From positions 3,472,001 to 3,536,000 of the forward strand of contig NZ_CP021978.1 in assembly GCF_004803895.1 (NCBI RefSeq): 64,000 nucleotides of DNA, read 5' to 3'. The notes beneath the pieces were generated by a model. The model was not told where the DNA came from and made no database searches. It saw only the letters and a program-made list of their open reading frames with translations. This DNA comes from Streptomyces hawaiiensis. Its GTDB lineage: Bacteria > Actinomycetota > Actinomycetes > Streptomycetales > Streptomycetaceae. A program made the position numbers and the translations under genes. Positions 1 to 64,000 of this stretch are shown one piece after another. Every line of letters starts with the position of its first letter. The first letter of the stretch is position 1.

Positions 1-504
1 CTCCCAGTCGACCCGGCTCCTGCTCTGCAGCGACAGGTCCGGGTGGTTGAAGGTGTGCAGCCCGATCTCGTGGCCCTCGTCGACCATGCGCTGGACGAGG
101 TCCGGGTAGCGGGAGGCCATGGTGCCGGTGATGAAGAAGACGGCGTGGGCGTCGTGCTTCTTCAGCACGTCGAGGACCTTGGGCGTCCACATCGGGTCGG
201 GACCGTCGTCGAAGGTCAGCACCAGCTCGCGGTCCGGGAGATCCAGGCTGGCCGGCTTCCCGCCCCGGGTGTCGATGACGGGGCCGCCCTCGAGGATGTG
301 CTTCGGGACGCGGTCGTTCGCCGCGGGCGGCCCGACGCGGTGGTCGGCGAGGACCTCGCTGTGCACGTATCCGCGCAGCATGAGCATCGCCCCCAGGGCG
401 ACGAGCACGAGCAGGGGCAGCAACAGACGCATGGGCAGGCGCCGGCGCCTGGAGCCGCCACGGGCTCGTGACGCGGGCCCGGAACGGCGGGTACGGGATG
501 CCAT
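1..504 (-). CDS. Polysaccharide deacetylase (NodB-type), 3' part outside window
   Basis: The first 168 codons are visible; the rest lies beyond position 1. The protein starts with a basic segment and one membrane helix (about residues 24-45, LPLLVLVALGAMLML), so it is membrane-anchored with its catalytic part outside. A NodB core follows: the TFDDGPDP motif (metal-binding and catalytic Asp pair) and EIGLHTFNHPDLS, whose two His complete the metal site. Such enzymes de-N-acetylate wall or exported polysaccharides. In streptomycetes this domain is often fused to a membrane GT2 synthase, which cannot be checked here. The start is the ATG at 502-504, just before the Arg-rich leader. Family is confident; substrate unknown. 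Confidence 0.85.
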   Translation of the reverse strand, partial: MASRTRRSGPASRARGGSRRRRLPMRLLLPLLVLVALGAMLMLRGYVHSEVLADHRVGPPAANDRVPKHILEGGPVIDTRGGKPASLDLPDRELVLTFDDGPDPMWTPKVLDVLKKHDAHAVFFITGTMASRYPDLVQRMVDEGHEIGLHTFNHPDLSLQSRSRVDWE

Positions 505-801
505 GGGTGGTGGTACTCCGGGTGGTGCGGGATGGGGTGGTACGGGGACGGAAGCGGGCGGACGGTGGGACGGGCCCGGCCTCTCGGGGACGTCGCAGCT
601 GTGCGGAATGGGGCGCACTCCGCGACGTCTTGGGGCCCCGCTGCGCGAGCGGGACGGGTGAGTCGGAGCGGATGATCGCGAGGTGGCCGCGCTCCGGAAA
701 GCTCGGGATACCTCCGGCCGGCCCGGTGTTGGGCAGTCGCCCGGCCGGAACCGCGGTGGAGCGGCGCCCGGAGCGGTGGGCGGCGCTTTCGCGGACGCGG
801 T
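505..801. other. Intergenic gap, no gene recognised
   Basis: About 300 bases lie between the deacetylase start and the stop of the upstream membrane protein, both on the minus strand. I see no convincing reading frame or RNA gene. The stretch is G-rich on the plus strand near 505-560. It probably holds the deacetylase promoter, but no clear -35/-10 pair stands out. Confidence 0.4.
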
Positions 802-1782
802 CTAGACGGCGGCGGGCGTCCCGGCGACGGGCTGCGGCTCGGCCGGGCCCTCGGCGACGGTGCCGCCGTCGCCGCCGGTCCCCGTCGTCTCGGTGGGCGG
901 GGCCGTGGGCTCGCCCGTCGGTGTCGGGTCGGTGACCGGGGTGCTCGGCGGGTCCACCGGTTTGGTCGGAGCCGGGTCGGTGACCTTGGGGCCGGGTACC
1001 GGAGCGGTCCGGCTCGCGGTCGGCGTGGGCTCGGTGGACGTGCCGGTACGGCCGGGCCCGGCGGTGGCATCGGGTGCGGCGGCGCTGGGGCCGGGCGCGG
1101 GGGCCGTGGCCTCACCGGTCGCGGGCGCACTGGCCGGTGCGGTGACGCCGGTGTCCGAGGCCGGTGCCGACTCGGCGGGCAGCGGCGGGGTGTCGACCTG
1201 CCCGGCCGGAGGGTTGTCCCCCTTGGTCGGCACGGGCAGCCACGGGGCGTTGGAGTTGCCCGACAGCAACGTGGCGACGATGACGACGGCGTAGACCCCG
1301 CAGGCCAGGGCGACGGCCATGCCGATCCGGCGGTAGCGGCGGCTGCGGCGGCCGGACTCGTCGACGAAGACGGGCCGGTCGGCGGCCTCGGCGCCCGGGC
1401 TCTCCTTGGCCTGCCGCAGGAAACCCTCCCGGAGCTGCACGGCGTCGAGCTGGACGGTGACCTCGTGCGGATCGTGGGTCTGCCCGGCCGCGTCGGAGGT
1501 GTCCGCCGGCGGTTCGGCTCCGGCTTCCTCCTGCCAGGGGTCGCGGACCGAGGTCCGGTTCCCCTGTTGCGGGGCGAGCGAGTCGGCCTCGCCGTCGCTC
1601 TGGCGGGGAATGCCGCGCAGTATGTCCGTCCCGGGCAGCCGGTGGCCGGCCGTCCGGACCTCACGGCCGGGGAAGACCTGCGTGGCTCTCCCGTCCCGGA
1701 CTCTGCCGTCCGACGGGAGCTCCCCGGTAGCCGTCGCGGCCTCGGGCCACTCAGGTTGGGCGTCTTCTCGCCACTGTTTCAT
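802..1782 (-). CDS. Single-pass membrane protein with Pro/Ala/Thr-rich outer tail
   Basis: This 326-aa protein has a hydrophilic N-terminal half (about 150 residues), one membrane helix (around IGMAVALACGVYAVVIVATL) after a basic RRSRRYRR stretch, and a C-terminal tail of about 150 residues dominated by Pro, Ala, Thr and Gly. The topology predicts an inner N-terminus and an extracytoplasmic, wall-spanning tail. I recognise no domain. The start is the ATG at 1780-1782, preceded by a run of G followed by AAG as ribosome-binding site; a GTG two codons upstream is possible. The frame stays open further upstream, but that part is compositionally poor and lacks a good ribosome site. It lies upstream of the deacetylase in the same direction; function unknown. 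Confidence 0.7.
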   Translation of the reverse strand: MKQWREDAQPEWPEAATATGELPSDGRVRDGRATQVFPGREVRTAGHRLPGTDILRGIPRQSDGEADSLAPQQGNRTSVRDPWQEEAGAEPPADTSDAAGQTHDPHEVTVQLDAVQLREGFLRQAKESPGAEAADRPVFVDESGRRSRRYRRIGMAVALACGVYAVVIVATLLSGNSNAPWLPVPTKGDNPPAGQVDTPPLPAESAPASDTGVTAPASAPATGEATAPAPGPSAAAPDATAGPGRTGTSTEPTPTASRTAPVPGPKVTDPAPTKPVDPPSTPVTDPTPTGEPTAPPTETTGTGGDGGTVAEGPAEPQPVAGTPAAV

Positions 1783-1948
1783 GCGCACGCACTTCCCCCC
1801 ACGGGATGGTTCAGGTGCGCTTGACGACCTGAGCACCCGCCGTCGGATCGGGCCCCCACCCGTCCGAACGCCCCCTCTTACCACAACGTGCTCAGGCGTC
1901 GAATGTAGCGCACGCGCAGGTTCTGTGTGGGCGCCGTGTCGAATCGTG

Positions 1949-2914
1949 TCAACCGTGAGACGCCATGAGGACATCGTCGCCGGCCGGAATCCAGGCACCC
2001 GCGGGCCTGCGCAGCCACCCCGTTTCCGCAGCCAGACGGGCCGCCGCCCGGCGCAGCGCGTCGAACGCGGGGTGGGTCAGGCCCTTGCGCCACACCAGGG
2101 AGACGGGGGACAGCGGAACCGGGTCGACCAGGGGCCGCACCACCATCGACGGCAACGCCGGGAACTCCACGACGGCCAAGACCGGATTGCGCGTCCTGGC
2201 CATGAGCCGCTGGAACTCCTCGTCTCCGACGGCCAGTGGCGCGGGTGGCGCGATATCGATGCCCCGTCCCTCGAACAGCAGCCGCGCCAGGCCGGTCCAC
2301 TCCGGGGTGCGCGGATTGCCGGCGCCCGCGTAGACGCTCTCGCCGGCCAGCTCGGCGAGCGGCACGGAATCCCACGCGGCCAGCCGGTGGTCCTCGGGCA
2401 GTACGACCGCCATCGGCTCGAACCGCACGGGCTGGTGGTCGAGCCCGGCCCGCAACGCCGGGTCCAGCCCGGCGAACCGTCCGAACGAGGCGTCCAGCCG
2501 GCCGGCGAGCAGTTCACCGGCGGCTCCGGTCAGGCCGCTCTCGTAACGGGCCATCAGCTCATGCCGCGGGGCGAGTTCACGGGCCTCGTGCAGCACGCGG
2601 CGCGGTGTGACCAGGCCCGGGGAGTTGAGATCGACCAGCAGCGGCCGGGCCTGGTCGAAGGCGGCGAGCAGTTCGTCCTGCGCCCCGAGCACCCGGCGGG
2701 CGTACGGCAGCAGACGCTCCCCGTCGGGGGTGAGCGTCACCTGCCGGGTGGTCCGCACGAACAACTCGGCCCCGAGCTCCCGCTCCAGCCGCCGCACGTC
2801 CCGGCTGAGCGCCTGCTGAGCCACATGCAACCGCACCGCGGCCCGCGTAAAGTGCAACTCCTCGGCAACGGTGACGAAGCCACGCAGCAGACGGGGGTCG
2901 AGATGAGCGGACAT
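1949..2914 (-). CDS. LysR-family transcriptional regulator
   Basis: A 321-aa LysR-type regulator. The N-terminal winged helix-turn-helix is clear: it opens with DPRLLRGFVTVAEELHFTRAA, and VAQQALSRDVRRLERELG forms the recognition and wing segment, followed by the typical LFVRTTRQVTLTPDGE. The rest is the periplasmic-binding-like effector domain (about residues 90-290). These proteins usually control a divergent or nearby gene and bind a small-molecule co-inducer. No divergent partner is obvious here; the upstream gene points the same way. The ligand cannot be read from the sequence. The 5' end faces a 15-bp tandem repeat that may affect its promoter. Confidence 0.93.
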   Translation of the reverse strand: MSAHLDPRLLRGFVTVAEELHFTRAAVRLHVAQQALSRDVRRLERELGAELFVRTTRQVTLTPDGERLLPYARRVLGAQDELLAAFDQARPLLVDLNSPGLVTPRRVLHEARELAPRHELMARYESGLTGAAGELLAGRLDASFGRFAGLDPALRAGLDHQPVRFEPMAVVLPEDHRLAAWDSVPLAELAGESVYAGAGNPRTPEWTGLARLLFEGRGIDIAPPAPLAVGDEEFQRLMARTRNPVLAVVEFPALPSMVVRPLVDPVPLSPVSLVWRKGLTHPAFDALRRAAARLAAETGWLRRPAGAWIPAGDDVLMASHG

Positions 2915-2957
2915 GCGGTGAACCTACAGCGGGCGCCAGGCCGGGAGAGCCAGGCCC

Positions 2958-3047
2958 GGGGGGCCTGGGCTCAGGGGGCCTGCGCTCAGGAAGCCTGGAC
3001 CCGGGGGGCCTGCGCTCAGGAGGCCTGGGCCCGGGGGGCCTGCGCTC
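2958..3047. repeat. 15-bp tandem repeat, six copies
   Basis: Six head-to-tail 15-bp units of the form RGGGGGCCTGSRCYC occupy 2958-3047, between the LysR start and the end of the next upstream gene. Units differ at a few positions (AGGAAGCCTGGACCC is the most divergent). The last unit contains the stop codon of the 3046-3882 gene. Fifteen is a multiple of three, so copy-number changes would keep a reading frame. The unit contains GGCC/GCGC-type self-complementary parts and could fold. It is probably replication-slippage DNA, possibly acting as a weak terminator. Confidence 0.8.
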
Positions 3048-3882
3048 AGGGTCCGATGTCCCGGGACGTTTCCCCCTCGCCCGGCCGGACGTCCGCGTCC
3101 GTCACGCCTTCCGTACCCTTCACACCCTCCGCACCGGCCGGCACCGGAGCCTGCCCCACCCGGTGCCGTGGTACCGACCGCATCGGTGGTCTGGTCAGGG
3201 TGATCTGGCGGACGACCTGCTGGAAGCAGGCGAGGGCGGCGAGGCCGGGCAGGGCCGCCGCCGCGGTGCCGAGGATCGTGCGGGGCGCCTGGACGACGCA
3301 CAGCAGCACGGCGATACAGGAGAAGACCAGGACCACGCACCAGGAGTGCACGGCCCGGCGCTGGTGCAGCGCGGCCCGCAGGACGGACAGGGAGCCCACC
3401 AGCCAGGGCCCGTAGACCAGCAGGGGCCACCAGGTGCGCAGGCCTCTCGCCGCGGGGGACACGGCGACCAGGCGCAGGGGGTCGTAGGCGACCATGCCGC
3501 TCAGGAGGCTCACCCCGGAGGCGATGACGGCCGCCAGGGCGGCAACGAGGAAGCTGGTGGTGCGGAGCATGCCCGGGGCCTTGCGGGCCCGGACTTTGCG
3601 GTGACGCCGGGGGACCTCACGGACGGGCGGCAGTTCCTCGGTGATGTCCTGGAGCCGCCGCATGTGGGTGCCCGGGACAGAGGCGGGGGCCGGATCCGGG
3701 GCCGGGGCCGGGTCCTCGTCCCGGGGGGCGGGGACCCTCGCCGCCTGCTCCCCGAGGGCTTCCTCCAGGATGAACGCCAGTTCCTCGGCCGGGTCCCAGG
3801 TCGGGTCCGGTGGCGTCAGCGGGGTGATGAAATCCCGGGCCGGAGCCCGATGCCGGCCGGTGCCCTCTACTTTGTCGTACAT
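3046..3882 (-). CDS. Four-helix membrane protein, DUF2637-like
   Basis: A 278-aa protein with a charged cytoplasmic N-terminus (about 105 residues, rich in Pro, Asp, Glu and Arg), four closely spaced hydrophobic segments (about residues 108-225) and a charged tail. The helix block, with SLLSGMVAYDPLR after the first helix and WWPLLVYGPWLV in the second, resembles DUF2637, a streptomycete membrane family also found on conjugative plasmids as Spd-like spread proteins. That assignment is from memory of the pattern. The stop falls inside the 15-bp repeat, so the last residues may vary between strains. It lies 12 bp after the 81-aa gene at 3895-4140, probably in one transcript. Confidence 0.7.
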   Translation of the reverse strand: MYDKVEGTGRHRAPARDFITPLTPPDPTWDPAEELAFILEEALGEQAARVPAPRDEDPAPAPDPAPASVPGTHMRRLQDITEELPPVREVPRRHRKVRARKAPGMLRTTSFLVAALAAVIASGVSLLSGMVAYDPLRLVAVSPAARGLRTWWPLLVYGPWLVGSLSVLRAALHQRRAVHSWCVVLVFSCIAVLLCVVQAPRTILGTAAAALPGLAALACFQQVVRQITLTRPPMRSVPRHRVGQAPVPAGAEGVKGTEGVTDADVRPGEGETSRDIGP

Positions 3883-3894
3883 GGCGCGGCCCGA

Positions 3895-4140
3895 CTATTC
3901 CGCAAGCGCGAAAGCGGGCCAATCCGTCGCACTGATCCACCGTCGGGCGAGATCCTTTTCCAGCGCGCTCATGGCGTCGATGAAGTCGCGCAGAACCGGC
4001 TCGGTCACCTGCAGCGTGACCGGGCAACCGGCTTTTGTGAGCGTTCCGTTGACTGTCGCCGACGAGTGCGCTGGAGCCGGAATGTAGGTGTAGGGGCCGA
4101 GCGTTACCGCCCAGCCGTTTTTCCTCGTCGCCTCGGTCAT
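3895..4140 (-). CDS. Small orphan protein (81 aa)
   Basis: The 81-residue protein begins MTEATRKNGWAV at the ATG at 4138-4140. The frame is open further upstream, but that part is AT-richer, of different composition and without streptomycete codon bias, so I exclude it. The protein is soluble, with no signal or membrane helix; a mixed N-terminal half (TLGPYTYIPAPAHSSATV) looks like beta strands and the C-terminal half (VLRDFIDAMSALEKDLARRW) is a likely amphipathic helix. I do not recognise the family. It is followed at 12 bp by the DUF2637-like gene, a probable operon partner, and sits divergently from the MFS exporter. Confidence 0.65.
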   Translation of the reverse strand: MTEATRKNGWAVTLGPYTYIPAPAHSSATVNGTLTKAGCPVTLQVTEPVLRDFIDAMSALEKDLARRWISATDWPAFALAE

Positions 4141-4390
4141 GTACCGACTAACCGTCGGCCCACTTCGGCGGATGCGCGGCAAACGAGTGAAGGATTTTCC
4201 CGAATGAACATCTTTTCCATGCGTCATGAGGAGCATTAGGAATCTCCATATCTCTGTATGAAGAACAGGGAGCGAATGTTTTCCGCCATGCCCTTCCGGC
4301 CTGCCCCGCCACGGATTCACAACCCAGGTGCGTGACTGCGCGCGGAACAGGTGTTGGACCTCTTGATCGTCCCCGGGGGACGGTGGACGC

Positions 4391-5599
4391 ATGCCGCAAC
4401 TCTCCCCGTACCGCCGCCTGTTCCGCCTGCCGGGCGCCCGCGCGTTCACCGCCGGGAACCTCATCGCCCGGCTGCCGATGGGCATGTTCAGCGTCAGCGC
4501 GGTCGTGATGATCGCCGGGACCCGGGGCTCCTACGCCCTCGCCGGTGCCGTCACGGCGACGGGACTCGCGGCGACCGCCCTGGTCGCGCCGTGGACCGCC
4601 CGGCTGGTGGACCGGCACGGCCAGGCCCGGGTCGCCCTGCCCGCCACGGTGATCGCCGTCCTCGGCTCCCTCTCCCTGCTGCTGTGCGTGCGCCACGACG
4701 CCCCGGACTGGACCCTGTTCGCCTCCTACGCCGCCACCGCGACCACCCCCAACACCGGCGGCATGTCCCGGGCCCGCTGGGCATATCTGCTGGCCGGCGA
4801 CCCGGAGGCGCTGCACACGGCCAACTCCTTCGAGCAGGCGGCGGACGAACTGTGCTTCATGCTGGGCCCGGTGCTCGCGGCCTTCCTGTGCGGGGCGTTC
4901 TTCCCCGAGGCGGGCACCCTCGTGGGCGCGGTGCTGCTGCTGGCCGGCATGGTCCTGTTCACCACCCGGCGTGCGACGGAGCCCCCGGTCCGCGCGCACA
5001 TACCCGGCAAGGCGCCCCTGCGCGCCCCCGGCATCCCCCCGCTGCTCGCGGTCTGCCTGGCGATGGGCGGCATCTTCGGCGCGACGGAGGTCGTCACGCT
5101 GGCGTTCGCCGACGCCCAGGGGCGCCAGTCGGCGGCCGGTGTCGTGCTCGCGCTCCAGGCCGCGGGCTCCTGCGGGGCGGGCCTGCTGTACGGCGCCGCG
5201 AAACCCGCCGGCCCGGCCGCGGCCCGGCTGCCCTGGTGCGTGGCGGCGATGGCCGCGCTGCTGGCGCTGCCGCTGCTGGCCGCGGCCCTCACAGGTTCGC
5301 TCCTCGTCCTGGCGGCCGCGCTGCTGGTCGCCGGGATGGCGACGGCCCCGACGATGGTCACCACCATGACGCTGGTCCAGCAGCGCACCCCCGAGGGCCG
5401 GCTGAACGAGGGCATGACCCTCGCGGTGACCGGCCTGCTCGGCGGCATCGCCTGCGGCAGCGCGCTCGGCGGATGGACGGTGGAGCACCTCTCTCCGACG
5501 GCGGGTTACGGCGTCCCAGTGGCGGCGGCGGCCGTGGCCCTGGCGTTGTCCCTGCGCAGCGGTTCGAATCGCTTCACCAAGTGCCTCGCACCCCATTGA
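4391..5599 (+). CDS. MFS transporter
   Basis: A 402-aa integral membrane protein with about twelve hydrophobic segments and the MFS loop motif after helix 2 (RLVDRHGQARVALPATV, a variant of G-x-x-x-D-R-x-G-R/K). The length and the N- and C-terminal six-helix halves fit the drug/metabolite exporter class. Substrate is unknown. The ATG at 4391 follows a G-rich ribosome site (GGGGGACGG). The gene is divergent from the small orphan gene, and its upstream 250 bp are markedly AT-richer than the surroundings, as expected for a promoter. It ends about 75 bp before the alpha-xylosidase gene, whose operator lies in the gap, so it is probably a separate unit. Confidence 0.9.
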   Translation: MPQLSPYRRLFRLPGARAFTAGNLIARLPMGMFSVSAVVMIAGTRGSYALAGAVTATGLAATALVAPWTARLVDRHGQARVALPATVIAVLGSLSLLLCVRHDAPDWTLFASYAATATTPNTGGMSRARWAYLLAGDPEALHTANSFEQAADELCFMLGPVLAAFLCGAFFPEAGTLVGAVLLLAGMVLFTTRRATEPPVRAHIPGKAPLRAPGIPPLLAVCLAMGGIFGATEVVTLAFADAQGRQSAAGVVLALQAAGSCGAGLLYGAAKPAGPAAARLPWCVAAMAALLALPLLAAALTGSLLVLAAALLVAGMATAPTMVTTMTLVQQRTPEGRLNEGMTLAVTGLLGGIACGSALGGWTVEHLSPTAGYGVPVAAAAVALALSLRSGSNRFTKCLAPH

Positions 5600-5628
5600 C
5601 GCCCTCGCGCACCCCGCATACGTTCGAT

Positions 5629-5646
5629 CGTCGAAGCGCTTCGACG
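5629..5646. promoter_or_regulatory. LacI-type operator, perfect 18-bp palindrome
   Basis: CGTCGAAGCGCTTCGACG is an exact inverted repeat with the central CG flanked as in LacI/GalR operators (half-site TCGAAGC). It ends 29 bp before the alpha-xylosidase ATG, and the second gene of this pair encodes a LacI-family repressor, so autoregulation of the pair is the natural reading. Binding is inferred, not shown. Confidence 0.8.
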
Positions 5647-5675
5647 TCATGCGCCGGGAGAGTAGGGACCCCCAC

Positions 5676-7925
5676 ATGAAGTTCACCGACGGCTACTGGC
5701 TCCTGCGCGAGGGCGTCACCGCGGCCCACCCGGCCCAGGTCCTCGACGTCACCGAGTCCGACGGCGCCCTGGAGATCCACGCGCCGACCCGGACCGTCCG
5801 CTCCCGCGGCGACCTGATGACCGGCCCGGTCTTCACGGTCAGGGCGCACACCCCCATGCCGGACGTGATCGGCCTGACCCTGACCCACTTCACCGGCGGG
5901 GAGCCCCGCGGCCCCGAGTTCGAACTCACCACCTCGGACACCACCGCACAGATCTCGTACGACGACGAGCACGCGACCCTGACCTCCGGCGACCTGTCGG
6001 TCCGGCTGACCCGCGGCGGCCCCTGGCACGTCGAGTTCCTCGCGCACGGCCGCAGGCTCACCAGCAGCGGCCACAAGAACGCGGGCATCATGCGGGACGC
6101 CTCCGGCGCGCACCACCTGCGCGAACAGCTGGTCCTGACGGTCGGCACGTCCGTCTACGGCCTCGGTGAGCGCTTCGGCCCGCTGGTGAAGAACGGCCAG
6201 GTCGTCGACATCTGGCAGGCCGACGGCGGCACATGCAGCGAACAGGCCTACAAGAACGTGCCGTTCTACCTCACGGACGCGGGCTACGGCGTCTTCGTCG
6301 ACCACCCGGGCCAGGTGTCCTTCGAGGTCGCCTCGGAAGTCGTCTCCCGGGTGCAGTTCAGCGCGGAGACCCAGGAGCTGACGTACTACGTCATCCACGG
6401 CCCCACCCCGAAGGAGATCCTGCGCAAGTACACGGCCCTGACCGGACGCCCGGCCCTGCCGCCCGCCTGGTCGTTCGGCCTGTGGCTGTCGACGTCCTTC
6501 ACGACCTCGTACGACGAGGAGACGGTGACGTCCTTCATCGACGGCATGAAGGAGCGTGAACTGCCGCTGTCCGTCTTCCACTTCGACTGCTTCTGGATGC
6601 GGGAGTTCAACTGGTGCGATTTCCGGTGGGATCCACGGGTGTTTCCCGACCCCGAGGGCATGCTGGCCCGGCTGAAGGCCCGTGACCTGCGCGTCTCCGT
6701 GTGGATCAATCCGTACATCGCCCAGCGCTCCCCGCTGTTCGCCGAGGGCAAGGCGCTCGGGCATCTGCTGAGGCGACCGGACGGCGGCGTCTGGCAGTGG
6801 GACATGTGGCAGCCCGGCATGGCCCTGGTCGACTTCACGTCACCGGCCGCCCGCGACTGGTACGCCGCCAAGCTGGAGGCACTGCTCGCGCAGGGCGTCG
6901 ACTGCTTCAAGACCGACTTCGGCGAACGGGTACCCCTCGACGTGGTCTGGTCCGACGGCTCGGACCCGGAGCGGATGCACAATTACTACACGTACCTGTA
7001 CAACCGCACGGTCTTCGAGGTGCTCCGCAAGCACCGCGGCGAGCAGGAGGCCGTCCTCTTCGCACGGTCGGCGACGACGGGGAGCCAGCAGTTCCCCGTG
7101 CACTGGGGCGGCGACTGCGAGGCGACGTACGAGTCGATGGCGGAGTCGCTGCGCGGCGGACTGTCCCTCGGCCTGTCGGGCTTCGGGTTCTGGAGCCACG
7201 ACATCGGCGGCTTCGAAGGCACCCCCACCCCGGCCCTGTTCAAGCGCTGGCTGGCCTTCGGCCTGCTCTCCTCCCACAGCCGCCTGCACGGCAGCAGCTC
7301 CTACCGCGTCCCCTGGCAGTTCGACGAGGAGTCGGTCGACGTGGCCCGCCACTTCACCCGGCTGAAGCTCCGGCTCATGCCCTACCTGTACGAGACGGCC
7401 CGCACGGCCCACACCGAGGGCCTGCCCGTGATGCGGGCCATGGTGCTGGAGTTCCCCGACGACCCGGGGTGCGCGCACCTGGAACGGCAGTACATGCTCG
7501 GCCCGGACCTGCTGGTCGCGCCGGTGTTCAGCGACGAGGGCGACGTCACGTACTACGTCCCCGAGGGCACGTGGACGCACTTCGTCAGCGGCGAGACGGT
7601 GACCGGCCCGCGCTGGGTGCGCGAGCGCCACGGCTTCCTGAGCGCGCCGCTGCTGGTCCGGCCCGGCGCGGTGATCCCGGTCGGCGCGCGGGACGACCGC
7701 CCGGACTACGACCACGCCGACGGGGTGAAGCTGCGGGCGTACGGCCTGCGACCCGGCGACGAGGTGACGGTGCCGGTCGGGGACGTGACCTTCACGGTCG
7801 TCCGCTCGGGGAACACCCTGCGGGCGACGTGCGGCGCCCCGGAAGCCGCCTGGAGCCTGGCCGCGGGCGAACGCGAGGTCCAGGCGCCGCCCGGCACGGG
7901 CCTGCTCACGCTGGAGCTCGGCTGA
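5676..7925 (+). CDS. yicI: Alpha-xylosidase, GH31 (YicI-type)
   Basis: A 749-aa cytosolic glycoside hydrolase family 31 enzyme of the YicI branch, which releases alpha-xylose from isoprimeverose-type xylosides. The N-terminal beta-sandwich spans about residues 1-250, the catalytic barrel about 250-590, and beta domains follow. The nucleophile motif FKTDFGE has its Asp at about residue 414; the acid/base Asp lies in WGGDCEATYESM at about residue 480; LSLGLSGFGFWSHDIGGF completes the active site. No signal peptide is present, so the substrate must be imported. The ATG at 5676 begins MKFTDGYW, the usual YicI start. The stop overlaps the LacI start by one base (TGATG), implying translational coupling. 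Confidence 0.95.
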   Translation: MKFTDGYWLLREGVTAAHPAQVLDVTESDGALEIHAPTRTVRSRGDLMTGPVFTVRAHTPMPDVIGLTLTHFTGGEPRGPEFELTTSDTTAQISYDDEHATLTSGDLSVRLTRGGPWHVEFLAHGRRLTSSGHKNAGIMRDASGAHHLREQLVLTVGTSVYGLGERFGPLVKNGQVVDIWQADGGTCSEQAYKNVPFYLTDAGYGVFVDHPGQVSFEVASEVVSRVQFSAETQELTYYVIHGPTPKEILRKYTALTGRPALPPAWSFGLWLSTSFTTSYDEETVTSFIDGMKERELPLSVFHFDCFWMREFNWCDFRWDPRVFPDPEGMLARLKARDLRVSVWINPYIAQRSPLFAEGKALGHLLRRPDGGVWQWDMWQPGMALVDFTSPAARDWYAAKLEALLAQGVDCFKTDFGERVPLDVVWSDGSDPERMHNYYTYLYNRTVFEVLRKHRGEQEAVLFARSATTGSQQFPVHWGGDCEATYESMAESLRGGLSLGLSGFGFWSHDIGGFEGTPTPALFKRWLAFGLLSSHSRLHGSSSYRVPWQFDEESVDVARHFTRLKLRLMPYLYETARTAHTEGLPVMRAMVLEFPDDPGCAHLERQYMLGPDLLVAPVFSDEGDVTYYVPEGTWTHFVSGETVTGPRWVRERHGFLSAPLLVRPGAVIPVGARDDRPDYDHADGVKLRAYGLRPGDEVTVPVGDVTFTVVRSGNTLRATCGAPEAAWSLAAGEREVQAPPGTGLLTLELG

Positions 7926-8926
7926 TGGTCAAGATCACGGACGTGGCGCGACGGGCCGGGGTCTCCCCCAGCACCGTCTCCTACGCGCTGAGCGGCAAGC
8001 GGCCGATCTCCGACGAGACCCGGCGGCGCGTCGAGGCGGCCGCACGCGACCTGGGCTACCGGCCCCACTCGGGCGCCCGCGCTCTGGCCTACGGCGAGCC
8101 CAACGTCCTGGCCCTGGCGGCGCCGCTCCGCGCCGGCGTGCACGTCCCGGTGGTGATGCGGCTGGCGGTGTCGGTGGTGACGACGGCCCGCGCGCACGAC
8201 CACGACGTCCTGCTCCTCACTCAGGAGGAGGCCGGGGAGGGTCTGAGCCGGGCCCTGGGCACGGCCTCGGTGGACGGGCTGCTGCTGACGGACGTCGAAC
8301 TCCACGACCCCCGCCTCCCCCGGCTCCGCTCCCTGGACCGTCCGTCGGTCCTGATCGGCGTCCCCGCGAACCCGCACGGCCTGACCTGCGTCGACCTCGA
8401 CTTCCAAGCGGCGGGTGAGGCCTGCGTGAACCACCTGGCGGAGCGGGGCCACCGGACGGTCGCCCTGGTCGGCTCGCCCCCGGAGGTCTACCTCCGCGAA
8501 ACGGCCTACGCCCACCACCTCATGCGGGGTTTCACCACGGCCGCCGGCCACCACGGCCTGACCACGTCCGTCCAGCCGGGCGACCCCGACCCCGCCACGG
8601 CCCCACGGCTCGCCGAGCGGCTGCTGCGCGAACACCCCGCCCTCACCGCCGTGGTCATCCACAACGAACCCCTCCTGGAACCGCTTATCCAGGCTTTCCG
8701 GGGGCTCGACCTGCGGATCCCCGACGACCTGTCGGTCATCGCGCTCTGCCCCGACGACCTCGCGACGACGGCCTGCGGCCCGGTCACCTCCGTCACCCTG
8801 CCGGCTGCGGAGCTGGGCAGCCGCGCGGTGGAACTCCTGATGCGGAAACTGCACGGCACCCCCGTACCGCGGACGACGCTGCTGCCCCCACGCCTGACGG
8901 AACGGGCCACCACGCGCCAGGCATGA
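7925..8926 (+). CDS. LacI-family repressor of the alpha-xylosidase operon
   Basis: A 333-aa LacI/GalR regulator. The N-terminal helix-turn-helix is canonical (ITDVARRAGVSPSTVSYAL), followed by the hinge region and a periplasmic-binding-like sugar-sensing domain (about residues 60-333). The ATG at 7925 shares a base with the alpha-xylosidase stop codon. Co-transcription with a GH31 gene and the palindrome at 5629-5646 point to repression of this operon, relieved by a xyloside or a released sugar. The effector is inferred from the neighbour, not from binding residues. A strong hairpin follows two bases after the stop. Confidence 0.93.
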   Translation: MVKITDVARRAGVSPSTVSYALSGKRPISDETRRRVEAAARDLGYRPHSGARALAYGEPNVLALAAPLRAGVHVPVVMRLAVSVVTTARAHDHDVLLLTQEEAGEGLSRALGTASVDGLLLTDVELHDPRLPRLRSLDRPSVLIGVPANPHGLTCVDLDFQAAGEACVNHLAERGHRTVALVGSPPEVYLRETAYAHHLMRGFTTAAGHHGLTTSVQPGDPDPATAPRLAERLLREHPALTAVVIHNEPLLEPLIQAFRGLDLRIPDDLSVIALCPDDLATTACGPVTSVTLPAAELGSRAVELLMRKLHGTPVPRTTLLPPRLTERATTRQA

Positions 8927-8927
8927 C

Positions 8928-8961
8928 AAAGGCCCCGCCGCTCGGAAGCGGCGGGGCCTTT
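8928..8961. terminator. Bidirectional intrinsic-type terminator
   Basis: A perfect 15-bp stem (AAAGGCCCCGCCGCT with its complement) closes a 4-base loop. Flanking A and T runs make it work both ways: after the LacI gene on plus, and after ssrA on minus. Confidence 0.9.
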
Positions 8962-8977
8962 GCCCACATGGGATGAG

Positions 8978-9363
8978 TGGAGATGGCGGGAATCGAACCC
9001 GCGTCCAACGGTGCAGAATCAGGGCTTCTCCGTGTGCAGTTCGCTGCGATTTTCTCGGCCCCGGCGATCACGCGAACAAGTCACCGACGGGCCCAGTCAC
9101 TGTTTGGTTTCCCATCGAGCCCCGTGACCGGGCTCGATGGTTTAGTTCCCTAGATTATGCCAGGATCCGGGTCGGGAACACTCCCGGGCTGACACCCATT
9201 TAGGGTCCTTCACTCACTGCTTATTAGGCAGCGAGGGCGAAGGACTGGGAATCGCGCTTGGTATTGGCGATTATTTTTTGCGACATATGGTTTACGAGAT
9301 CATTGCCGCTTCCTCGACACGCTTCCCCTGCTTCGACAGCCGCTGTCGAAACCGATCATCCCC
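8978..9363 (-). ncRNA. ssrA: tmRNA (ssrA)
   Basis: On the minus strand the RNA begins GGGGATGATCGGTTTCGACAG and ends in a T-arm (GGTTCGATTCCCGCC) with a 7-bp acceptor: GGGGATG pairs with CATCTCC. CCA is not encoded directly after the discriminator A, so it is added afterwards. The tag frame starts at GCC (9266-9268) and stops at TAA (9224-9226), encoding ANTKRDSQSFALAA, the streptomycete-type degradation tag ending in ALAA. tmRNA rescues stalled ribosomes with SmpB, whose gene lies directly upstream. The ends are set from the acceptor pairing and may shift by a few bases. Confidence 0.95.
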
Positions 9364-9461
9364 ATGTTGTGTTGACAATCCCTCCGAAGAGGGGCGCGCA
9401 CCCGCTGTGGGGTGCTGTCACCATCGTACGTGACCAACGCGGGTCGGTGCCAGCGTATTCC

Positions 9462-9944
9462 CTACGCCCCGCGCTGCCTCCGCTTCACCGCCGCGATCGC
9501 GCGGTCGGTCTCCCGGCGGTCCTGCTTCTCACGCAGCGCCTGGCGCTTGTCGTACTCCTTCTTGCCCTTCGCCAGCGCGATCTCGACCTTGGCCCGGCCG
9601 TCCTTGAAGTACAGCGCCAGGGGCACGATGGTGTGCCCCGTCTCCCCCGTCTTCGACTCCAGCTTGTCGATCTCGGCGCGGTGCAGCAGCAGCTTCCGCT
9701 TGCGCCGGGCGCTGTGGTTGGTCCACGTGCCCTGGCTGTACTCCGGCACGTGCACGTTGTGCAGCCACGCCTCGTTCCCGTCGAGCTGCACGAAGCCGTC
9801 GACCAGCGACGCCCGTCCCTGGCGCAGGGACTTCACCTCGGTCCCGGTGAGGACCAGGCCGGCCTCGTAGGTGTCGATGATGAGGTAGTCGTGCCGCGCC
9901 TTCTTGTTCTGCGCGATCAGCTTGCGCCCTTTTTCCTTAGCCAT
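9462..9944 (-). CDS. smpB: SsrA-binding protein SmpB
   Basis: A 160-aa SmpB, the protein partner that carries tmRNA to stalled ribosomes. It begins [20 protein letters not shown] and contains the OB-fold signature [18 protein letters not shown] and the [24 protein letters not shown] segment that contacts the tRNA-like domain. The C-terminal basic tail ([21 protein letters not shown]) is the part that enters the mRNA channel. I chose the ATG at 9944 because family members start MAKEKG; an ATG four codons upstream is in frame. Neither has a strong ribosome site. It sits between the processing protease and ssrA, all on minus. Confidence 0.97.
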
Positions 9945-9990
9945 AGTGCCGACCATTTTCGCACTACGGAGGGGCTCTGCGGAAAGTCGA

Positions 9991-11160
9991 TTACGAGGGG
10001 CTCGCCAGGCCGCGCAGTACGGCCTGGGCCCGCTGGAGGGCGTCCTCGTCCGTCTCCAGGTCGGGCGTGATGCCCCGGCCGTCGACCCCGCGGCCGGAGG
10101 GGGTGCGGTAGTGCCCGACGGTCAGCTCCGCCACGGAGCCGTCGGGCAGCCGGCTCGGCATCTGGACCGAGCCCTTGCCGAAGGTGCGGGAGCCCACGAC
10201 CAGCGCCCGTCCGCGGTCCTGTACGGCGCCGGTGAGGAGCTCGGCCGCGCTCATCGTCCCGCCGTCGACGAGCGCGACCAGGGGTCTCGTGGTGTCCCCG
10301 CCGGGCTCGGCGTGCAGGACGCGCTGCTCGCCGTCGACGTCGTAGGTGGCGACCAGGCCGCCGTCGAGGAAGGCGGAGGCGGCGGTCACGGCCTCGGTGA
10401 CCAGGCCGCCGGAGTTGCCGCGCAGGTCGAGGACGACTCCGGCGCCGGGCGGGGACTGCCGGACGGCTTCGCGGACCTGGTGGCCGGAGCCCTTGGTGAA
10501 GGTGGCGACCTTGATGACGGTGACCCGGCCGTCGAGTTCCCGGACGGTGACCGAGTCCGTGGACAGCTGGGCGCGGCGCAGGGTTTTGGTCCACGCGCGC
10601 GTGCCGCGCTCCAGGCCGAGGCGGACGGTGGTGCCGGCGGGGGCGTCGGTGGCGTCCCCGCGGAGTAAGGAGACGACCTCGGTGACAGGCCGGCCGTCGG
10701 TCTTCTCCCCGTCGACGCTGCGCAGCAGATCTCCGGGGCGGATCCCGGCGGCGGCCGCGGGCGAACCGGCGCGCACCTTCGTCACCTCGATACGGCCGTC
10801 CCGTTCGCTGCGGGCCCACAGGCCGACGCCGGTGTACTGGCCGTCGAGGGATTCCTCGAACGCCTCGTACTCGCCCCGGGAGTAGACGGCGCCCCACCTG
10901 TCCCCGCTGCGGCTGACGGCGCGCTTCGCTGCCTGGACCGGGGACTTGCCGTCGGCCATGGCCTCCTCGGCCGCCCGCGCGACGTCCGCGTGGTGCCCGG
11001 CCGTACCGGCCGAACGGGCCTCGTCGGGGGCGGACTTCGCCTCGCCCTGCGGCAACGCGCCCGTGGCCGCGCCGGCGACGAGCACGGTCGCGAACACCAA
11101 TGTCAGGGCGGCCCCGCGACGGATGCGGCGGGGCTGACAGAACGGGTCACGACCTGACAT
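9991..11160 (-). CDS. C-terminal processing peptidase (S41 family)
   Basis: A 389-aa exported serine protease. An N-terminal signal or anchor (about residues 14-40, after RRIRRG) is followed by a linker, a PDZ domain (about 130-210; [23 protein letters not shown]) and the S41 catalytic domain. The Ser/Lys dyad is visible in [17 protein letters not shown] and [10 protein letters not shown]. It clips hydrophobic C-termini of envelope proteins. The ATG at 11158-11160 (MSGRDPFC) is the best start; longer upstream frames are not supported. It lies between ftsX and smpB on minus, with a hairpin in the gap to ftsX, so it may have its own promoter. Confidence 0.92.
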
Positions 11161-11185
11161 GCCGGTGAGTCTAGGACAAGCGGAA

Positions 11186-11215
11186 GGGCCGTACGGCCGG
11201 TTGACCGCACGGCCC
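11186..11215 (-). terminator. Hairpin after ftsX
   Basis: A 7-bp GGGCCGT/ACGGCCC stem with a 16-base loop lies in the 68-bp gap between ftsX and the protease gene. There is no clear T-run, so it may attenuate rather than stop transcription. Confidence 0.45.
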
Positions 11216-11228
11216 CTCGCGGCATGCG

Positions 11229-12146
11229 TCACACCTTCAAGTACTTGCGCAGCGCGAAGAACGCGGCCAACGCGGGCATCAGAAGGCTCGTCGCGAGGAT
11301 GAGCGGCAGGTACTTCAACACCGCGCCCCATCCGATGAAGTTGATCAGTGTCAGCTGGTCGGCCAGGGCCAGTCCGTGGTCGATGAGGAAGTAGCGGGCG
11401 AGCAGCAGGAATCCGCACGCGAGGGTGCCGCCGATGAGACCGGCGACCGCGGCCTCCATGATGAACGGCGCCTGGATGTAGAAGCCGGAGGCACCGACCA
11501 GCCGCATGATGCCGGTCTCACGCCGGCGGCTGAACGCCGAGACGCGCACGGTGTTGACGATCAGCATCAGCGCGACGACCAGCATCAGCGCCATCACCGC
11601 GCGGGCGGCCCAGTTCATGCCGTTCAGCAGCTTGAACAGGTTGTCCAGGATGCCCTTCTGGTCCTGCACGGACTGCACGCCGTCCCGGCCGTTGAAGGCG
11701 GTGGCGATGACCTGGTACTTCTCCGGGTCCTTCAGCTTGATCCGGTACGACTCCTGCATCTGGTCCGGCGTGAGGGAGCTGGCGAGCGGGGAGTCGCCGA
11801 ACTGCTCCTTGTAGTGCTTGTACGCCTGATCCTGCGACTCGTACGTGACGGCCTGGACGACGTCCATCTTGTCGAGGTCGGCCTTGATCTGCTTCTTCTG
11901 GTCGTCGGTCACCGCGCCCTTGGCGCAGTTGGGGTCGGACTCGGCGTCGCTCTTGTTGCAGAGGAAGATCGAGACGTTGACCTTGTCGTACCAGTAGCCC
12001 TTCATGGTGCTGACCTGGTCGCTCATCAGGAGCGACCCGCCGAACAGGGCGAGCGACAGGGCTACGGAGACGACGACGGCGAACGTCATCGTCAGGTTGC
12101 GGCGGAGACCGACACCGATCTCCGACAGGACGAACTGGGCGCGCAT
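11229..12146 (-). CDS. ftsX: Cell division protein FtsX
   Basis: A 305-aa FtsX, the membrane half of the FtsEX complex that activates peptidoglycan hydrolases at the septum. Helix 1 (about residues 20-45) is followed by a large extracytoplasmic domain (about 46-180), then three C-terminal helices. The cytoplasmic segment FSRRRETGIMRLVGASGFYIQ is the hallmark coupling region of the family. The outer domain has two Cys (FLCNKSDAESDPNCAKG) that could form a disulfide, as in mycobacterial FtsX. It follows ftsE by 41 bp on minus and is certainly co-transcribed. Confidence 0.97.
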   Translation of the reverse strand: MRAQFVLSEIGVGLRRNLTMTFAVVVSVALSLALFGGSLLMSDQVSTMKGYWYDKVNVSIFLCNKSDAESDPNCAKGAVTDDQKKQIKADLDKMDVVQAVTYESQDQAYKHYKEQFGDSPLASSLTPDQMQESYRIKLKDPEKYQVIATAFNGRDGVQSVQDQKGILDNLFKLLNGMNWAARAVMALMLVVALMLIVNTVRVSAFSRRRETGIMRLVGASGFYIQAPFIMEAAVAGLIGGTLACGFLLLARYFLIDHGLALADQLTLINFIGWGAVLKYLPLILATSLLMPALAAFFALRKYLKV

Positions 12147-12187
12147 GGCGACTGGTTATGCCTTTCCGTGGACTCTCGGGTGCGGTA

Positions 12188-12877
12188 TCAGTGCTGGTAG
12201 CCGTAGACACCGCGGGCCTGGTCGCGGACGAGGCGGCCCTTCTCCAGTTCGATGACGCGCTTGCGCATCTGGTCGACGATGTTCTGGTCGTGCGTGGCCA
12301 TCACCACGGTGGTGCCCGTCCGGTTGATGCGGTCGAGCAGCTTCATGATGCCGACGGAGGTCTGCGGGTCGAGGTTGCCGGTGGGCTCGTCGGCGATGAG
12401 CAGCTTGGGCCGGTTGACGAAGGCCCGCGCGATGGCGACGCGCTGCTGCTCACCACCGGACAGCTCGCCGGGCATCCGGTCCTCCTTGCCGCCCAGCCCG
12501 ACGAGGTCGAGCACCTGGGGCACGGACTTGCGGATCTCGCCGCGCGACTTGCCGATGACCTCCTGCGCGAAGGCGACGTTCTCGCCGACCGTCTTGTTCG
12601 GCAGCAGTCGGAAGTCCTGGAACACCGTCCCCAGCTGGCGCCGCATCTGGGGCACCTTCCAGTTGGAGAGGCGGGCGAGGTCCTTGCCCAGGACGTGCAC
12701 CTGCCCGTGACTGCACCGCTCCTCGCGGAGGATCAGCCGCAGGAAGGTGGACTTTCCGGAGCCGGAGGACCCCACGAGGAACACGAACTCGCCCTTCTCG
12801 ACCTCCAGGGAGACATCCCTGAGGGCGGGGCGGGTCTGCTTGGGGTAGACCTTGGAGACATTGTCGAATCGGATCAC
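12188..12877 (-). CDS. ftsE: Cell division ATP-binding protein FtsE
   Basis: A 229-aa ABC ATPase that drives FtsX. Walker A (GSSGSGKST, about residues 37-45), the Q-loop (VFQDFRLL), the signature [14 protein letters not shown], Walker [13 protein letters not shown] and the H-loop ATHD are all intact. The start [16 protein letters not shown] is typical. It is the first gene of the ftsEX unit; the promoter must lie within 12878-13160, which also carries a dispersed repeat. Confidence 0.97.
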
Positions 12878-12978
12878 GGATGCACCACGGGTCGCCGGGG
12901 GTAGATGAGCGTGACCATACGCGAACCGGGTAGGGGGCCGCAGTCACCGGTCGTGGTTGCGCAGCGGATGTGCCGTTT

Positions 12979-13083
12979 TGTACGCCCCTCAGGGGCGCGG
13001 GGGACCTGCGCGCCTGGCTCCCACGGCGCGCAGCCGCGCACTCTGTGCGACCACCCCTTTGGGAGCGAGCCGCGCACCCTCCG
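12979..13083. repeat. Dispersed streptomycete intergenic repeat (REP-like)
   Basis: The stretch starting GTACGCCCCTCAGGGGCGCG, followed by GGGGACCTGCGCGC and alternating CGCGCAG motifs, matches from memory a palindromic element scattered between genes in many Streptomyces genomes. It holds the inverted repeat CGCCCCTC/AGGGGCG and lies between the divergent ftsE and the small zinc-ribbon gene. Its ends are approximate and its role unknown. Confidence 0.5.
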
Positions 13084-13167
13084 GAGGAACCTGGCAGAGT
13101 AGTGGGGGGAACATTCGCGTCCCCCCACACGTTGGACACGTGGAACCGGCGCAAGGAGGGCAAGCGC

Positions 13168-13359
13168 ATGACGTACGACCGGCTGGTGTGCGCGAACTGC
13201 GCGTCCCCCGTGAACGAGGGCCGCTGCGCCGTGTGCCGCGCGAACCGCGAGCGGCTGCAGCAGGAGAATTTCCTCGCGGGCCTGAACCCGATGACCTTGA
13301 TCGCACTGCTGACGGTGCTGATCGCCGCGGTGGCCCTGCTGGCGCACCAGACCGCGTAG
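13168..13359 (+). CDS. Small zinc-ribbon membrane protein
   Basis: A 63-aa protein starting at the ATG at 13168, eight bases after a strong ribosome site (AAGGAGGG). The N-terminal part has two CxxC knuckles (CANC and CAVC, about residues 8-21) that would bind one zinc ion; the C-terminal half is a single membrane helix (about residues 40-60, NPMTLIALLTVLIAAVALLA). The first half is therefore likely cytoplasmic. It is divergent from ftsE and convergent with the LAETG protein, with a hairpin between. I know no function for it; small zinc-ribbon/TM proteins of this type are found across streptomycetes. Confidence 0.8.
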   Translation: MTYDRLVCANCASPVNEGRCAVCRANRERLQQENFLAGLNPMTLIALLTVLIAAVALLAHQTA

Positions 13360-13393
13360 GGGCGGGCGGGAAGCCGCCTGCGGACATCCATGG

Positions 13394-13428
13394 CCGAGGG
13401 CCCGGAGCGTTTCGCTCCGGGCCCTCGG
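13394..13428. terminator. Terminator hairpin between convergent genes
   Basis: A 16-bp stem (CCGAGGGCCCGGAGCG and complement) with a 3-base loop lies between two converging genes. No long T-run follows, as is usual in streptomycetes. Confidence 0.85.
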
Positions 13429-13468
13429 TCGTGCGCTGTACGTACGGTCCGTACGGACGCGGCTACCG

Positions 13469-14089
13469 TCAGGCGGCAGCCCCGCCGCGACCGCCCACGA
13501 GGCGAGGCAGCAGACGGAAGCCGACACCGCCGGCGATCATCGTGGCGGCGCCGATCACCAGGAAGGTGGTCTGAGCGGCGCCCGTCTCGGCGAGCTCCTG
13601 ACCGTTGCCCTGGGCCTGAGCCTGCGGGGCCGCCGGGGTGGAGTCCGAGCCGATCTCGGTGAGGGAGGAGGAGCCCTCCTCCTGCGGGGAGGTGCCGCCG
13701 TCGGGGTCGGTGTTGTTGCCGCCGCCGTTGTCGCCACCGTTGCCGTTGCCGCCACCGGTGCCGTTCCCGTTACCCGGGTCGGTCGGGGCGTCCGTCGGGT
13801 CCTCGGTCGGCTCGGTGGGCTCGTCCGTGGGCTCGGTCGGCTCGTCGGTGGGCTCCTCGGTCGACGGCGGGTCCGTCGGGAGGTCCGTCGGCGGGTCGGT
13901 CGGGAGCTCGGTCGGGATGTCCGACGGCGTCGGCGTCGGAGCCGGCGACTCGTCGGCGCACAGGATGCCGAGCAGGCAGTCCTCGGTCTCCGCGGCGGAT
14001 GCGGCACCGGCGGCGGTCAGCGAGGCACCGGCGGCGATCACGGCACCGGCCGCTATCCGCGCGACACGGATCCGTGTCTTCTTCGTCAT
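13469..14089 (-). CDS. LAETG sortase-anchored surface protein
   Basis: A 206-aa secreted wall protein. A signal peptide (about residues 1-33, ending AASAA) is followed by a short Cys pair (CLLGILC), a Pro/Thr/Asp/Glu repeat region (about 50-105, with PTDEPTEPTDEPTEP), an Asn/Gly-rich linker, and the sorting signal LAETG at about 166-170. A hydrophobic helix and positive tail follow. LAETG is the signal used by class E sortases in high-GC actinomycetes. No enzymatic domain is present; it looks like a wall stalk or spacer. The two Cys near the mature N-terminus may crosslink. A well-separated AT-richer promoter region lies upstream. Confidence 0.87.
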   Translation of the reverse strand: MTKKTRIRVARIAAGAVIAAGASLTAAGAASAAETEDCLLGILCADESPAPTPTPSDIPTELPTDPPTDLPTDPPSTEEPTDEPTEPTDEPTEPTEDPTDAPTDPGNGNGTGGGNGNGGDNGGGNNTDPDGGTSPQEEGSSSLTEIGSDSTPAAPQAQAQGNGQELAETGAAQTTFLVIGAATMIAGGVGFRLLPRLVGGRGGAAA

Positions 14090-14333
14090 GTGGTTGCTAC
14101 CCCCAGTAGCTCATCGTCATTAGGCAGCGCTCGGGGCTGTGCTCGACGGGGGCGGCTGCGATAAAAGACCCCCGGTTCACATGCGCCCCAGAGACACGCA
14201 TGCCGCGCTTTACCCTTCCCATTTTTCAAGAACACGTCAAGGGCGTTTGCAGCCGCCATGTCCAACTACGGGGGCTATGCCGGAACTCTGAGCCTGTGAG
14301 TGTGATGTAAAACCCAGACATGCGGGTACAGAA

Positions 14334-14368
14334 AAGGCAACTGCCGCCCTGACCGCGACAGTTGCCTT
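14334..14368 (-). terminator. prfB terminator
   Basis: On minus, a 9-bp stem (AAGGCAACT with its complement) and a GC-rich loop are followed by TTTTC. It lies about 10 bases after the prfB stop. Confidence 0.8.
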
Positions 14369-14378
14369 GTCGACAAAC

Positions 14379-15482
14379 TTACTTCTCCTGCTGCTTGCGC
14401 CAGCGAATTCCGGCCTCGAGGAAACCGTCGATCTCGCCGTTGAACACGGCCTCGGGATTGCCGACCTCGAATTCGGTGCGCAGGTCCTTCACCATCTGGT
14501 ACGGGTGCAGGACGTAGGAACGCATCTGGTTGCCCCAGGAGCTGCCGCCGTCCTTGAGGGCGTCCATCTTGGCCCGCTCCTCCTGGCGCTGCCGCTCAAG
14601 CAGCTTCGCCTGGAGAACGTTCATGGCGGTCGCCTTGTTCTGGATCTGCGAGCGCTCGTTCTGGCAGGAGACGACGATGCCGGTGGGGATGTGGGTGAGG
14701 CGCACCGCGGAGTCGGTGGTGTTGACGCCCTGGCCGCCGGGTCCTGACGAGCGGTACACGTCCACGCGCAGCTCGGACTCGTCGATCTCGATGTGGTCGG
14801 TCTGCTCGACCACGGGGAGGATCTCGACGCCCGCGAAGGAGGTCTGGCGCCGGCCCTGGTTGTCGAAGGGCGAGATGCGCACCAGCCGGTGCGTGCCCTG
14901 CTCGACGGAGAGGGTGCCGTAGGCATAGGGGACCTGCACGGCGAAGGTGGTCGACTTGATGCCGGCCTCTTCCGCGTACGAGGTCTCGTAGATCTCGGTC
15001 TTGTAGCCGCGCTGCTCGGCCCACCGCAGGTACATCCGCTGGAGCTTCTCGGCGAAGTCCGCGGCGTCGACGCCGCCGGCCTCGGCTCGGATGTTCACCA
15101 GGGCCTCGCGGGAGTCGTACTCGCCGGAGAGGAGGGTGCGGACCTCCATCTCGTCCAGCGCCTTCTTCACGGCGGTGAGCTCGGACTCGGCCTCGGCGCG
15201 GGTGTCCGGGTCGTCCTCCTCCTCGGCCATCTCGAAGAGGACGCTGAGGTCGTCGATGCGACCGCGCAGGGCCTCGGCCTTGCGCACCTCGGCCTGGAGG
15301 TGGGACAGCTTGCTGGTGATCTTCTGCGCCTCATCGGGGTTGTCCCAGAGGGACGGCGCGGCCGCCTGCTCCTCGAGCACGGCGATGTCTGCCCTCAACT
15401 TCTCGAGGTCCAGAACGGCCTCGATCGACTCCATGGTCGAGGAGAGGGACTTGAGCTCTTCGGATACGTCGACGACTGCCAC
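14379..15482 (-). CDS. prfB: Peptide chain release factor 2
   Basis: A 367-aa RF2, which ends translation at UGA and UAA. The stop-codon recognition tripeptide SPF (in [21 protein letters not shown]) marks it as RF2 rather than RF1, and the GGQ loop is intact ([20 protein letters not shown]). The frame is continuous from the GTG start at 15482, preceded by GGAGG, so there is no programmed +1 frameshift of the E. coli kind. It is the next gene downstream of the pkaB-type kinase on minus (58-bp gap), ahead of a clear terminator. Confidence 0.97.
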
Positions 15483-15540
15483 GCCCTCCAGCGTAACGGC
15501 TCCGCCCGGCGGCCATCGCCGGGCTGCCGGAGACGACGGC

Positions 15541-16788
15541 TCAGGGGGACTGCGGGGCCGAGTTCCTCGTGTCCTGGGGTGGCGCGCTGCCGTCGTCGCC
15601 CGATGTCGACAGCCAGGCGCCGACGCCGATCGCCGCCGCGAGGGCGACCGCGCCCGCTCCCAGGGCCACCCGGCGGCGCCGGGTGGCGGCGCGGTTGCGG
15701 GCCGATCCCGGGCGGGGGGCGCCCGCGGTGCGCGGGGCCCTGGCCGTGCCGTGGGCGCCGCCGGCCAGCTCGTCGGGGGCGGGGACGCGCATCGAGGTGT
15801 GGGTGTCGCGGTTGGAGTCGGCCGGCTTCGCGCCCGGCACCAGGGGGACCGCGCCCCGCCGCCGGACCCGCTCCCCGGCCGGCGCCGGTCCGGCGGGCTG
15901 CTCCTCCCGGTCGGCCTCCTCCGCGGACTCGGTGTCCGGCTCGTCCACCTCCAGCGGGGGCATGCCCGTCAGCATCGGCAGCAGCTCCCGCAGCCGGGCT
16001 CCGAGCTCCGAGGCCCGCAGCCGCGAGGCCGGGGCCTTGGCCAGGCACTGCACCAGCAGCTGCCACAGCTCGTCCGGGATGCCGGGCAGCGGGACGACCG
16101 TCTCCGTGACGTGCCGGCGCAGGACCGCGCCCGGGTGGCCGCCGCCGAAGGGGGTGAAGCCCGCCAGCAGCTCGTAGAGGACCGTGGCGAGCGCGTAGAT
16201 GTCGACGGAGGCGCGCGGGGGCAGGCCCTCGACGATCTCCGGGGCGAGATAGTCCGGAGTGCCGATGATCTTCGTGGCCTTGGTCCGGCGCGGGGTGTCG
16301 ATGAGCTTGGCCACGCCGAAGTCGGTCAGCAGCGCGCGGTGGGAGCCGCCCGGGCCGAGCGGGCCCTGCATGTCCAGCAGGACGTTCTCCGGCTTGACGT
16401 CCCGGTGCACCACACCCGCGGCGTGCGCGGCCGCCAGTCCGTCGGCGATGTCGGCCGCGATCGCGGCGGCCGCCTCGGGGGACAGGCGCCGGTCCCGGTC
16501 CAGCCGGGTGCGCAGGTCGGTGCCGCGGACGAGGTCCATGACGAGCGCCAGGTCGTTGCCGTCGACGACCAGGTCGCGCACCGACACCACGTGCGGGTGC
16601 TCCAGGCCGAGCAGGGCGGTTCGCTCCTGGACGAAGCGTCCGACGAGTTCCTGGTCCGACGCGAGGTCCTCGCGCAGCAGCTTGATGGCGACGGGACCTT
16701 CGGGGCCCTCGCCCAGCCACACCGTGCCGGCGCTGCCCCGCCCGAGGATCTGGTGGGCGGTGTACCGGCTGCCGATCTTCCGTGCCAA
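15541..16788 (-). CDS. pkaB: Ser/Thr protein kinase, PkaB-type
   Basis: A 415-aa membrane Ser/Thr kinase. The kinase domain (about residues 8-270) has the P-loop [14 protein letters not shown] (Lys36), the catalytic HRDVKPEN (Asp130) and DFG (156-158), with GTPDYLAPE in the activation segment. A low-complexity linker leads to one helix near residues 374-393 and a short outer tail without PASTA or other sensor domain. The order prfB-pkaB-pkaA matches the S. coelicolor locus, hence the symbol. The start is the TTG encoding MARKIGSRY. It follows the pkaA-type kinase by 122 bp in the same direction, so both may share a transcript. Confidence 0.92.
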
Positions 16789-16910
16789 GGCTGCTCCTAC
16801 CGACGCGTGTTGTCGCTAAAACTACGCGTCCGGAGCGGCAACCTTCACCGTGGAGGCCGAAATCACCCGCCAGGTGTCGACAAATCACCAACCCCGCAGG
16901 GCGCTTCCGG

Positions 16911-18602
16911 TCAGTTCGCGCCGCTCCCGCCGAGCTTCTCGAACCAGCCGGTCACGGTGCCGAACCAGTCGGTGAGCTGGTCCCAGTAGCCCTTGGTGGT
17001 GCCGATCCACTCCTGCAGCGGGCTCAGTTCCCAGATCAGCCAGCCGGCGACGAACAGGATGATGACGGTGAAGAGGCAGCCCTTCAGGCAGCCGAGCCCG
17101 GGGATCCGCATCGGGTTGGCGCTGCGCTGCCGCGGCTGCCGGGGCTCACGCTGGGGCCGCTGCGGCTGCTGGGGCTGGGCCGGGGGCGCCGGCGGGGCGT
17201 AGCGCTGCGGCGGCTGGGGCCGCTGCGGCTGCGGGGCGTACTGCTGGGGCTGCTGCTGCGGATGGCCGTAGCCGGGCCCGGGCGGGGGTGCCTGGCGGTG
17301 CGGCGGCTGCTGCTGCTGGGGCCGGGCCACCTGGCGCTGGGGGCGGCGGCGCAGCGGGTCCTGGCCGGGGTCGAGGTACTGGACCTGTGTCTGCTCGTTG
17401 CGGTCGCGGGCCGCGCGCAGCTGGTTCTGCCAGGGGTGCGGGTCCTCGGGGCCGCCCTGCTGCCCCTGCTGTCCGGGGTGGCCGGGCGAGCCCGGCGGGA
17501 CGGGCGGCATGACGGCGGTCGGGTCGGCCGCGCCCCGGCTGGGCAGGACGGCGGTGGGGTCGGCGGCACCGGCCGGGCCGCCGGTGTGCGGCATGACGCT
17601 CGTCGCGGCGTTCGGGTCGAACGCGCCCGCGTTCTGCGGGAGGACCTGGGTGGGATCGGCCGCGCCCGGCATGTCCGGCACGGGTGCGGGCGCCGGGTCG
17701 GGCACCAGGAGCGCGCCGACGCCCTCGGCGGCGGCGATCTGCGCGGAGTTCGCGTGCACCCCGATGCCCTCGGCGACGACGCGCAGGCCGCGGGCGAGGT
17801 TCTCGGCGCTGGGCCGCTCGTCCGGGTTCTTGCGCAGGCAGCGCTCGATGATCGTCCACAGCGGGTCGGGGACGGTGGAGGGGCGGCGCGGTTCGGCGCT
17901 CAGGTGCTGGTGCAGCACTTCCAGGGCGGAGCCGCCGGCGAACGGCGGGCGGCCGGTGACCAGCTCGTACAGCAGGATGCCGGCGCCGTAGATGTCGACG
18001 GCGGAGGTCTGCGGGCGGCCTTCGGCGGACTCGGGCGCGACGTACGCGGGCGTGCCCACGAACTCCTGGGTGCGGGTGAGGCCCGGGGAATCGGCCAGAC
18101 GGGCGATGCCGAAGTCGGTCAGCAGCGGGTGCATCCGCCCGTCGTACTGCTGGAGCAGGACGTTGGCCGGCTTGAGGTCGCGGTGGACGACGCCGTCGGC
18201 GTGGCTGGCGGCGAGCGCGTCGGCGATCTGGGCGGTGAGCAGGGCCGCGGCGACCGGGGTGAACGGCCCGTTCTCGCGCAGGTAGCGGTGCAGGTCGGGA
18301 CCCTCGACGAGGTCCATGACCAGGGCCAGCAGCTCGCCCTCGACGACCAGGTCGCGGACCCTGACGATGTTCGGGTGGGTCAGCCGGAGCAGGACGGAGC
18401 GCTCCCGGAGGAACCGCATGACGATGTCCGGATCGCCGGCCAGCTCCTCCTTGAGGACCTTGATCGCGACGGTCTCGCCGGGCTGCCCCGCCACGGCCGC
18501 CTCGGCGCCCGCGGTCTCGCGCTGGCGGGCTCGCCAGACGGTGCCCGTGGCGCCGCGTCCGAGCGGCTCCTCGAGCAAGTACTTGCTGCCTACCGGCCGC
18601 AC
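16911..18602 (-). CDS. pkaA: Ser/Thr protein kinase, PkaA-type
   Basis: A 563-aa kinase. The N-terminal catalytic domain (about residues 5-280) has LGRGATGTVW, the ATP Lys in VAIK (Lys48), HRDLKPAN (140-147) and DFG (163-165), so it should be active; GTPAYVAPE sits in the activation loop. Then come ADPT-type repeats (ADPTQVLP, ADPTAVLP, ADPTAVMP, possible phosphothreonine sites) and a long Gln/Pro/Arg-rich region (about 400-490). A membrane helix (about 506-526) and a Trp-rich amphipathic outer tail close the protein. It is divergent from the FHA-ATPase gene across a 362-bp gap, suggesting that the FHA domain may read its phosphorylation. Confidence 0.93.
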   Translation of the reverse strand: MRPVGSKYLLEEPLGRGATGTVWRARQRETAGAEAAVAGQPGETVAIKVLKEELAGDPDIVMRFLRERSVLLRLTHPNIVRVRDLVVEGELLALVMDLVEGPDLHRYLRENGPFTPVAAALLTAQIADALAASHADGVVHRDLKPANVLLQQYDGRMHPLLTDFGIARLADSPGLTRTQEFVGTPAYVAPESAEGRPQTSAVDIYGAGILLYELVTGRPPFAGGSALEVLHQHLSAEPRRPSTVPDPLWTIIERCLRKNPDERPSAENLARGLRVVAEGIGVHANSAQIAAAEGVGALLVPDPAPAPVPDMPGAADPTQVLPQNAGAFDPNAATSVMPHTGGPAGAADPTAVLPSRGAADPTAVMPPVPPGSPGHPGQQGQQGGPEDPHPWQNQLRAARDRNEQTQVQYLDPGQDPLRRRPQRQVARPQQQQPPHRQAPPPGPGYGHPQQQPQQYAPQPQRPQPPQRYAPPAPPAQPQQPQRPQREPRQPRQRSANPMRIPGLGCLKGCLFTVIILFVAGWLIWELSPLQEWIGTTKGYWDQLTDWFGTVTGWFEKLGGSGAN

Positions 18603-18964
18603 GTCATGCGCTCCCTGGTGCTTGCCTTGCCTGCTGGCCTGTCCGACCCACTGTAGTGCCGGGCGGCCGAGGACCGGAGTGTCGTCTTTCTGTGGGTCTT
18701 ACGTAGCGCGCCTCACACTCGTTCGAAGGAAAGACGCTCACCTCGGTCTTGTGGTTGCCGGTAACGAGCGTGACTGATCTCAAGCGATCGCCTGTGGGTC
18801 ATGTCTCAGGCACTTTTGCGGGCAGAGCCGACCAATCAAGATCACCTTTTCCGGAGCGAGGGGCGCACTGTCAGTGGCAGGTGCGAGGATGCTGGCAGTA
18901 CTGGCCGACGTGCTGGGGCGGGGTGGGGGACTCCGCGCCCGGGCAGAAGGGACCGCTGACGGCG
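18603..18964. promoter_or_regulatory. Divergent promoter region, kinase / FHA-ATPase
   Basis: This 362-bp gap holds no convincing gene. It is AT-richer than its flanks around 18690-18850 and must carry the promoters for the kinase pair (minus) and the FHA-ATPase (plus). The plus-strand frame extends upstream of 18965, but its composition (Trp, Cys and Gln rich) is not coding-like. No clear operator palindrome was seen. Confidence 0.5.
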
Positions 18965-21900
18965 ATGCAGATCCGGCTGACCGTCGTAGATCCGCTGGGC
19001 CCGTCGGCGCCGGCGCGGGACCGCGCCCCGCGCAGCGACGTACTGGTCACGGCCCCCGCCGGTACGGCGCTCGCCGCGGTGGCGTCGGCGCTCGCCCAGG
19101 TGGTCTCCGGCGGTGACGGCTCGGGCACGCCCGTGCTGTACGCCGGGGAGCAGCGGCTGGACGCCCAGCGCTGCACGCTCGGCGAGCCCCCGCTGACCGA
19201 CGGTGCCGTGCTGTCCGTGGGCGCGCCGGGCGAGCCGGAGCCGCATCCCGAGCTGGACGACGCCCCGGCCCAGCTCCAGGTCGTCGCCGGGCCCGACGCG
19301 GGCGGTGTCCATCTGCTGCACGGCGGCGAGATCCGCATCGGCCGCTCCGCCGACGCCGACGTGCCCCTCGACGACCCGGACGTCTCCCGGCTGCACTGCG
19401 CGGTGACGGTGAGCGCGGACGGCCGCGTGGCGGTCGCCGACCTGGACTCCACGAACGGCACGACGGTGAACGGCGCGCGGGTGGGCGCCCGGGCGGTCCC
19501 TTTCGCGCCGGGTGCGCTGCTGCGGATCGGCGAGTCGGCCCTGCGACTGGCTCCGGCCGGGGGGCCGGGGGGCCGGGCGGAGACGACGCCGGACGGGGAG
19601 GGGCACGTGCGCGTGGCCGGGCCCGCCGGGGACGACGGGGTGGCCTCCCCCGCGCACGGGGCGGATCCCAGACCGGACGGGCCTGCGGGCCCCACGCACC
19701 ATGCCTACGGCTCGGCCGCCTGGGGCACGCCGGGTGCTTCGGGGCACCGCGTGTCCGATCCGACTGTGGTGCCGGGTCAGGGCGGGGCGCCACGGATCGA
19801 GACCGGGGTGGCGGGCCCGGGGCCCGAAGCGCCGCGAGGGCGGGGACACGGCGGCGGGGCCCGCCCCGAGGGCAACGGCGGCGAGACCGGAGTCGCGGGC
19901 CCGGAGCCCGAAGCACCGCGAGGGCGGGGACACCACGGCGGGGCCCGCCCCGAGGGCAACGGCGGCGAGACCGGAGTCGCGGGCCCGAAGTCCGAAACAC
20001 CGCGAGGGCGGGGGCACCACGGCGAAGCCCGCCCCGAGGGCAACGGCGGCGAGACCGGCTCGGGGGGCCGCCGGAGCGAGGCTCCGCCTCCGGGTGCGGG
20101 GGGCGCGGGCCACGCAGGGGACGGTTGGAGCGAGGTGCCGCCCGGGGGCACCGGGGGTGAGACGCGTCGGCAGACGGCCGGCGGCGGATCGCGGCCGGGG
20201 CCCGCCGGGGCCGCGCAGACCCCCTCCGGGACGCACGGAACGCGCACGCGGCAGCACGACACCGCTCAGGGTGCGTCGCCCCTGGCTTCTCCCGGCGCCC
20301 CGGCCGACGCCGTGCGGCAGCGCGGTGCGGGCCGGCGGGTGAGCGGCGCCGGGGACACGCATGTGGGTCGTTCCGGGGTCCGGGCATTCGGCGACGCGGC
20401 CCCGGACCGCGCCGCGACGGCGTACGACACCAGCACCACGGACGGCACCGGGCCTCACGCCTGGGGCCCGGGCGGGCCGGTTGCTCCGGCCGGTGCCGAC
20501 GACCCGTCCCTCGCGGACCAGGGTGCCGATCGTGGCCGCAAAAGCACTCCTACCTGGGGCCCGGGCGGGCCGGTTGCTCCGGCCGGTGCCGACGACCCGT
20601 CCCTCGCGGACCAGGGTGCCGGTCGTGGCCGCAAAGGCACTCCCCTCCGCGGCACCGACCTCCCCCCAGGGACCCGCAGGCGTGGCGGGCTCGGGGCGTG
20701 GGCTCGGCGGCTGGCCGGAGGGCGCGGCGAGCAGCCGGCGGAGCCGCGTGAGGCCTTTGAGGACGACGCGGCCGCGGTGGTCGCGGCGGAGCACCACCCG
20801 TTCGTGGTGCCGGCCGTGCCGGAGACCTGGCCGGACCCGGCCATGCTGTTGCTCACGGCCCTGGGACCCGGGCCGCGGCTGTGGGAGCGCGGACCCGGCC
20901 ACCCGGAGGCGCTCGCCGTGCGCCTCGGTACGGCCGACCGGGTGGCACCGGACGGCTCGGGCCTGCTGCCCGCCGTACCCGTGACGGCCGGGCTGCGCGA
21001 GGTCGGCGCACTGGGACTGGCCGGGCCGCGGGCTCGGCTGGCCGGGCTGGCCCGTGCCGTGCTGGCCCAGCTCACCGCGCTGCACTCCCCCGACACGCTG
21101 GAGATCGTCCTGATCGCCGCGGACCGCTCCCGCCCTCTTGAGGAGCGCACCGCCGAGTGGTCCTGGCTGGGCTGGCTGCCGCATGTGCGCCCGGGGCACG
21201 GGCAGGACTGCCGGCTGCTCCTGGCCCACGACCGCGAGCAGGCCGCGGCCCGCACCGACGAACTCACCCGCCGTCTGGAGGACCAGCTGGCGGACGCGGT
21301 CGCGGGGGGCAGCGCCGCGGCAAGCGGCAGCCCGCAGCCCACCGGTGCCGATCCGGCCCCGGCCCACTCCGTCCCGGCCCCCCGCCGCCCCTCCTGGGTC
21401 CGGGACGACGGGACCGGCACCGGCACCGGCACGACAGCGGGTTTCCCCGGCCCGTACACCGTCCTGGTCGTCGACGGCGACCCCGGCGGCGCCGATCTGC
21501 GCGGAGCCGTCGCGCGGCTGGCGTTGGAGGGCCCCCAGGCCGGGATCCACGTCGTCTGCCTGGCGGAGACGCCCGCCGCCTCCCCGGCCTCGCCGGTGAC
21601 GGAGACGTACGAGGCGGCCTGCTCGGTGGCGCCGACCTTCCGCCAGTGCGGCGCGGTCGCGCTGCTCAGCGGGGACGTGGCGACGGCCCTGCGGCTGATG
21701 CGCGTGGCCCGGACCGGCGGTGACGGCTCACCCGCCGGGCCCGTCGGACACGGCACCATCGCCACCGTCGACGCCGTCTCCGCGGCCTGGGCCGAGCGGT
21801 TCGCGCGGGCGCTGGCGCCGCTGCGGACGGACGGCCCGGCGAGCGAGCGCCAGCCGCGCGTCTCCGCACCGCTGCCACAGTCGGCCCGGCTGCTGGACGA

Positions 21901-23041
21901 GCTGGGGCTGGCCCGGGCCACCCCGGCGTCGCTGATGGCGCGCTGGGCGGACGCGGCCGACGACGCCGATGCGCTGGGCGGGCGCGTGCGCGCGGTGCTG
22001 GGCGCCGGGCCGCGCGGGCCGGTCTGCGCGGACCTCGCGGTCCAGGGACCGCATCTGCTGGTCGAGGGCCCGCCGGGCAGCGGCCGTACGGAGCTGCTGC
22101 GGGCGATCGTCGCGTCCCTGGCCGCCGCCGAGCGGCCGGACCGCCTCGGCATCGTGTTGGTCGACGGCCAGGGCGGCCCGGGGGCGGGCGGCGGGCACGG
22201 CGAAGGACTGCGGGTGTGCACGGACGTACCGCATGTCACCACGCTGCTCCTGGCCCACGACCCGGTCCGGATGCGGGAGTTCGCGCAGTCCCTGAGCGCC
22301 GAGCTGAAGCGGCGCGCCGAGCTGCTCGGGCGCTCCGACTTCGCCGAGTGGCACACCGGGCGCGAGCTGTCGGGCCGTATGGTCGCCCAGCGCACGGCGA
22401 CGGCCCGGGGTGGCGCCCAGGCCCAGGCGGCCGCCGCGGGAGGTTCCGGCGACATCGACTCCCCGTCCAGTTCCACGATTCGGCTGCGGCCCGGAGCGGC
22501 CCGGCGGCAGACGGAGGCGGCCGCGCCCCCGCTCCCCCGGCTCGTCGTGGTCGTCGACGACCTGGACGCGCTGGTCTCCCCGGCGCTCGGCTCGACCGGC
22601 CGGCCCGGGGCCGGGTCGGTGATGCGCGCGCTGGAGGCCGTGGCCAAGGAGGGCGAGCGGCTCGGCGTCCATCTGGTGGCGGCCACCGGCCCCTGCGCCC
22701 GTACGGCGGAGACGGAACCGGCGCGCCGGGCCACTCTTCGTGTCGCGCTCGACGCGCCCACACCGGGGCCGGAGGAGCCCGCGCCCGGGCGGGGCAGGCT
22801 GACCGGCGCGGACGGGCGGGTCACGCCGTTCCAGGGCGGGCGGGTCACCGGCCGGATTCCCCGGACGGCGACGCTGCGCCCCACGGTCGTACCCCTGGAA
22901 TGGCACCGCATGGGTGACCCTCCGGCCCGGCGTCCGGTGCGGGAGCTCGGAAACGGCCCGACCGACCTGGCACTGTTGGCCAGCGCGCTGGAAAGGGCGG
23001 CACGGGAGGTCGCGGCGGCGAAGGTGCCGTCGCTCCTGTGA
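18965..23041 (+). CDS. FHA-domain protein with EssC/EccC-like FtsK-type ATPase
   Basis: A 1358-aa protein, apparently soluble. Residues 1-95 resemble the N-terminal region of EssC-type proteins. An FHA domain (about 103-196) keeps its phosphothreonine-binding residues: GRS (126-128), SRLH (141-144) and NG (about 164). A low-complexity repeat region follows (about 200-580). The C-terminal part is EssC/EccC-like: a module with LWERGPGHPEALAVRLG and a WLPHVRPG motif, then one P-loop domain with Walker A GPPGSGRT (about 1034) and Walker B LVVVVDDLDAL (about 1195). No membrane helices are present, unlike EssC. The start is the ATG at 18965. FHA plus adjacent kinases suggests a phosphorylation-controlled ATPase; its cargo is unknown. 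Confidence 0.85.
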   Translation: MQIRLTVVDPLGPSAPARDRAPRSDVLVTAPAGTALAAVASALAQVVSGGDGSGTPVLYAGEQRLDAQRCTLGEPPLTDGAVLSVGAPGEPEPHPELDDAPAQLQVVAGPDAGGVHLLHGGEIRIGRSADADVPLDDPDVSRLHCAVTVSADGRVAVADLDSTNGTTVNGARVGARAVPFAPGALLRIGESALRLAPAGGPGGRAETTPDGEGHVRVAGPAGDDGVASPAHGADPRPDGPAGPTHHAYGSAAWGTPGASGHRVSDPTVVPGQGGAPRIETGVAGPGPEAPRGRGHGGGARPEGNGGETGVAGPEPEAPRGRGHHGGARPEGNGGETGVAGPKSETPRGRGHHGEARPEGNGGETGSGGRRSEAPPPGAGGAGHAGDGWSEVPPGGTGGETRRQTAGGGSRPGPAGAAQTPSGTHGTRTRQHDTAQGASPLASPGAPADAVRQRGAGRRVSGAGDTHVGRSGVRAFGDAAPDRAATAYDTSTTDGTGPHAWGPGGPVAPAGADDPSLADQGADRGRKSTPTWGPGGPVAPAGADDPSLADQGAGRGRKGTPLRGTDLPPGTRRRGGLGAWARRLAGGRGEQPAEPREAFEDDAAAVVAAEHHPFVVPAVPETWPDPAMLLLTALGPGPRLWERGPGHPEALAVRLGTADRVAPDGSGLLPAVPVTAGLREVGALGLAGPRARLAGLARAVLAQLTALHSPDTLEIVLIAADRSRPLEERTAEWSWLGWLPHVRPGHGQDCRLLLAHDREQAAARTDELTRRLEDQLADAVAGGSAAASGSPQPTGADPAPAHSVPAPRRPSWVRDDGTGTGTGTTAGFPGPYTVLVVDGDPGGADLRGAVARLALEGPQAGIHVVCLAETPAASPASPVTETYEAACSVAPTFRQCGAVALLSGDVATALRLMRVARTGGDGSPAGPVGHGTIATVDAVSAAWAERFARALAPLRTDGPASERQPRVSAPLPQSARLLDELGLARATPASLMARWADAADDADALGGRVRAVLGAGPRGPVCADLAVQGPHLLVEGPPGSGRTELLRAIVASLAAAERPDRLGIVLVDGQGGPGAGGGHGEGLRVCTDVPHVTTLLLAHDPVRMREFAQSLSAELKRRAELLGRSDFAEWHTGRELSGRMVAQRTATARGGAQAQAAAAGGSGDIDSPSSSTIRLRPGAARRQTEAAAPPLPRLVVVVDDLDALVSPALGSTGRPGAGSVMRALEAVAKEGERLGVHLVAATGPCARTAETEPARRATLRVALDAPTPGPEEPAPGRGRLTGADGRVTPFQGGRVTGRIPRTATLRPTVVPLEWHRMGDPPARRPVRELGNGPTDLALLASALERAAREVAAAKVPSLL
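19799..20050 (+). repeat. 84-bp coding tandem repeat, three copies
   Basis: Three 28-residue units (each starting ETGVAGP and ending ARPEGNGG) lie inside the FHA-ATPase linker, and a decayed fourth begins at 20051. The copies are nearly identical in DNA, so the expansion is recent. They are Gly/Pro/Arg-rich and unlikely to fold. Confidence 0.85.
20462..20647 (+). repeat. 93-bp coding tandem repeat, two copies
   Basis: Two 31-residue units (WGPGGPVAPAGADDPSLADQ followed by GA and a basic GRKxTP end) lie in the same linker. The DNA copies differ at only a handful of positions, showing recent duplication independent of the 84-bp set. Confidence 0.85.
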
Positions 23042-23216
23042 CCGGGGACGGCCGCCGGCCCCACCGGCGTCTTGAGGCCGCGTCCCTGGTCACGAGGGAG
23101 TCACGATCCCCCGCTTGACAGCCGACGCCATCTTGCCGCCCCCGCACACCCGGGCGTAGACCAGATCGCACGGGAGCGCGCTCGACGTTCGACGAGGAAC
23201 GAAGAACGGGGCAGTC

Positions 23217-24629
23217 ATGCGCATGACGAGCAGCACCATCCGGACACGCTGGTCGCCCAAGCGGGACAAGGCGACCCCCCAGCACCGCAGAGCCGCCAAG
23301 GCCGCGGCAGCCGTTGCTGCGGGAGCGCTCGCGCTCTCGCTCACCGCCTGCGGAGGCGACGGCGACGACAGCACCGGAAACACGGGCGACAGCGAGGAGA
23401 CCGCCAACAGCGTCACTCTTCCGAAGCTGGACGGGACGAGCCTGGAGATCGCCGCCGTGTGGAGCGGTACGGAACAGGCCAACTTCAAGAAGGTCCTGGC
23501 GGAGTTCGAGAAGCGCACGGGCGCCAAGGTCACGTTCGTGCCCGCCCAGGACCCCATCATCAACTTCATCGGCTCGAAGGTGGCCGGCGGGCAGCCGCCG
23601 GACATCGCGATGCTGCCGCAGCCGGGCGCCATCAAGCAGGCCGTCGACCGCGGCTGGGCCAAGCCCCTCGGCGCCGAAGGCCTCAAGGAGCTCGGCGAGA
23701 ACTACTCGCAGGGCTGGCAGGACATCGGCAAGGTGGGCGGCAAGCAGTACGGCGTCTACTACAAGGCCGCCAACAAGTCCCTGATCTGGTACAACAACCA
23801 GGTCTTCGAGAACGCCGGGGCGAGTGAGCCCGAGACCTGGCCGGACCTGCTCAACACCGCGCAGACGGTCTACGACTCCGGCGTCACCCCGTTCTCCGTC
23901 GGCGGCGCCGAGGGCTGGACGCTGACCGACTGGTTCGAGAACGTGTACCTCTCCCAGGCCGGGCCGGAGAAGTACGACCAGCTGGCCAAGCACGAGATCA
24001 AGTGGACGGACCCGTCCGTGAAGGACACGCTGACCACGCTCGCGCAGGTCTGGGGCAAGGCGGACTACATCGCGGGCGGGGCGAACGGGGCGTTGCAGAC
24101 CGACTTCCCGGCGTCCGTCACGCAGGTCTTCACCGGCGGGGACCAGCCGAAGGCGGCCATGGTCTCCGCGGGTGACTTCGCGCAGGTCAACATCCCCTCC
24201 ACGATGAAGGTCGGCACGGACGCGAAGGTGTTCCCGTTCCCGGCGGTCGGTGACAACGGACCGGTGGTCTCGGGCGGCGACGCGGCCGTGATCCTTCAGG
24301 ACTCGAAGGGGTCGCAGGCCCTGGCCACCTGGCTGGCCTCGCCCGACGCGGCGCAGATCCAGGCCAAGCTGGGCGGCTACCTCTCGCCGAACAAGAACGT
24401 GCCGAACTCCGCTTACCCCAACGCGGTGCAGCAGAAGATCGCCAAGGCGCTCATCGACGCCGGTGACGACTTCCGCTTCGACATGTCCGACCAGGCCCCG
24501 CAGGCCTTCGGCGGTACGCCCGGCAAGGGCGAGTGGAAGATCCTGCAGGACTTCCTGAAGAACCCGAAGGACATCGCGGGCGCGCAAGCGAAGCTGGAGA
24601 CCGAAGCGGCCGCGGCCTACGGAGGCTGA
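23217..24629 (+). CDS. Sugar ABC transporter substrate-binding lipoprotein
   Basis: A 470-aa extracytoplasmic solute-binding protein of the carbohydrate class. The N-terminus is a lipoprotein signal: a basic region, a hydrophobic stretch and the lipobox LTAC at about residue 42, which anchors the mature protein. The body has the two-lobe pattern of family 1 binding proteins (LEIAAVWSGTEQANFKKVL near the start, DIAMLPQPG, VYYKAANKSLIWYNNQVFE). The ATG at 23217 is followed by a second in-frame ATG at 23223. A TTGACA at 23115-23120 is a candidate -35 element, and a dyad-like CTCGACGTTCGACGAG near 23190-23210 may bind a LacI-type regulator. Permease genes follow after 4 bp. Confidence 0.92.
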   Translation: MRMTSSTIRTRWSPKRDKATPQHRRAAKAAAAVAAGALALSLTACGGDGDDSTGNTGDSEETANSVTLPKLDGTSLEIAAVWSGTEQANFKKVLAEFEKRTGAKVTFVPAQDPIINFIGSKVAGGQPPDIAMLPQPGAIKQAVDRGWAKPLGAEGLKELGENYSQGWQDIGKVGGKQYGVYYKAANKSLIWYNNQVFENAGASEPETWPDLLNTAQTVYDSGVTPFSVGGAEGWTLTDWFENVYLSQAGPEKYDQLAKHEIKWTDPSVKDTLTTLAQVWGKADYIAGGANGALQTDFPASVTQVFTGGDQPKAAMVSAGDFAQVNIPSTMKVGTDAKVFPFPAVGDNGPVVSGGDAAVILQDSKGSQALATWLASPDAAQIQAKLGGYLSPNKNVPNSAYPNAVQQKIAKALIDAGDDFRFDMSDQAPQAFGGTPGKGEWKILQDFLKNPKDIAGAQAKLETEAAAAYGG

Positions 24630-24633
24630 CGAC

Positions 24634-25980
24634 ATGACGTCGGCCACGGCGGCAGGAGGCGTCAAGCCTCCTGCCGCTCCCAAGTCGCGCAAGAGTGTGA
24701 CCGGCACCCGCAGGACCGTCGCGGCGCTGTTCCTGCTGCCCGCGCTCGTCCTGCTCGGCGCGCTCGTGGTGTACCCGATCGGGTACTCGGTCGTGCGCAG
24801 TTTCTACGACCAGTCCGGTGACGGCTTCGCCGGAATAGACAACTACAAGTCCCTCTTCACCGACGAGGGCATCCGCACCGCGCTGAAGAACAACATCATC
24901 TGGGTGGTGTTCGCGCCGACGGTCGCGACGGCGCTCGGCCTGATCTTCGCGGTGCTGACCGAACGGGTGCGCTGGGGCACGGCGTTCAAGCTGGTCGTCT
25001 TCATGCCGATGGCGATCTCGATGCTGGCGGCGGGCATCATCTTCCGCCTGGTGTACGACCAGGACCCGGACAAGGGCGTGGCGAACGCGGTGTGGGTGGG
25101 CGTGCACGACACGTTCTCCCAGGCGTCGGCGTTCCCGAAGGCCCACCCGGGCCGGGACTCGCCGCTGGAGCCGGCCGGCGGCGGCGCGTTCATCACCACC
25201 TCGCCCGTGCGCACCGGCGAAGCCGTCGCGCTGCCCCTGGTGGGTGTGGCGCCCGACATGATGCCGGACGGCGCGAAGGCGGCCGTGGCCCCCGAGGCCG
25301 AGCCGGACAAGGTCACGGGGACGACCTGGCAGGACTTCACGCGCGGCAAGGGCGTCGGCACGCTCAACAGCGTCGACACGGCCGAACTGGGCTATCCCGG
25401 CATGAAGATCGAGGCCGTGAAGGACGGCAGGGTGGTGGCGTCGACGACGGCCGCCGACGACGGCACCTTCACGCTGCCGGCCTCGGCCGACGGGGCCCAA
25501 CTCCGGCTCCCGGCCGACAACTTCAAGGAGGCGTACAACGGCCTGGACTGGCTCGGCCCGTCCCTGGTCACCCCGTCCATCATCGGCTCGTACATCTGGA
25601 TGTGGGCGGGCTTCGCGATGGTGCTGATCGCGGCCGGGCTCGCGGGTATGCCCCGGGAGCTGCTGGAGGCCGCCCGGGTCGACGGCGCGAGTGAGTGGCA
25701 GGTGTTCAGACGCGTCACGGTGCCCTTGCTGGCGCCGGTCCTCGCGGTCGTCGCCGTCACCCTGATGATCAACGTGCTGAAGATCTTCGACCTGGTCTTC
25801 ATCATCGCCCCCGGCTCCGCCCAGGACGACGCGAACGTCCTCGCCCTGGAGCTGTACCGCAAGGGCTTCTCCGAGGACCAGCCGGGCATCGCCAGCGCCA
25901 TCTCGGTGTTCCTGCTGCTGCTCGTGATCCCGGTGATGTGGTTCAACGTACGCAGGCTGCGGCGGGAGGTGCGGCGATGA
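24634..25980 (+). CDS. Sugar ABC transporter permease with inserted outer domain
   Basis: A 448-aa MalF/UgpA-type permease. Helices lie at about residues 27-55, 85-110 and 118-140. Instead of continuing directly, about 150 extra residues (roughly 150-305) are inserted in the loop before the next helix, and then the membrane part resumes. The insert includes GYPGMKIEAVKDGRVVASTT followed by DDGTFTLP, a pattern like carboxypeptidase-regulatory/SdrD-type beta-sandwiches. The EAA loop that contacts the ATPase is intact (ELLEAARVDGASEWQVFRRVTVP). Usual length is about 300 aa, so this is an unusually enlarged protein. It overlaps the second permease by the ATGA arrangement. Confidence 0.9.
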   Translation: MTSATAAGGVKPPAAPKSRKSVTGTRRTVAALFLLPALVLLGALVVYPIGYSVVRSFYDQSGDGFAGIDNYKSLFTDEGIRTALKNNIIWVVFAPTVATALGLIFAVLTERVRWGTAFKLVVFMPMAISMLAAGIIFRLVYDQDPDKGVANAVWVGVHDTFSQASAFPKAHPGRDSPLEPAGGGAFITTSPVRTGEAVALPLVGVAPDMMPDGAKAAVAPEAEPDKVTGTTWQDFTRGKGVGTLNSVDTAELGYPGMKIEAVKDGRVVASTTAADDGTFTLPASADGAQLRLPADNFKEAYNGLDWLGPSLVTPSIIGSYIWMWAGFAMVLIAAGLAGMPRELLEAARVDGASEWQVFRRVTVPLLAPVLAVVAVTLMINVLKIFDLVFIIAPGSAQDDANVLALELYRKGFSEDQPGIASAISVFLLLLVIPVMWFNVRRLRREVRR

Positions 25981-26837
25981 AGGCCAAACAGTCGCTGGGG
26001 TCGCGGCTCGCCGAGGGGGTCAGCGGTGGGCTGGTGCGGGTGTTCCTCATCGTGGTCGGCCTGTTCTGGCTGGTGCCGACGATCGGTCTGCTGCTGGCCA
26101 GTCTCCGCTCGCCGGAGGACATCGCGGCGAGCGGCTGGTGGAAGGTGTTCACCGAGCCGTCGCAGATCACCTTCGACAGCTACGCGAAGCTGCTGGAGAA
26201 CGACGACATCACCAGCAGTTTGCTGAACACGGTGTGGATCACCGTCCCGGCGACCCTGCTGGTCGTGATCATCGGCTCGCTGGCGGGCTACGCCTTCGCC
26301 TGGATGGAGTTCCCGGGCCGGGACTGGTGGTTCCTGGGCGTGGTCGGCCTGTTGGTGGTGCCCGTGCAGGTCGCGCTGATTCCGATCGCCGAACTCTTCG
26401 GCAACATCGGCATCTTCGGTTCCGTGATCGGCGTGGTGCTGTTCCACGTCGGCTTCGGTCTGCCGTTCGCCGTGTTCCTGCTGCGGAACTTCTTCGCGGA
26501 GATCCCGCGCGAGCTGCTGGAGGCGGCGCGCCTGGACGGGGCGGGTGAACTGCGCCTGTTCTTCCGTGTCGTGATGCCCCTCGGCGGCCCGGCGATCGCC
26601 TCGCTGGGCATCTTCCAGTTCCTGTGGGTGTGGAACGACATGCTGGTCGCGCTGATCTTCTCGGACTCCGGGAGCCAGCCGATCACGGTCGCACTCCAGA
26701 CGCAGGTACGGCAGTTCGGCAACAACATCGACGTGCTGGCACCCGGCGCGTTCATCTCGATGGTGGTCCCGCTGGCCGTCTTCTTCGCGTTCCAGCGGCA
26801 GTTCGTGTCCGGCGTGATGGCTGGCGCGGTCAAGTAG
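25977..26837 (+). CDS. Sugar ABC transporter permease (MalG-type)
   Basis: A 286-aa second permease with six helices and the EAA motif ELLEAARLDGAGELRLFFRVVMP, normal in length. Its ATG at 25977 overlaps the first permease's stop codon. No ATP-binding gene is linked; streptomycete carbohydrate importers commonly use the shared ATPase MsiK encoded elsewhere, the likely arrangement here. Function: uptake of an unidentified sugar or oligosaccharide with the lipoprotein at 23217. Confidence 0.93.
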   Translation: MKAKQSLGSRLAEGVSGGLVRVFLIVVGLFWLVPTIGLLLASLRSPEDIAASGWWKVFTEPSQITFDSYAKLLENDDITSSLLNTVWITVPATLLVVIIGSLAGYAFAWMEFPGRDWWFLGVVGLLVVPVQVALIPIAELFGNIGIFGSVIGVVLFHVGFGLPFAVFLLRNFFAEIPRELLEAARLDGAGELRLFFRVVMPLGGPAIASLGIFQFLWVWNDMLVALIFSDSGSQPITVALQTQVRQFGNNIDVLAPGAFISMVVPLAVFFAFQRQFVSGVMAGAVK

Positions 26838-26967
26838 CGGTCAGAGCAAGGCAGTTGGAGGGGCGGGCCGGGGGCGGTCCGCCCCTTCCGCGTTCCCCCG
26901 GATGCCGTAGCCACCGTAACCAAGTCGGCCCACCGGCCGTTCCCGGGCCGAACGCCCGCGCCGACCG

Positions 26968-29241
26968 ATGGATGGCCTCTTGCCCAGGTTCAGTGTCATT
27001 GTCCCCGCGTACCAGGTTCAGGCGTACCTGCACGAGTGCCTCGAATCGGTGCTCTCCCAGTCCTGTCCCGATCTGGAACTGATCGTCGTCGACGACTGCT
27101 CGCCGGACGCGTGCGGCGCGATCATCGACGAGTTCGCCGCCCGCGACACGCGCGTACGCCCCGTCCATCTGCCGGAGAACGTGGGCCTGGGCCGCGCGAG
27201 AAACGCCGGTGCGGCACACGCGAGCGGCGACTACCTGCTGTTCCTCGACAGCGACGACACCCTCACGCCCGACGCGCTGCGCTCGATCGCCGACCGGCTG
27301 AAGGAGACGGGCGAACCGGACGTGCTGGTCTTCGACTACGCGCGCACCTACTGGACGGGTGAGGCGATCCGCAACCAGGGGGCCCTGCAGCTCACCGAGC
27401 AGGGCCCGGCGCCGTTCCGTCTGGAGGAGCGGCCGGGGTTGCTGCGGCTGCTGATGGTCGCCTGGAACAAGGCCTACCGGCGGGAGTTCGTCGAGCGGGA
27501 GGGGTTCGCCTTCCCGCCCGGTGTCTACGAGGACACTCCGTGGACGTACCCGGTGCTGATGACCGCCGAGTCGATCGCGACCCTCGACCGGGTCTGCGTG
27601 CACTACCGGCAGCGACGGCAGGGCAGCATCCTGCGCACCACCAGCGAGCGGCACTTCGACGTGTTCGAGCAGTACGACCGGGTTTTCGCGTTCGTCGACG
27701 AGCGGCCCGGACTGGCCCAGTGGCGGCCGGTGCTGTTCCGGCGCATGGTGCACCATCTGGCGATCGTGTACTCCCGGCGGGACCGGCTGCCCCCGGGTTC
27801 GCGCGCCGTCTTCCTGCGCCGGGCGCGCGCCCACTACCGCCGGTATCGCACCCCCGGCGTCCCCGTCCCCCTGCGCTGCCGGATCCACCACGTCCTGATC
27901 CGCTTCGGCCTGCACCGCACCTACCGCACCCTCCAGCTGGCCTCGGCCCTGCACCGCGCCGCCGCCAGGACCGCGGGGAAGCTGCTGCGGGGCCTGCGGA
28001 CGGCCGCCCTCGGGACCCACTACCGCATCCAGCGCTGCCTGCCGCTGCGCGCCGACCGCGCCGTCTTCGCCGCCTACGACGGCCGCGGCCACGGCTGCAA
28101 CCCGGGCGCGCTGGAGACCGCGTTCCGCGACCTCGCGCCGCACATCCGCACGGCGTGGATCGCCCGCCGCGAGCACCACCACACCATCCCGCCCGGCCCG
28201 CGCCGCCTCGTCCCCGGGACGGCCGCCTACTGGACGGCGCTCGCCCGCTCCCGCTACCTGGTCAGCAACACCGGCTTCGACGACCGCCTGACCAAGCGGC
28301 GGGGCCAGGTCCTGGTGCAGACCGGGCACGGCACCCCGCTGGGCCACATCGGCCTCGACCTCCAGGAGCGCCCCGCGGCGGCCCGCGGCCGGGACTTCGC
28401 ACGGCTGCTGAAGGACGTCGACCGCTGGGACTACGTGCTGTCCGCCAACCGCCACACCACGCTGACCCACGAGCGCGTCCACCCCGGCCGCTACACCACG
28501 CTGGAGTACGGCTACCCCCGCAACGACGTGTTCCGGACGGCGACCCCGGCGGACGTGGCCCGGCTGCGCGCCTCGCTCGGCATCCCGCGGGGCGCGGTGG
28601 CGATCCTGTACGCGCCGACCCACCGCGACTACCGCCGCTCCCAGCGCCATCCCCTCGACCTGCAGCGAATCGTGCGCCGCCTGGGCCCGCGCTTCGTCGT
28701 CCTGGCCCGCGCCCACCACGCCTACGACGCCCCGCTCACCAGCACCTGCGGCCGGGTCGTCGACGTCTCCGGCCACCCGAGCGTGGAGTCGCTCTGCCTG
28801 GCGTCGGACGCCCTGGTCACGGACTACTCGTCGCTGATGTTCGACTACGCCAACCTGGACCGGCCGATCGTGATCCACGCCGACGACTGGGAGGCGTACG
28901 ACGCGGCCCGCGGCACCTACTTCGACCTGCGCGAGGTCCCGCCGGGCGCGGTCGCACGCGGCGAGGACGAGCTGATCGACATCTTCGCCACCGGCCACTG
29001 GCGCGGCTCCCGCTCGGCCCAGCTGCGGGCGGTGTTCCGCGAGCGGTTCTGCGCCTACGACGACGGCCGGGCCGCCGAGCGGGTCGTGCGCCGGGTGGTC
29101 CTCGGGGAGTCGGAGCTGCCGCCGGTCGTTCCGCTCGGCGAGCGCCGCCCGGTGCCCTCGGCGGCGGCCTCGCTGACGCGTGAGCCGCTCACCACGGTGC
29201 CGCTGCCGGCCGGTCCCCGCGCCGTCACCGACAGCCTCTGA
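26968..29241 (+). CDS. Bifunctional GT2 / CDP-glycerol (TagF-type) glycerophosphotransferase 1
   Basis: A 757-aa two-domain enzyme. The GT2 domain (residues 1-about 230) has VDDCSPDACG and the metal-binding FLDSDD (about 92). The TagF-like domain (about 355-735) has the catalytic His in GHGTPL (about 454), YAPTHRDY, the second His region ARAHHAY and TDYSSLMFDYANLDRP (from about 618). TagF enzymes add polyol-phosphate units from a CDP-activated donor to a lipid-linked wall polymer; GT2 adds a sugar. Both active sites look complete. The ATG at 26968 was chosen; a TTG at 26980 (MPRFSVIV) matches the start of its paralogues and is a real alternative. It is the first gene of the glycopolymer locus. 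Confidence 0.9.
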   Translation: MDGLLPRFSVIVPAYQVQAYLHECLESVLSQSCPDLELIVVDDCSPDACGAIIDEFAARDTRVRPVHLPENVGLGRARNAGAAHASGDYLLFLDSDDTLTPDALRSIADRLKETGEPDVLVFDYARTYWTGEAIRNQGALQLTEQGPAPFRLEERPGLLRLLMVAWNKAYRREFVEREGFAFPPGVYEDTPWTYPVLMTAESIATLDRVCVHYRQRRQGSILRTTSERHFDVFEQYDRVFAFVDERPGLAQWRPVLFRRMVHHLAIVYSRRDRLPPGSRAVFLRRARAHYRRYRTPGVPVPLRCRIHHVLIRFGLHRTYRTLQLASALHRAAARTAGKLLRGLRTAALGTHYRIQRCLPLRADRAVFAAYDGRGHGCNPGALETAFRDLAPHIRTAWIARREHHHTIPPGPRRLVPGTAAYWTALARSRYLVSNTGFDDRLTKRRGQVLVQTGHGTPLGHIGLDLQERPAAARGRDFARLLKDVDRWDYVLSANRHTTLTHERVHPGRYTTLEYGYPRNDVFRTATPADVARLRASLGIPRGAVAILYAPTHRDYRRSQRHPLDLQRIVRRLGPRFVVLARAHHAYDAPLTSTCGRVVDVSGHPSVESLCLASDALVTDYSSLMFDYANLDRPIVIHADDWEAYDAARGTYFDLREVPPGAVARGEDELIDIFATGHWRGSRSAQLRAVFRERFCAYDDGRAAERVVRRVVLGESELPPVVPLGERRPVPSAAASLTREPLTTVPLPAGPRAVTDSL

Positions 29242-29415
29242 CCACGGTTCTCACTCCGGGGAGTCCGCATGCCCTCCAGCCCGTCGCGGCCGACACCCAG
29301 CCGGCCGCCCTCCTGTCGTCCGTCCGGGCGGCCGGGGCGCCCGCGCGCCGTGTGAGACGGCCCGACTTCGACAGACCCGACTCCAGCAGACCCGCCTCCT
29401 GACAGAAAGAGCAGA

Positions 29416-31614
29416 ATGCCCCGCTTCAGCATCGTCGTCCCGTCCCATGGGGTCGCGGGCCGGCTGTCCCAGGCGCTGGACTCCGTCCTCGCCCAGTCGT
29501 TCGGCGACTTCGAGCTGATCCCGGTGTGCGACGCACCCGACGCACCGGCGGCGGATGTCGTCACCGGGTACGCCGAGCGGGACTCCCGGGTGACGCCGGT
29601 GCACTCGTCGCCGTCGGCCGGACTGGCCGGGGCGCGCAACACCGGGCTGAAGGCGGCGGTCGGCGGCCATGTGCTGTTCCTCGACGGCGACGACGTCCTG
29701 GTCCCGGGGGCGCTGGCGGCGCTGGACGCCCGGCTGGGCGAGACCGGCGACGTGGACGTCCTGTACTTCGAGCACGAGCGCACCCCCTGGTGGGAGGGCG
29801 AGCCGACCAACCCGGCCGCGCCCCTGCTGGCCCGCACGCCGGACGGGCCCTTCTCCCCCGGCCTGGCCCCCCGGCTGACGGGCGTGGCACTCCCGGCGTG
29901 GAGCGCGGTCTACCGCCGGGCCTTCCTCACCGAGCAGGGCCTCGCCTTCCCCGGCGACCACTTCACCGACGTCGGCTTCGGCGGTCTTGTCACCCTGCGG
30001 GCGGAGCGGGTGGCGGCCCTGCGCACGGTCGTCGTGCGGCATCTGCTGCGCCGGCAGGGCAACCGGCTGAACCTCCCCGGCGAGCATCACACCGAGCTGC
30101 TCGACCAGACCGAGCTGGTGCTGACGCGGGCCACGGAGCAGGGGTGGGCGGCGGACCGGCTGAAGCCGCTGTTCGAGCAGCTCTTCGCCGCCGTACTGAA
30201 GACGGCCGCCCACCCCGGGCGGCTGACGTCCGGACGCCGCGCCTTCTTCCGGCGGGCGAGCGCGCTCTACCGGCGGCACCGCCCCGCCGGCTACCGGACG
30301 CCCGGCGGCAGCCTCGGCGTCCAGCACCGGCTGCTCGCCTCCGGGTCGTACACGGCGTTCCGCGCCCTGCGCGCCGCCAACCGCGGTGCGCTGCGGGCCG
30401 CCGCGCTGCTCCCCCGCCCCCGGGGGCTGCGCACCCGCCTGCGCTACGCGGCGGGCCTGCGCCTCCCGCTCGATGAGAACCTCGTCGTGTACTGCGCGTA
30501 CTGGGGCCGCGGCTACGCCTGCAACCCGGCCGCGATCCATGCCAAGGCCCGCGAACTCGCCCCGCACCTGCGCGCGGTGTTCCTGGTGGAGCCGGACGCG
30601 GTGGGCAACGTGCCGCCGGACGTGGAGTACGCGGTGATCGGCAGCCGGAAGTACTGGCAGGTGCTGGCCCGCGCCAAGTACCTCGTCAACAACGCCAACT
30701 TCGCCGACGCCGTCGTCAAGCGCCCCGGCAGCGTGCACCTCCAGACCCAGCACGGCACCCCGCTGAAGACGATGGGCGCCGACCAGTCGACGTACCCCGT
30801 GGTGGCCGCGGCGACCGGGAGCTTCGCCAAACTGCTGGCCCGGGTGGACCGCTGGGACTACAACCTCACGTCCAACCGCCACTCGACTCAGATGTGGGAG
30901 TCGGCGTTCCCCGGCGACCACGAGACCCTCGAGTACGGCTATCCGCGCAACGACGTCTACTGCTCGGCTTCCGCCGAGGACGTCGCCCGCGTCCGCAAGG
31001 AACTGGGCGTCCCCGACGGCAAGAAGGCCCTGCTCTACGCGCCCACGCACCGCGACTACGCCACCGGCTTCGCGTCGGGCCTTGACCTGGCCGAGTTCTG
31101 CGAGGCGATCGGCGACGACTACGTCGTCCTGCTGCGCGCCCATTACTTCTACGACCAGGGCCCCTGCCGGGGCGGCGGCCGGATCATCGACGTCACCGGG
31201 CACCGCTCGTCGGAGGACGTGTGCCTGGCCGCCGACGCGCTGATCACGGACTACTCGTCGATCATGTTCGACTACGCCAACCTGGACCGGCCGATCGTCG
31301 TGTACGCCGACGACTGGGACGTCTACCGGGAGACGCGGGGCGTCTACTTCGACCTGATGCGTCTCCCGCCCGGCCGCGTCGCCCGCACGCCCGGGGAGCT
31401 GGCGGCCGTCTTCCGTGACGGCTCCTACGCGGACGAGTCCGCCACCTCGCTGCGGGCCGCGTTCCGGGAGCGCTTCTGCCAGTTCGACGACGGGCGGGCC
31501 GCCGAGCGCGTCGTGCGCCGGGTGCTGCTGGGAGAGCAGCCCGAGTCGATCCCGCCCGTGATCCCGCTGGCGGAGCGCGTCCCGGCCCCCGCCGCCACTC
31601 TCGTGAGGAGCTGA
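29416..31614 (+). CDS. Bifunctional GT2 / TagF-type glycerophosphotransferase 2
   Basis: A 732-aa paralogue of the 26968 protein. The TagF domain is complete: QHGTPL with catalytic His at about 446, YAPTHRDY, LLRAHYFY and TDYSSIMFDYANLDRP (about 611). The GT2 domain keeps the metal-binding FLDGDD (about 88) but the usual nucleotide-binding VDDxSxD stretch has become PVCDAPDAPAAD, so its sugar-transfer activity is doubtful or its donor differs. The protein starts MPRFSIVV at 29416. A 174-bp gap separates it from the first TagF gene, while the next TagF follows at only 8 bp; all are on plus and probably one transcript. Confidence 0.9.
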   Translation: MPRFSIVVPSHGVAGRLSQALDSVLAQSFGDFELIPVCDAPDAPAADVVTGYAERDSRVTPVHSSPSAGLAGARNTGLKAAVGGHVLFLDGDDVLVPGALAALDARLGETGDVDVLYFEHERTPWWEGEPTNPAAPLLARTPDGPFSPGLAPRLTGVALPAWSAVYRRAFLTEQGLAFPGDHFTDVGFGGLVTLRAERVAALRTVVVRHLLRRQGNRLNLPGEHHTELLDQTELVLTRATEQGWAADRLKPLFEQLFAAVLKTAAHPGRLTSGRRAFFRRASALYRRHRPAGYRTPGGSLGVQHRLLASGSYTAFRALRAANRGALRAAALLPRPRGLRTRLRYAAGLRLPLDENLVVYCAYWGRGYACNPAAIHAKARELAPHLRAVFLVEPDAVGNVPPDVEYAVIGSRKYWQVLARAKYLVNNANFADAVVKRPGSVHLQTQHGTPLKTMGADQSTYPVVAAATGSFAKLLARVDRWDYNLTSNRHSTQMWESAFPGDHETLEYGYPRNDVYCSASAEDVARVRKELGVPDGKKALLYAPTHRDYATGFASGLDLAEFCEAIGDDYVVLLRAHYFYDQGPCRGGGRIIDVTGHRSSEDVCLAADALITDYSSIMFDYANLDRPIVVYADDWDVYRETRGVYFDLMRLPPGRVARTPGELAAVFRDGSYADESATSLRAAFRERFCQFDDGRAAERVVRRVLLGEQPESIPPVIPLAERVPAPAATLVRS

Positions 31615-31622
31615 CCGAAGAA

Positions 31623-33863
31623 GTGCCCCGCTTCAGCATCATCGTCCCCGTCTACAAGGTGCAGGGCTTCCTGCGCGCGTGTCTCGACTCGGTGCTCGGC
31701 CAGTCCTACGGCGACTTCGAGGTGATCGCCGTGGACGACCGCTCGCCCGACGGCAGCGGCGCGATCCTCGACGAGTACGCCGCCCGCGACGCCCGGGTGC
31801 GGGTGCTGCACCTGCCCGAGAACGTCGGCCTGGGCCGGGCCCGCAACGCCGGCCTGGCGCAGGCGGCCGGCGACTACGTCCTGTTCCTGGACAGCGACGA
31901 CCACTACACGCCGGGTCTGCTGGCCGCCGTCGCCGCACGCCTGGCGGCGACCGACGACCCGGACATCCTCGTCTTCGACCATGTGCGCACCCACTGGTGG
32001 GGCCGGGGCGGGCGCAGCGAGGCGGCGGACCTGCTGGCCGCGGCGGGCCTGGAGACGTTCGGCATCCGGCAGAGCCCGCAGTATCTGAACCTGTTCCTGG
32101 TCGCCTGGAACAAGGCCTACCGGCGCTCCTTCCTCCAGGAGCACGGGCTGGAGTACGCGCCGGGGCTGTACGAGGACGCGCCGGTCACCTACCGGTCGAT
32201 GGTGCTGGCCGACCGGATCGCCTGCCTGGACCGGATCGGCGTGGAGTACCGCCAGCGCCGCCAGGGCGCGATCACCAAGACGCCCGGGCGCCGGCACTTC
32301 GACATCTTCCCGCAGTACGAGGGCCTGTTCGCGTTCCTGGAGCAGCGCCCCGACCTGGACTGGGCGCGGCCGCTGCTGCTGGAGCGGGCTCTGGACCACA
32401 TGCTGTTCGTGCTGGCCCGCGAGGACCGGGTGCGGCCCGCGGACCGGGGCGACTTCTACCGCGAGATCCGCTCCTTCCACCGCCGTCACCTCCCCGAGGG
32501 CGGCTTCCCGCAGCCGGACGGCTGGCGCGGGGTCGAGATGCGGCTGCTCGCCTCGGCGCCCTACGCGTCGTACGCCGCGGCACGCGGGCTGCGGGATCTG
32601 CGCGCGGCGGCCCTGGGCGGGCAGCGGCGGGTGGTGCGCAAGGCGTCGGAGACGGCGGTGCGCGGCTGGTACGCGGCCCAGTCGAAGCGCCCCCTCGATC
32701 CGCACCTCGCCGTCTACTCGGCGACCCACCACCGGGGCGTGGCCGGTGACCCGGCGGCGATCCACGAGAAGGCGCGCGAGATCGCCCCGCACATCCGGGG
32801 CGTGTGGGTGGTCCGGGAGGACGCCGTGGACGCGCTGCCGCGCGGCATCGACCATGTGACACCGGGCTCGCGGCGCTACCACGAGGTCATGGCCCGGGCC
32901 ACGTACTGGGTGAACAACGTCAACTGGCCCGGCACCCTGGCCAAGCGCCCCGGCAGCGTCCACATCCACACCCACCAGGGCACCCCGCTCAAGTACATGG
33001 GCGCCGATCTGCTGACCAAGCCGGGCGCCCGGCACGGCTTCGACGTGCCGCAGATGCTGCGCCGGGCCGACCGCTGGGACTACAGCCTGGTCGCGGGGCG
33101 GCACGCGGAGCGGGCCTGGGAGCGGGCGTACCCGTGCCACTTCACCTCGCTGCGGACCGGCAGCCCGCGCAACGACGTGCTGGTCGGGGCCGGCCCGGAG
33201 CGGGGCCGGGAGGTGCGCGAGCGGCTCGGCGTCCCGGCCGGTGACACGGTGGTGCTGTACGCGCCGACCCGCCGCGACTACCGGCGGGGCGGCCATGTCG
33301 ACCGGTTCGACCTGACCCGGTTCGCCGAGGACCTGGGCCCCGGGCACACGCTGGTCGTCCGTCTGCACCCGTCGCTGGCGGGGGGCGTCGCGCGGGGCCT
33401 CGGCCTGGCCGACCTGCACCGGCGCGGCGTGCTGGTGGACGCGACCGACGAGCCGCACGTCGAGGACGTGATGCTCGCCTCCGACGTGCTGGTCACCGAC
33501 TACTCCGCCCTGATGTTCGACTACGCCCTCCTGGACCGGCCGATCGTGGTCCACGCCGACGACTGGGGCGCGTTCGCGGCCAGCCGGGGCGCCTACTTCG
33601 ACATCACGGCCGACGCGCCGGGTCATGTGTCGCGCTCGTACCGGGAGCTGGCCTGGCTGTTCGCTTCCGGTACCTGGCAGGACGCGGAGGCGGCACGGCT
33701 GCGCTCCGGCTTCCGGGAGCGGTACTGCGAGTTCGAGGACGGGCGGGCCGCCGAGCGGGTCGTCCGTCTGCTGATGCTGGGCGAGCGGGGCGGGGCGCTG
33801 CTGCCCGCGGCCCGCCGGACCGTGGGTTCCCGCACACGTCCCGAGGCGCTGATCGAGAGATGA
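31623..33863 (+). CDS. Bifunctional GT2 / TagF-type protein 3, altered TagF His
   Basis: A 746-aa paralogue. The GT2 domain looks fully active: VDDRSPDGSG and FLDSDD (about 88). The TagF domain has YAPTRRDY, VVRLHPSLAG and TDYSALMFDYALLDRP (about 625), but the motif that reads HGTPLK in the paralogues is HQGTPLK, so Gln452 replaces the catalytic-type His; a His sits one position earlier at 451. The start is the GTG at 31623 (MPRFSIIV), 9 bp after the previous stop. Its stop overlaps the next gene by ATGA. The TagF reaction may be lost or changed, while GT2 activity is kept. Confidence 0.9.
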   Translation: MPRFSIIVPVYKVQGFLRACLDSVLGQSYGDFEVIAVDDRSPDGSGAILDEYAARDARVRVLHLPENVGLGRARNAGLAQAAGDYVLFLDSDDHYTPGLLAAVAARLAATDDPDILVFDHVRTHWWGRGGRSEAADLLAAAGLETFGIRQSPQYLNLFLVAWNKAYRRSFLQEHGLEYAPGLYEDAPVTYRSMVLADRIACLDRIGVEYRQRRQGAITKTPGRRHFDIFPQYEGLFAFLEQRPDLDWARPLLLERALDHMLFVLAREDRVRPADRGDFYREIRSFHRRHLPEGGFPQPDGWRGVEMRLLASAPYASYAAARGLRDLRAAALGGQRRVVRKASETAVRGWYAAQSKRPLDPHLAVYSATHHRGVAGDPAAIHEKAREIAPHIRGVWVVREDAVDALPRGIDHVTPGSRRYHEVMARATYWVNNVNWPGTLAKRPGSVHIHTHQGTPLKYMGADLLTKPGARHGFDVPQMLRRADRWDYSLVAGRHAERAWERAYPCHFTSLRTGSPRNDVLVGAGPERGREVRERLGVPAGDTVVLYAPTRRDYRRGGHVDRFDLTRFAEDLGPGHTLVVRLHPSLAGGVARGLGLADLHRRGVLVDATDEPHVEDVMLASDVLVTDYSALMFDYALLDRPIVVHADDWGAFAASRGAYFDITADAPGHVSRSYRELAWLFASGTWQDAEAARLRSGFRERYCEFEDGRAAERVVRLLMLGERGGALLPAARRTVGSRTRPEALIER

Positions 33864-35695
33864 GAACTCCCGCGACGCCCGAGGCCGTCCCCTCCCTGCC
33901 CGGCCAGCGGGCCTCCTCGGCCCGGCTGCCCGCCGCCGAGCGGCTGCGGTGGGTGCCCGGGTGGCATGCGGCCCTGGTCGCCGTGCCCACCGCGGCCCTG
34001 TTCGTGCTGGGCTACCGGCGTCGCTGGATCTGCGACGACGGGCTCATCTACCTGCGCCCGGTCCGGCAGATCCTGGCGGGCAACGGGCCGGTGTTCAACG
34101 TCGGGGAGCGGGCCGAGAGTTCGACCGGCACCCTGTGGCAGTGGCTGCTCGCCCTCACCACCTGGGTCACCGGCGAGGACCCGGCGTTTCTCGCGGTCGG
34201 GCTCGGCCTGGCCTTGAGCACCGCCGGGTTCGCGTTCGCCCTGCTCGCCACGTGCCGGCTGCACCGGGGCGCGGGACTGCTGGTCCCGGCGGGTGTGTTC
34301 GTGCTGCTGGCGGTGCCGCCGTTCTGGTCGTACATGACCTCGGGTCTGGAGAGCGGTCTCGGCGCCTTCTGGACCGGCCTGTCGTGGTGGCTGCTGACGC
34401 GGACCCGACGTGCTCAGGAGGCCCGGGAGACGTACGCGGCCGCCTTCGTGTTCGGGCTGGGTCCGCTGGTCCGGCCCGATCTGGCGGTGGTCACGGCGTG
34501 CTTCCTGGCCGCGCAGTGGTGGGTGCTGCGTCCCTCGCGGCGGGGCACGGCGGCGATGCTGGCCTCGGCGGGAGCGGTGCCGCTGGCGTACGAGGTCTTC
34601 CGGGCGGGGTACTACGGGATCCTGGTGCCGCTGCCCGCCATCGCGAAGGAGGCGAGCGCCAGCGACTGGGGCCGGGGCGCCGGGTACGTGCAGGAGACGC
34701 TCGGGCCGTACTGGCTGTGGCCGGTCGTCCCGGTGCTCGGGGCGCTGGCGGCCCTGCTCGTTCGGCGCACCCGCCGGGAGCAGCGGGACCGCGCCCCGGG
34801 GCGGGCCTCGCTCGCGGTGCTGCTGGCGCCGTTCGCGGCGGGTCTGCTGCTCGCCGGGTACGTCGTCCGTGTCGGCGGCGACTACATGCACGCCCGCATG
34901 ATCCTGCCCGCCCTTCTCCTGCTGCTCCTGCCGGTGCTGGTCGTGCCCGCCACCAGGTTCACGGGTGTCGCGAGCGCGCTGCTGGTGGTGTGGCTGTGCG
35001 CGGCGGTCAGTCCGCTGCGGGCGCCGTTCGACGTGCGCAGCACCCCCGGGTCGTTCAACGTGCGCAGTTCCGACGTGGAAGGCCTCGGCGACCACAACCC
35101 GGTGCGCACCGCCACCTGGGTGGACAACTGGCCCGCCCTGCCGGAGGGGCGCGCCATGCTGGCCCGGGCCGAGCGCGCGCCCGGGCCGACGCTGCTCTAC
35201 TTCGACGCCGAGCGGCGGCTGCACGCGACGCCGATGCGTGCGGACTCCCCGTACCAGGTGGTGATCGTGGGACGGCATCTCGGAGTGACGGGCGCCGCGG
35301 CGCCGCTGGACGCCTATGTCAACGACGCCTGGGGGCTGGCCAGTCCGATCGGCGCGCATCTGGCGCTGGAGCGGTGGAGCTGGCCCGGGCACGAGAAGTT
35401 CCTGCGCAACTACTGGGTCTTCGCTCAGTGGGCGGTGGAGCACCCGCCGCAGCGCGACCTGCTGCGGGCCGGGGCACCGAGGGAGGCGGTCGAGGCGGCC
35501 CGGGCCGCGCTCGGGTGCGGCGAACTCGCCGAGCTCAGGGAGTCCGTGCGCGCGCCGCTCACCGCCGAGCGATTCTGGCGGAACCTCACCGGGGCGGCCG
35601 AGCGGACCCGGTTCCGCTTCGCGCGCTGGCCGGCGGCGGCGCAGCAGGCGCTGTGCGACCGACCGGCAGGTGGGCGTAGCGGCCTCACCCGATGA
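33860..35695 (+). CDS. AftB-like GT-C membrane glycosyltransferase
   Basis: A 611-aa integral membrane protein with about ten helices in residues 30-400 and an extracytoplasmic C-terminal domain. The segment after helix 1 (ICDDGLIYLRPVRQILAGNG) followed by VFNVGERAESSTGTLW closely resembles the AftB/GT-C arabinofuranosyltransferase pattern of mycobacteria, in which an Asp pair after helix 1 is catalytic and a decaprenyl-phosphate sugar is the donor. Streptomycetes lack arabinogalactan of the mycobacterial kind, so the product is more likely a side group on the glycopolymer made by this locus. The ATGA overlap with the third TagF gene ties it to that operon. Family is inferred from motifs. Confidence 0.75.
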   Translation: MRTPATPEAVPSLPGQRASSARLPAAERLRWVPGWHAALVAVPTAALFVLGYRRRWICDDGLIYLRPVRQILAGNGPVFNVGERAESSTGTLWQWLLALTTWVTGEDPAFLAVGLGLALSTAGFAFALLATCRLHRGAGLLVPAGVFVLLAVPPFWSYMTSGLESGLGAFWTGLSWWLLTRTRRAQEARETYAAAFVFGLGPLVRPDLAVVTACFLAAQWWVLRPSRRGTAAMLASAGAVPLAYEVFRAGYYGILVPLPAIAKEASASDWGRGAGYVQETLGPYWLWPVVPVLGALAALLVRRTRREQRDRAPGRASLAVLLAPFAAGLLLAGYVVRVGGDYMHARMILPALLLLLLPVLVVPATRFTGVASALLVVWLCAAVSPLRAPFDVRSTPGSFNVRSSDVEGLGDHNPVRTATWVDNWPALPEGRAMLARAERAPGPTLLYFDAERRLHATPMRADSPYQVVIVGRHLGVTGAAAPLDAYVNDAWGLASPIGAHLALERWSWPGHEKFLRNYWVFAQWAVEHPPQRDLLRAGAPREAVEAARAALGCGELAELRESVRAPLTAERFWRNLTGAAERTRFRFARWPAAAQQALCDRPAGGRSGLTR

Positions 35696-35766
35696 AGTGA
35701 TCCGGGGTCAGGGCATGCGTAGGGCGGGAACATTCGGCGCATGCCCCAGACCCCTTCCACCCTCCT

Positions 35767-37326
35767 GTGAGCGCCCCGGTCCTCGTCCGGCAGGCCGTGC
35801 GCGGTGCGACGGCGCTGCGCGGCGGCCGTGCCGGGCGGCTCACCCCGTACCAGGTCTACGGCGCCCTGTTCTGGCTGGTGATGACGCTGGCGTACTGGCG
35901 CATCCCGTTGTGCTGCGACGCCGGGCAGCACGCGGCGGTCGTCGAGCGCCTGAAGGCCGACCTGCTCCACCCGGCCCACACCATGGCCGATCTGCCGGGC
36001 GAGGGCAGCCCGTACTACGGCCCGTACGCCGTCGTCCAGGGCGTGCTGGCGCGGCTGACGGGGCTGTCCGGCTGGGAGGTCGTCAAGCTAGCCGGGCCGG
36101 TGCATCTGCTCGTGCTGCTGACGGGGCTCGGCCGTTTCGTCAGGACCCTCACCCCGCGCCCCTGGGCGCCGGTGTGGGCCCTGCTGTTCATGACGCTGCT
36201 GTGGGGCACCGCGCGGATCCTGTGGAGCGGCTACCTCGGGCTGATGTCGATGACGACGAACCTGGGCTACCCGTCCGCGCTGGCGATCGGCCTGACGTTC
36301 TGGGCGTGGGCCTGGACGGGCACCCGCGCGCGGGACGACGCCCCCGCCCTGCGGTTCGTCGGCCCGAGCGGGCTCGGCGGCTGGTGGGGGTACGCCGGGA
36401 TCGGCGTCCTGTACGGGCTGATCCTGCTCACCCATCCCGTCACGGCGGCCTCGGCGCTCACCGGGGCGGTGGCGGTCGTGGCGTCCCGGCAGCGCGGCTG
36501 GCGCCGGCCGGTCGTGGCCCGCTGGGCGCTCACCGCGGCGGCCTGCGCGACGGTCGCCCTGACCTGGCCGTACTACGACGTCCTGACGCTGGTGGGCGAC
36601 ACCGGCATGGACGCGATGCACCGGCAGCTGTACGAGAGGATGCTCGCCAACTCCTGGCTGGCGCTGCTCGGCCTGCCCGTGCTGTGGCTGCGGGCGCGCG
36701 GGTCGGCACGTGATCCGCTGGTGCTGATGTTCCTGCTGGAGTGCCTGCTGGTGGCGTACGGCTGGGTGAGCGGGCACTACACGTACGCCCGGGCCCTGTG
36801 GGCCGTGCTGGTGCCGCTGCAGTTCGCCCTGGCGGTGGAGCTGGCGGCGCCCCGGCCCTGGCACCGGGCCAGGCGGATGCTGGGCGGGGCGGCGGCGGTC
36901 GGGGTGTGCGTCGGGTTCGTCACCGTGCACGCCGGGGCGGTCGTGCCGCGCTCGGTCGACCCGGTGGGGTTCACACAGCCGACGCGCTGGCCGTCGTACG
37001 ACTGGGCGGCGCGGCACATCGGGCCCGGCGAGGTCGTGATCACCGACGGGTATTTCGCCGGTCACGCCATCGCCGGGTACGGGCCGAACCTCGCCGCGCC
37101 CGTCTGGCCCGACCCCGCCCTGGACGAGCACGAGCGGGAGCGCCGGGCGGCCGACGTCCGCGCCTATCTCGCCCCCGGCTCGACCCGCGCCGAGCGGTCC
37201 GCCGTCGTCCGCCGCTACCACGTGCGCTGGCTGCTGCTGACGCGCTGGCACCCGGTGCCCGAGGAGGCCGTGGTGGTGGCGTGGAGCAGACGGACGGGGG
37301 AGGTGCTGGCGCGGGTCGGGGGGTGA
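35767..37326 (+). CDS. Multi-pass membrane protein, putative GT-C glycosyltransferase A
   Basis: A 519-aa protein with about ten membrane helices and a short C-terminal outer part. It has no textbook domain that I can name, but it is clearly paralogous to the 49746-51215 protein (shared segments: YPSxxAxGL, WPYYDxxxL, MHRQLYE/VHRPLYE and VSGHxxxxRAL). Polytopic proteins with an acidic residue in the first outer loop (CDAGQHAAVVERL) are typical of GT-C enzymes that use polyprenyl-phosphate sugars; this is inference. It follows the AftB-like gene by 71 bp. The GTG at 35767 is the first plausible start; a ribosome site is not obvious. Confidence 0.65.
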   Translation: MSAPVLVRQAVRGATALRGGRAGRLTPYQVYGALFWLVMTLAYWRIPLCCDAGQHAAVVERLKADLLHPAHTMADLPGEGSPYYGPYAVVQGVLARLTGLSGWEVVKLAGPVHLLVLLTGLGRFVRTLTPRPWAPVWALLFMTLLWGTARILWSGYLGLMSMTTNLGYPSALAIGLTFWAWAWTGTRARDDAPALRFVGPSGLGGWWGYAGIGVLYGLILLTHPVTAASALTGAVAVVASRQRGWRRPVVARWALTAAACATVALTWPYYDVLTLVGDTGMDAMHRQLYERMLANSWLALLGLPVLWLRARGSARDPLVLMFLLECLLVAYGWVSGHYTYARALWAVLVPLQFALAVELAAPRPWHRARRMLGGAAAVGVCVGFVTVHAGAVVPRSVDPVGFTQPTRWPSYDWAARHIGPGEVVITDGYFAGHAIAGYGPNLAAPVWPDPALDEHERERRAADVRAYLAPGSTRAERSAVVRRYHVRWLLLTRWHPVPEEAVVVAWSRRTGEVLARVGG

Positions 37327-37365
37327 CCGGCGCGGGCTTTCGGGACTACTCGCAGGCCTTCGGGA

Positions 37366-37779
<414 letters not shown>

Positions 37780-37851
37780 GGAAAACCTTCCCTCTCACGT
37801 CAAACGTTCGGCGGCCCGCTTCCGGGCCGCCCGACACTCAGGATTAGAGCA

Positions 37852-37866
37852 CACAATTAAGTTGTG
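37852..37866. promoter_or_regulatory. OhrR box
   Basis: CACAATTAAGTTGTG is an inverted repeat matching the known OhrR operator form (TACAATTAAATTGTA) at all but three positions. It lies between the divergent ohr and ohrR genes. A second, wider repeat (CAATT at 37854, AATTG ending at 37874) overlaps. Both promoters should therefore be repressed by OhrR. Confidence 0.85.
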
Positions 37867-37902
37867 CGCAATTGAATGACGGACACGAGCTATCCTGGAG
37901 GC

Positions 37903-38391
37903 ATGAACACGCCCGACGACGACTGGCTCCGCCTGGACCAGCAGATCTGCTTCTCCCTGCACGCGGCCTCCCGCGCCTTCAACGGCGTCTACCGCGGGAT
38001 CCTCAAGGACCTCGGGCTCACCTACCCGCAGTACCTGGTGATGCTGGTGCTGTGGGAGCACGACGAACTGCCCGTGAAGAAGCTCGGCGAGCACCTGCGT
38101 CTCGACTCCGGCACGCTGTCGCCGCTGCTCAAGCGGCTGGAGGCGGCCGGTCTGGTACGCCGGGAGCGCAGCGCGCGCGACGAACGGTCGGTGGAGGTGC
38201 GGCTGACCGGGGAGGGCGTCGCGCTGCGCGGGCGGGCGCTTCAGGTGCCGCGCCGGATCGCCGCCTCGACCGGCTTCGGTCCCGAGGAGATCCGCGCCCT
38301 GCGCGCCCGCCTCGACGAGCTCACCACCGCGCTGGACGCGGCCGCGCTCGCGGAGCCGCAGGACGGCTCGCCGGCTGACGGGGCGTCGTAG
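37903..38391 (+). CDS. ohrR: MarR-family peroxide sensor OhrR
   Basis: A 162-aa MarR repressor. The N-terminal reactive Cys lies in [21 protein letters not shown], the peroxide-sensing position of OhrR proteins. The winged helix is in [21 protein letters not shown] followed by [17 protein letters not shown]. Oxidation of the Cys releases the operator. The start is the ATG at 37903, with a GGAGG ribosome site just upstream; a more upstream ATG lies in the operator. Its last 71 bases overlap, antisense, the 3' end of the gene at 38321-40126. Confidence 0.93.
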
Positions 38392-40126
38392 TCGAAACGG
38401 CATCCGGCGGTACATCGGCAGACCGACGGGCCGTCGCAGGGGCGTCTAGCGGTACATCGGCCGGCTGACCGGCGGTCGCACCGGCGCTGGGCGGTACACC
38501 GGCCGGCCGACCGGCCCTCGTAGCGACATCCGGCGGTGCACCGGCCGGCCGACCGGCCGTCGCGGCGGCACCGGGCGGTACGTCGGCCGGCACACCCGGT
38601 GGCTCGTCCGCGGGCGGGTGCCGTCGGACGTGGAGGCGCAGGATCACTCCGTCGCGGGCGTGTTGCTCCCGGGCGGTGAACTCCTCCCTCAGGACGGCGA
38701 GCTTGGTGCGCTCGACCGGATCGGCCGGGGGCCGGCGCGGGTCCAGCGCGTACGCCTCGGCGACGACCCAGACCCGGTCCACCGAGGCGAGCCGCCGCCG
38801 CAGCTCCCCGGGGGTCGCCTCCAGCCCCCACAACGTCCCGGAGCTGGGCGCGGACTCCCGCAGCGCGATGTCCCGCGCCCGCCGGAACCCCTTCGGGTAG
38901 GCGAGCGCGGCGAGCCTGCCGACGGACGGCACGAACAGCACCGGGTCGCCGGGGCGCATCCGGCTCACGGCGAGCGCGGAGACCACGGCGAGATTGTCCG
39001 GGCGGTGGGCGGCGGTGCGGTCCTGGCGATGCACCGGGAGCTGGTTCAGGAAGGTGGCGGTGAGGGCGAGGACGCCGGTGACGCCCACGACGGCCCGCGC
39101 CTGCCGGCCGCCGACCCGCATCCGCCGCCCGTCGAACCGCACCCGTGCCAGCACTCCGGCCACCCGCCCGGCCCCGGCCGCGACCAGCAGGGACGCGCCC
39201 GCCAGCGCGTACAGCACGTACCGGTCGTGGTAGAGCGGCCGGACCTGCGACACGGCCATCAGGACCCCCGGCGGCACCAGCAGCAGCGGAAGCGCGACCG
39301 CGGCCGTGCGCCGCTCGCGCAGTCCCACGGCCATCAGCAGCAGCGCCCCCCAGAACACCGGCCCCGCCGGGCCGGGCGAGAAGTTCCTGGCCAGCCTCCC
39401 GACCCGGTCCCACCCCGGCGGCACCAGCCACGCCACCTGCCCGGACTGCCCCTGCGACACCCACACCAGCGGCAGCAGGAGCAGCGCCACCACTCCCACC
39501 GCCCGCCCCCAGCCGGACCACACCCTCCCCGACACCCGCAGCAGGGCCAGCGTCACCGCGTGCGCGCCCAGCACCGGCACCGCCAGCTCGTGCAGCACAC
39601 AGGTCAGGGCGACGACCGTCCCGTACGGCCACCAGGCCCGGGCTCCCGTCCCGTCCACTCCCCTCAGGAGCAGCCACGTCGACCCCGCCACACCCGCCGC
39701 GACGAGCGCGTACGACCGTCCCTCCTGGGCGTAGTGGCCGGTCATCGGCGTGATCGCGTAGAGGACACCGGCCCACAGGCCGACCCGGGGCCCGGCCAGC
39801 CGGACGCCCAGGGCCGCGACCAGGCCGGCGGTCGCCGTCGCCGCGCACACCGACGGCAGGCGCAGCACGACCTCGCCCGGGTGGACGGTGAGGACGGCGT
39901 GCATGAGCAGGTAGTACAGGCCGTGCACCGCGTCCACGTCGTGCAGCAGCCGCCAGATCTGCGGGACCGTGCGCTGCGCGACCTGGAAGGTGACACTCTC
40001 GTCGCCCCACATGCCGCCGCGGTCCAGGCCCCACAGCCCGGCCGCGAGCATCACCGCCATGGGCACCGCCACGGGCATCACCCGCGCGCCGAACCGGCCG
40101 CTCCCCCTCGACTGTCCGCTCTTCAC
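38321..40126 (-). CDS. GT39/ArnT-like membrane glycosyltransferase
   Basis: A 601-aa protein. Residues 1 to about 390 hold ten or so helices and the first outer loop GGMWGDESVTFQVAQRT, whose Asp-Glu pair is the catalytic signature of GT39/ArnT-type GT-C transferases. A PLYHDRYVLYALAGAS segment is typical of the same family. An outer domain follows (about 390-510). The last ~90 residues are low-complexity, with the 14-residue repeat, and extend antisense into ohrR. A normal protein would end near residue 515 (HVRRHPP), so the tail may be an addition by repeat expansion. Probably it decorates the glycopolymer from a polyprenyl-phosphate donor. Confidence 0.78.
   Translation of the reverse strand: MKSGQSRGSGRFGARVMPVAVPMAVMLAAGLWGLDRGGMWGDESVTFQVAQRTVPQIWRLLHDVDAVHGLYYLLMHAVLTVHPGEVVLRLPSVCAATATAGLVAALGVRLAGPRVGLWAGVLYAITPMTGHYAQEGRSYALVAAGVAGSTWLLLRGVDGTGARAWWPYGTVVALTCVLHELAVPVLGAHAVTLALLRVSGRVWSGWGRAVGVVALLLLPLVWVSQGQSGQVAWLVPPGWDRVGRLARNFSPGPAGPVFWGALLLMAVGLRERRTAAVALPLLLVPPGVLMAVSQVRPLYHDRYVLYALAGASLLVAAGAGRVAGVLARVRFDGRRMRVGGRQARAVVGVTGVLALTATFLNQLPVHRQDRTAAHRPDNLAVVSALAVSRMRPGDPVLFVPSVGRLAALAYPKGFRRARDIALRESAPSSGTLWGLEATPGELRRRLASVDRVWVVAEAYALDPRRPPADPVERTKLAVLREEFTAREQHARDGVILRLHVRRHPPADEPPGVPADVPPGAAATAGRPAGAPPDVATRAGRPAGVPPSAGATAGQPADVPLDAPATARRSADVPPDAVSTTTPRQPASRPAAPRARPRPARW
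38408..38600. repeat. 42-bp tandem repeat, about five copies
   Basis: The start of the CGGTACATCGG-like motif recurs at 38408, 38450, 38492, 38534 and 38576, exactly 42 bp apart. On minus it encodes a 14-residue Ala/Pro/Gly unit (for example TRAGRPAGVPPSAG) at the C-terminus of the 38321-40126 protein. Copies are imperfect, with substitutions but a constant period. Confidence 0.88.
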
Positions 40127-40217
40127 GGCCCGATTCTGTGCCGAATCAGAGGCTTCGATCGGGTTTGATGGTGTGTTATCACTTTCATGTCATTCGCCCG
40201 GCTTACGATCCGCCGTG

Positions 40218-41885
40218 ATGAATGCCGAGAGTGAGTCCGAGAGGGACACCGGGACGCCACCTGCCGAGGTCGCCGTCGTGGTGATCGGTCATGACGACGC
40301 CGCGCATGTGACGGACGCCGTGCGCTCGGCGCTCGCCCAGGGACCGGCCGTGCGCGAGGTGGTGGCCGTCGACGACTGCTCGACGGACGGCAGCGCCGGC
40401 CTGCTGGACCGGCTCGCCGCCTCGGAGCCACGCCTGAGGGTGATCCGCCGCCGGGTCAACAGCGGTGGCTGCGGCACCCCGCGCAATACCGGGCTCGACG
40501 CGGTGACCTCGCCGTACGTCATGTTCCTGGACAGCGACGACGTCCTGCCGCCCGGCGCGGCCGACGCGCTGCTCAAGGCGGCCGCGGGTGCGCACGCCGA
40601 GGTCGCCGGCGGCCTGTGCGTACGCCGGGAGCTGCCGTCGGGGCGCGAGGTCCCCTGGCAAGCGCGCCTCTACGCGCTGCACGCCGTGGTGCCGCACCCC
40701 GCTCGGCGACCGCGCCTGGTCCACGACACGCTCTGCGTCAACAAGCTCTACCGCACCGCCTTCCTGCGCGCGCACGGCATCCGCTTCCCCGAGGGCCGCT
40801 TCCCGTACGAGGACGTCGTCTTCACCGCGCGCGTGCTGGCCGCGGCCCCGCGCATCGCCCTGGTCCCGGACCGGGTGTACGTCTGGCACGTGCGCCGGTC
40901 CGCCGGGCGGCTGTCGATCTCCCTGGACCGGGCCGGTGTCGCGAACTGGCGGGCCCGCACGGAGGCGTGCCGGCAGGCGTACGAGGTGCTGCTGGGCGCC
41001 GGGCACAAGGAACTCGCGCGGGCCGTACGCGCCAAGTTCCTCGACCACGACCTGCGGATGTACGTGCGCGAACTGGGGTTGCGCGACGCCGCCTACCGGC
41101 GTGCGTGGTGGGAGCTCACGCGGGCGCACCTCGCGGAGTACGACGCCGACGACTGGGCGCGCAACCCGGCCGCTCCCGGCCGGCTGGTCGGGCGGGTCGT
41201 CCTGGCCTCCCCGGAGCCGCGCGACCTGCCCCGGCTGCGGGAGCTCGCGGCGCGTCCGGCCCGCCTGTGCCCGCCGTACGCCCGTGCCGCGGACGGCACG
41301 CCCGTCTGGTCGGACGGCCTTGCGCAGGTCTCCCTGGAGCCACTGCTGGCCCGGCCGGTGCGTGCGCTGCCCCTCGCCGTCGACGCGGAGCTGCGGCCGG
41401 GCGCGCGGGGCACCCGGCTGCGGCTGCGCCTGCACGAGCTGTACGGGCGGGTGGCGCAGGCGGGGCCGGAGACGGTGGAGGTCGAGTGGCGGCACCGGGA
41501 CGAGGGGGAGGTGATGGTCCGGGGTGGGAGCGCGGCGCTCGTGCCGTGCGCCGGGGTCTGCGAGGCTGCCGGTTCCGCGGGGCCCGGCCGCACCTGGTCG
41601 GCGGAGACGGCCGTCGACCTCCCCGCACTGGCCGCGCTCGGCTTGGGCACCTGGGACCTGCGTCTTCGCATCCGCTTCCGTGACGGCGCGAGCCGCGACG
41701 TCACGGCGCACGCCCTCACGGGCGCCGGGCTGCTGCGCCGCAGCGCCGTCCCGAGCGCCCGGCACGGCGTGGTACTCGTACAGCCGTACACCACCCACTC
41801 CGGTGCGCTGGCGCTGCGGGTGGCCCCCGGCGTACGCGGTGTGCTGTCGGTCGCCCGCGCACGACTGCGCCGCCTGCTTCACTGA
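40218..41885 (+). CDS. GT2 glycosyltransferase with extra C-terminal domain A
   Basis: A 555-aa protein. The N-terminal GT2 domain (about residues 15-250) has VDDCSTDGSAG and the metal-binding FLDSDD, and the acceptor side FPEGRFPYEDVVFTAR. A helical segment follows (about 250-340) and a C-terminal beta-rich domain (about 370-555) shared with the 47931 protein. Both conserve NSGGCGTPRN/NSGGCSVPRN after the GT core. No membrane helix is predicted, so it acts on a cytoplasmic lipid-linked intermediate. The ATG at 40218 is chosen over long upstream frames because it is the first after the divergent promoter shared with 38321-40126. Confidence 0.85.
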   Translation: MNAESESERDTGTPPAEVAVVVIGHDDAAHVTDAVRSALAQGPAVREVVAVDDCSTDGSAGLLDRLAASEPRLRVIRRRVNSGGCGTPRNTGLDAVTSPYVMFLDSDDVLPPGAADALLKAAAGAHAEVAGGLCVRRELPSGREVPWQARLYALHAVVPHPARRPRLVHDTLCVNKLYRTAFLRAHGIRFPEGRFPYEDVVFTARVLAAAPRIALVPDRVYVWHVRRSAGRLSISLDRAGVANWRARTEACRQAYEVLLGAGHKELARAVRAKFLDHDLRMYVRELGLRDAAYRRAWWELTRAHLAEYDADDWARNPAAPGRLVGRVVLASPEPRDLPRLRELAARPARLCPPYARAADGTPVWSDGLAQVSLEPLLARPVRALPLAVDAELRPGARGTRLRLRLHELYGRVAQAGPETVEVEWRHRDEGEVMVRGGSAALVPCAGVCEAAGSAGPGRTWSAETAVDLPALAALGLGTWDLRLRIRFRDGASRDVTAHALTGAGLLRRSAVPSARHGVVLVQPYTTHSGALALRVAPGVRGVLSVARARLRRLLH

Positions 41886-41966
41886 GAGCACGACGACCAC
41901 GACGACCACGACGGATCAGCGCACAGCACCACCACCACGGGTCAACTGACGAGGGGACGGCCGCAC

Positions 41967-42947
41967 ATGACCTGGTTGATCACCGGCGGCGCCGGCTACA
42001 TCGGCGCGCACGTCGTACGGGCGATGACCGCGGCGGGGGAACAGGCGGTGGTGTACGACGACCTGTCCACCGGCATCGCCGAGCGCGTGCCCGACGGGGT
42101 GCCGCTGGTGGTGGGCTCGACCCTGGACGGTGAGCGGCTCGCCCGCACGCTTGCGGACCACCCGGTCACCGGTGTCGTCCACCTCGCGGCGAAGAAGCAG
42201 GTGGGCGAGTCGGTCGAACGGCCGCTGCACTACTACCGGGAGAACGTCGAAGGTCTGCGGATCCTGCTGGACGCCGTGACGGCGGCGAAGGTGCCGTCCT
42301 TCGTCTTCTCCTCGTCGGCGGCGGTGTACGGCATGCCGGACGTGGACCTGGTCATGGAGGAGACACCGTGCGTGCCCATGTCGCCGTACGGCGAGACCAA
42401 GCTGGCCGGTGAGTGGCTGGTCCGTGCGACGGGCCGGGCGACCGGGCTGTCGACGGCGTCGCTGCGCTACTTCAACGTGGCGGGCGCGGCGGTCCCGGAG
42501 CTCGCGGACGTCGGTGTCTTCAACCTCGTGCCCATGGTCTTCGAGAAGCTCACGCAGGACGCGCCGCCGCGGATCTTCGGCGACGACTACCCGACCCCGG
42601 ACGGCACCTGCGTGCGCGACTACATCCACGTCGTGGACCTGGCCGAGGCCCATGTCGCCGCGGCCCGGGCCCTGAGCTCCTCCCCCGGCCGCGACCTCAC
42701 GCTCAACATCGGCCGGGGCGAGGGCGTCTCCGTCCGCGAGATGATCGACCGCATCAACGCGGTCACCGGCCACGGCCGGCCGCCCGCGGTCACCCCCCGC
42801 CGCCCGGGCGACCCGGCCCGCGTCGTCGCCTCCGCCGACCGCGCGGCCACGGAACTGGGCTGGAAGGCCCGGCTCGACGTGCGGGACATGATCACCTCGG
42901 CGTGGGAGGGGTGGCTGCGGCTCCATCCGGAGGCGGCGCGGGGCTGA
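41967..42947 (+). CDS. galE: UDP-glucose 4-epimerase (GalE)
   Basis: A 326-aa extended short-chain dehydrogenase. NAD-binding GGAGYIGAHV is at residues 7-16, the catalytic Tyr-x-x-x-Lys is YGETK (about 136-140), with the Ser in SSSAAVYG; the sugar-binding region IFGDDYPTPDGTCVRDYIHV is the GalE hallmark. It interconverts UDP-glucose and UDP-galactose (or the N-acetyl forms), supplying a sugar for the glycopolymer or for galactose use. Spaced 81 bp after a GT2 gene and on the same strand. An ACC/ACG-rich simple repeat (41888-41915) precedes it. Confidence 0.94.
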   Translation: MTWLITGGAGYIGAHVVRAMTAAGEQAVVYDDLSTGIAERVPDGVPLVVGSTLDGERLARTLADHPVTGVVHLAAKKQVGESVERPLHYYRENVEGLRILLDAVTAAKVPSFVFSSSAAVYGMPDVDLVMEETPCVPMSPYGETKLAGEWLVRATGRATGLSTASLRYFNVAGAAVPELADVGVFNLVPMVFEKLTQDAPPRIFGDDYPTPDGTCVRDYIHVVDLAEAHVAAARALSSSPGRDLTLNIGRGEGVSVREMIDRINAVTGHGRPPAVTPRRPGDPARVVASADRAATELGWKARLDVRDMITSAWEGWLRLHPEAARG

Positions 42948-43110
42948 CCCGGGCCCAGTCACGAACCGGCGCCGGCGGGATCTGCCGGGGCTCACTCACG
43001 TGCAGCGCACGCCGGGCAGGGACCAGGCCTGCCCCTCGGCCTCGCACGCCGGCTGCCGTCATGGGCGACTCCGCGGCGACGCCCCCTGACGGCACCGTCG
43101 AAGCCCCGCC

Positions 43111-43737
43111 CTACAGCGCCTTCAGTCCCTCCGACGTGGCCCGGGCCAGTGCGCCCAGGTACCCCTTCGGCAGCTTCGGGTTGCGGATCACCACCGAGCG
43201 CCAGTACAGCGGGCCGGAGATCAGGTCGAGTGCCAGGTCGTGGTCGATGCCCTCGCGGAGCTCGCCGCGGCGTTCCGCCGCCGTCACGATGCCGGTGGCG
43301 ACGCCGTCCTGGCCTTCGCGCAGGGCCTTCTGCATGGCCTCGGCGATGTCGGGGTTGCGGGCCGCCTCGGCCTGGAGGTCGGGGATGACCTGCGAGGCGA
43401 CGGGGTGGCGCAGGGCACGGGACGTCACCTCGTAGAGCAGCCGCAGATCGCCCTCCAGGAAGCCGGTGTCCGGCGCGGGCAGACCCTGCACGGCGAGCGC
43501 CGAGACGATGTCCAGCACCAGGTGCAGCTTGGAACGCCAGCGGCGGTAGACCGCCGTCTTGCCGACCCCCGCCCGGCGCGCGATCCCCTCGATGGACATC
43601 CGCGCGTAGCCGACGGCCGCGAGCTCCTCGAAGACGGCCGCCCGGATCGCTTCCGTCACGTCCTCCCGCAGTACGGCCGCCCCCGCGGGGGCCCGGCGGC
43701 GCGGCGGCTGCTGGGGCTCGTCGGGCTTCGTCGTCAT
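43111..43737 (-). CDS. TetR-family regulator
   Basis: A 208-aa TetR protein. The helix-turn-helix is AAVFEELAAVGYARMSIEGIARRAGVGKTAVYRRW followed by RSKLHLVLDIV, a close match to the family. The ligand domain is about residues 80-208 (family-like LRLLYEVTSRALRHPV). The ATG at 43735-43737 begins MTTKPDEPQ, after which comes an Arg/Pro-rich leader before the HTH. It is divergent from the TagG-type permease; regulation of that exporter is likely but unproven. Between them there are several CGTTCCGAC/GTCCCGAC-like direct and inverted elements (43757-43830) that may be its operators. Confidence 0.93.
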   Translation of the reverse strand: MTTKPDEPQQPPRRRAPAGAAVLREDVTEAIRAAVFEELAAVGYARMSIEGIARRAGVGKTAVYRRWRSKLHLVLDIVSALAVQGLPAPDTGFLEGDLRLLYEVTSRALRHPVASQVIPDLQAEAARNPDIAEAMQKALREGQDGVATGIVTAAERRGELREGIDHDLALDLISGPLYWRSVVIRNPKLPKGYLGALARATSEGLKAL

Positions 43738-43927
43738 GCCGACAGCATAGGGCGTCACGACGAAACGGTTGCGTTCCGACGCCCGCCCGACGTACGCTCC
43801 CGTTACGACGATACGGTCCCGTCCCGACGTAAGAGTTTGTGAAGAGTCCGGTAAAGCCGCTCCCTCCGGCTTCCGGGACGTTCACGGCCCCAGGTCCCAC
43901 CCCTCCCCCCGAGCGAAAGCAGCGGAT

Positions 43928-44842
43928 GTGAGTACGGTCCTCCACACACCGCCCCAGACCCCCGCCCAGGCCGACCACGACCTCGCGGCCCTCGCCGCCC
44001 GCCACGGCCTCACGGTCAGCGGAGCCCGGCCCTCCCTGCCCGAGTACCTCCGCCGGCTGTGGGCCCGCCGCCACTTCATCACCGCGTTCGCCACCGCCAA
44101 GCTCACCGCCCAGTACAGCCAGGCGAAGCTCGGCCAGGTCTGGCAGGTGATGACCCCCCTGCTGAACGCGGCGGTCTACTACTTCATCTTCGGCGTCCTG
44201 CTCGGCACCAAGCACGGCGTGCCGGACTACATCCCGTTCCTGGTCACGGGCGTGTTCATCTGGACGTTCACGCAGAGCTCGATCATGGCGGGCACCCGCG
44301 CCATCTCCGGCAACCTCGGCCTGGTGCGCGCCCTGCACTTCCCGCGCGCCGCACTGCCGATCTCCTTCTGCCTCCAGCAGCTCCAGCAGCTGCTGTTCTC
44401 GATGGGCGCCCTGGTCGTCATCCTGCTCTGCTTCGGCGTGCCGGTCAGCGCGTCCTGGCTGCTGGCGCTGCCGGCCCTGTTCCTGCAGTTCACGTTCAAC
44501 GCCGGCGTCTCCATGGTCATGGCCCGGATGGGTGCCAGGACCCCCGACATCGCCCAGCTGATGCCGTTCGTGCTGCGCACCTGGATGTACGTCTCGGGTG
44601 TCATGTGGAGCATCGACAAGCTGGCGCAGAAGGACAGCCTGCCCCACGTGGTGACGCTCGCGCTGGCGGCGAACCCGGCCGCCGTCTACATCGACCTGAT
44701 GCGCTTCTCCCTGATCGACAGTTTCCACGCGAGCCAGCTCCCCGCCCATGTGTGGGCCCTCGCCGCCGGCTGGGCACTGGTCGCCGGTGTCGGCGGGTTC
44801 ATCTACTTCTGGAAGGCTGAGGAGACGTACGGCCGTGGCTGA
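43928..44842 (+). CDS. Teichoic-acid-type ABC exporter permease (TagG/Wzm)
   Basis: A 304-aa ABC-2 permease with six helices (about residues 65-300). The start of the core LPEYLRRLWARRHFITAFATA is followed by TAQYSQAKLGQVWQVMTPLLN, and the motif LGLVRALHFPRAALPIS is characteristic of the TagG/Wzm polysaccharide exporters. It moves a lipid-linked polymer across the membrane. The GTG at 43928 is the chosen start. It overlaps the ATPase by 8 bp, so the two are co-translated, and is divergent from TetR. Confidence 0.9.
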   Translation: MSTVLHTPPQTPAQADHDLAALAARHGLTVSGARPSLPEYLRRLWARRHFITAFATAKLTAQYSQAKLGQVWQVMTPLLNAAVYYFIFGVLLGTKHGVPDYIPFLVTGVFIWTFTQSSIMAGTRAISGNLGLVRALHFPRAALPISFCLQQLQQLLFSMGALVVILLCFGVPVSASWLLALPALFLQFTFNAGVSMVMARMGARTPDIAQLMPFVLRTWMYVSGVMWSIDKLAQKDSLPHVVTLALAANPAAVYIDLMRFSLIDSFHASQLPAHVWALAAGWALVAGVGGFIYFWKAEETYGRG

Positions 44843-45659
44843 GCACCCGAGCGAGAACATCCCCACCGTCGTCGCCGACGGCGTCGACATCGTCTACCGC
44901 GTCAACGGCACCGGCACCGGACGCGGCTCCGCGACCGCCGCCCTCAACCGCATCGTGCGCCGCCAGCAGACCGAGAAGGCGTCGGGCGTGCGCCGGGTGC
45001 ACGCCGTGAAGAACGTGTCCTTCGTCGCCTACCGGGGCGAGGCGATCGGCCTGATCGGCACCAACGGTTCCGGCAAGTCGACCCTGCTGAAGGCCGTCGC
45101 CGGGCTCCTCCCCGTGGAGAACGGCCGTATCTACACCGACGGCCAGCCCTCCCTGCTCGGCGTCAACGCGGCCCTGATGAACGATCTGACCGGCGAGCGC
45201 AACGTCCACCTCGGCGGCCTGGCCATGGGCATGTCCCGCGAGCAGGTCAAGGACCGCTACCAGGAGATCGTCGACTTCTCCGGCATCAACGAGAAGGGCG
45301 ACTTCATCACGCTGCCGATGCGGACCTACTCCTCCGGCATGGCCGCGCGGCTGCGGTTCTCCATCGCCGCCGCCAAGGACCACGACGTCCTGCTGATCGA
45401 CGAGGCGCTGGCCACCGGCGACCGCTCCTTCCAGAAGCGCTCCGAGGAGCGCATCCGCGAGCTGCGCAAGCACGCGGGCACGGTGTTCCTGGTCAGCCAC
45501 AACAACAAGTCGATCCGCGACACCTGCGACCGGGTGCTGTGGCTGGAGCGCGGGGAGCTGCGCATGGACGGGCCGACGGAGGACGTCCTCAAGGAGTACG
45601 AGGCGTTCACCGGGGACAAGGCGCCGAAGCCCAAGCCGAAGACCGCCGTTCCCTCGTGA
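44835..45659 (+). CDS. Teichoic-acid-type ABC exporter ATPase (TagH/Wzt)
   Basis: A 274-aa ABC ATPase. Walker A GTNGSGKSTLLKAVAG, signature YSSGMAARLRFSIA (characteristic of the export group), Walker B DVLLIDEALATGD and H-loop VSHNN are present. There is no C-terminal carbohydrate-recognition domain, so export is not gated by a terminal sugar as in long Wzt proteins. The start is the GTG at 44835, inside the end of the permease gene. It pairs with the 43928 permease to export the locus polymer. Confidence 0.93.
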   Translation: MAEHPSENIPTVVADGVDIVYRVNGTGTGRGSATAALNRIVRRQQTEKASGVRRVHAVKNVSFVAYRGEAIGLIGTNGSGKSTLLKAVAGLLPVENGRIYTDGQPSLLGVNAALMNDLTGERNVHLGGLAMGMSREQVKDRYQEIVDFSGINEKGDFITLPMRTYSSGMAARLRFSIAAAKDHDVLLIDEALATGDRSFQKRSEERIRELRKHAGTVFLVSHNNKSIRDTCDRVLWLERGELRMDGPTEDVLKEYEAFTGDKAPKPKPKTAVPS

Positions 45660-45738
45660 GGCGCACTCGGTCGGCCCTTTTGTCTCTTTGATGGCAGCAT
45701 GACCGCATACGGTGCAGCTGCGAGAGGGGGTCCCCGGG

Positions 45739-47934
45739 ATGGCCGAGCTCAGTGTCATCGTCCACGGGCCGAACGTTCAGGACCATCTGACGGAGCTGCT
45801 GGCCTCCCTCGCCGCCCACCCCCTGCCGGACGCCGAGGTGATCGTGGCCGCGGTCGGCGACTGGGCCCGGGAGACCGCCGAGCGGCACGCCCCGGAGGTC
45901 CAGGTCGTGCCGCTGCCGGACGGCACGGGCGACGCGGCGGCCCGGGCGGCGGGCGCGGCCCGGGCGTCCGGCCGCTGGCTGCACTTCGTCCACGCCAAGG
46001 ACGGCCTGCCCGCCGGCGCCCCGCGCACAGTCGCCGAGCGGGTCGCCGAACTCTCCGGCGAGGTCGACGTCCTCCTGCTCGACCACGTCCGCAGCACCTG
46101 GCACACCTTCGGCATGCCCTCCCCGGACGGCCCGCTGCTCGCCCGGGCGGGCCGCGCCGACGTCGTCCTCGACGACTGCGCGCCCCTGCTGCGGCTGACC
46201 CCGCTGCTCGGCACCCGCGTCCTGCGCGCGGACTTCTGGCGGGCGCACGAACAGCGGCTCACCACCGACGACGAGCCGTACGCCGCCCTGGCCGCCCTGC
46301 TGCTCGCCGACCGCGTCGCCTGCCTGCCGCACGTCGCCTACGAGGACCGCCGACTGCGCCCCGCCAGCCTGCCCCCGGTCACGCCCGAGCAGCGCTACCG
46401 CCTCGTCGAGCGCTACGAGTCCCTCCTCGACCTCACCCGCGACCGGCGCGCCGCACACACCGTGCTCTACGACCTCATGGTCCGCGACTGCCTGCGCACC
46501 TTCGCGCGCGGCGGCATGCCTGAGGACGTCGCGCGGGAGTTCTTCCGCAGGGCGTCCCTGGCCGCCCTGCGCCGCCGCCCCGAGAACCACCGCCGCCCGG
46601 CCGGACTCGAAGGCGTCCGCCGCTCCCTGCTCGAGGAGGGCGCCTACGCGAAGTACCGTGCCTTCCAGGCCGCCAACCGCACCCGCCGCACCGCCAAGTC
46701 GGTCGTACGGGCCCGTAGGCGCCAGGCCGGTGCCAGGCTCCGCGACCACCAGTACCGCAGGGCGCTCGGCCGCCCCGTCAACCCGCACCTCGCGGTGTTC
46801 TCGGCGTACTGGAACCGTGGCGTCGCCTGCAACCCCGCCGCGATCGCCGCCAAGCTCGCCGAACTCGCCCCGCAGATCCACCCGGTGTGGGTGGTCACCG
46901 AGGAGAACGCGGCCCTCCTGCCGCCCGGCACCGACCATGTCGTGCCCGGCAGCCGCCGCTACTGGGAGGTGCTGGCGGCCGCCAAGTACCTGGTCAACAA
47001 CGTCAACTTCCCGAACGCGGTGGTCAAACGCCCGGACGCCATCCACGTCCAGACCCACCACGGCACGCCCCTGAAGCGCATGGGCATCGACCAGATGGCG
47101 TTCCCGGCCGCCGCACAGGGCCTGGACTTCCGGGCGCTGCTGGAGCGCATCGACAAGTGGGACTTCAGCGTGTCGGCCAACAGCCACACCACCCGCATGT
47201 GGGAGCGCGCGTACCCGTCGCGCTACGTCTCCCTGGACCACGGCTATCCGCGCAACGACGTCTACTACACGGCCGGCGCCGACGACATCCGCACGGTCCG
47301 CGCCCGTCTCGGCATCGCCCCCGGCCGCCGGGCCGTCCTCTACGCGCCCACCCACCGCGACTACGAGGCCGGCTGGACCCCGCGCCTGGACCTCGCCGCC
47401 CTCGCCGACCGCCTGGGCGAGGACACGGTCCTGCTCGTGCGCGGCCACTACTTCTACGGCGGCGCGGCCTCCCCGCTCACCAATCTGCGCCGCACGGGCC
47501 GGATCATCGACGTCTCCTCCTACGACCCGGTCGAGGAGCTGTGCCTGGCGGCGGACGCCCTGGTCACGGACTACTCCTCGATCATGTTCGACTACGCCAA
47601 CCTCGACCGGCCGATCGTGATCTACGCCGACGACTGGGAGACGTACCGCACGACCCGGGGCGTCTACTTCGACCTGATGGCGGAGGCCCCGGGGCCGGTG
47701 GCCCGCACCCAGCAGGAGCTGACGGAGATCCTCACCACCGAGGCCTGGCGCGACGAGAGCGCGGCGAAGACCCGGGCCGTCTTCCGGCGCCGGTTCTGCG
47801 AGTACGACGACGGTCGCGCCGCCGAACGCGTCGTCCGCCGGGTCTTCCTGGGCCAGGACGAACGGGACCTGCCGCCCGTGCTGCCGGTCGAGGAACGCAC
47901 CCCGGCCCCGACCCCGCAGGAGGCGACCGCATGA
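45739..47934 (+). CDS. TagF-type glycerophosphotransferase with degenerate GT2 domain
   Basis: A 731-aa TagF-like protein. Its C-terminal TagF domain is complete: HHGTPLK (His about 441), YAPTHRDY, LVRGHYFY and TDYSSIMFDYANLDRP (about 610). The N-terminal GT2-like domain keeps length and position but lacks both signatures: the VDDxSxD stretch is missing and the DxD metal site is replaced by HFVHAKDG (about 82). It is likely a non-catalytic fold that holds the acceptor. The ATG at 45739 follows a G-rich ribosome site (GAGAGGGGG). It lies 79 bp after the exporter ATPase; the next GT2 gene overlaps its stop by ATGA. Confidence 0.88.
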   Translation: MAELSVIVHGPNVQDHLTELLASLAAHPLPDAEVIVAAVGDWARETAERHAPEVQVVPLPDGTGDAAARAAGAARASGRWLHFVHAKDGLPAGAPRTVAERVAELSGEVDVLLLDHVRSTWHTFGMPSPDGPLLARAGRADVVLDDCAPLLRLTPLLGTRVLRADFWRAHEQRLTTDDEPYAALAALLLADRVACLPHVAYEDRRLRPASLPPVTPEQRYRLVERYESLLDLTRDRRAAHTVLYDLMVRDCLRTFARGGMPEDVAREFFRRASLAALRRRPENHRRPAGLEGVRRSLLEEGAYAKYRAFQAANRTRRTAKSVVRARRRQAGARLRDHQYRRALGRPVNPHLAVFSAYWNRGVACNPAAIAAKLAELAPQIHPVWVVTEENAALLPPGTDHVVPGSRRYWEVLAAAKYLVNNVNFPNAVVKRPDAIHVQTHHGTPLKRMGIDQMAFPAAAQGLDFRALLERIDKWDFSVSANSHTTRMWERAYPSRYVSLDHGYPRNDVYYTAGADDIRTVRARLGIAPGRRAVLYAPTHRDYEAGWTPRLDLAALADRLGEDTVLLVRGHYFYGGAASPLTNLRRTGRIIDVSSYDPVEELCLAADALVTDYSSIMFDYANLDRPIVIYADDWETYRTTRGVYFDLMAEAPGPVARTQQELTEILTTEAWRDESAAKTRAVFRRRFCEYDDGRAAERVVRRVFLGQDERDLPPVLPVEERTPAPTPQEATA

Positions 47935-49577
47935 GCACCCCCGACGTCACCGTGACGGTCATCGTCCACAACGACGCCGAGCGCCTCACCCGCGCGGTCG
48001 ACTCCGTCCGCCGCCAGACCCACGCGAACCTCGAGATCATCATCAGCGACGACCACTCCACTGACGCGACGCCTGCGGTGGCCCAGCGGCTGGCCGCCCA
48101 GGATCCGCGTGTCCGCCATCTCCGCCTGGAGCGGAACAGCGGCGGCTGCAGCGTCCCGCGCAACCGCGCCCTGCAGATCGCGCGGGCGCCGTTCCTGATG
48201 TTCCTCGACAGCGACGACGAACTCCCCGGCAACGCCGTCGAACTGCTCCTCGCCGCGCACCGCGAACACGAGATCGACTTCGCCATGGGCGCGGTGCAGC
48301 GGGTCCGGGTGGACAACGGCCGCCGTTCGACGTGGATGCCGCACCTGGTCGCCGAGCGTCGCACCCTCGACGGCATCGAGGCCGACCCGCGTCTGCTCTT
48401 CGAGCACCTGGCCACCAGCAAGATGTACGCCCGCGCCTTCCTCGACCGGCACGACCTGCGCTTCCCCGAGGGCATCCACTACGAGGACCAGCTGTTCTCG
48501 GCGCAGGCGTACTGCCTGGCCAAGAGCTTCACGATCGTCCCGGAGCCGGTCTACCGCTGGTACGTGGCGCCCTTCGCGGCCTCCGAGGCGGCCTCGATAT
48601 CCAACCAGCGGCACAAGCTCGCCAACGTCCGGGACCGGGTCCACGTCCAGCACCTCATCGACACGTTCCTGGCCGAGAGCGGGCACGAGTCGCTGCGCGA
48701 GGACAAGGACCACAAGTTCCTCAAGCACGACTTCCGGATGTACGCCGGTGACCTGCCCTACCGGGACGACGCCTGGCTGACGTCCTTCGCGGACATCGTC
48801 TCCCCCTACCTCGACACGCTCACGCCGGGCGCGTTCGCCCGTCTCCCGCGCGCCGAACGCGTCGTCATCCAGCTGATCCGCGACCACCGTCTGCCGGAGG
48901 CGCGCCTGGCGGCCCGGGGCCTGGGGCACGGGGTGGCACCGAGGCGAGTGACCGCCGACGCGGAAGGCCGCACCTACTGGGGGGACAAGGTCCCCGAGTC
49001 GGAGTGGTCCCGCCGCGAACTGGACATCTCCGACCTGGAGTTGGATACCCGCCCCTTCCCCAGCGCCCAGTTCCGCCATGAGATCAAGGAGATCACCCGA
49101 GGCCCGGGCGCTTCGATCGACCTCACGATCCGCACGTACGACCCGGCGCTGCGCCTCCCCGTCGGCCCCCAGCGCGCGACGCTCCTCATCGCCCCGGGCG
49201 GCCGCCGACTCCGCGTCCCCTTCCGCCTCTCCCCCGTCCGCCCCGGCGTCTTCGAGGGCCACGCCCACCTGGACCTCGCGGCGGCCCCGCTCCCCCTCCA
49301 GGGCTTCGCGGGAATCCGCCACCCGTTGCTCCGCCTCCAGCACCAGGGCCTGTCCCACACGGGCCTGCTGCTGGCCCCCCTGACCTTCCCGACGCTGACG
49401 ACACGCGTCCCCTCCCACCACCTGACGGTGGAACCGGAGGGCCACGGCCCGGGCCGCCTGCAGGTCCGCTGGGAACCGGTGGGAGTGACGGCGAAGATGA
49501 TCCGCCCGGCGGTACGCAGAGTGGCCCGCCCAAGGGTGAAGAGGGCAGCACGCTTGGTGGCAAGCGCACTGAAGTAG
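47931..49577 (+). CDS. GT2 glycosyltransferase with extra C-terminal domain B
   Basis: A 548-aa protein related to the 40218 enzyme. The N-terminal GT2 domain has SDDHSTDATP and FLDSDD, NSGGCSVPRN, and FPEGIHYEDQLFSAQ in the acceptor region. After a helical linker comes a beta-rich domain (about residues 350-520) shared with the paralogue, and a basic C-terminal tail (RRVARPRVKRAARLV) that could bind acidic lipid or polymer. The ATG overlaps the stop of the TagF gene by ATGA, so both are coupled. It probably adds a sugar to the growing polymer. Confidence 0.85.
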   Translation: MSTPDVTVTVIVHNDAERLTRAVDSVRRQTHANLEIIISDDHSTDATPAVAQRLAAQDPRVRHLRLERNSGGCSVPRNRALQIARAPFLMFLDSDDELPGNAVELLLAAHREHEIDFAMGAVQRVRVDNGRRSTWMPHLVAERRTLDGIEADPRLLFEHLATSKMYARAFLDRHDLRFPEGIHYEDQLFSAQAYCLAKSFTIVPEPVYRWYVAPFAASEAASISNQRHKLANVRDRVHVQHLIDTFLAESGHESLREDKDHKFLKHDFRMYAGDLPYRDDAWLTSFADIVSPYLDTLTPGAFARLPRAERVVIQLIRDHRLPEARLAARGLGHGVAPRRVTADAEGRTYWGDKVPESEWSRRELDISDLELDTRPFPSAQFRHEIKEITRGPGASIDLTIRTYDPALRLPVGPQRATLLIAPGGRRLRVPFRLSPVRPGVFEGHAHLDLAAAPLPLQGFAGIRHPLLRLQHQGLSHTGLLLAPLTFPTLTTRVPSHHLTVEPEGHGPGRLQVRWEPVGVTAKMIRPAVRRVARPRVKRAARLVASALK

Positions 49578-49599
49578 CCCCCGGTCGACGGCCGGCACC

Positions 49600-49735
49600 A
49601 CTGCGGGCCGCGGCCCGCCCAGCTGCGTGCCATCCCGCCGCGCTGCGGGCAATCGTGCCGCTGGGGCGGCACGGGTGGGCGCAGCGGCACCCCGCTCCGC
49701 CGGGCTGCGGACCCACCCGGCCTCAGCGACAACGC
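49600..49735. repeat. Dispersed GC-rich palindromic repeat (REP-like)
   Basis: The gap between two convergent genes carries nested GC-rich inverted repeats such as GTGCCGCTGGGGCGGCAC and GCAGCGGCACCCCGCTCCGC. From memory this is a repeat family common in streptomycete intergenic DNA. It likely doubles as the terminator for both genes. Boundaries are approximate. Confidence 0.55.
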
Positions 49736-49745
49736 AGTGCCCCCG

Positions 49746-51215
49746 TCACCTCACCACCCCGTACAGCACCCGCCCCTCCGGCCCCCGAGCCACCTCCCGC
49801 AACCCGACGCCCCCCATACCAACCCCCGCCACAACCCACCGCACCCCGTACCGCCGCAGAATCTCCCCCCGCTCCTCCCCCGACGTCCCGGCCGCGAAGT
49901 ACCTCCGCACATCCCCCACCCGACGCCCCTCGTCCGACAGGAAGAAGTCGGGATACCCGGGCGCCACCGTGTACGCCCCGTACGCCGGGATCTGCCGGGC
50001 CGGCCGCCCCTCCCGCGCCATCACCACATCCCCGTACTCCACCCAGGGCGTCATCCAGGAGTACCCGGCCCACGGCCGCCGGTACTTCTCCGCGACGGCC
50101 TCCGGAAGATCCCCCCGGGGCACCACGTACCCGACCGTCCCCGCCTGCGTCCACGCCCCCACAGCCAGCGCCGCGCCCAGCACACACGCCCACCCCACCC
50201 GCGCCCCGCGCCGCCCGGCCTCGCACACCTCCACGGCCACCGCGAGCTGCGCCGGAATCAGCGCCGCCGGCAACGCCCGCCCCCACGACCAGTGCCCGCT
50301 CACCCCACCCGCCGTCACCACCACGACCCCCAGCACGAAGAACAGCACCAGCGGATCCCACCGGCCCCGCCACCCCCGCACCCCCAGGGCCACCACCCCG
50401 AGCAGCACCAGCCAGTACCGCCCGAGCAGGTCCTCGTACAACGGCCGGTGCACCGCCTCCAGACCCTCCCCCGCCCCGAACAACGCGAAGAAGTCGTAGT
50501 ACGGCCACAGCGCCAGCACCCCGAGAGCGACAGCCAGTCCGCCACCGAGCCGAAGCCACACCTCCCGGCCGGGCCGCGCGGCGACCACCGTCGCCACCGC
50601 CCCCAGCGAAGCCACCACCCCCGAGAACTGATGGCACAGCAGAATCACCGCCCACAGCGCCCCCAGCCCGAGCCACACCCCCCACCCGGCACCGCTCCGC
50701 GACACCGCCCGCCCCAGCCACGCCCAGAGGTGAAACGCCAGCCCCAGCGCGAACAGGCTCGGATACGACACCGTCAGCGCCAGCGAGTTGAGCCCGTAGA
50801 AGCCGCTCCACTTGAACAGGGCCGTCCCCCACAGGAACAGCAGGCTCAGCAGGGCCAGCGCGGGCGCGGCACGATGCCCCGTCAGGGTCCGTACGTAGCG
50901 CCACACCCCCGTCACCAGCAGCCCGAGCCCGGCCAGCGCCCCCAGCCGCAGCACCACGAAGACCGACAGGCCGCTGACCCGCGCGATACAGCCGAGCACC
51001 AGCATCCAGGGCGAGTAGTACGGGCTCGGCGTGTCCGCGTCGACCAGCGGATTGCCCGGGTCGACGAGGTCGTGCCGCAGGCGCTGGACGGTCGCCGCGT
51101 GCATCCCGAGGTCCCCGGCCCACGGCAGCCGGACGATGACCAGGAGCAGCAGCAGGACGACCAGCGCGGCAGCGGCCTGCGCGCTGACGACGGCCGGTCT
51201 AGGCGCGGCGCGCAT
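49746..51215 (-). CDS. Multi-pass membrane protein, putative GT-C glycosyltransferase B
   Basis: A 489-aa polytopic protein (about ten helices), paralogous to the 35767 protein: shared YPSLFALGL, LALWPYYDFFALFG, VHRPLYEDLLG and VSGHWSWGRAL. It has the acidic first-loop pattern GDLGMHAATVQRL. The C-terminal domain (about 380-489) is soluble and outside. Function is inferred as a GT-C sugar transferase. Its start overlaps the 3' end of the GtrA-like gene by 17 bp, so the two are translationally coupled; a GtrA flippase next to a GT-C enzyme is the usual pairing for adding polyprenyl-phosphate sugars outside the cell. Confidence 0.7.
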   Translation of the reverse strand: MRAAPRPAVVSAQAAAALVVLLLLLVIVRLPWAGDLGMHAATVQRLRHDLVDPGNPLVDADTPSPYYSPWMLVLGCIARVSGLSVFVVLRLGALAGLGLLVTGVWRYVRTLTGHRAAPALALLSLLFLWGTALFKWSGFYGLNSLALTVSYPSLFALGLAFHLWAWLGRAVSRSGAGWGVWLGLGALWAVILLCHQFSGVVASLGAVATVVAARPGREVWLRLGGGLAVALGVLALWPYYDFFALFGAGEGLEAVHRPLYEDLLGRYWLVLLGVVALGVRGWRGRWDPLVLFFVLGVVVVTAGGVSGHWSWGRALPAALIPAQLAVAVEVCEAGRRGARVGWACVLGAALAVGAWTQAGTVGYVVPRGDLPEAVAEKYRRPWAGYSWMTPWVEYGDVVMAREGRPARQIPAYGAYTVAPGYPDFFLSDEGRRVGDVRRYFAAGTSGEERGEILRRYGVRWVVAGVGMGGVGLREVARGPEGRVLYGVVR

Positions 51216-51657
51216 CGTGCTGGAACACCCAGGTCCGGTAGACGAGGAAACGGAAGGCGGAGGCCAGCCCGATGGACAGCGCCTTTACCGCGTTGGATTC
51301 GAGCGGCCCGTCCAGGCCGAGGCCGTGATACCCGGCGTAGAACAGCCCGCTCTCCATGGCGACGCCGAGCGCGCTGAAGACGAAGAACAGTCCGATCTGA
51401 CGCCGGGTCCCAGGCGCCCGGTCGCGGTAGGTGAAGTACCGGAATCCGAGGTAGTTGGTGCCCATGGCGATCAGGCTGGCCAGCACGGTCGCCACCATGG
51501 CGGCCCGGTGCAGTGCGTGCAGGAGCACGTTGAACACCAGGAAGTTCACGGCGACGCCGCTGCCGCCGACCAGCGCGAAGTTCACCACTTCGAGGACGAC
51601 GCGCTTGACCGGGAGGGCGGGGGCGGCCACTCGCTCCTCGGAGACATTCACAGTCAC
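51199..51657 (-). CDS. GtrA-family flippase-like membrane protein
   Basis: A 152-aa four-helix protein of the GtrA family: VVNFALVGGSGVAVNFLVFN for helix 1, NYLGFRYFTYRD between helices 2 and 3, and FRFLVYRTWVFQHD at the end. GtrA proteins are thought to flip polyprenyl-phosphate sugars across the membrane. The start is taken as GTG at 51657 (alternative GTG at 51651); the frame is open upstream but has a different character there. It is the upstream partner of the GT-C gene at 49746, both on minus. Confidence 0.85.
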   Translation of the reverse strand: MTVNVSEERVAAPALPVKRVVLEVVNFALVGGSGVAVNFLVFNVLLHALHRAAMVATVLASLIAMGTNYLGFRYFTYRDRAPGTRRQIGLFFVFSALGVAMESGLFYAGYHGLGLDGPLESNAVKALSIGLASAFRFLVYRTWVFQHDARRA

Positions 51658-51720
51658 GCCCCAAGCCTTAGCCGGATTCGGTAAGTCCTCCAGTCGAATC
51701 GCCCTAAGGCACGCCAAGAA

Positions 51721-51756
51721 CAGGCGCCCCGGGCCGGAATCGGCCCGGGGCGCCTG
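51721..51756 (-). terminator. Terminator after glutamate dehydrogenase
   Basis: On minus a 15-bp stem (CAGGCGCCCCGGGCC and complement) with a 6-base loop is followed by TTCTT. It lies 15 bp after the stop of the dehydrogenase gene. Confidence 0.85.
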
Positions 51757-51770
51757 TCACGCCGTACGCC

Positions 51771-54700
51771 TTACGAGTGCGTGCGCAGCAGCGTCCTCAT
51801 CGTGCGCATCGCCACCGACAGGTTGGCGAGGTCGAACGCGTCGGAGCTCTGGATCTCCTCCAGGGTGCTGCGCGCCCGGCCGAGGATCGCCGCGTTCTTC
51901 TGCTCCCAGGCCTTGTAGCGCTGCTCGGGCGTCGAGGTGTCGTCGCCCACCGCCAGGACGTCGGCGGTCAGCGCCGCGTGCGCCGCGTACAGGTCCTCGC
52001 GGATGGCCGCGCGGGCCATGGACTGCCAGCGGTCGGCGCGGGGCAGCTCGATGATGCGGTCCATGAGCTGGGTGATGCGCAGCCGGTCGGCGAGGTCGTA
52101 GTAGACCTCGGCGACGTCCAGCGGCTCCCGGCCCATGCGGTCGGCGATCGAGACGATGTCGAGCGTCGGGAAGGCCGAGGAGAAGCCCGCCACCCGGGTG
52201 GCGAGTTCGTCCGGGACGCCGACGCCCGTCAGCTCGTCGTGGATCTTCTGGTACCACTCAAGGTCGGCGCCACGCAGCAGCTTCGGCAGCTGTCCCCAGA
52301 CCTGCTCGACCCGGTCGGCGAAGAAGTCCACCGTCTCGGCGAGCTGAAGCGGCTGCGGCCGGTTGTTGAGCAGCCAGCGCGTACCGCGCTCCACGAGGCG
52401 CCGGGAGTGCAGCCGGATGCGGGTCTGGACGTCGGCCTCGACCTTGTTGTCGAGCGCCTCGACCCCGTCCCACACCGGGGACTGGCGGAAGATCGCCCGG
52501 GCCGCGGTCTGGGCCCGCACGATCTCCTCCAGCGACGCGCCGGTCTCCTCGCGCAGGCGGTGCAGGTATGTCGTACCGCCCGTGTTGACCGTGTCGTTGA
52601 CCAGGACCGTCGTGGTGATCTCGCGGCGCAGCGGGTGGCCGTCGAGCCGGTCGGGGAACTGCTCGCGCAGCTCGGTCGGGAAGTACGCGTGCAGCAGACC
52701 CTTCAGGTACGGGTCGTCCGGCAGCGAGGTGTGCAGCAGCTCCTCGGCGACCGTGATCTTCGTGTAGGCCATCAGTACGGCCGTCTCCGGGCCGGTCAGG
52801 CCGTGGCCCTGGGCGAGCCGCTCGCGGATCTGCCGGTCGGTGGGCAGGAACTCCAGCGCCCGGTCCAGGTGCCGCTCCCTGACCAGGTGCTTCATGAAGC
52901 GCTGCTGGGCGTGGAGCATGGCGCTGGACTGGGCGAGGGCGTTGGCGATCGCCGTGTTCTGCGCGTAGTTGTTGCGCAGCACCAGGTGGCCGACCTCGTC
53001 GGTCATGTCGGCCAGCAGCTTGTTGCGCTGCTTGACCGTCATGTCACCGTCCCTGACCAGGCCGTTGAGCAGGATCTTGATGTTCACCTCGTGGTCGGAG
53101 GTGTCCACGCCCGCGCTGTTGTCGATGGCGTCGGTGTTGATCCGGCCGCCGTGCAGCGCGAACTCGATCCGGCCGAGCTGGGTCAGGCCCAGGTTGCCGC
53201 CCTCGCCGACGACCTTGACGCGCAGGTCCTTGCCGTCGACGCGGATGGCGTCGTTGGCCTTGTCGCCGACGTCCGCGTTGGACTCGACGGAGGACTTGAC
53301 GTACGTGCCGATGCCGCCGTTCCACAGCAGGTCCACCGGCGCGTGGAGGATCGCCTTCATCAGGTCGGCCGGGGTCAGCTTGGCGACCTTGGTCTGGATG
53401 CCGAGGGCCTCGCGGATGTGGGCGTTGACCGGGATCGCCTTGGCCGTGCGCGGGAAGATGCCGCCGCCGGCCGACAGCAGCTCCTTGTCGTAGTCCTCCC
53501 AGCTGGAGCGGGGCAGCTCGAACAGGCGGCGGCGCTCGGCGTAGGAGGTGGCGGCGTCCGGGTTCGGGTCGATGAAGATGTGCCGGTGGTCGAAGGCCGC
53601 GACCAGACGGATGTGCTCGGAGAGCAGCATGCCGTTGCCGAACACGTCACCGGACATGTCGCCGATGCCGACGACCGTGAACTCCTCGGTCTGGGTGTCC
53701 ACACCCATGTCGCGGAAGTGCCGCTTGACGGACTCCCAGGCGCCTCGGGCGGTGATGCCCATGCCCTTGTGGTCGTATCCGGCGGAGCCGCCGGAGGCGA
53801 AGGCGTCACCGAGCCAGAAGTTGTACTGCTCGGCGACCCCGTTGGCGATGTCGGAGAAGGTCGCGGTGCCCTTGTCGGCGGCGACGACGAGGTAGGTGTC
53901 GTCCTCGTCGTGCCGGACGACGTCGGCGGGCGGGACGACCTCGCCCGCGACCATGTTGTCGGTGATGTCGAGCAGCGCCGAGATGAACGTCTTGTAGCTG
54001 GCGACGCCCTCGGCGAGCCACGCGTCCCGGTCCACGGACGGGTCCGGCAGCTGCTTGGCGACGAAGCCGCCCTTGGCGCCGACCGGCACGATGACGGTGT
54101 TCTTCACCATCTGCGCCTTGACCAGGCCGAGGATCTCCGTGCGGAAGTCCTCACGCCGGTCGGACCAGCGCAGGCCCCCGCGCGCGACCTTGCCGAAGCG
54201 CAGGTGCACGCCCTCGACGCGCGGCGAGTAGACCCAGATCTCGAACGCCGGGCGCGGCGCCGGCAGGTCGGGGATGGCCTGCGGGTCGAACTTCATGGAG
54301 ACGTAGTCGTGCGGCCGGCCGCCCGCGGCCTCCTGGAAGAAGTTGGTCCGCAGGGTCGCCTTGATGACGGTGAGGAAGGACCGCAGGATCCGGTCCTCGT
54401 CGAGCGAGGCCACCTGGTCGAGGGCCGCGTCGACCTCCTCCAGCAGCGCGTCCACGATCTCGTGTCCCGCACGCTGCCGGTCCGGCGACATCCGCGCCTC
54501 GAACAGGGAGACGAGCAGACGGGTGGTGTGGACGTTGTTGCGGAGGGTGTCCTCCATGTAGTCCTGGCTGAACGTCGACGCCGCCTGGCGCAGGTACTTC
54601 GCGTACGCCCGCAGCACCGTCGCCTGGCGCCAGGTCAGCCCGGCGCTCAGCACGAGGGCGTTGAAGCCGTCGTTCTCCGCCTTGCCGGTCCAGGTGGCGG

Positions 54701-56720
54701 CGAAGGCGTCCTGGAAGCGCTCGCGGGCGTCGTCGCCGAAGTGGTCGCCGCCGTTCGCGCGGGGCATGCGCAGACCGAAGTCGTAGATCCAGGCCACGCT
54801 GCGGTCCGAGCAGCGCAGCTCGTACGGCCGCTCGTCGACGACCTCGACACCGAGCCGGCTGAGGACCGGCAGCACGGCCGACAGGGAGATCGCGTCGCCC
54901 GTGCGGTAGATCTTGAAGCGGCGCTCCTCGGGGGCGGCGCCCACCGGCTCGTACAGACTGAGCGCGAAGTCCTTGTCCGCCTCGGCGTTCAGCTGTTCGA
55001 GGTGGACGAGGTCGGCGACCGCGGCGCGGGGGTTGTGGTCGGCCTTGTAGCCCTCGGGGAAGGCGTGCGCGTACCGGCGCATCGCTGCGGCCGCGTGCTC
55101 CTCGCCGAGCTCGGCGTTGAGCGCCTCGGCGAAGGCGTCCTCCCAGGAGCGGGCGGCCTCCACCAGCCGGGACTCGATGCGCTCCTTGTCGGCGTCGGAC
55201 AGCTCCGGCAGCTCGGTGCCCTGTGGGACCCGGACCACGAAGTGCAGCCGGGACAGGATCGACTCGGTGTTCCAGGCCGTGAAGTCGACGCTGATGCCGC
55301 CGAGCTCCTCCTTCAGGATCTCGATGATCCTCAGGCGTACGGCCGTGGTGTAGCGGTCGCGCGGGAGGTAGACGAGGGCGGAGTAGTAGCGCCCGTACTC
55401 GTCCTGGCGCAGGTAGAGGCGGAGGCGCCTGCGCTCCTGGAGGTACAGGACGGAGGTGACGATGGCCCGCAGCTCGTCGACCGGGGTCTGGAACAGCTCG
55501 TCGCGCGGGTACGTCTCCAGGATCTGCGTCAGGTCACGGCCGTCGTGGCTGTTGGGCGAGAACCCGGCGCGCTCCAGGACCTCCTCGACCTTGCGCCGGA
55601 TGACCGGGACCCGGCGCACGGACTCGGTGTAGGCGGCGGAGGAGAACAGTCCGAGGAACCGCCGCTCGCCGATGACGTTGCCCTCGGCGTCGAACTTCTT
55701 GACGCCGATGTAGTCCAGGTACGACGGCCGGTGCACGGTCGCCCGGCTGTTCGCCTTGGTCAGCACGAGCAGCTTGTGCTCACGCGCCTTGGCCCGGGCG
55801 TCGGCGGGCAGCCGCTCGAACGAGGGGCTGACGGGGTGGCTCTCCTCACCGGCGTGCTGCGGGTCCGCGCGCAGTATGCCGAGCCCGGTGCCGGGCACGG
55901 CGGCCAGCGAGTCGTCGCCGCGCAGCTGGTACTCGCGGTAGCCGAGGAACGTGAAGTGGTCGTCGGCCAGCCAGCGCAGCAGCTCGCGGGCCTCCTCGAC
56001 CTGGGGACCGGGCAGGTCACCGGGGATGGGCTCGTCCGGCAGCCCCTCCGCCAGCCGGATCGCCGCCTCCCGCATCTTGCCCCAGTCCTCGACGGCCTCA
56101 CGGGCGTCGGACAGCACGCGCAGCAGGTCGGCGGTGATCTGCTTCAGATCGGCCCGGTCGGTCTCGCGGTCCATCTCCACGTGGATCCAGGACTCGACGT
56201 GCGCGTCGTGCGGAAGGTCGCCGGTCGCCGGGGTCGACAGGACCTCGATGAGCTTGCCGGTGACATCGCGCCGCACGACGAACTGGGGGTGGACGACGAC
56301 GTGGATGCCACGCCCCTGGCGCGTCAGCTCATTGGTGACGGAGTCGACGAGGAAGGGCATGTCGTCGGTGACGACCTCGACCACGGAGTGGCTGCAGGTC
56401 CACCCGTTCTCTTCCACGGTGGGGGTGTGCACCCGCACGTTGGCCGTGCCCTGGGGGCGGTTCTCGGCCAGCCGGTAGTGCGATACGGCGGCTCCGAAGA
56501 CATCGACCGGGTCGCGGTCGGTGAGGTCCTCCGGGGCCGTGTGCAGGTAGTAACGCTGGAGGAACGTGCGGAGAATCTCGCGGTCCGGGGCCTCCTGGGC
56601 GTCTGGGGTCTCCTCGCCCGTCGACCCGGTCGGTAGGTGCCCCCCGACCGGGCTGTTCTCAGCTACCCGGGCGGCCCTCTCGAGCAACTCGGCCTTGGCT
56701 TCGTCCAGCTTGGTCTGCAT
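51771..56720 (-). CDS. NAD-specific glutamate dehydrogenase (large, 180-kDa class)
   Basis: A 1649-aa cytosolic enzyme that oxidises glutamate to 2-oxoglutarate and ammonium with NAD. The start LDEAKAELLERAARVAENSP and the overall length match the large S. coelicolor-type enzyme. N-terminal regulatory ACT-like parts (SVVEVVTDDMPFLVDSVTNEL at about 120-140) precede the catalytic core with GKVARGGLRWSDRREDFRTE and VGAKGGFVAK, and the NAD domain with GIGDMSGDVFGNGML (about 1000). The ATG at 56720 (MQTKLDE) is preferred for its AGGAG/AGAGG upstream; an ATG nine codons earlier is possible. A very long antisense frame covers it but is a codon-bias artefact. Confidence 0.95.
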   Translation of the reverse strand: MQTKLDEAKAELLERAARVAENSPVGGHLPTGSTGEETPDAQEAPDREILRTFLQRYYLHTAPEDLTDRDPVDVFGAAVSHYRLAENRPQGTANVRVHTPTVEENGWTCSHSVVEVVTDDMPFLVDSVTNELTRQGRGIHVVVHPQFVVRRDVTGKLIEVLSTPATGDLPHDAHVESWIHVEMDRETDRADLKQITADLLRVLSDAREAVEDWGKMREAAIRLAEGLPDEPIPGDLPGPQVEEARELLRWLADDHFTFLGYREYQLRGDDSLAAVPGTGLGILRADPQHAGEESHPVSPSFERLPADARAKAREHKLLVLTKANSRATVHRPSYLDYIGVKKFDAEGNVIGERRFLGLFSSAAYTESVRRVPVIRRKVEEVLERAGFSPNSHDGRDLTQILETYPRDELFQTPVDELRAIVTSVLYLQERRRLRLYLRQDEYGRYYSALVYLPRDRYTTAVRLRIIEILKEELGGISVDFTAWNTESILSRLHFVVRVPQGTELPELSDADKERIESRLVEAARSWEDAFAEALNAELGEEHAAAAMRRYAHAFPEGYKADHNPRAAVADLVHLEQLNAEADKDFALSLYEPVGAAPEERRFKIYRTGDAISLSAVLPVLSRLGVEVVDERPYELRCSDRSVAWIYDFGLRMPRANGGDHFGDDARERFQDAFAATWTGKAENDGFNALVLSAGLTWRQATVLRAYAKYLRQAASTFSQDYMEDTLRNNVHTTRLLVSLFEARMSPDRQRAGHEIVDALLEEVDAALDQVASLDEDRILRSFLTVIKATLRTNFFQEAAGGRPHDYVSMKFDPQAIPDLPAPRPAFEIWVYSPRVEGVHLRFGKVARGGLRWSDRREDFRTEILGLVKAQMVKNTVIVPVGAKGGFVAKQLPDPSVDRDAWLAEGVASYKTFISALLDITDNMVAGEVVPPADVVRHDEDDTYLVVAADKGTATFSDIANGVAEQYNFWLGDAFASGGSAGYDHKGMGITARGAWESVKRHFRDMGVDTQTEEFTVVGIGDMSGDVFGNGMLLSEHIRLVAAFDHRHIFIDPNPDAATSYAERRRLFELPRSSWEDYDKELLSAGGGIFPRTAKAIPVNAHIREALGIQTKVAKLTPADLMKAILHAPVDLLWNGGIGTYVKSSVESNADVGDKANDAIRVDGKDLRVKVVGEGGNLGLTQLGRIEFALHGGRINTDAIDNSAGVDTSDHEVNIKILLNGLVRDGDMTVKQRNKLLADMTDEVGHLVLRNNYAQNTAIANALAQSSAMLHAQQRFMKHLVRERHLDRALEFLPTDRQIRERLAQGHGLTGPETAVLMAYTKITVAEELLHTSLPDDPYLKGLLHAYFPTELREQFPDRLDGHPLRREITTTVLVNDTVNTGGTTYLHRLREETGASLEEIVRAQTAARAIFRQSPVWDGVEALDNKVEADVQTRIRLHSRRLVERGTRWLLNNRPQPLQLAETVDFFADRVEQVWGQLPKLLRGADLEWYQKIHDELTGVGVPDELATRVAGFSSAFPTLDIVSIADRMGREPLDVAEVYYDLADRLRITQLMDRIIELPRADRWQSMARAAIREDLYAAHAALTADVLAVGDDTSTPEQRYKAWEQKNAAILGRARSTLEEIQSSDAFDLANLSVAMRTMRTLLRTHS

Positions 56721-56747
56721 TGTCCTCTGGCTCCTGTCGCGCGCCAT

Positions 56748-57165
56748 TGCGTGACGTAGAAGGAAGTACGGCCTCTGCGCTTACGACCTCACGTCGTGAC
56801 ACGGGGTATCCGGTCTGTGCCGACGCTATGCCGCAAGGTGAGATGAGCGGGGGTGTCTGAGCCATTCTTGAGCTGCTCCACCGGTGTGATGCTGCTCTCC
56901 GTGACGCCCGGATCCTGGTGATGTTCGGCGTCCCGGGAGTCCTCGATGTCACGTCCCGCCCGCGAGAACCAGCGACCGCCGCCCGGTCACGGATGTCGTC
57001 CGTGCTCGCCGGGCGCAGGGCAGGGACGACGACGTCCCCGCGAACTATCGCGCTGATCACGCCACCAAGGCTATCGCTCCTCACAGGGGCTCCGTCATGA
57101 GCCGTATGTGTACAAAACCAGCCCTGGAAGTTTGACGTTCTGCACAGTGCAGATACGGATTTCGG
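56748..57165. other. Intergenic region upstream of glutamate dehydrogenase
   Basis: About 420 bp separate the dehydrogenase from the phosphatase, both on minus. A frame starting at 57084 (minus) is open here but runs into the dehydrogenase and has no coding-like composition. It is AT-richer near 56880-56950 and 57090-57160, consistent with a promoter for the dehydrogenase. No clear structure or RNA was recognised. Confidence 0.45.
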
Positions 57166-57831
57166 TCATGCGGCGAGCCGCGCCGCCTCCGCAACCGCTT
57201 CCTCCAGCGTGTCCACGACAGGCACGCCGACAACTTCCAGGCTCACCCGGCTGTGCGACCCGCCGGTGTACAGCACGGCCCGGGCTCCCACGTGCAGCGC
57301 GGCCACCGCGTCGTCCGCGGCGTCACCGATCACCACGGTCCGCTCCGGCGCCACCCCGCTCAGCGACGCCAGGTGACGCACCATGTGCTCGGCCTTGCTG
57401 CCCCCGGACGGCCCGGTGCGTCCGTCCACCCGTATGAAGTGCGGCTCGATGCCGAATCCCCGTACCAGCGGAACGAGCTCCTCGTGCACGTACATGCTCA
57501 GGATCGACTGGCTGCGCCCCGCCGACCGCCACCCGGCCAGCAGCTCCACGGCTCCCACCGTCAGTCCGCACGCCGTCCGGTGCTCGGTGTAGTACCGGTG
57601 GAAGATGTCGTCCATGGCCTCCCACTCGGCCTCGGTCGGCAGCCGCCCCATCAGCCGCTCGTAGAACTTCGGCACCGGTACGCAGTACAGCTCCCGGTAC
57701 TTCTCCAGCGTCAGCGGCTCCAGCCCCAGCTCGGCGAAGGCCGCGTTCGTCGCCCCGATGATCGCGTCGATGTCGTGGAACAGCGTCCCGTTCCAGTCCC
57801 AGACAATGTGCGCGTCCGTCTTCATCCCCAT
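57166..57831 (-). CDS. HAD-superfamily phosphatase with Asn at motif I
   Basis: A 221-aa HAD hydrolase. Motif I is VWDWNGTLFHD: the nucleophile Asp is present but the second catalytic Asp (general acid) is Asn. Motif II-like Ser is in ILSMYVHEEL, a motif III Lys in GGSKAEHMVRHL, and motif IV is VVIGDAADDAVAAL. The cap is the small helical type (about residues 22-90), as in phosphoglycolate phosphatases. The substrate is unknown and the Asn suggests altered or slow turnover. The ATG at 57831 is used; 57825 is an alternative. Confidence 0.88.
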   Translation of the reverse strand: MGMKTDAHIVWDWNGTLFHDIDAIIGATNAAFAELGLEPLTLEKYRELYCVPVPKFYERLMGRLPTEAEWEAMDDIFHRYYTEHRTACGLTVGAVELLAGWRSAGRSQSILSMYVHEELVPLVRGFGIEPHFIRVDGRTGPSGGSKAEHMVRHLASLSGVAPERTVVIGDAADDAVAALHVGARAVLYTGGSHSRVSLEVVGVPVVDTLEEAVAEAARLAA

Positions 57832-57900
57832 GCCCGAAAACGTACCCGCCCCCACTGACAATCAAGAGAGCGGCGCCTCAACGCGCCCCCCGCCGCCGGT

Positions 57901-58416
57901 TCAGTCCCCGCGTCCCACCAGGTTCGCGATCTCCTGCGTGGCGAACCACAGCAGCTCGTGGTCCTCCGCCCCGTCCACGACGGACTGCGCGTCGTCGTCA
58001 CCGCCGTCCGCCGCCGCCAGCGCCTCGCCCGCCGCCGTCACATCGGCCTGGGCGTCCGCCGCGTCGACATGCACCGACGCGGCCTTGCCCAGCGGCACCG
58101 CACCCGCGACCCGCACCTCCCCCGGCCCCGCCGGATCGGGCCCCCCAGCCGGATCCGCGCTCGCGGCTCGGTCAGCCACGTCGACGGCGATCACGACCCG
58201 GCGCCGCGGCGCCCCTGGCTCGGCCGCCAGCAGGCGCAGCGAGGCCTGCGCGGCCCGGCCGAGCGCCGCGTACTCCAGTTCCTCGATGTCGTCGGAGGCG
58301 TACCACTCGCGCAGCCCGGGCGTCACGGCGTAGGCGGTGAACGGCCCGGCTCCCAGCTCACCCGTCCTGTACGCCTCGGCGAGACCGGGGAGGGTCAGGG
58401 GCACGTAGACACGCAT
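57901..58416 (-). CDS. Conserved actinobacterial protein, DUF6912-like
   Basis: A 171-aa soluble protein, beginning MRVYVPLTLPGLAEAYRTGE, with ASDDIEELEYAALGRAAQAS in the middle and an acidic end (DDDAQSVVDGAEDHELLWFA). The opening matches, from memory, a family known only as DUF6912; no function is established. The middle is Ala/Asp/Gly-rich. It is on minus, 70 bp upstream of the phosphatase, and may share its transcript. Confidence 0.8.
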   Translation of the reverse strand: MRVYVPLTLPGLAEAYRTGELGAGPFTAYAVTPGLREWYASDDIEELEYAALGRAAQASLRLLAAEPGAPRRRVVIAVDVADRAASADPAGGPDPAGPGEVRVAGAVPLGKAASVHVDAADAQADVTAAGEALAAADGGDDDAQSVVDGAEDHELLWFATQEIANLVGRGD

Positions 58417-58729
58417 GGCTGGCCGCTTTCGTGGTCGTGGGTCGGAGGGGCTCCGGAGGGGCTCCGGAAGGCCTTCAGGATACGTGCGGGGCGTCCCCTT
58501 TCGAGTCCCGCCCCATGACGCCGGACGCGTCCACCCCGGGCCCGGAATTCACCCGGCGCACCCCTGCGCCTGTGGGCTCCACACCCCCGACACCACCCGG
58601 ATAGGTGAACCTTCCGGCACCCGCGACCCGCACCGTGCTTCCTTGCCGCGGCCCCCGTCGGCCCCGTACAAGATCACCACTCGAAGTTACTCCCCGGTAC
58701 TCACCGGACCCACGAAACGGGGACCCCCC
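58417..58729. other. Divergent intergenic region
   Basis: About 310 bp between the DUF6912-like gene (minus) and the Rv3235-like gene (plus). I see no separate gene. The frame of the downstream gene is open back to 58415 but lacks a good start there. It must contain promoters for both directions; none is clear enough to name. Confidence 0.4.
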
Positions 58730-59896
58730 ATGCACAAGGTCATGACCAGGACCCGGCACCGCTCCACCACCCACCCACCGACCCTCCATGACGCACGCCA
58801 CCCCGCCACGACCACGGCACCCCACCCGCCGACACACCCCACACCCGGCACACCGACCGACGCCACACCTCCGACACCGGCCGGCACGATCCCTCGCACA
58901 GCCGCCGGCACCGCGCTTCGCACCCCCGGCAGCACAGCGCCCCGCCCTTCCACGAACACCCCACCCGGCACTCCGGCCGGCGCCGCACCCCGCGCATCGG
59001 CCGGCACCGCATCCCGCCCCCCGCGCAGCCCAGCACTCCGCCCTCCCGCGGACACCACACCCGGGGCTCAGGCCGGCGCCACACCTCGCACGCCCGCCGG
59101 CACCACACCCGGCACTCTGGTCGTCACCGCACCCCGCATCCCCCGCAGAACAGCGGCCCTTCCGCCCGCGAACACCACAGCCGGCACCCCCGACAGCACC
59201 ACTCCCGGCACTCCCGGCCGCACCCCTCGACGCACCCCCGCTCACACCACACCCCGCACCCCCGCCGCCCCCGCAGCCGCCACCACACCCGCCGGTGCCG
59301 CACCCCCGCGTTCGCCCGGCAGCGGCCGGGCCCGGCCTCCGGCGGCGGGCGGCCGTCCGCCGGCCTCCGCCCGCGCCAAGACCTCCCGCACCCGTCCGGC
59401 GGACACGCGCCCGCCGACCCCCTCCGCGACCCGCACAGCCCCCCGCAGGACCACGGAGACCGCCGCCCCGGCGCGCCCGGACGCCGCTGCCGCGGCCACC
59501 ACCGGAACCGCCCCCCGCGTCCCGGCCCGAGGTTCCCGCCACTCGGCGATCCCCCAGCCCCTCCCGACCGACCTCTTCGCCGACCTCCTCGTCGCCGTGC
59601 TGAGCGGCCACCGCCCCGTCCACTCGATGCTCCGCCACACCCGCGGCCGTGCCTACGACGAGCTGGCCTGGCTGGCCGAACGCGGCCCGCTGCGTACCCG
59701 CGGTGTCCGTCCCGTCGTCCGCGACATCGGCTACTTCGAACCCCGCCCGGGCGCGATCGAGGCTTTCGCCCGCATCGGCGCCGGCGACCGGCTGCGCGCC
59801 ATGGCCTTCCGCCTGGAACTCGGCCAGGACCTCCGCTGGCGCTGCACAGCGGTGGAACTGGGCGGCCCCCGCCCACCGCGCCCGGAGTCCGACTGA
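58730..59896 (+). CDS. Rv3235-like protein with long Thr/Pro/Ala-rich N-terminus
   Basis: A 388-aa protein. About 290 N-terminal residues are very rich in Thr, Pro, Ala and Arg with loose 10-11-residue repeats (PGTPAGAAPR-like). The C-terminal ~100 residues match the small Rv3235 family: LFADLLVAVLSGHRPVHSML, LAERGPLRTRGVRP, VRDIGYFEPRPGAIEAFARI and LRWRCTAVELG. The family is present throughout actinobacteria, near secA, with no known function. The ATG at 58730 follows an ACGGGGAC ribosome site. Either the start is much nearer the domain or the low-complexity part is translated; both frames fit the codon bias. A strong hairpin follows. Confidence 0.75.
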   Translation: MHKVMTRTRHRSTTHPPTLHDARHPATTTAPHPPTHPTPGTPTDATPPTPAGTIPRTAAGTALRTPGSTAPRPSTNTPPGTPAGAAPRASAGTASRPPRSPALRPPADTTPGAQAGATPRTPAGTTPGTLVVTAPRIPRRTAALPPANTTAGTPDSTTPGTPGRTPRRTPAHTTPRTPAAPAAATTPAGAAPPRSPGSGRARPPAAGGRPPASARAKTSRTRPADTRPPTPSATRTAPRRTTETAAPARPDAAAAATTGTAPRVPARGSRHSAIPQPLPTDLFADLLVAVLSGHRPVHSMLRHTRGRAYDELAWLAERGPLRTRGVRPVVRDIGYFEPRPGAIEAFARIGAGDRLRAMAFRLELGQDLRWRCTAVELGGPRPPRPESD

Positions 59897-59940
59897 GGCC
59901 TGCTGTGGCCGTCTGAGTTGGTGTGCGGCTGCTCCCAGAC

Positions 59941-59976
59941 CGAAGGGCCGGACACCCTCGGGTGTCCGGCCCTTCG
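59941..59976. terminator. Bidirectional terminator between Rv3235-like gene and secA
   Basis: A 17-bp stem (CGAAGGGCCGGACACCC and complement) with essentially no loop lies between convergent genes. Such extended stems typically end transcription both ways in streptomycetes. Confidence 0.85.
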
Positions 59977-60001
59977 AACCGCTACGGCGCCTCGGCGACC
60001 G

Positions 60002-62848
<2,847 letters not shown>

Positions 62849-63126
62849 GGGGGTTGGTCTCCTTGCCGGTCGGGCCTGGGACGGTCGGTTACCACTTGAC
62901 TTACTGAGCAACGGCCATCGTATGCGAGGACCCCACCGCGCCGGGAGGGTCTGCTGCGACGGCGACCGTCCGCTGCTTCAATTCTGATTCGTCTGCTTCA
63001 AAGGGGACAACGTCCGGCCCCTTCGGATAGTGCCGCGCCCTTCCATCGAATTGCACAACGCGTGACCATCCACTCACCCACGGCAAAAGGATGACATCGC
63101 GACCGGCCTCCGAGCAGAATCGGCCG
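62849..63126. promoter_or_regulatory. secA / acetyltransferase divergent promoter region
   Basis: A 278-bp gap with divergent starts. It is AT-richer than average around 62890-63090 (for example TCAATTCTGATTCGTCTGCTTC). It should carry the secA promoter and that of the GNAT gene; I could not place the boxes. Confidence 0.45.
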
Positions 63127-63693
63127 ATGGACCCCGTCACCCTCACCACGGACCGTCTCCTGCTGCGCACGGTGGGCCCCCGGGACACCGACGCGGTGTA
63201 CGACGCCTGCCAGGACTCCGACATCCAGCGCTGGACCACGATCCCCTCGCCCTACCTGCGTGAGCACGCCCTGAACTTTACGGAACAACTGGTCCCGGAC
63301 GGCTGGGCGGACGGCTCCATGTTCACCTTCGGCGTCTTCCCGCGCTCCGGAGAACTGGCGGGCATGCTCGGCATCACGATGCGCGCCCTGGGCATGGGCG
63401 AGATCGGGTTCTGGGCCGCGAAGCAGCACCGCGCGAACGGCTACGTCACCGAGGCCGTCCTCGCCGCCTGCCGCTGGTCCTTCACCCGCGCCGCACTCGA
63501 CCGCGTCGAATGGCGCGCGGAGGTGGGCAACCGGGCTTCCCGCGCGGTGGCGGAGCGAGCGGGCTTCACGATCGAGGGCACCCTGCGCTCCGCGACGAAC
63601 AACAGGGGAGTACGCCGGGACACCTGGGTGGGCTCCCTGCTCCCCTCCGACATGGGCCTCCCGTCGACGGCCCCGTACCTGCCGGCGCGCTGA
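63127..63693 (+). CDS. GNAT-family N-acetyltransferase
   Basis: A 188-aa GNAT protein of the RimJ/RimL-like class. It begins MDPVTLTTDRLLLRTVGPRD, typical for that group, and has the acetyl-CoA segment EIGFWAAKQHRANGYVTEAV with motif A's (Q/R)xxGx(G/A)-like RANGYV, and RVEWRAEVGNRASRAVAERA followed by GFTIEGTLR. It would acetylate a protein N-terminus or a small amine. The ATG at 63127 is chosen over upstream in-frame codons. It stands alone and divergent from secA. Confidence 0.88.
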   Translation: MDPVTLTTDRLLLRTVGPRDTDAVYDACQDSDIQRWTTIPSPYLREHALNFTEQLVPDGWADGSMFTFGVFPRSGELAGMLGITMRALGMGEIGFWAAKQHRANGYVTEAVLAACRWSFTRAALDRVEWRAEVGNRASRAVAERAGFTIEGTLRSATNNRGVRRDTWVGSLLPSDMGLPSTAPYLPAR

Positions 63694-63762
63694 CCGGCTC
63701 GGCCGCCCCGGCAAACGCGCAGGTCACGCTCCGCTGTCAGTGCCACCCCATACGCTGCGACC

Positions 63763-64000
63763 ATGACCACCCCGCCCCCCACCGCAGACCTCTCCGCAGA
63801 CGAGGCCCGCAGAATCGCGCTCCGCGCCCAGGGCTTCCTCGGCGCGCCCGACCGCCGCTCCGGCGTCCGCGGCATCCTCCGCCACCTGGGCGCGATACAG
63901 CTCGACACCATCTCGGTCCTGGCCCGCTCCCATGAACTCGTTCCGTACGCCCGCCTGGGCGGGGTCGGACGGAAGACAGTCGAGGACGCCTACTGGCAGG
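63763..64000 (+). CDS. YcaQ-like winged-helix protein, 5' part only
   Basis: The first 79 codons are visible; the gene continues beyond the window. It begins MTTPPPTADLSADEARRIALR with GFLG and GVRGILRHLGAIQLDTISVLARSHELVPYARLG. This matches the N-terminus of the winged-helix DNA-binding/YcaQ (DUF1006-type) family, which includes DNA glycosylases that unhook interstrand cross-links. Catalytic residues lie further along, so activity cannot be judged. The ATG at 63763 follows the GNAT gene by 69 bp on the same strand. Confidence 0.75.
   Translation, partial: MTTPPPTADLSADEARRIALRAQGFLGAPDRRSGVRGILRHLGAIQLDTISVLARSHELVPYARLGGVGRKTVEDAYWQ

Follow-up and report, generated by a model that had tools for sequence, protein, structure and literature searches.

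What becomes of a TagF-type domain when the histidine thought to act as its general base is gone from a gene that selection still maintains? The question is raised by a block of three tandem genes of Streptomyces hawaiiensis, which lies in the 64,000-nucleotide stretch of DNA analysed here (the window, on whose forward strand all features are numbered) and belongs to a genome searched as a single contig of 8.88 Mb. Pfam profiles identify four window proteins in which a GT2 domain is followed by a PF04464 (TagF) domain, all encoded on the + strand: P0003 (26968..29241), P0002 (29416..31614) and P0001 (31623..33863), which stand in tandem as the first, middle and third genes of the block, and P0004 (45712..47934), a fourth paralogue that lies apart. 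A search of the organism's own genome returned these four and one weak fifth match. P0001, a protein of 746 amino acids with a GTG start, carries its GT2 domain at 31635..32144 (+ strand; PF00535, residues 5-174, 129.5 bits) and its TagF domain at 32670..33776 (+ strand; PF04464, residues 350-718), the latter scoring 388.4 bits against a curated cut-off of 22.1 and covering positions 3-366 of the 367 in the profile; no TPR domain, a feature of most TagF-like capsule polymerases, was among its matches in the Pfam profile search. Because only 8 bases separate P0002 from P0001 and the end of P0001 overlaps a membrane glycosyltransferase-like gene (33860..35695, + strand), the genes appear to form a single operon. 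The three enzymes of the block, which many Streptomyces have, probably build a polymer of the cell surface. A solute-binding protein and two permeases are encoded upstream of the block, and tmRNA, smpB, ftsX and prfB further off in the window, a neighbourhood that presumably corresponds to the SCO2966-SCO2997 region of S. coelicolor. The product of the overlapping membrane gene shows a remote, low-score likeness to a terminal beta-(1->2)-arabinofuranosyltransferase (279.6 bits, far under the cut-off of 1050), which hints at an unusual sugar in the polymer.

The preliminary description had reported a Gln in place of the catalytic-type His of P0001, and both codons and alignment confirm it: codons 451-452 (32973..32978, + strand) read CAC CAG, that is, His-Gln, and Gln452 (CAG at 32976-32978) occupies the column of His444 in the WHGTPLK motif of S. 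epidermidis TagF. Where P0001 has THQGTPLK, its window paralogues have TQHGTPLK (P0002), TGHGTPLG (P0003) and THHGTPLK (P0004), so that the HGTPL attributed to all three is borne out by the four-protein alignment. According to passages of one study (PMC11666461), His444 is the likely base of S. epidermidis TagF and His584 binds the donor pyrophosphate, and their equivalents in Cps3D, H479 and H609, are called crucial. The His584 equivalent is retained in P0001 as His582 (codon at 33366..33368, + strand). The further claim that all other TagF motifs are intact was wrong, as P0001 has Ser514 in place of the conserved Tyr of GYPRND, Ala629 in place of the second Ser of TDYSS, Thr368 where the family has an aromatic residue and, around His582, RLHPSL where the family has RAHYFY. 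The residues conserved between TagF and CgoT are given in the same passages, in Cps3D numbering, as F391, G480, T481, P482, R542, A573, R607, S647, S648 and D652 (PMC11666461); by a correspondence that is our reading of the motifs, P0001 keeps the GTP, R516, A547, R580, S628 and D633, and has Thr368 for the aromatic residue and Ala629 for the second Ser. The GT2 domain, also described as intact, is indeed so, with D39, D90, D92, N163, E184 and D185 all present in P0001.

Loss of the His is common to all third-gene orthologues sampled. Our set of 324 distinct proteins comprises 112 of the third-gene clade, 93 of the middle-gene clade, 91 of the first-gene clade and 28 others. Residue 452 of the 112 third-gene orthologues is Gln in 98, Arg in nine, Leu in four and Glu in one, and never His, the residue found there in 27 of the 28 others. 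The best 29 third-gene matches among 101 genomes of the same genus (L006-L034) have Gln (24), Arg (4) or Leu (1) and no His; the thirtieth, L035, at 55% identity, carries His, and twenty further third-gene loci, some of them from genomes already sampled, again have no His at this position. The 80 closest named loci are all from Streptomyces. A degenerate DNA pattern for THQGTPLK, to which the R, L and E forms are invisible, occurs in 4 of 296 genomes of the phylum, all four of one genus, and third-gene matches above 1290 bits were counted by hand in 25 of 63 genomes of the same genus and in none of 137 from other genera, diverged orthologues scoring lower. In the TagF-domain tree the third-gene domains, together with the end of one chimera, form a single clade with support of 1.0. 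Parsimony places nine changes at position 452 of third genes and none at either 451 or 582. Since no member of this clade has His and position 452 has changed nine times, the simplest history is one ancestral loss followed by drift, and, as far as these sequences tell, the loss is a lineage trait fixed in the third-gene clade. Variability at 452 is not unique, as four other core positions vary at least as much (Y651 and F659 13 times each, A635 and F701 nine times each); the median core position shows 0 changes in the clade, and 38% of all TagF positions show at least nine.

The domain as such remains constrained, about as much as that of the middle gene. H582, R516, R580, T549, N517, D626 and D633 are each present in 112 of 112 third genes and S628 in 111. 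Ratios of dN/dS were obtained for 88 distinct loci with all three genes, of which 81 were split by the GT2 type of the third gene into types A and B (37 and 44 loci); as these ratios come from pairwise counting on GC-rich genes, only contrasts between genes of the same loci are usable. They amount (type A/type B) to 0.27/0.27 for the GT2 and 0.26/0.33 for the TagF half of the third gene, 0.39/0.41 and 0.31/0.31 for those of the middle gene, and 0.29/0.33 and 0.45/0.46 for those of the first. By this measure the TagF half of the first gene and the GT2 half of the middle gene look relaxed, whereas the TagF half of the third gene does not. An apparent relaxation of the third-gene GT2 (pooled dN/dS 0.49) was an artefact of mixing GT2 types and vanished on splitting, and the dN/dS values rule out decay of the whole third protein. 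Third genes nevertheless depart from the family in their own way: they show on average 5.98 deviations over 55 other core TagF positions, and 14 TagF residues that are rare in the other groups are nearly fixed (at least 95%) in this clade, those around the site including G375, D376, W435, L581, P583 and L585.

The two GT2 types, which make up 44 and 58 of the 112 third-gene GT2 halves, sit on one and the same TagF clade. Type B GT2 is nearer to the first-gene GT2 (0.66) than to type A (0.63); in their TagF halves the two types share an identity of 0.77. The contrast between the types is exemplified by L019, L021, L024, L031 and L033 against L010, L014 and P0001. The GT2 module has probably been swapped under the same His-less TagF half, and its similarities suggest exchange between neighbouring paralogues as the source.

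The neighbours of P0001 present the reciprocal pattern. In P0002 the TagF site is intact and the GT2 domain reaches 65.6 bits, with several otherwise invariant positions altered. Middle genes have the TagF His in 93 of 93 proteins of the 324-protein set and in 96 of 97 of a larger set, the exception being a chimera; a canonical GT2 (D39, D90, D92, N163, E184, D185) is found in 112/112 third genes versus 0/97 middle genes. The replacements in middle-gene GT2 domains affect N67, N163, K164, E184 and Y209. The aspartates D90, D92 and D185 are kept in 92-93 of 93, so this GT2 may still work, and a dead GT2 in the middle gene is unsupported. P0004 has lost the DxD of its GT2 (24.2 bits) and retains an intact TagF; its orthologues have both TagF histidines in 14 of 14 cases and no DxD in the 13 that are readable, and these P0004-type proteins (45712-47934 in the window; L250-L263), with a GT2-like front lacking DxD and an intact TagF, mirror P0001. 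Outside the three clades, 26 of the 27 other GT2-TagF fusions combine a canonical GT2 with the TagF His, the remaining one being P0004. Fusions with both sites are therefore common outside the block, whereas each member inside it tends to have one clearly good half. The chimera mentioned above is the second gene of L074 (about 3437-6224, + strand), with a middle-gene front up to residue ~440, a third-gene end and neither TagF His. It looks like a deletion fusion of two neighbouring genes. Its lack of both histidines shows that complete loss in a block does occur, so that phosphotransfer by the block is not indispensable everywhere.

The first gene shows the same loss, and repeatedly. P0003 itself has a canonical GT2 (133.2 bits) and the TagF His. 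In a larger tree of 393 distinct proteins, obtained after adding 40 further regions, the first-gene clade counts 128 proteins, of which 71 have His at the TagF base position and 57 do not; in the earlier 324-protein set His was found in 41 of 91, with nine other residues among the remaining 50. Parsimony requires at least ten changes at this position, or 16 losses if regain is barred, and a TagF-only tree gives 14 His-loss clades; collapsing weak branches still left 16 losses, a figure on which we do not rely. Loss of His goes with further erosion of the domain: the mean number of core TagF deviations, of 55, is 4.84 in first genes without His vs 0.82 in those with it (the rank test ignores kinship). 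The core positions were defined from a set that included the middle-gene clade and left out the first genes, and the low deviation of the middle gene is partly built in. His-less first genes keep H582 in 70%, the Thr of YAPT (T549) in 61% and the first Ser of TDYSS (S628) in 75% of cases. Their GT2 is canonical in 52 of 57, as it is in 71 of 71 first genes with His; the latter, P0003 included, have both sites good. The His is kept in 30 of 38 first genes without a middle gene (that is, none in the stretch of the locus examined) vs 41 of 90 with one (Fisher p 0.0008, kinship ignored). Among the eight of these 38 in which it is absent, three (L203, L206, L210) sit between two TagF proteins of the WHG type. 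We do not adopt a link between loss of the His and presence of the middle gene. Several loci (L192-L196, L198, L202-L206, L208-L210, L215, L222) hold a first-gene orthologue with neither a third nor a middle gene in the stretch examined, next to opposite-strand TagF-type proteins that have the classical WHG and no recognisable GT2 front. A few first genes without the TagF His (L113, L132, L211, L212, L214) also have missing or altered GT2 motif residues and are possibly decaying.

Several features can be read directly from the sequences: Gln452 and the absence of His throughout the clade, the conserved residues of the donor site, the canonical GT2, the reciprocal pattern among paralogues and the purifying selection on both halves. 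They fit best a TagF half of P0001 that has ceased to transfer phosphate; that it lacks this activity, binds a donor and cooperates with the other proteins is what we infer from them. The domain has the marks of a pseudoenzyme: its fold is kept, its base His is lost and its dN/dS is 0.26-0.33. As residue 452 is never His and may be Gln, Arg, Leu or Glu, one conserved catalytic job at that position is hard to uphold. We therefore favour, with a probability of about 0.58, a division of labour in which a bifunctional ancestor would have been duplicated in tandem and its copies would have come to share the work, the TagF half of P0001 holding the donor without transferring it and P0002 performing phosphotransfer. 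The ancestor would have had two working halves, a GT2 glycosyltransferase and a TagF phosphotransferase. P0001 would have kept its GT2 site, through which it would add its sugar, and permanently lost its TagF general base, and its TagF half probably still holds a nucleotide-activated donor, a nucleotide or the growing chain. Phosphotransfer would fall to P0002 and perhaps also to P0004, each serving the same polymer in trans; P0002, with its QHG, would add a phosphate-linked unit, by analogy with the trans complementation seen in Cps1B. Passages of the literature tie the QHG motif to hexose-phosphate transferases (PMC11666461). Of the two options that the preliminary description had left for P0001, a non-catalytic scaffold or a shifted His, the loss of transfer stands, but "scaffold" probably understates the case: constraint on the donor site, and on the domain overall, is about as strong as in the middle paralogue that keeps the base. 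The P0001 TagF half is best read as a natural counterpart of H444N, the mutant form in which TagF was crystallised with donor. Against this reading stand the constraint on that half and its 14 clade-fixed residues, the fact that 452 is not alone in its variability, the Tyr found at this site in the active enzyme Cps7A, the kept GT2 aspartates of the middle gene, the eight His-less first genes that have no middle gene beside them and the chimera of L074.

A more specific version is tentative: the TagF half of P0001 might act as a trap, binding an activated phosphoalcohol or phosphosugar that it does not pass on, and might in this way sense or gate assembly, the block as a whole working as an assembly line. 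Gating could respond to donor supply, to the chain end or to hand-over to the middle enzyme, and the assembly line would have arisen by reciprocal loss of active sites among tandem bifunctional paralogues, the first copy losing its site repeatedly. A parallel is offered by the capsule enzyme of H. influenzae type b, where, in the passages of the report concerned, a nucleotide in the site accompanies closer contact between the TagF-like domain and its partner transferase (PMC10299916); by analogy, a sensing or gating role of the P0001 TagF is possible.

We consider it rather unlikely that the TagF half of P0001 still transfers phosphate, with a different base (His451, or Asp376, which is specific to the clade) or with substrate assistance, on a different donor or acceptor. 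His451 and H582 are both present in 112 of 112 orthologues, and a constraint similar to that of the middle gene, with dN/dS not relaxed and 14 clade-fixed residues, several of them round the site, would also suit an enzyme that has changed and yet remains active. Moreover, Cps7A, an active PF04464 member, has Tyr at the place of His444, according to passages of PMC11666461, so loss of the His alone is no proof of inactivity. The preliminary description had pointed to His451 as a shifted His, a special feature that we reject as stated: the same His occurs in P0004 (THHG) and in 20 of the 28 proteins that fall outside the block clades, where it adjoins the retained His452, and it need not be a replacement for the base. 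The idea that it has taken over catalysis finds no positive support. Constancy at 451 says little by itself, since this position, mostly Gln or Gly in middle and first genes, is Gln in 93 of 93 middle genes, and drift of residue 452 among Gln, Arg, Leu and Glu would disturb a catalytic residue next to it. His-to-Ala mutants of related enzymes give no polymer in the experiments described in parts of PMC5974469, and no proven active TagF-type enzyme with HQGTP was found in the passages and listings covered.

It is improbable that the TagF half of P0001 is purely structural, binding no donor and serving only to hold the GT2 half, an oligomer or a membrane surface. The lost base, the 5.98 deviations at other core positions and the presence of two GT2 types on one TagF clade, as for a common platform, agree with such a role; however, in a pure scaffold the donor site should be free to change, as is seen in first genes without His, and H582, T549 and S628 are kept in 99-100% of P0001 orthologues. 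Sequencing error, misalignment or decay of a lone gene in a single strain has practically no chance of explaining Gln452, given the same loss in 112 distinct orthologues, the open frame of P0001 and purifying selection.

That a paralogue loses a catalytic residue is in itself nothing new. Among literature titles and abstract openings, a coverage outside which subscription papers mostly lie, we recognised no inactive TagF-type or teichoic-acid pseudoenzyme. What lifts this locus above an odd substitution is that sites are lost reciprocally within a single operon, time and again in one member and for good in another that is still fully constrained. The repeated loss of His in first genes beside a paralogue that keeps it amounts to a natural replicate experiment on the splitting of a bifunctional polymerase, and the block gives a clear, testable rule for which protein performs which step. 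Wall glycopolymers are important to Streptomyces in its spores and in septation, and the enzymes behind them have been little studied; the TagF homologue SCO2997 of S. coelicolor is tied to sporulation by the title of one paper. There is also a warning for annotation: among 261 distinct GT2-TagF fusions whose GT2 is canonical, a sample biased to relatives of P0001, the base His is absent in 164 (112 third and 52 first genes), and a match to PF04464 alone should not lead to annotation as a glycerophosphotransferase.

Comparison of structures places both halves of P0001 among known enzymes. In its AlphaFold model (mean pLDDT 84.2, pTM 0.81), residues 333-720 match TagF 3L7K (Z 37.0, rmsd 3.5, 368 aligned) and residues 2-335 match TarS (Z 31.1, rmsd 4.2, 318 aligned), and the N-terminal half also matches TarP (Z 29.4, rmsd 3.0, 302 aligned) and RmlT (Z 29.1, rmsd 2.8, 313 aligned); the loop 454-472, just past the motif, has pLDDT below 50, and the geometry of residues 451-452 is not readable from the model. 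TarS, TarP and RmlT are GT2 glycosyltransferases that decorate wall teichoic acid. They share the fold of the N-terminal half of P0001 at a low identity of 16-21%, and we know of no PF04464 domain fused to any of them. The GT2 half of P0001 has the features of an inverting GT2 glycosyltransferase of the GT-A fold, with D39, the DxD aspartates D90 and D92, the ED motif (E184, D185) and a TarS-like fold. With S. epidermidis TagF (3L7I-3L7M, PF04464) P0001 has in common the fold, the second His and the GTP, PRND, YAPT and TDYS motifs; it differs by Gln for His444, by the replacement of the residues at Tyr514, Ser629 and aromatic position 368, and by the canonical GT2 in front. According to the entry titles, the TagF crystals soaked with CDP-glycerol are of H444N (3L7K, 3L7L) and TarL with CDP-ribitol is H300N (8VA1); the alignment has Asn in the column of P0001 residue 452 in 3L7J-L, and the equivalence of TarL H300 is taken from spacing only. 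These laboratory mutants have an amide in place of the base His, and P0001 has the next longer amide; unlike them, the P0001 clade is natural, with the loss fixed throughout and with Arg, Leu or Glu as further replacements.

A passage of PMC3937824 names the S. coelicolor proteins SCO2981-SCO2983 and SCO2997 together as glycosyltransferases of wall teichoic acid, and walls of this species are described, in parts of two papers, as containing poly(diglycosyl 1-phosphate) and teichulosonic acid (PMC7831098, PMC11481543). The closest architectural parallels are the capsule polymerases Cps1B (GT-A plus TagF-like) and Cps3D and Cps7D (TagF-like plus GT-B), which, like P0001, join a glycosyltransferase and a TagF-type domain in one chain; by its residue numbers Cps1B even has the domain order of P0001, GT-A and then TagF-like (passages of PMC5974469). 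The same passages report that Ala at the base His of Cps1B or Cps7D, or at either TagF His of Cps1B, stops polymer synthesis, that the glycosyltransferase half of the Cps7D His-to-Ala mutant still consumed UDP-Gal, and that mixing mutants of different halves restored polymer synthesis (PMC5974469). Measured against these polymerases, in which both domains have their catalytic residues, P0001 has the fusion and lacks the TagF base: there, both halves are active in one protein, whereas here the activities are apparently shared among tandem paralogues.
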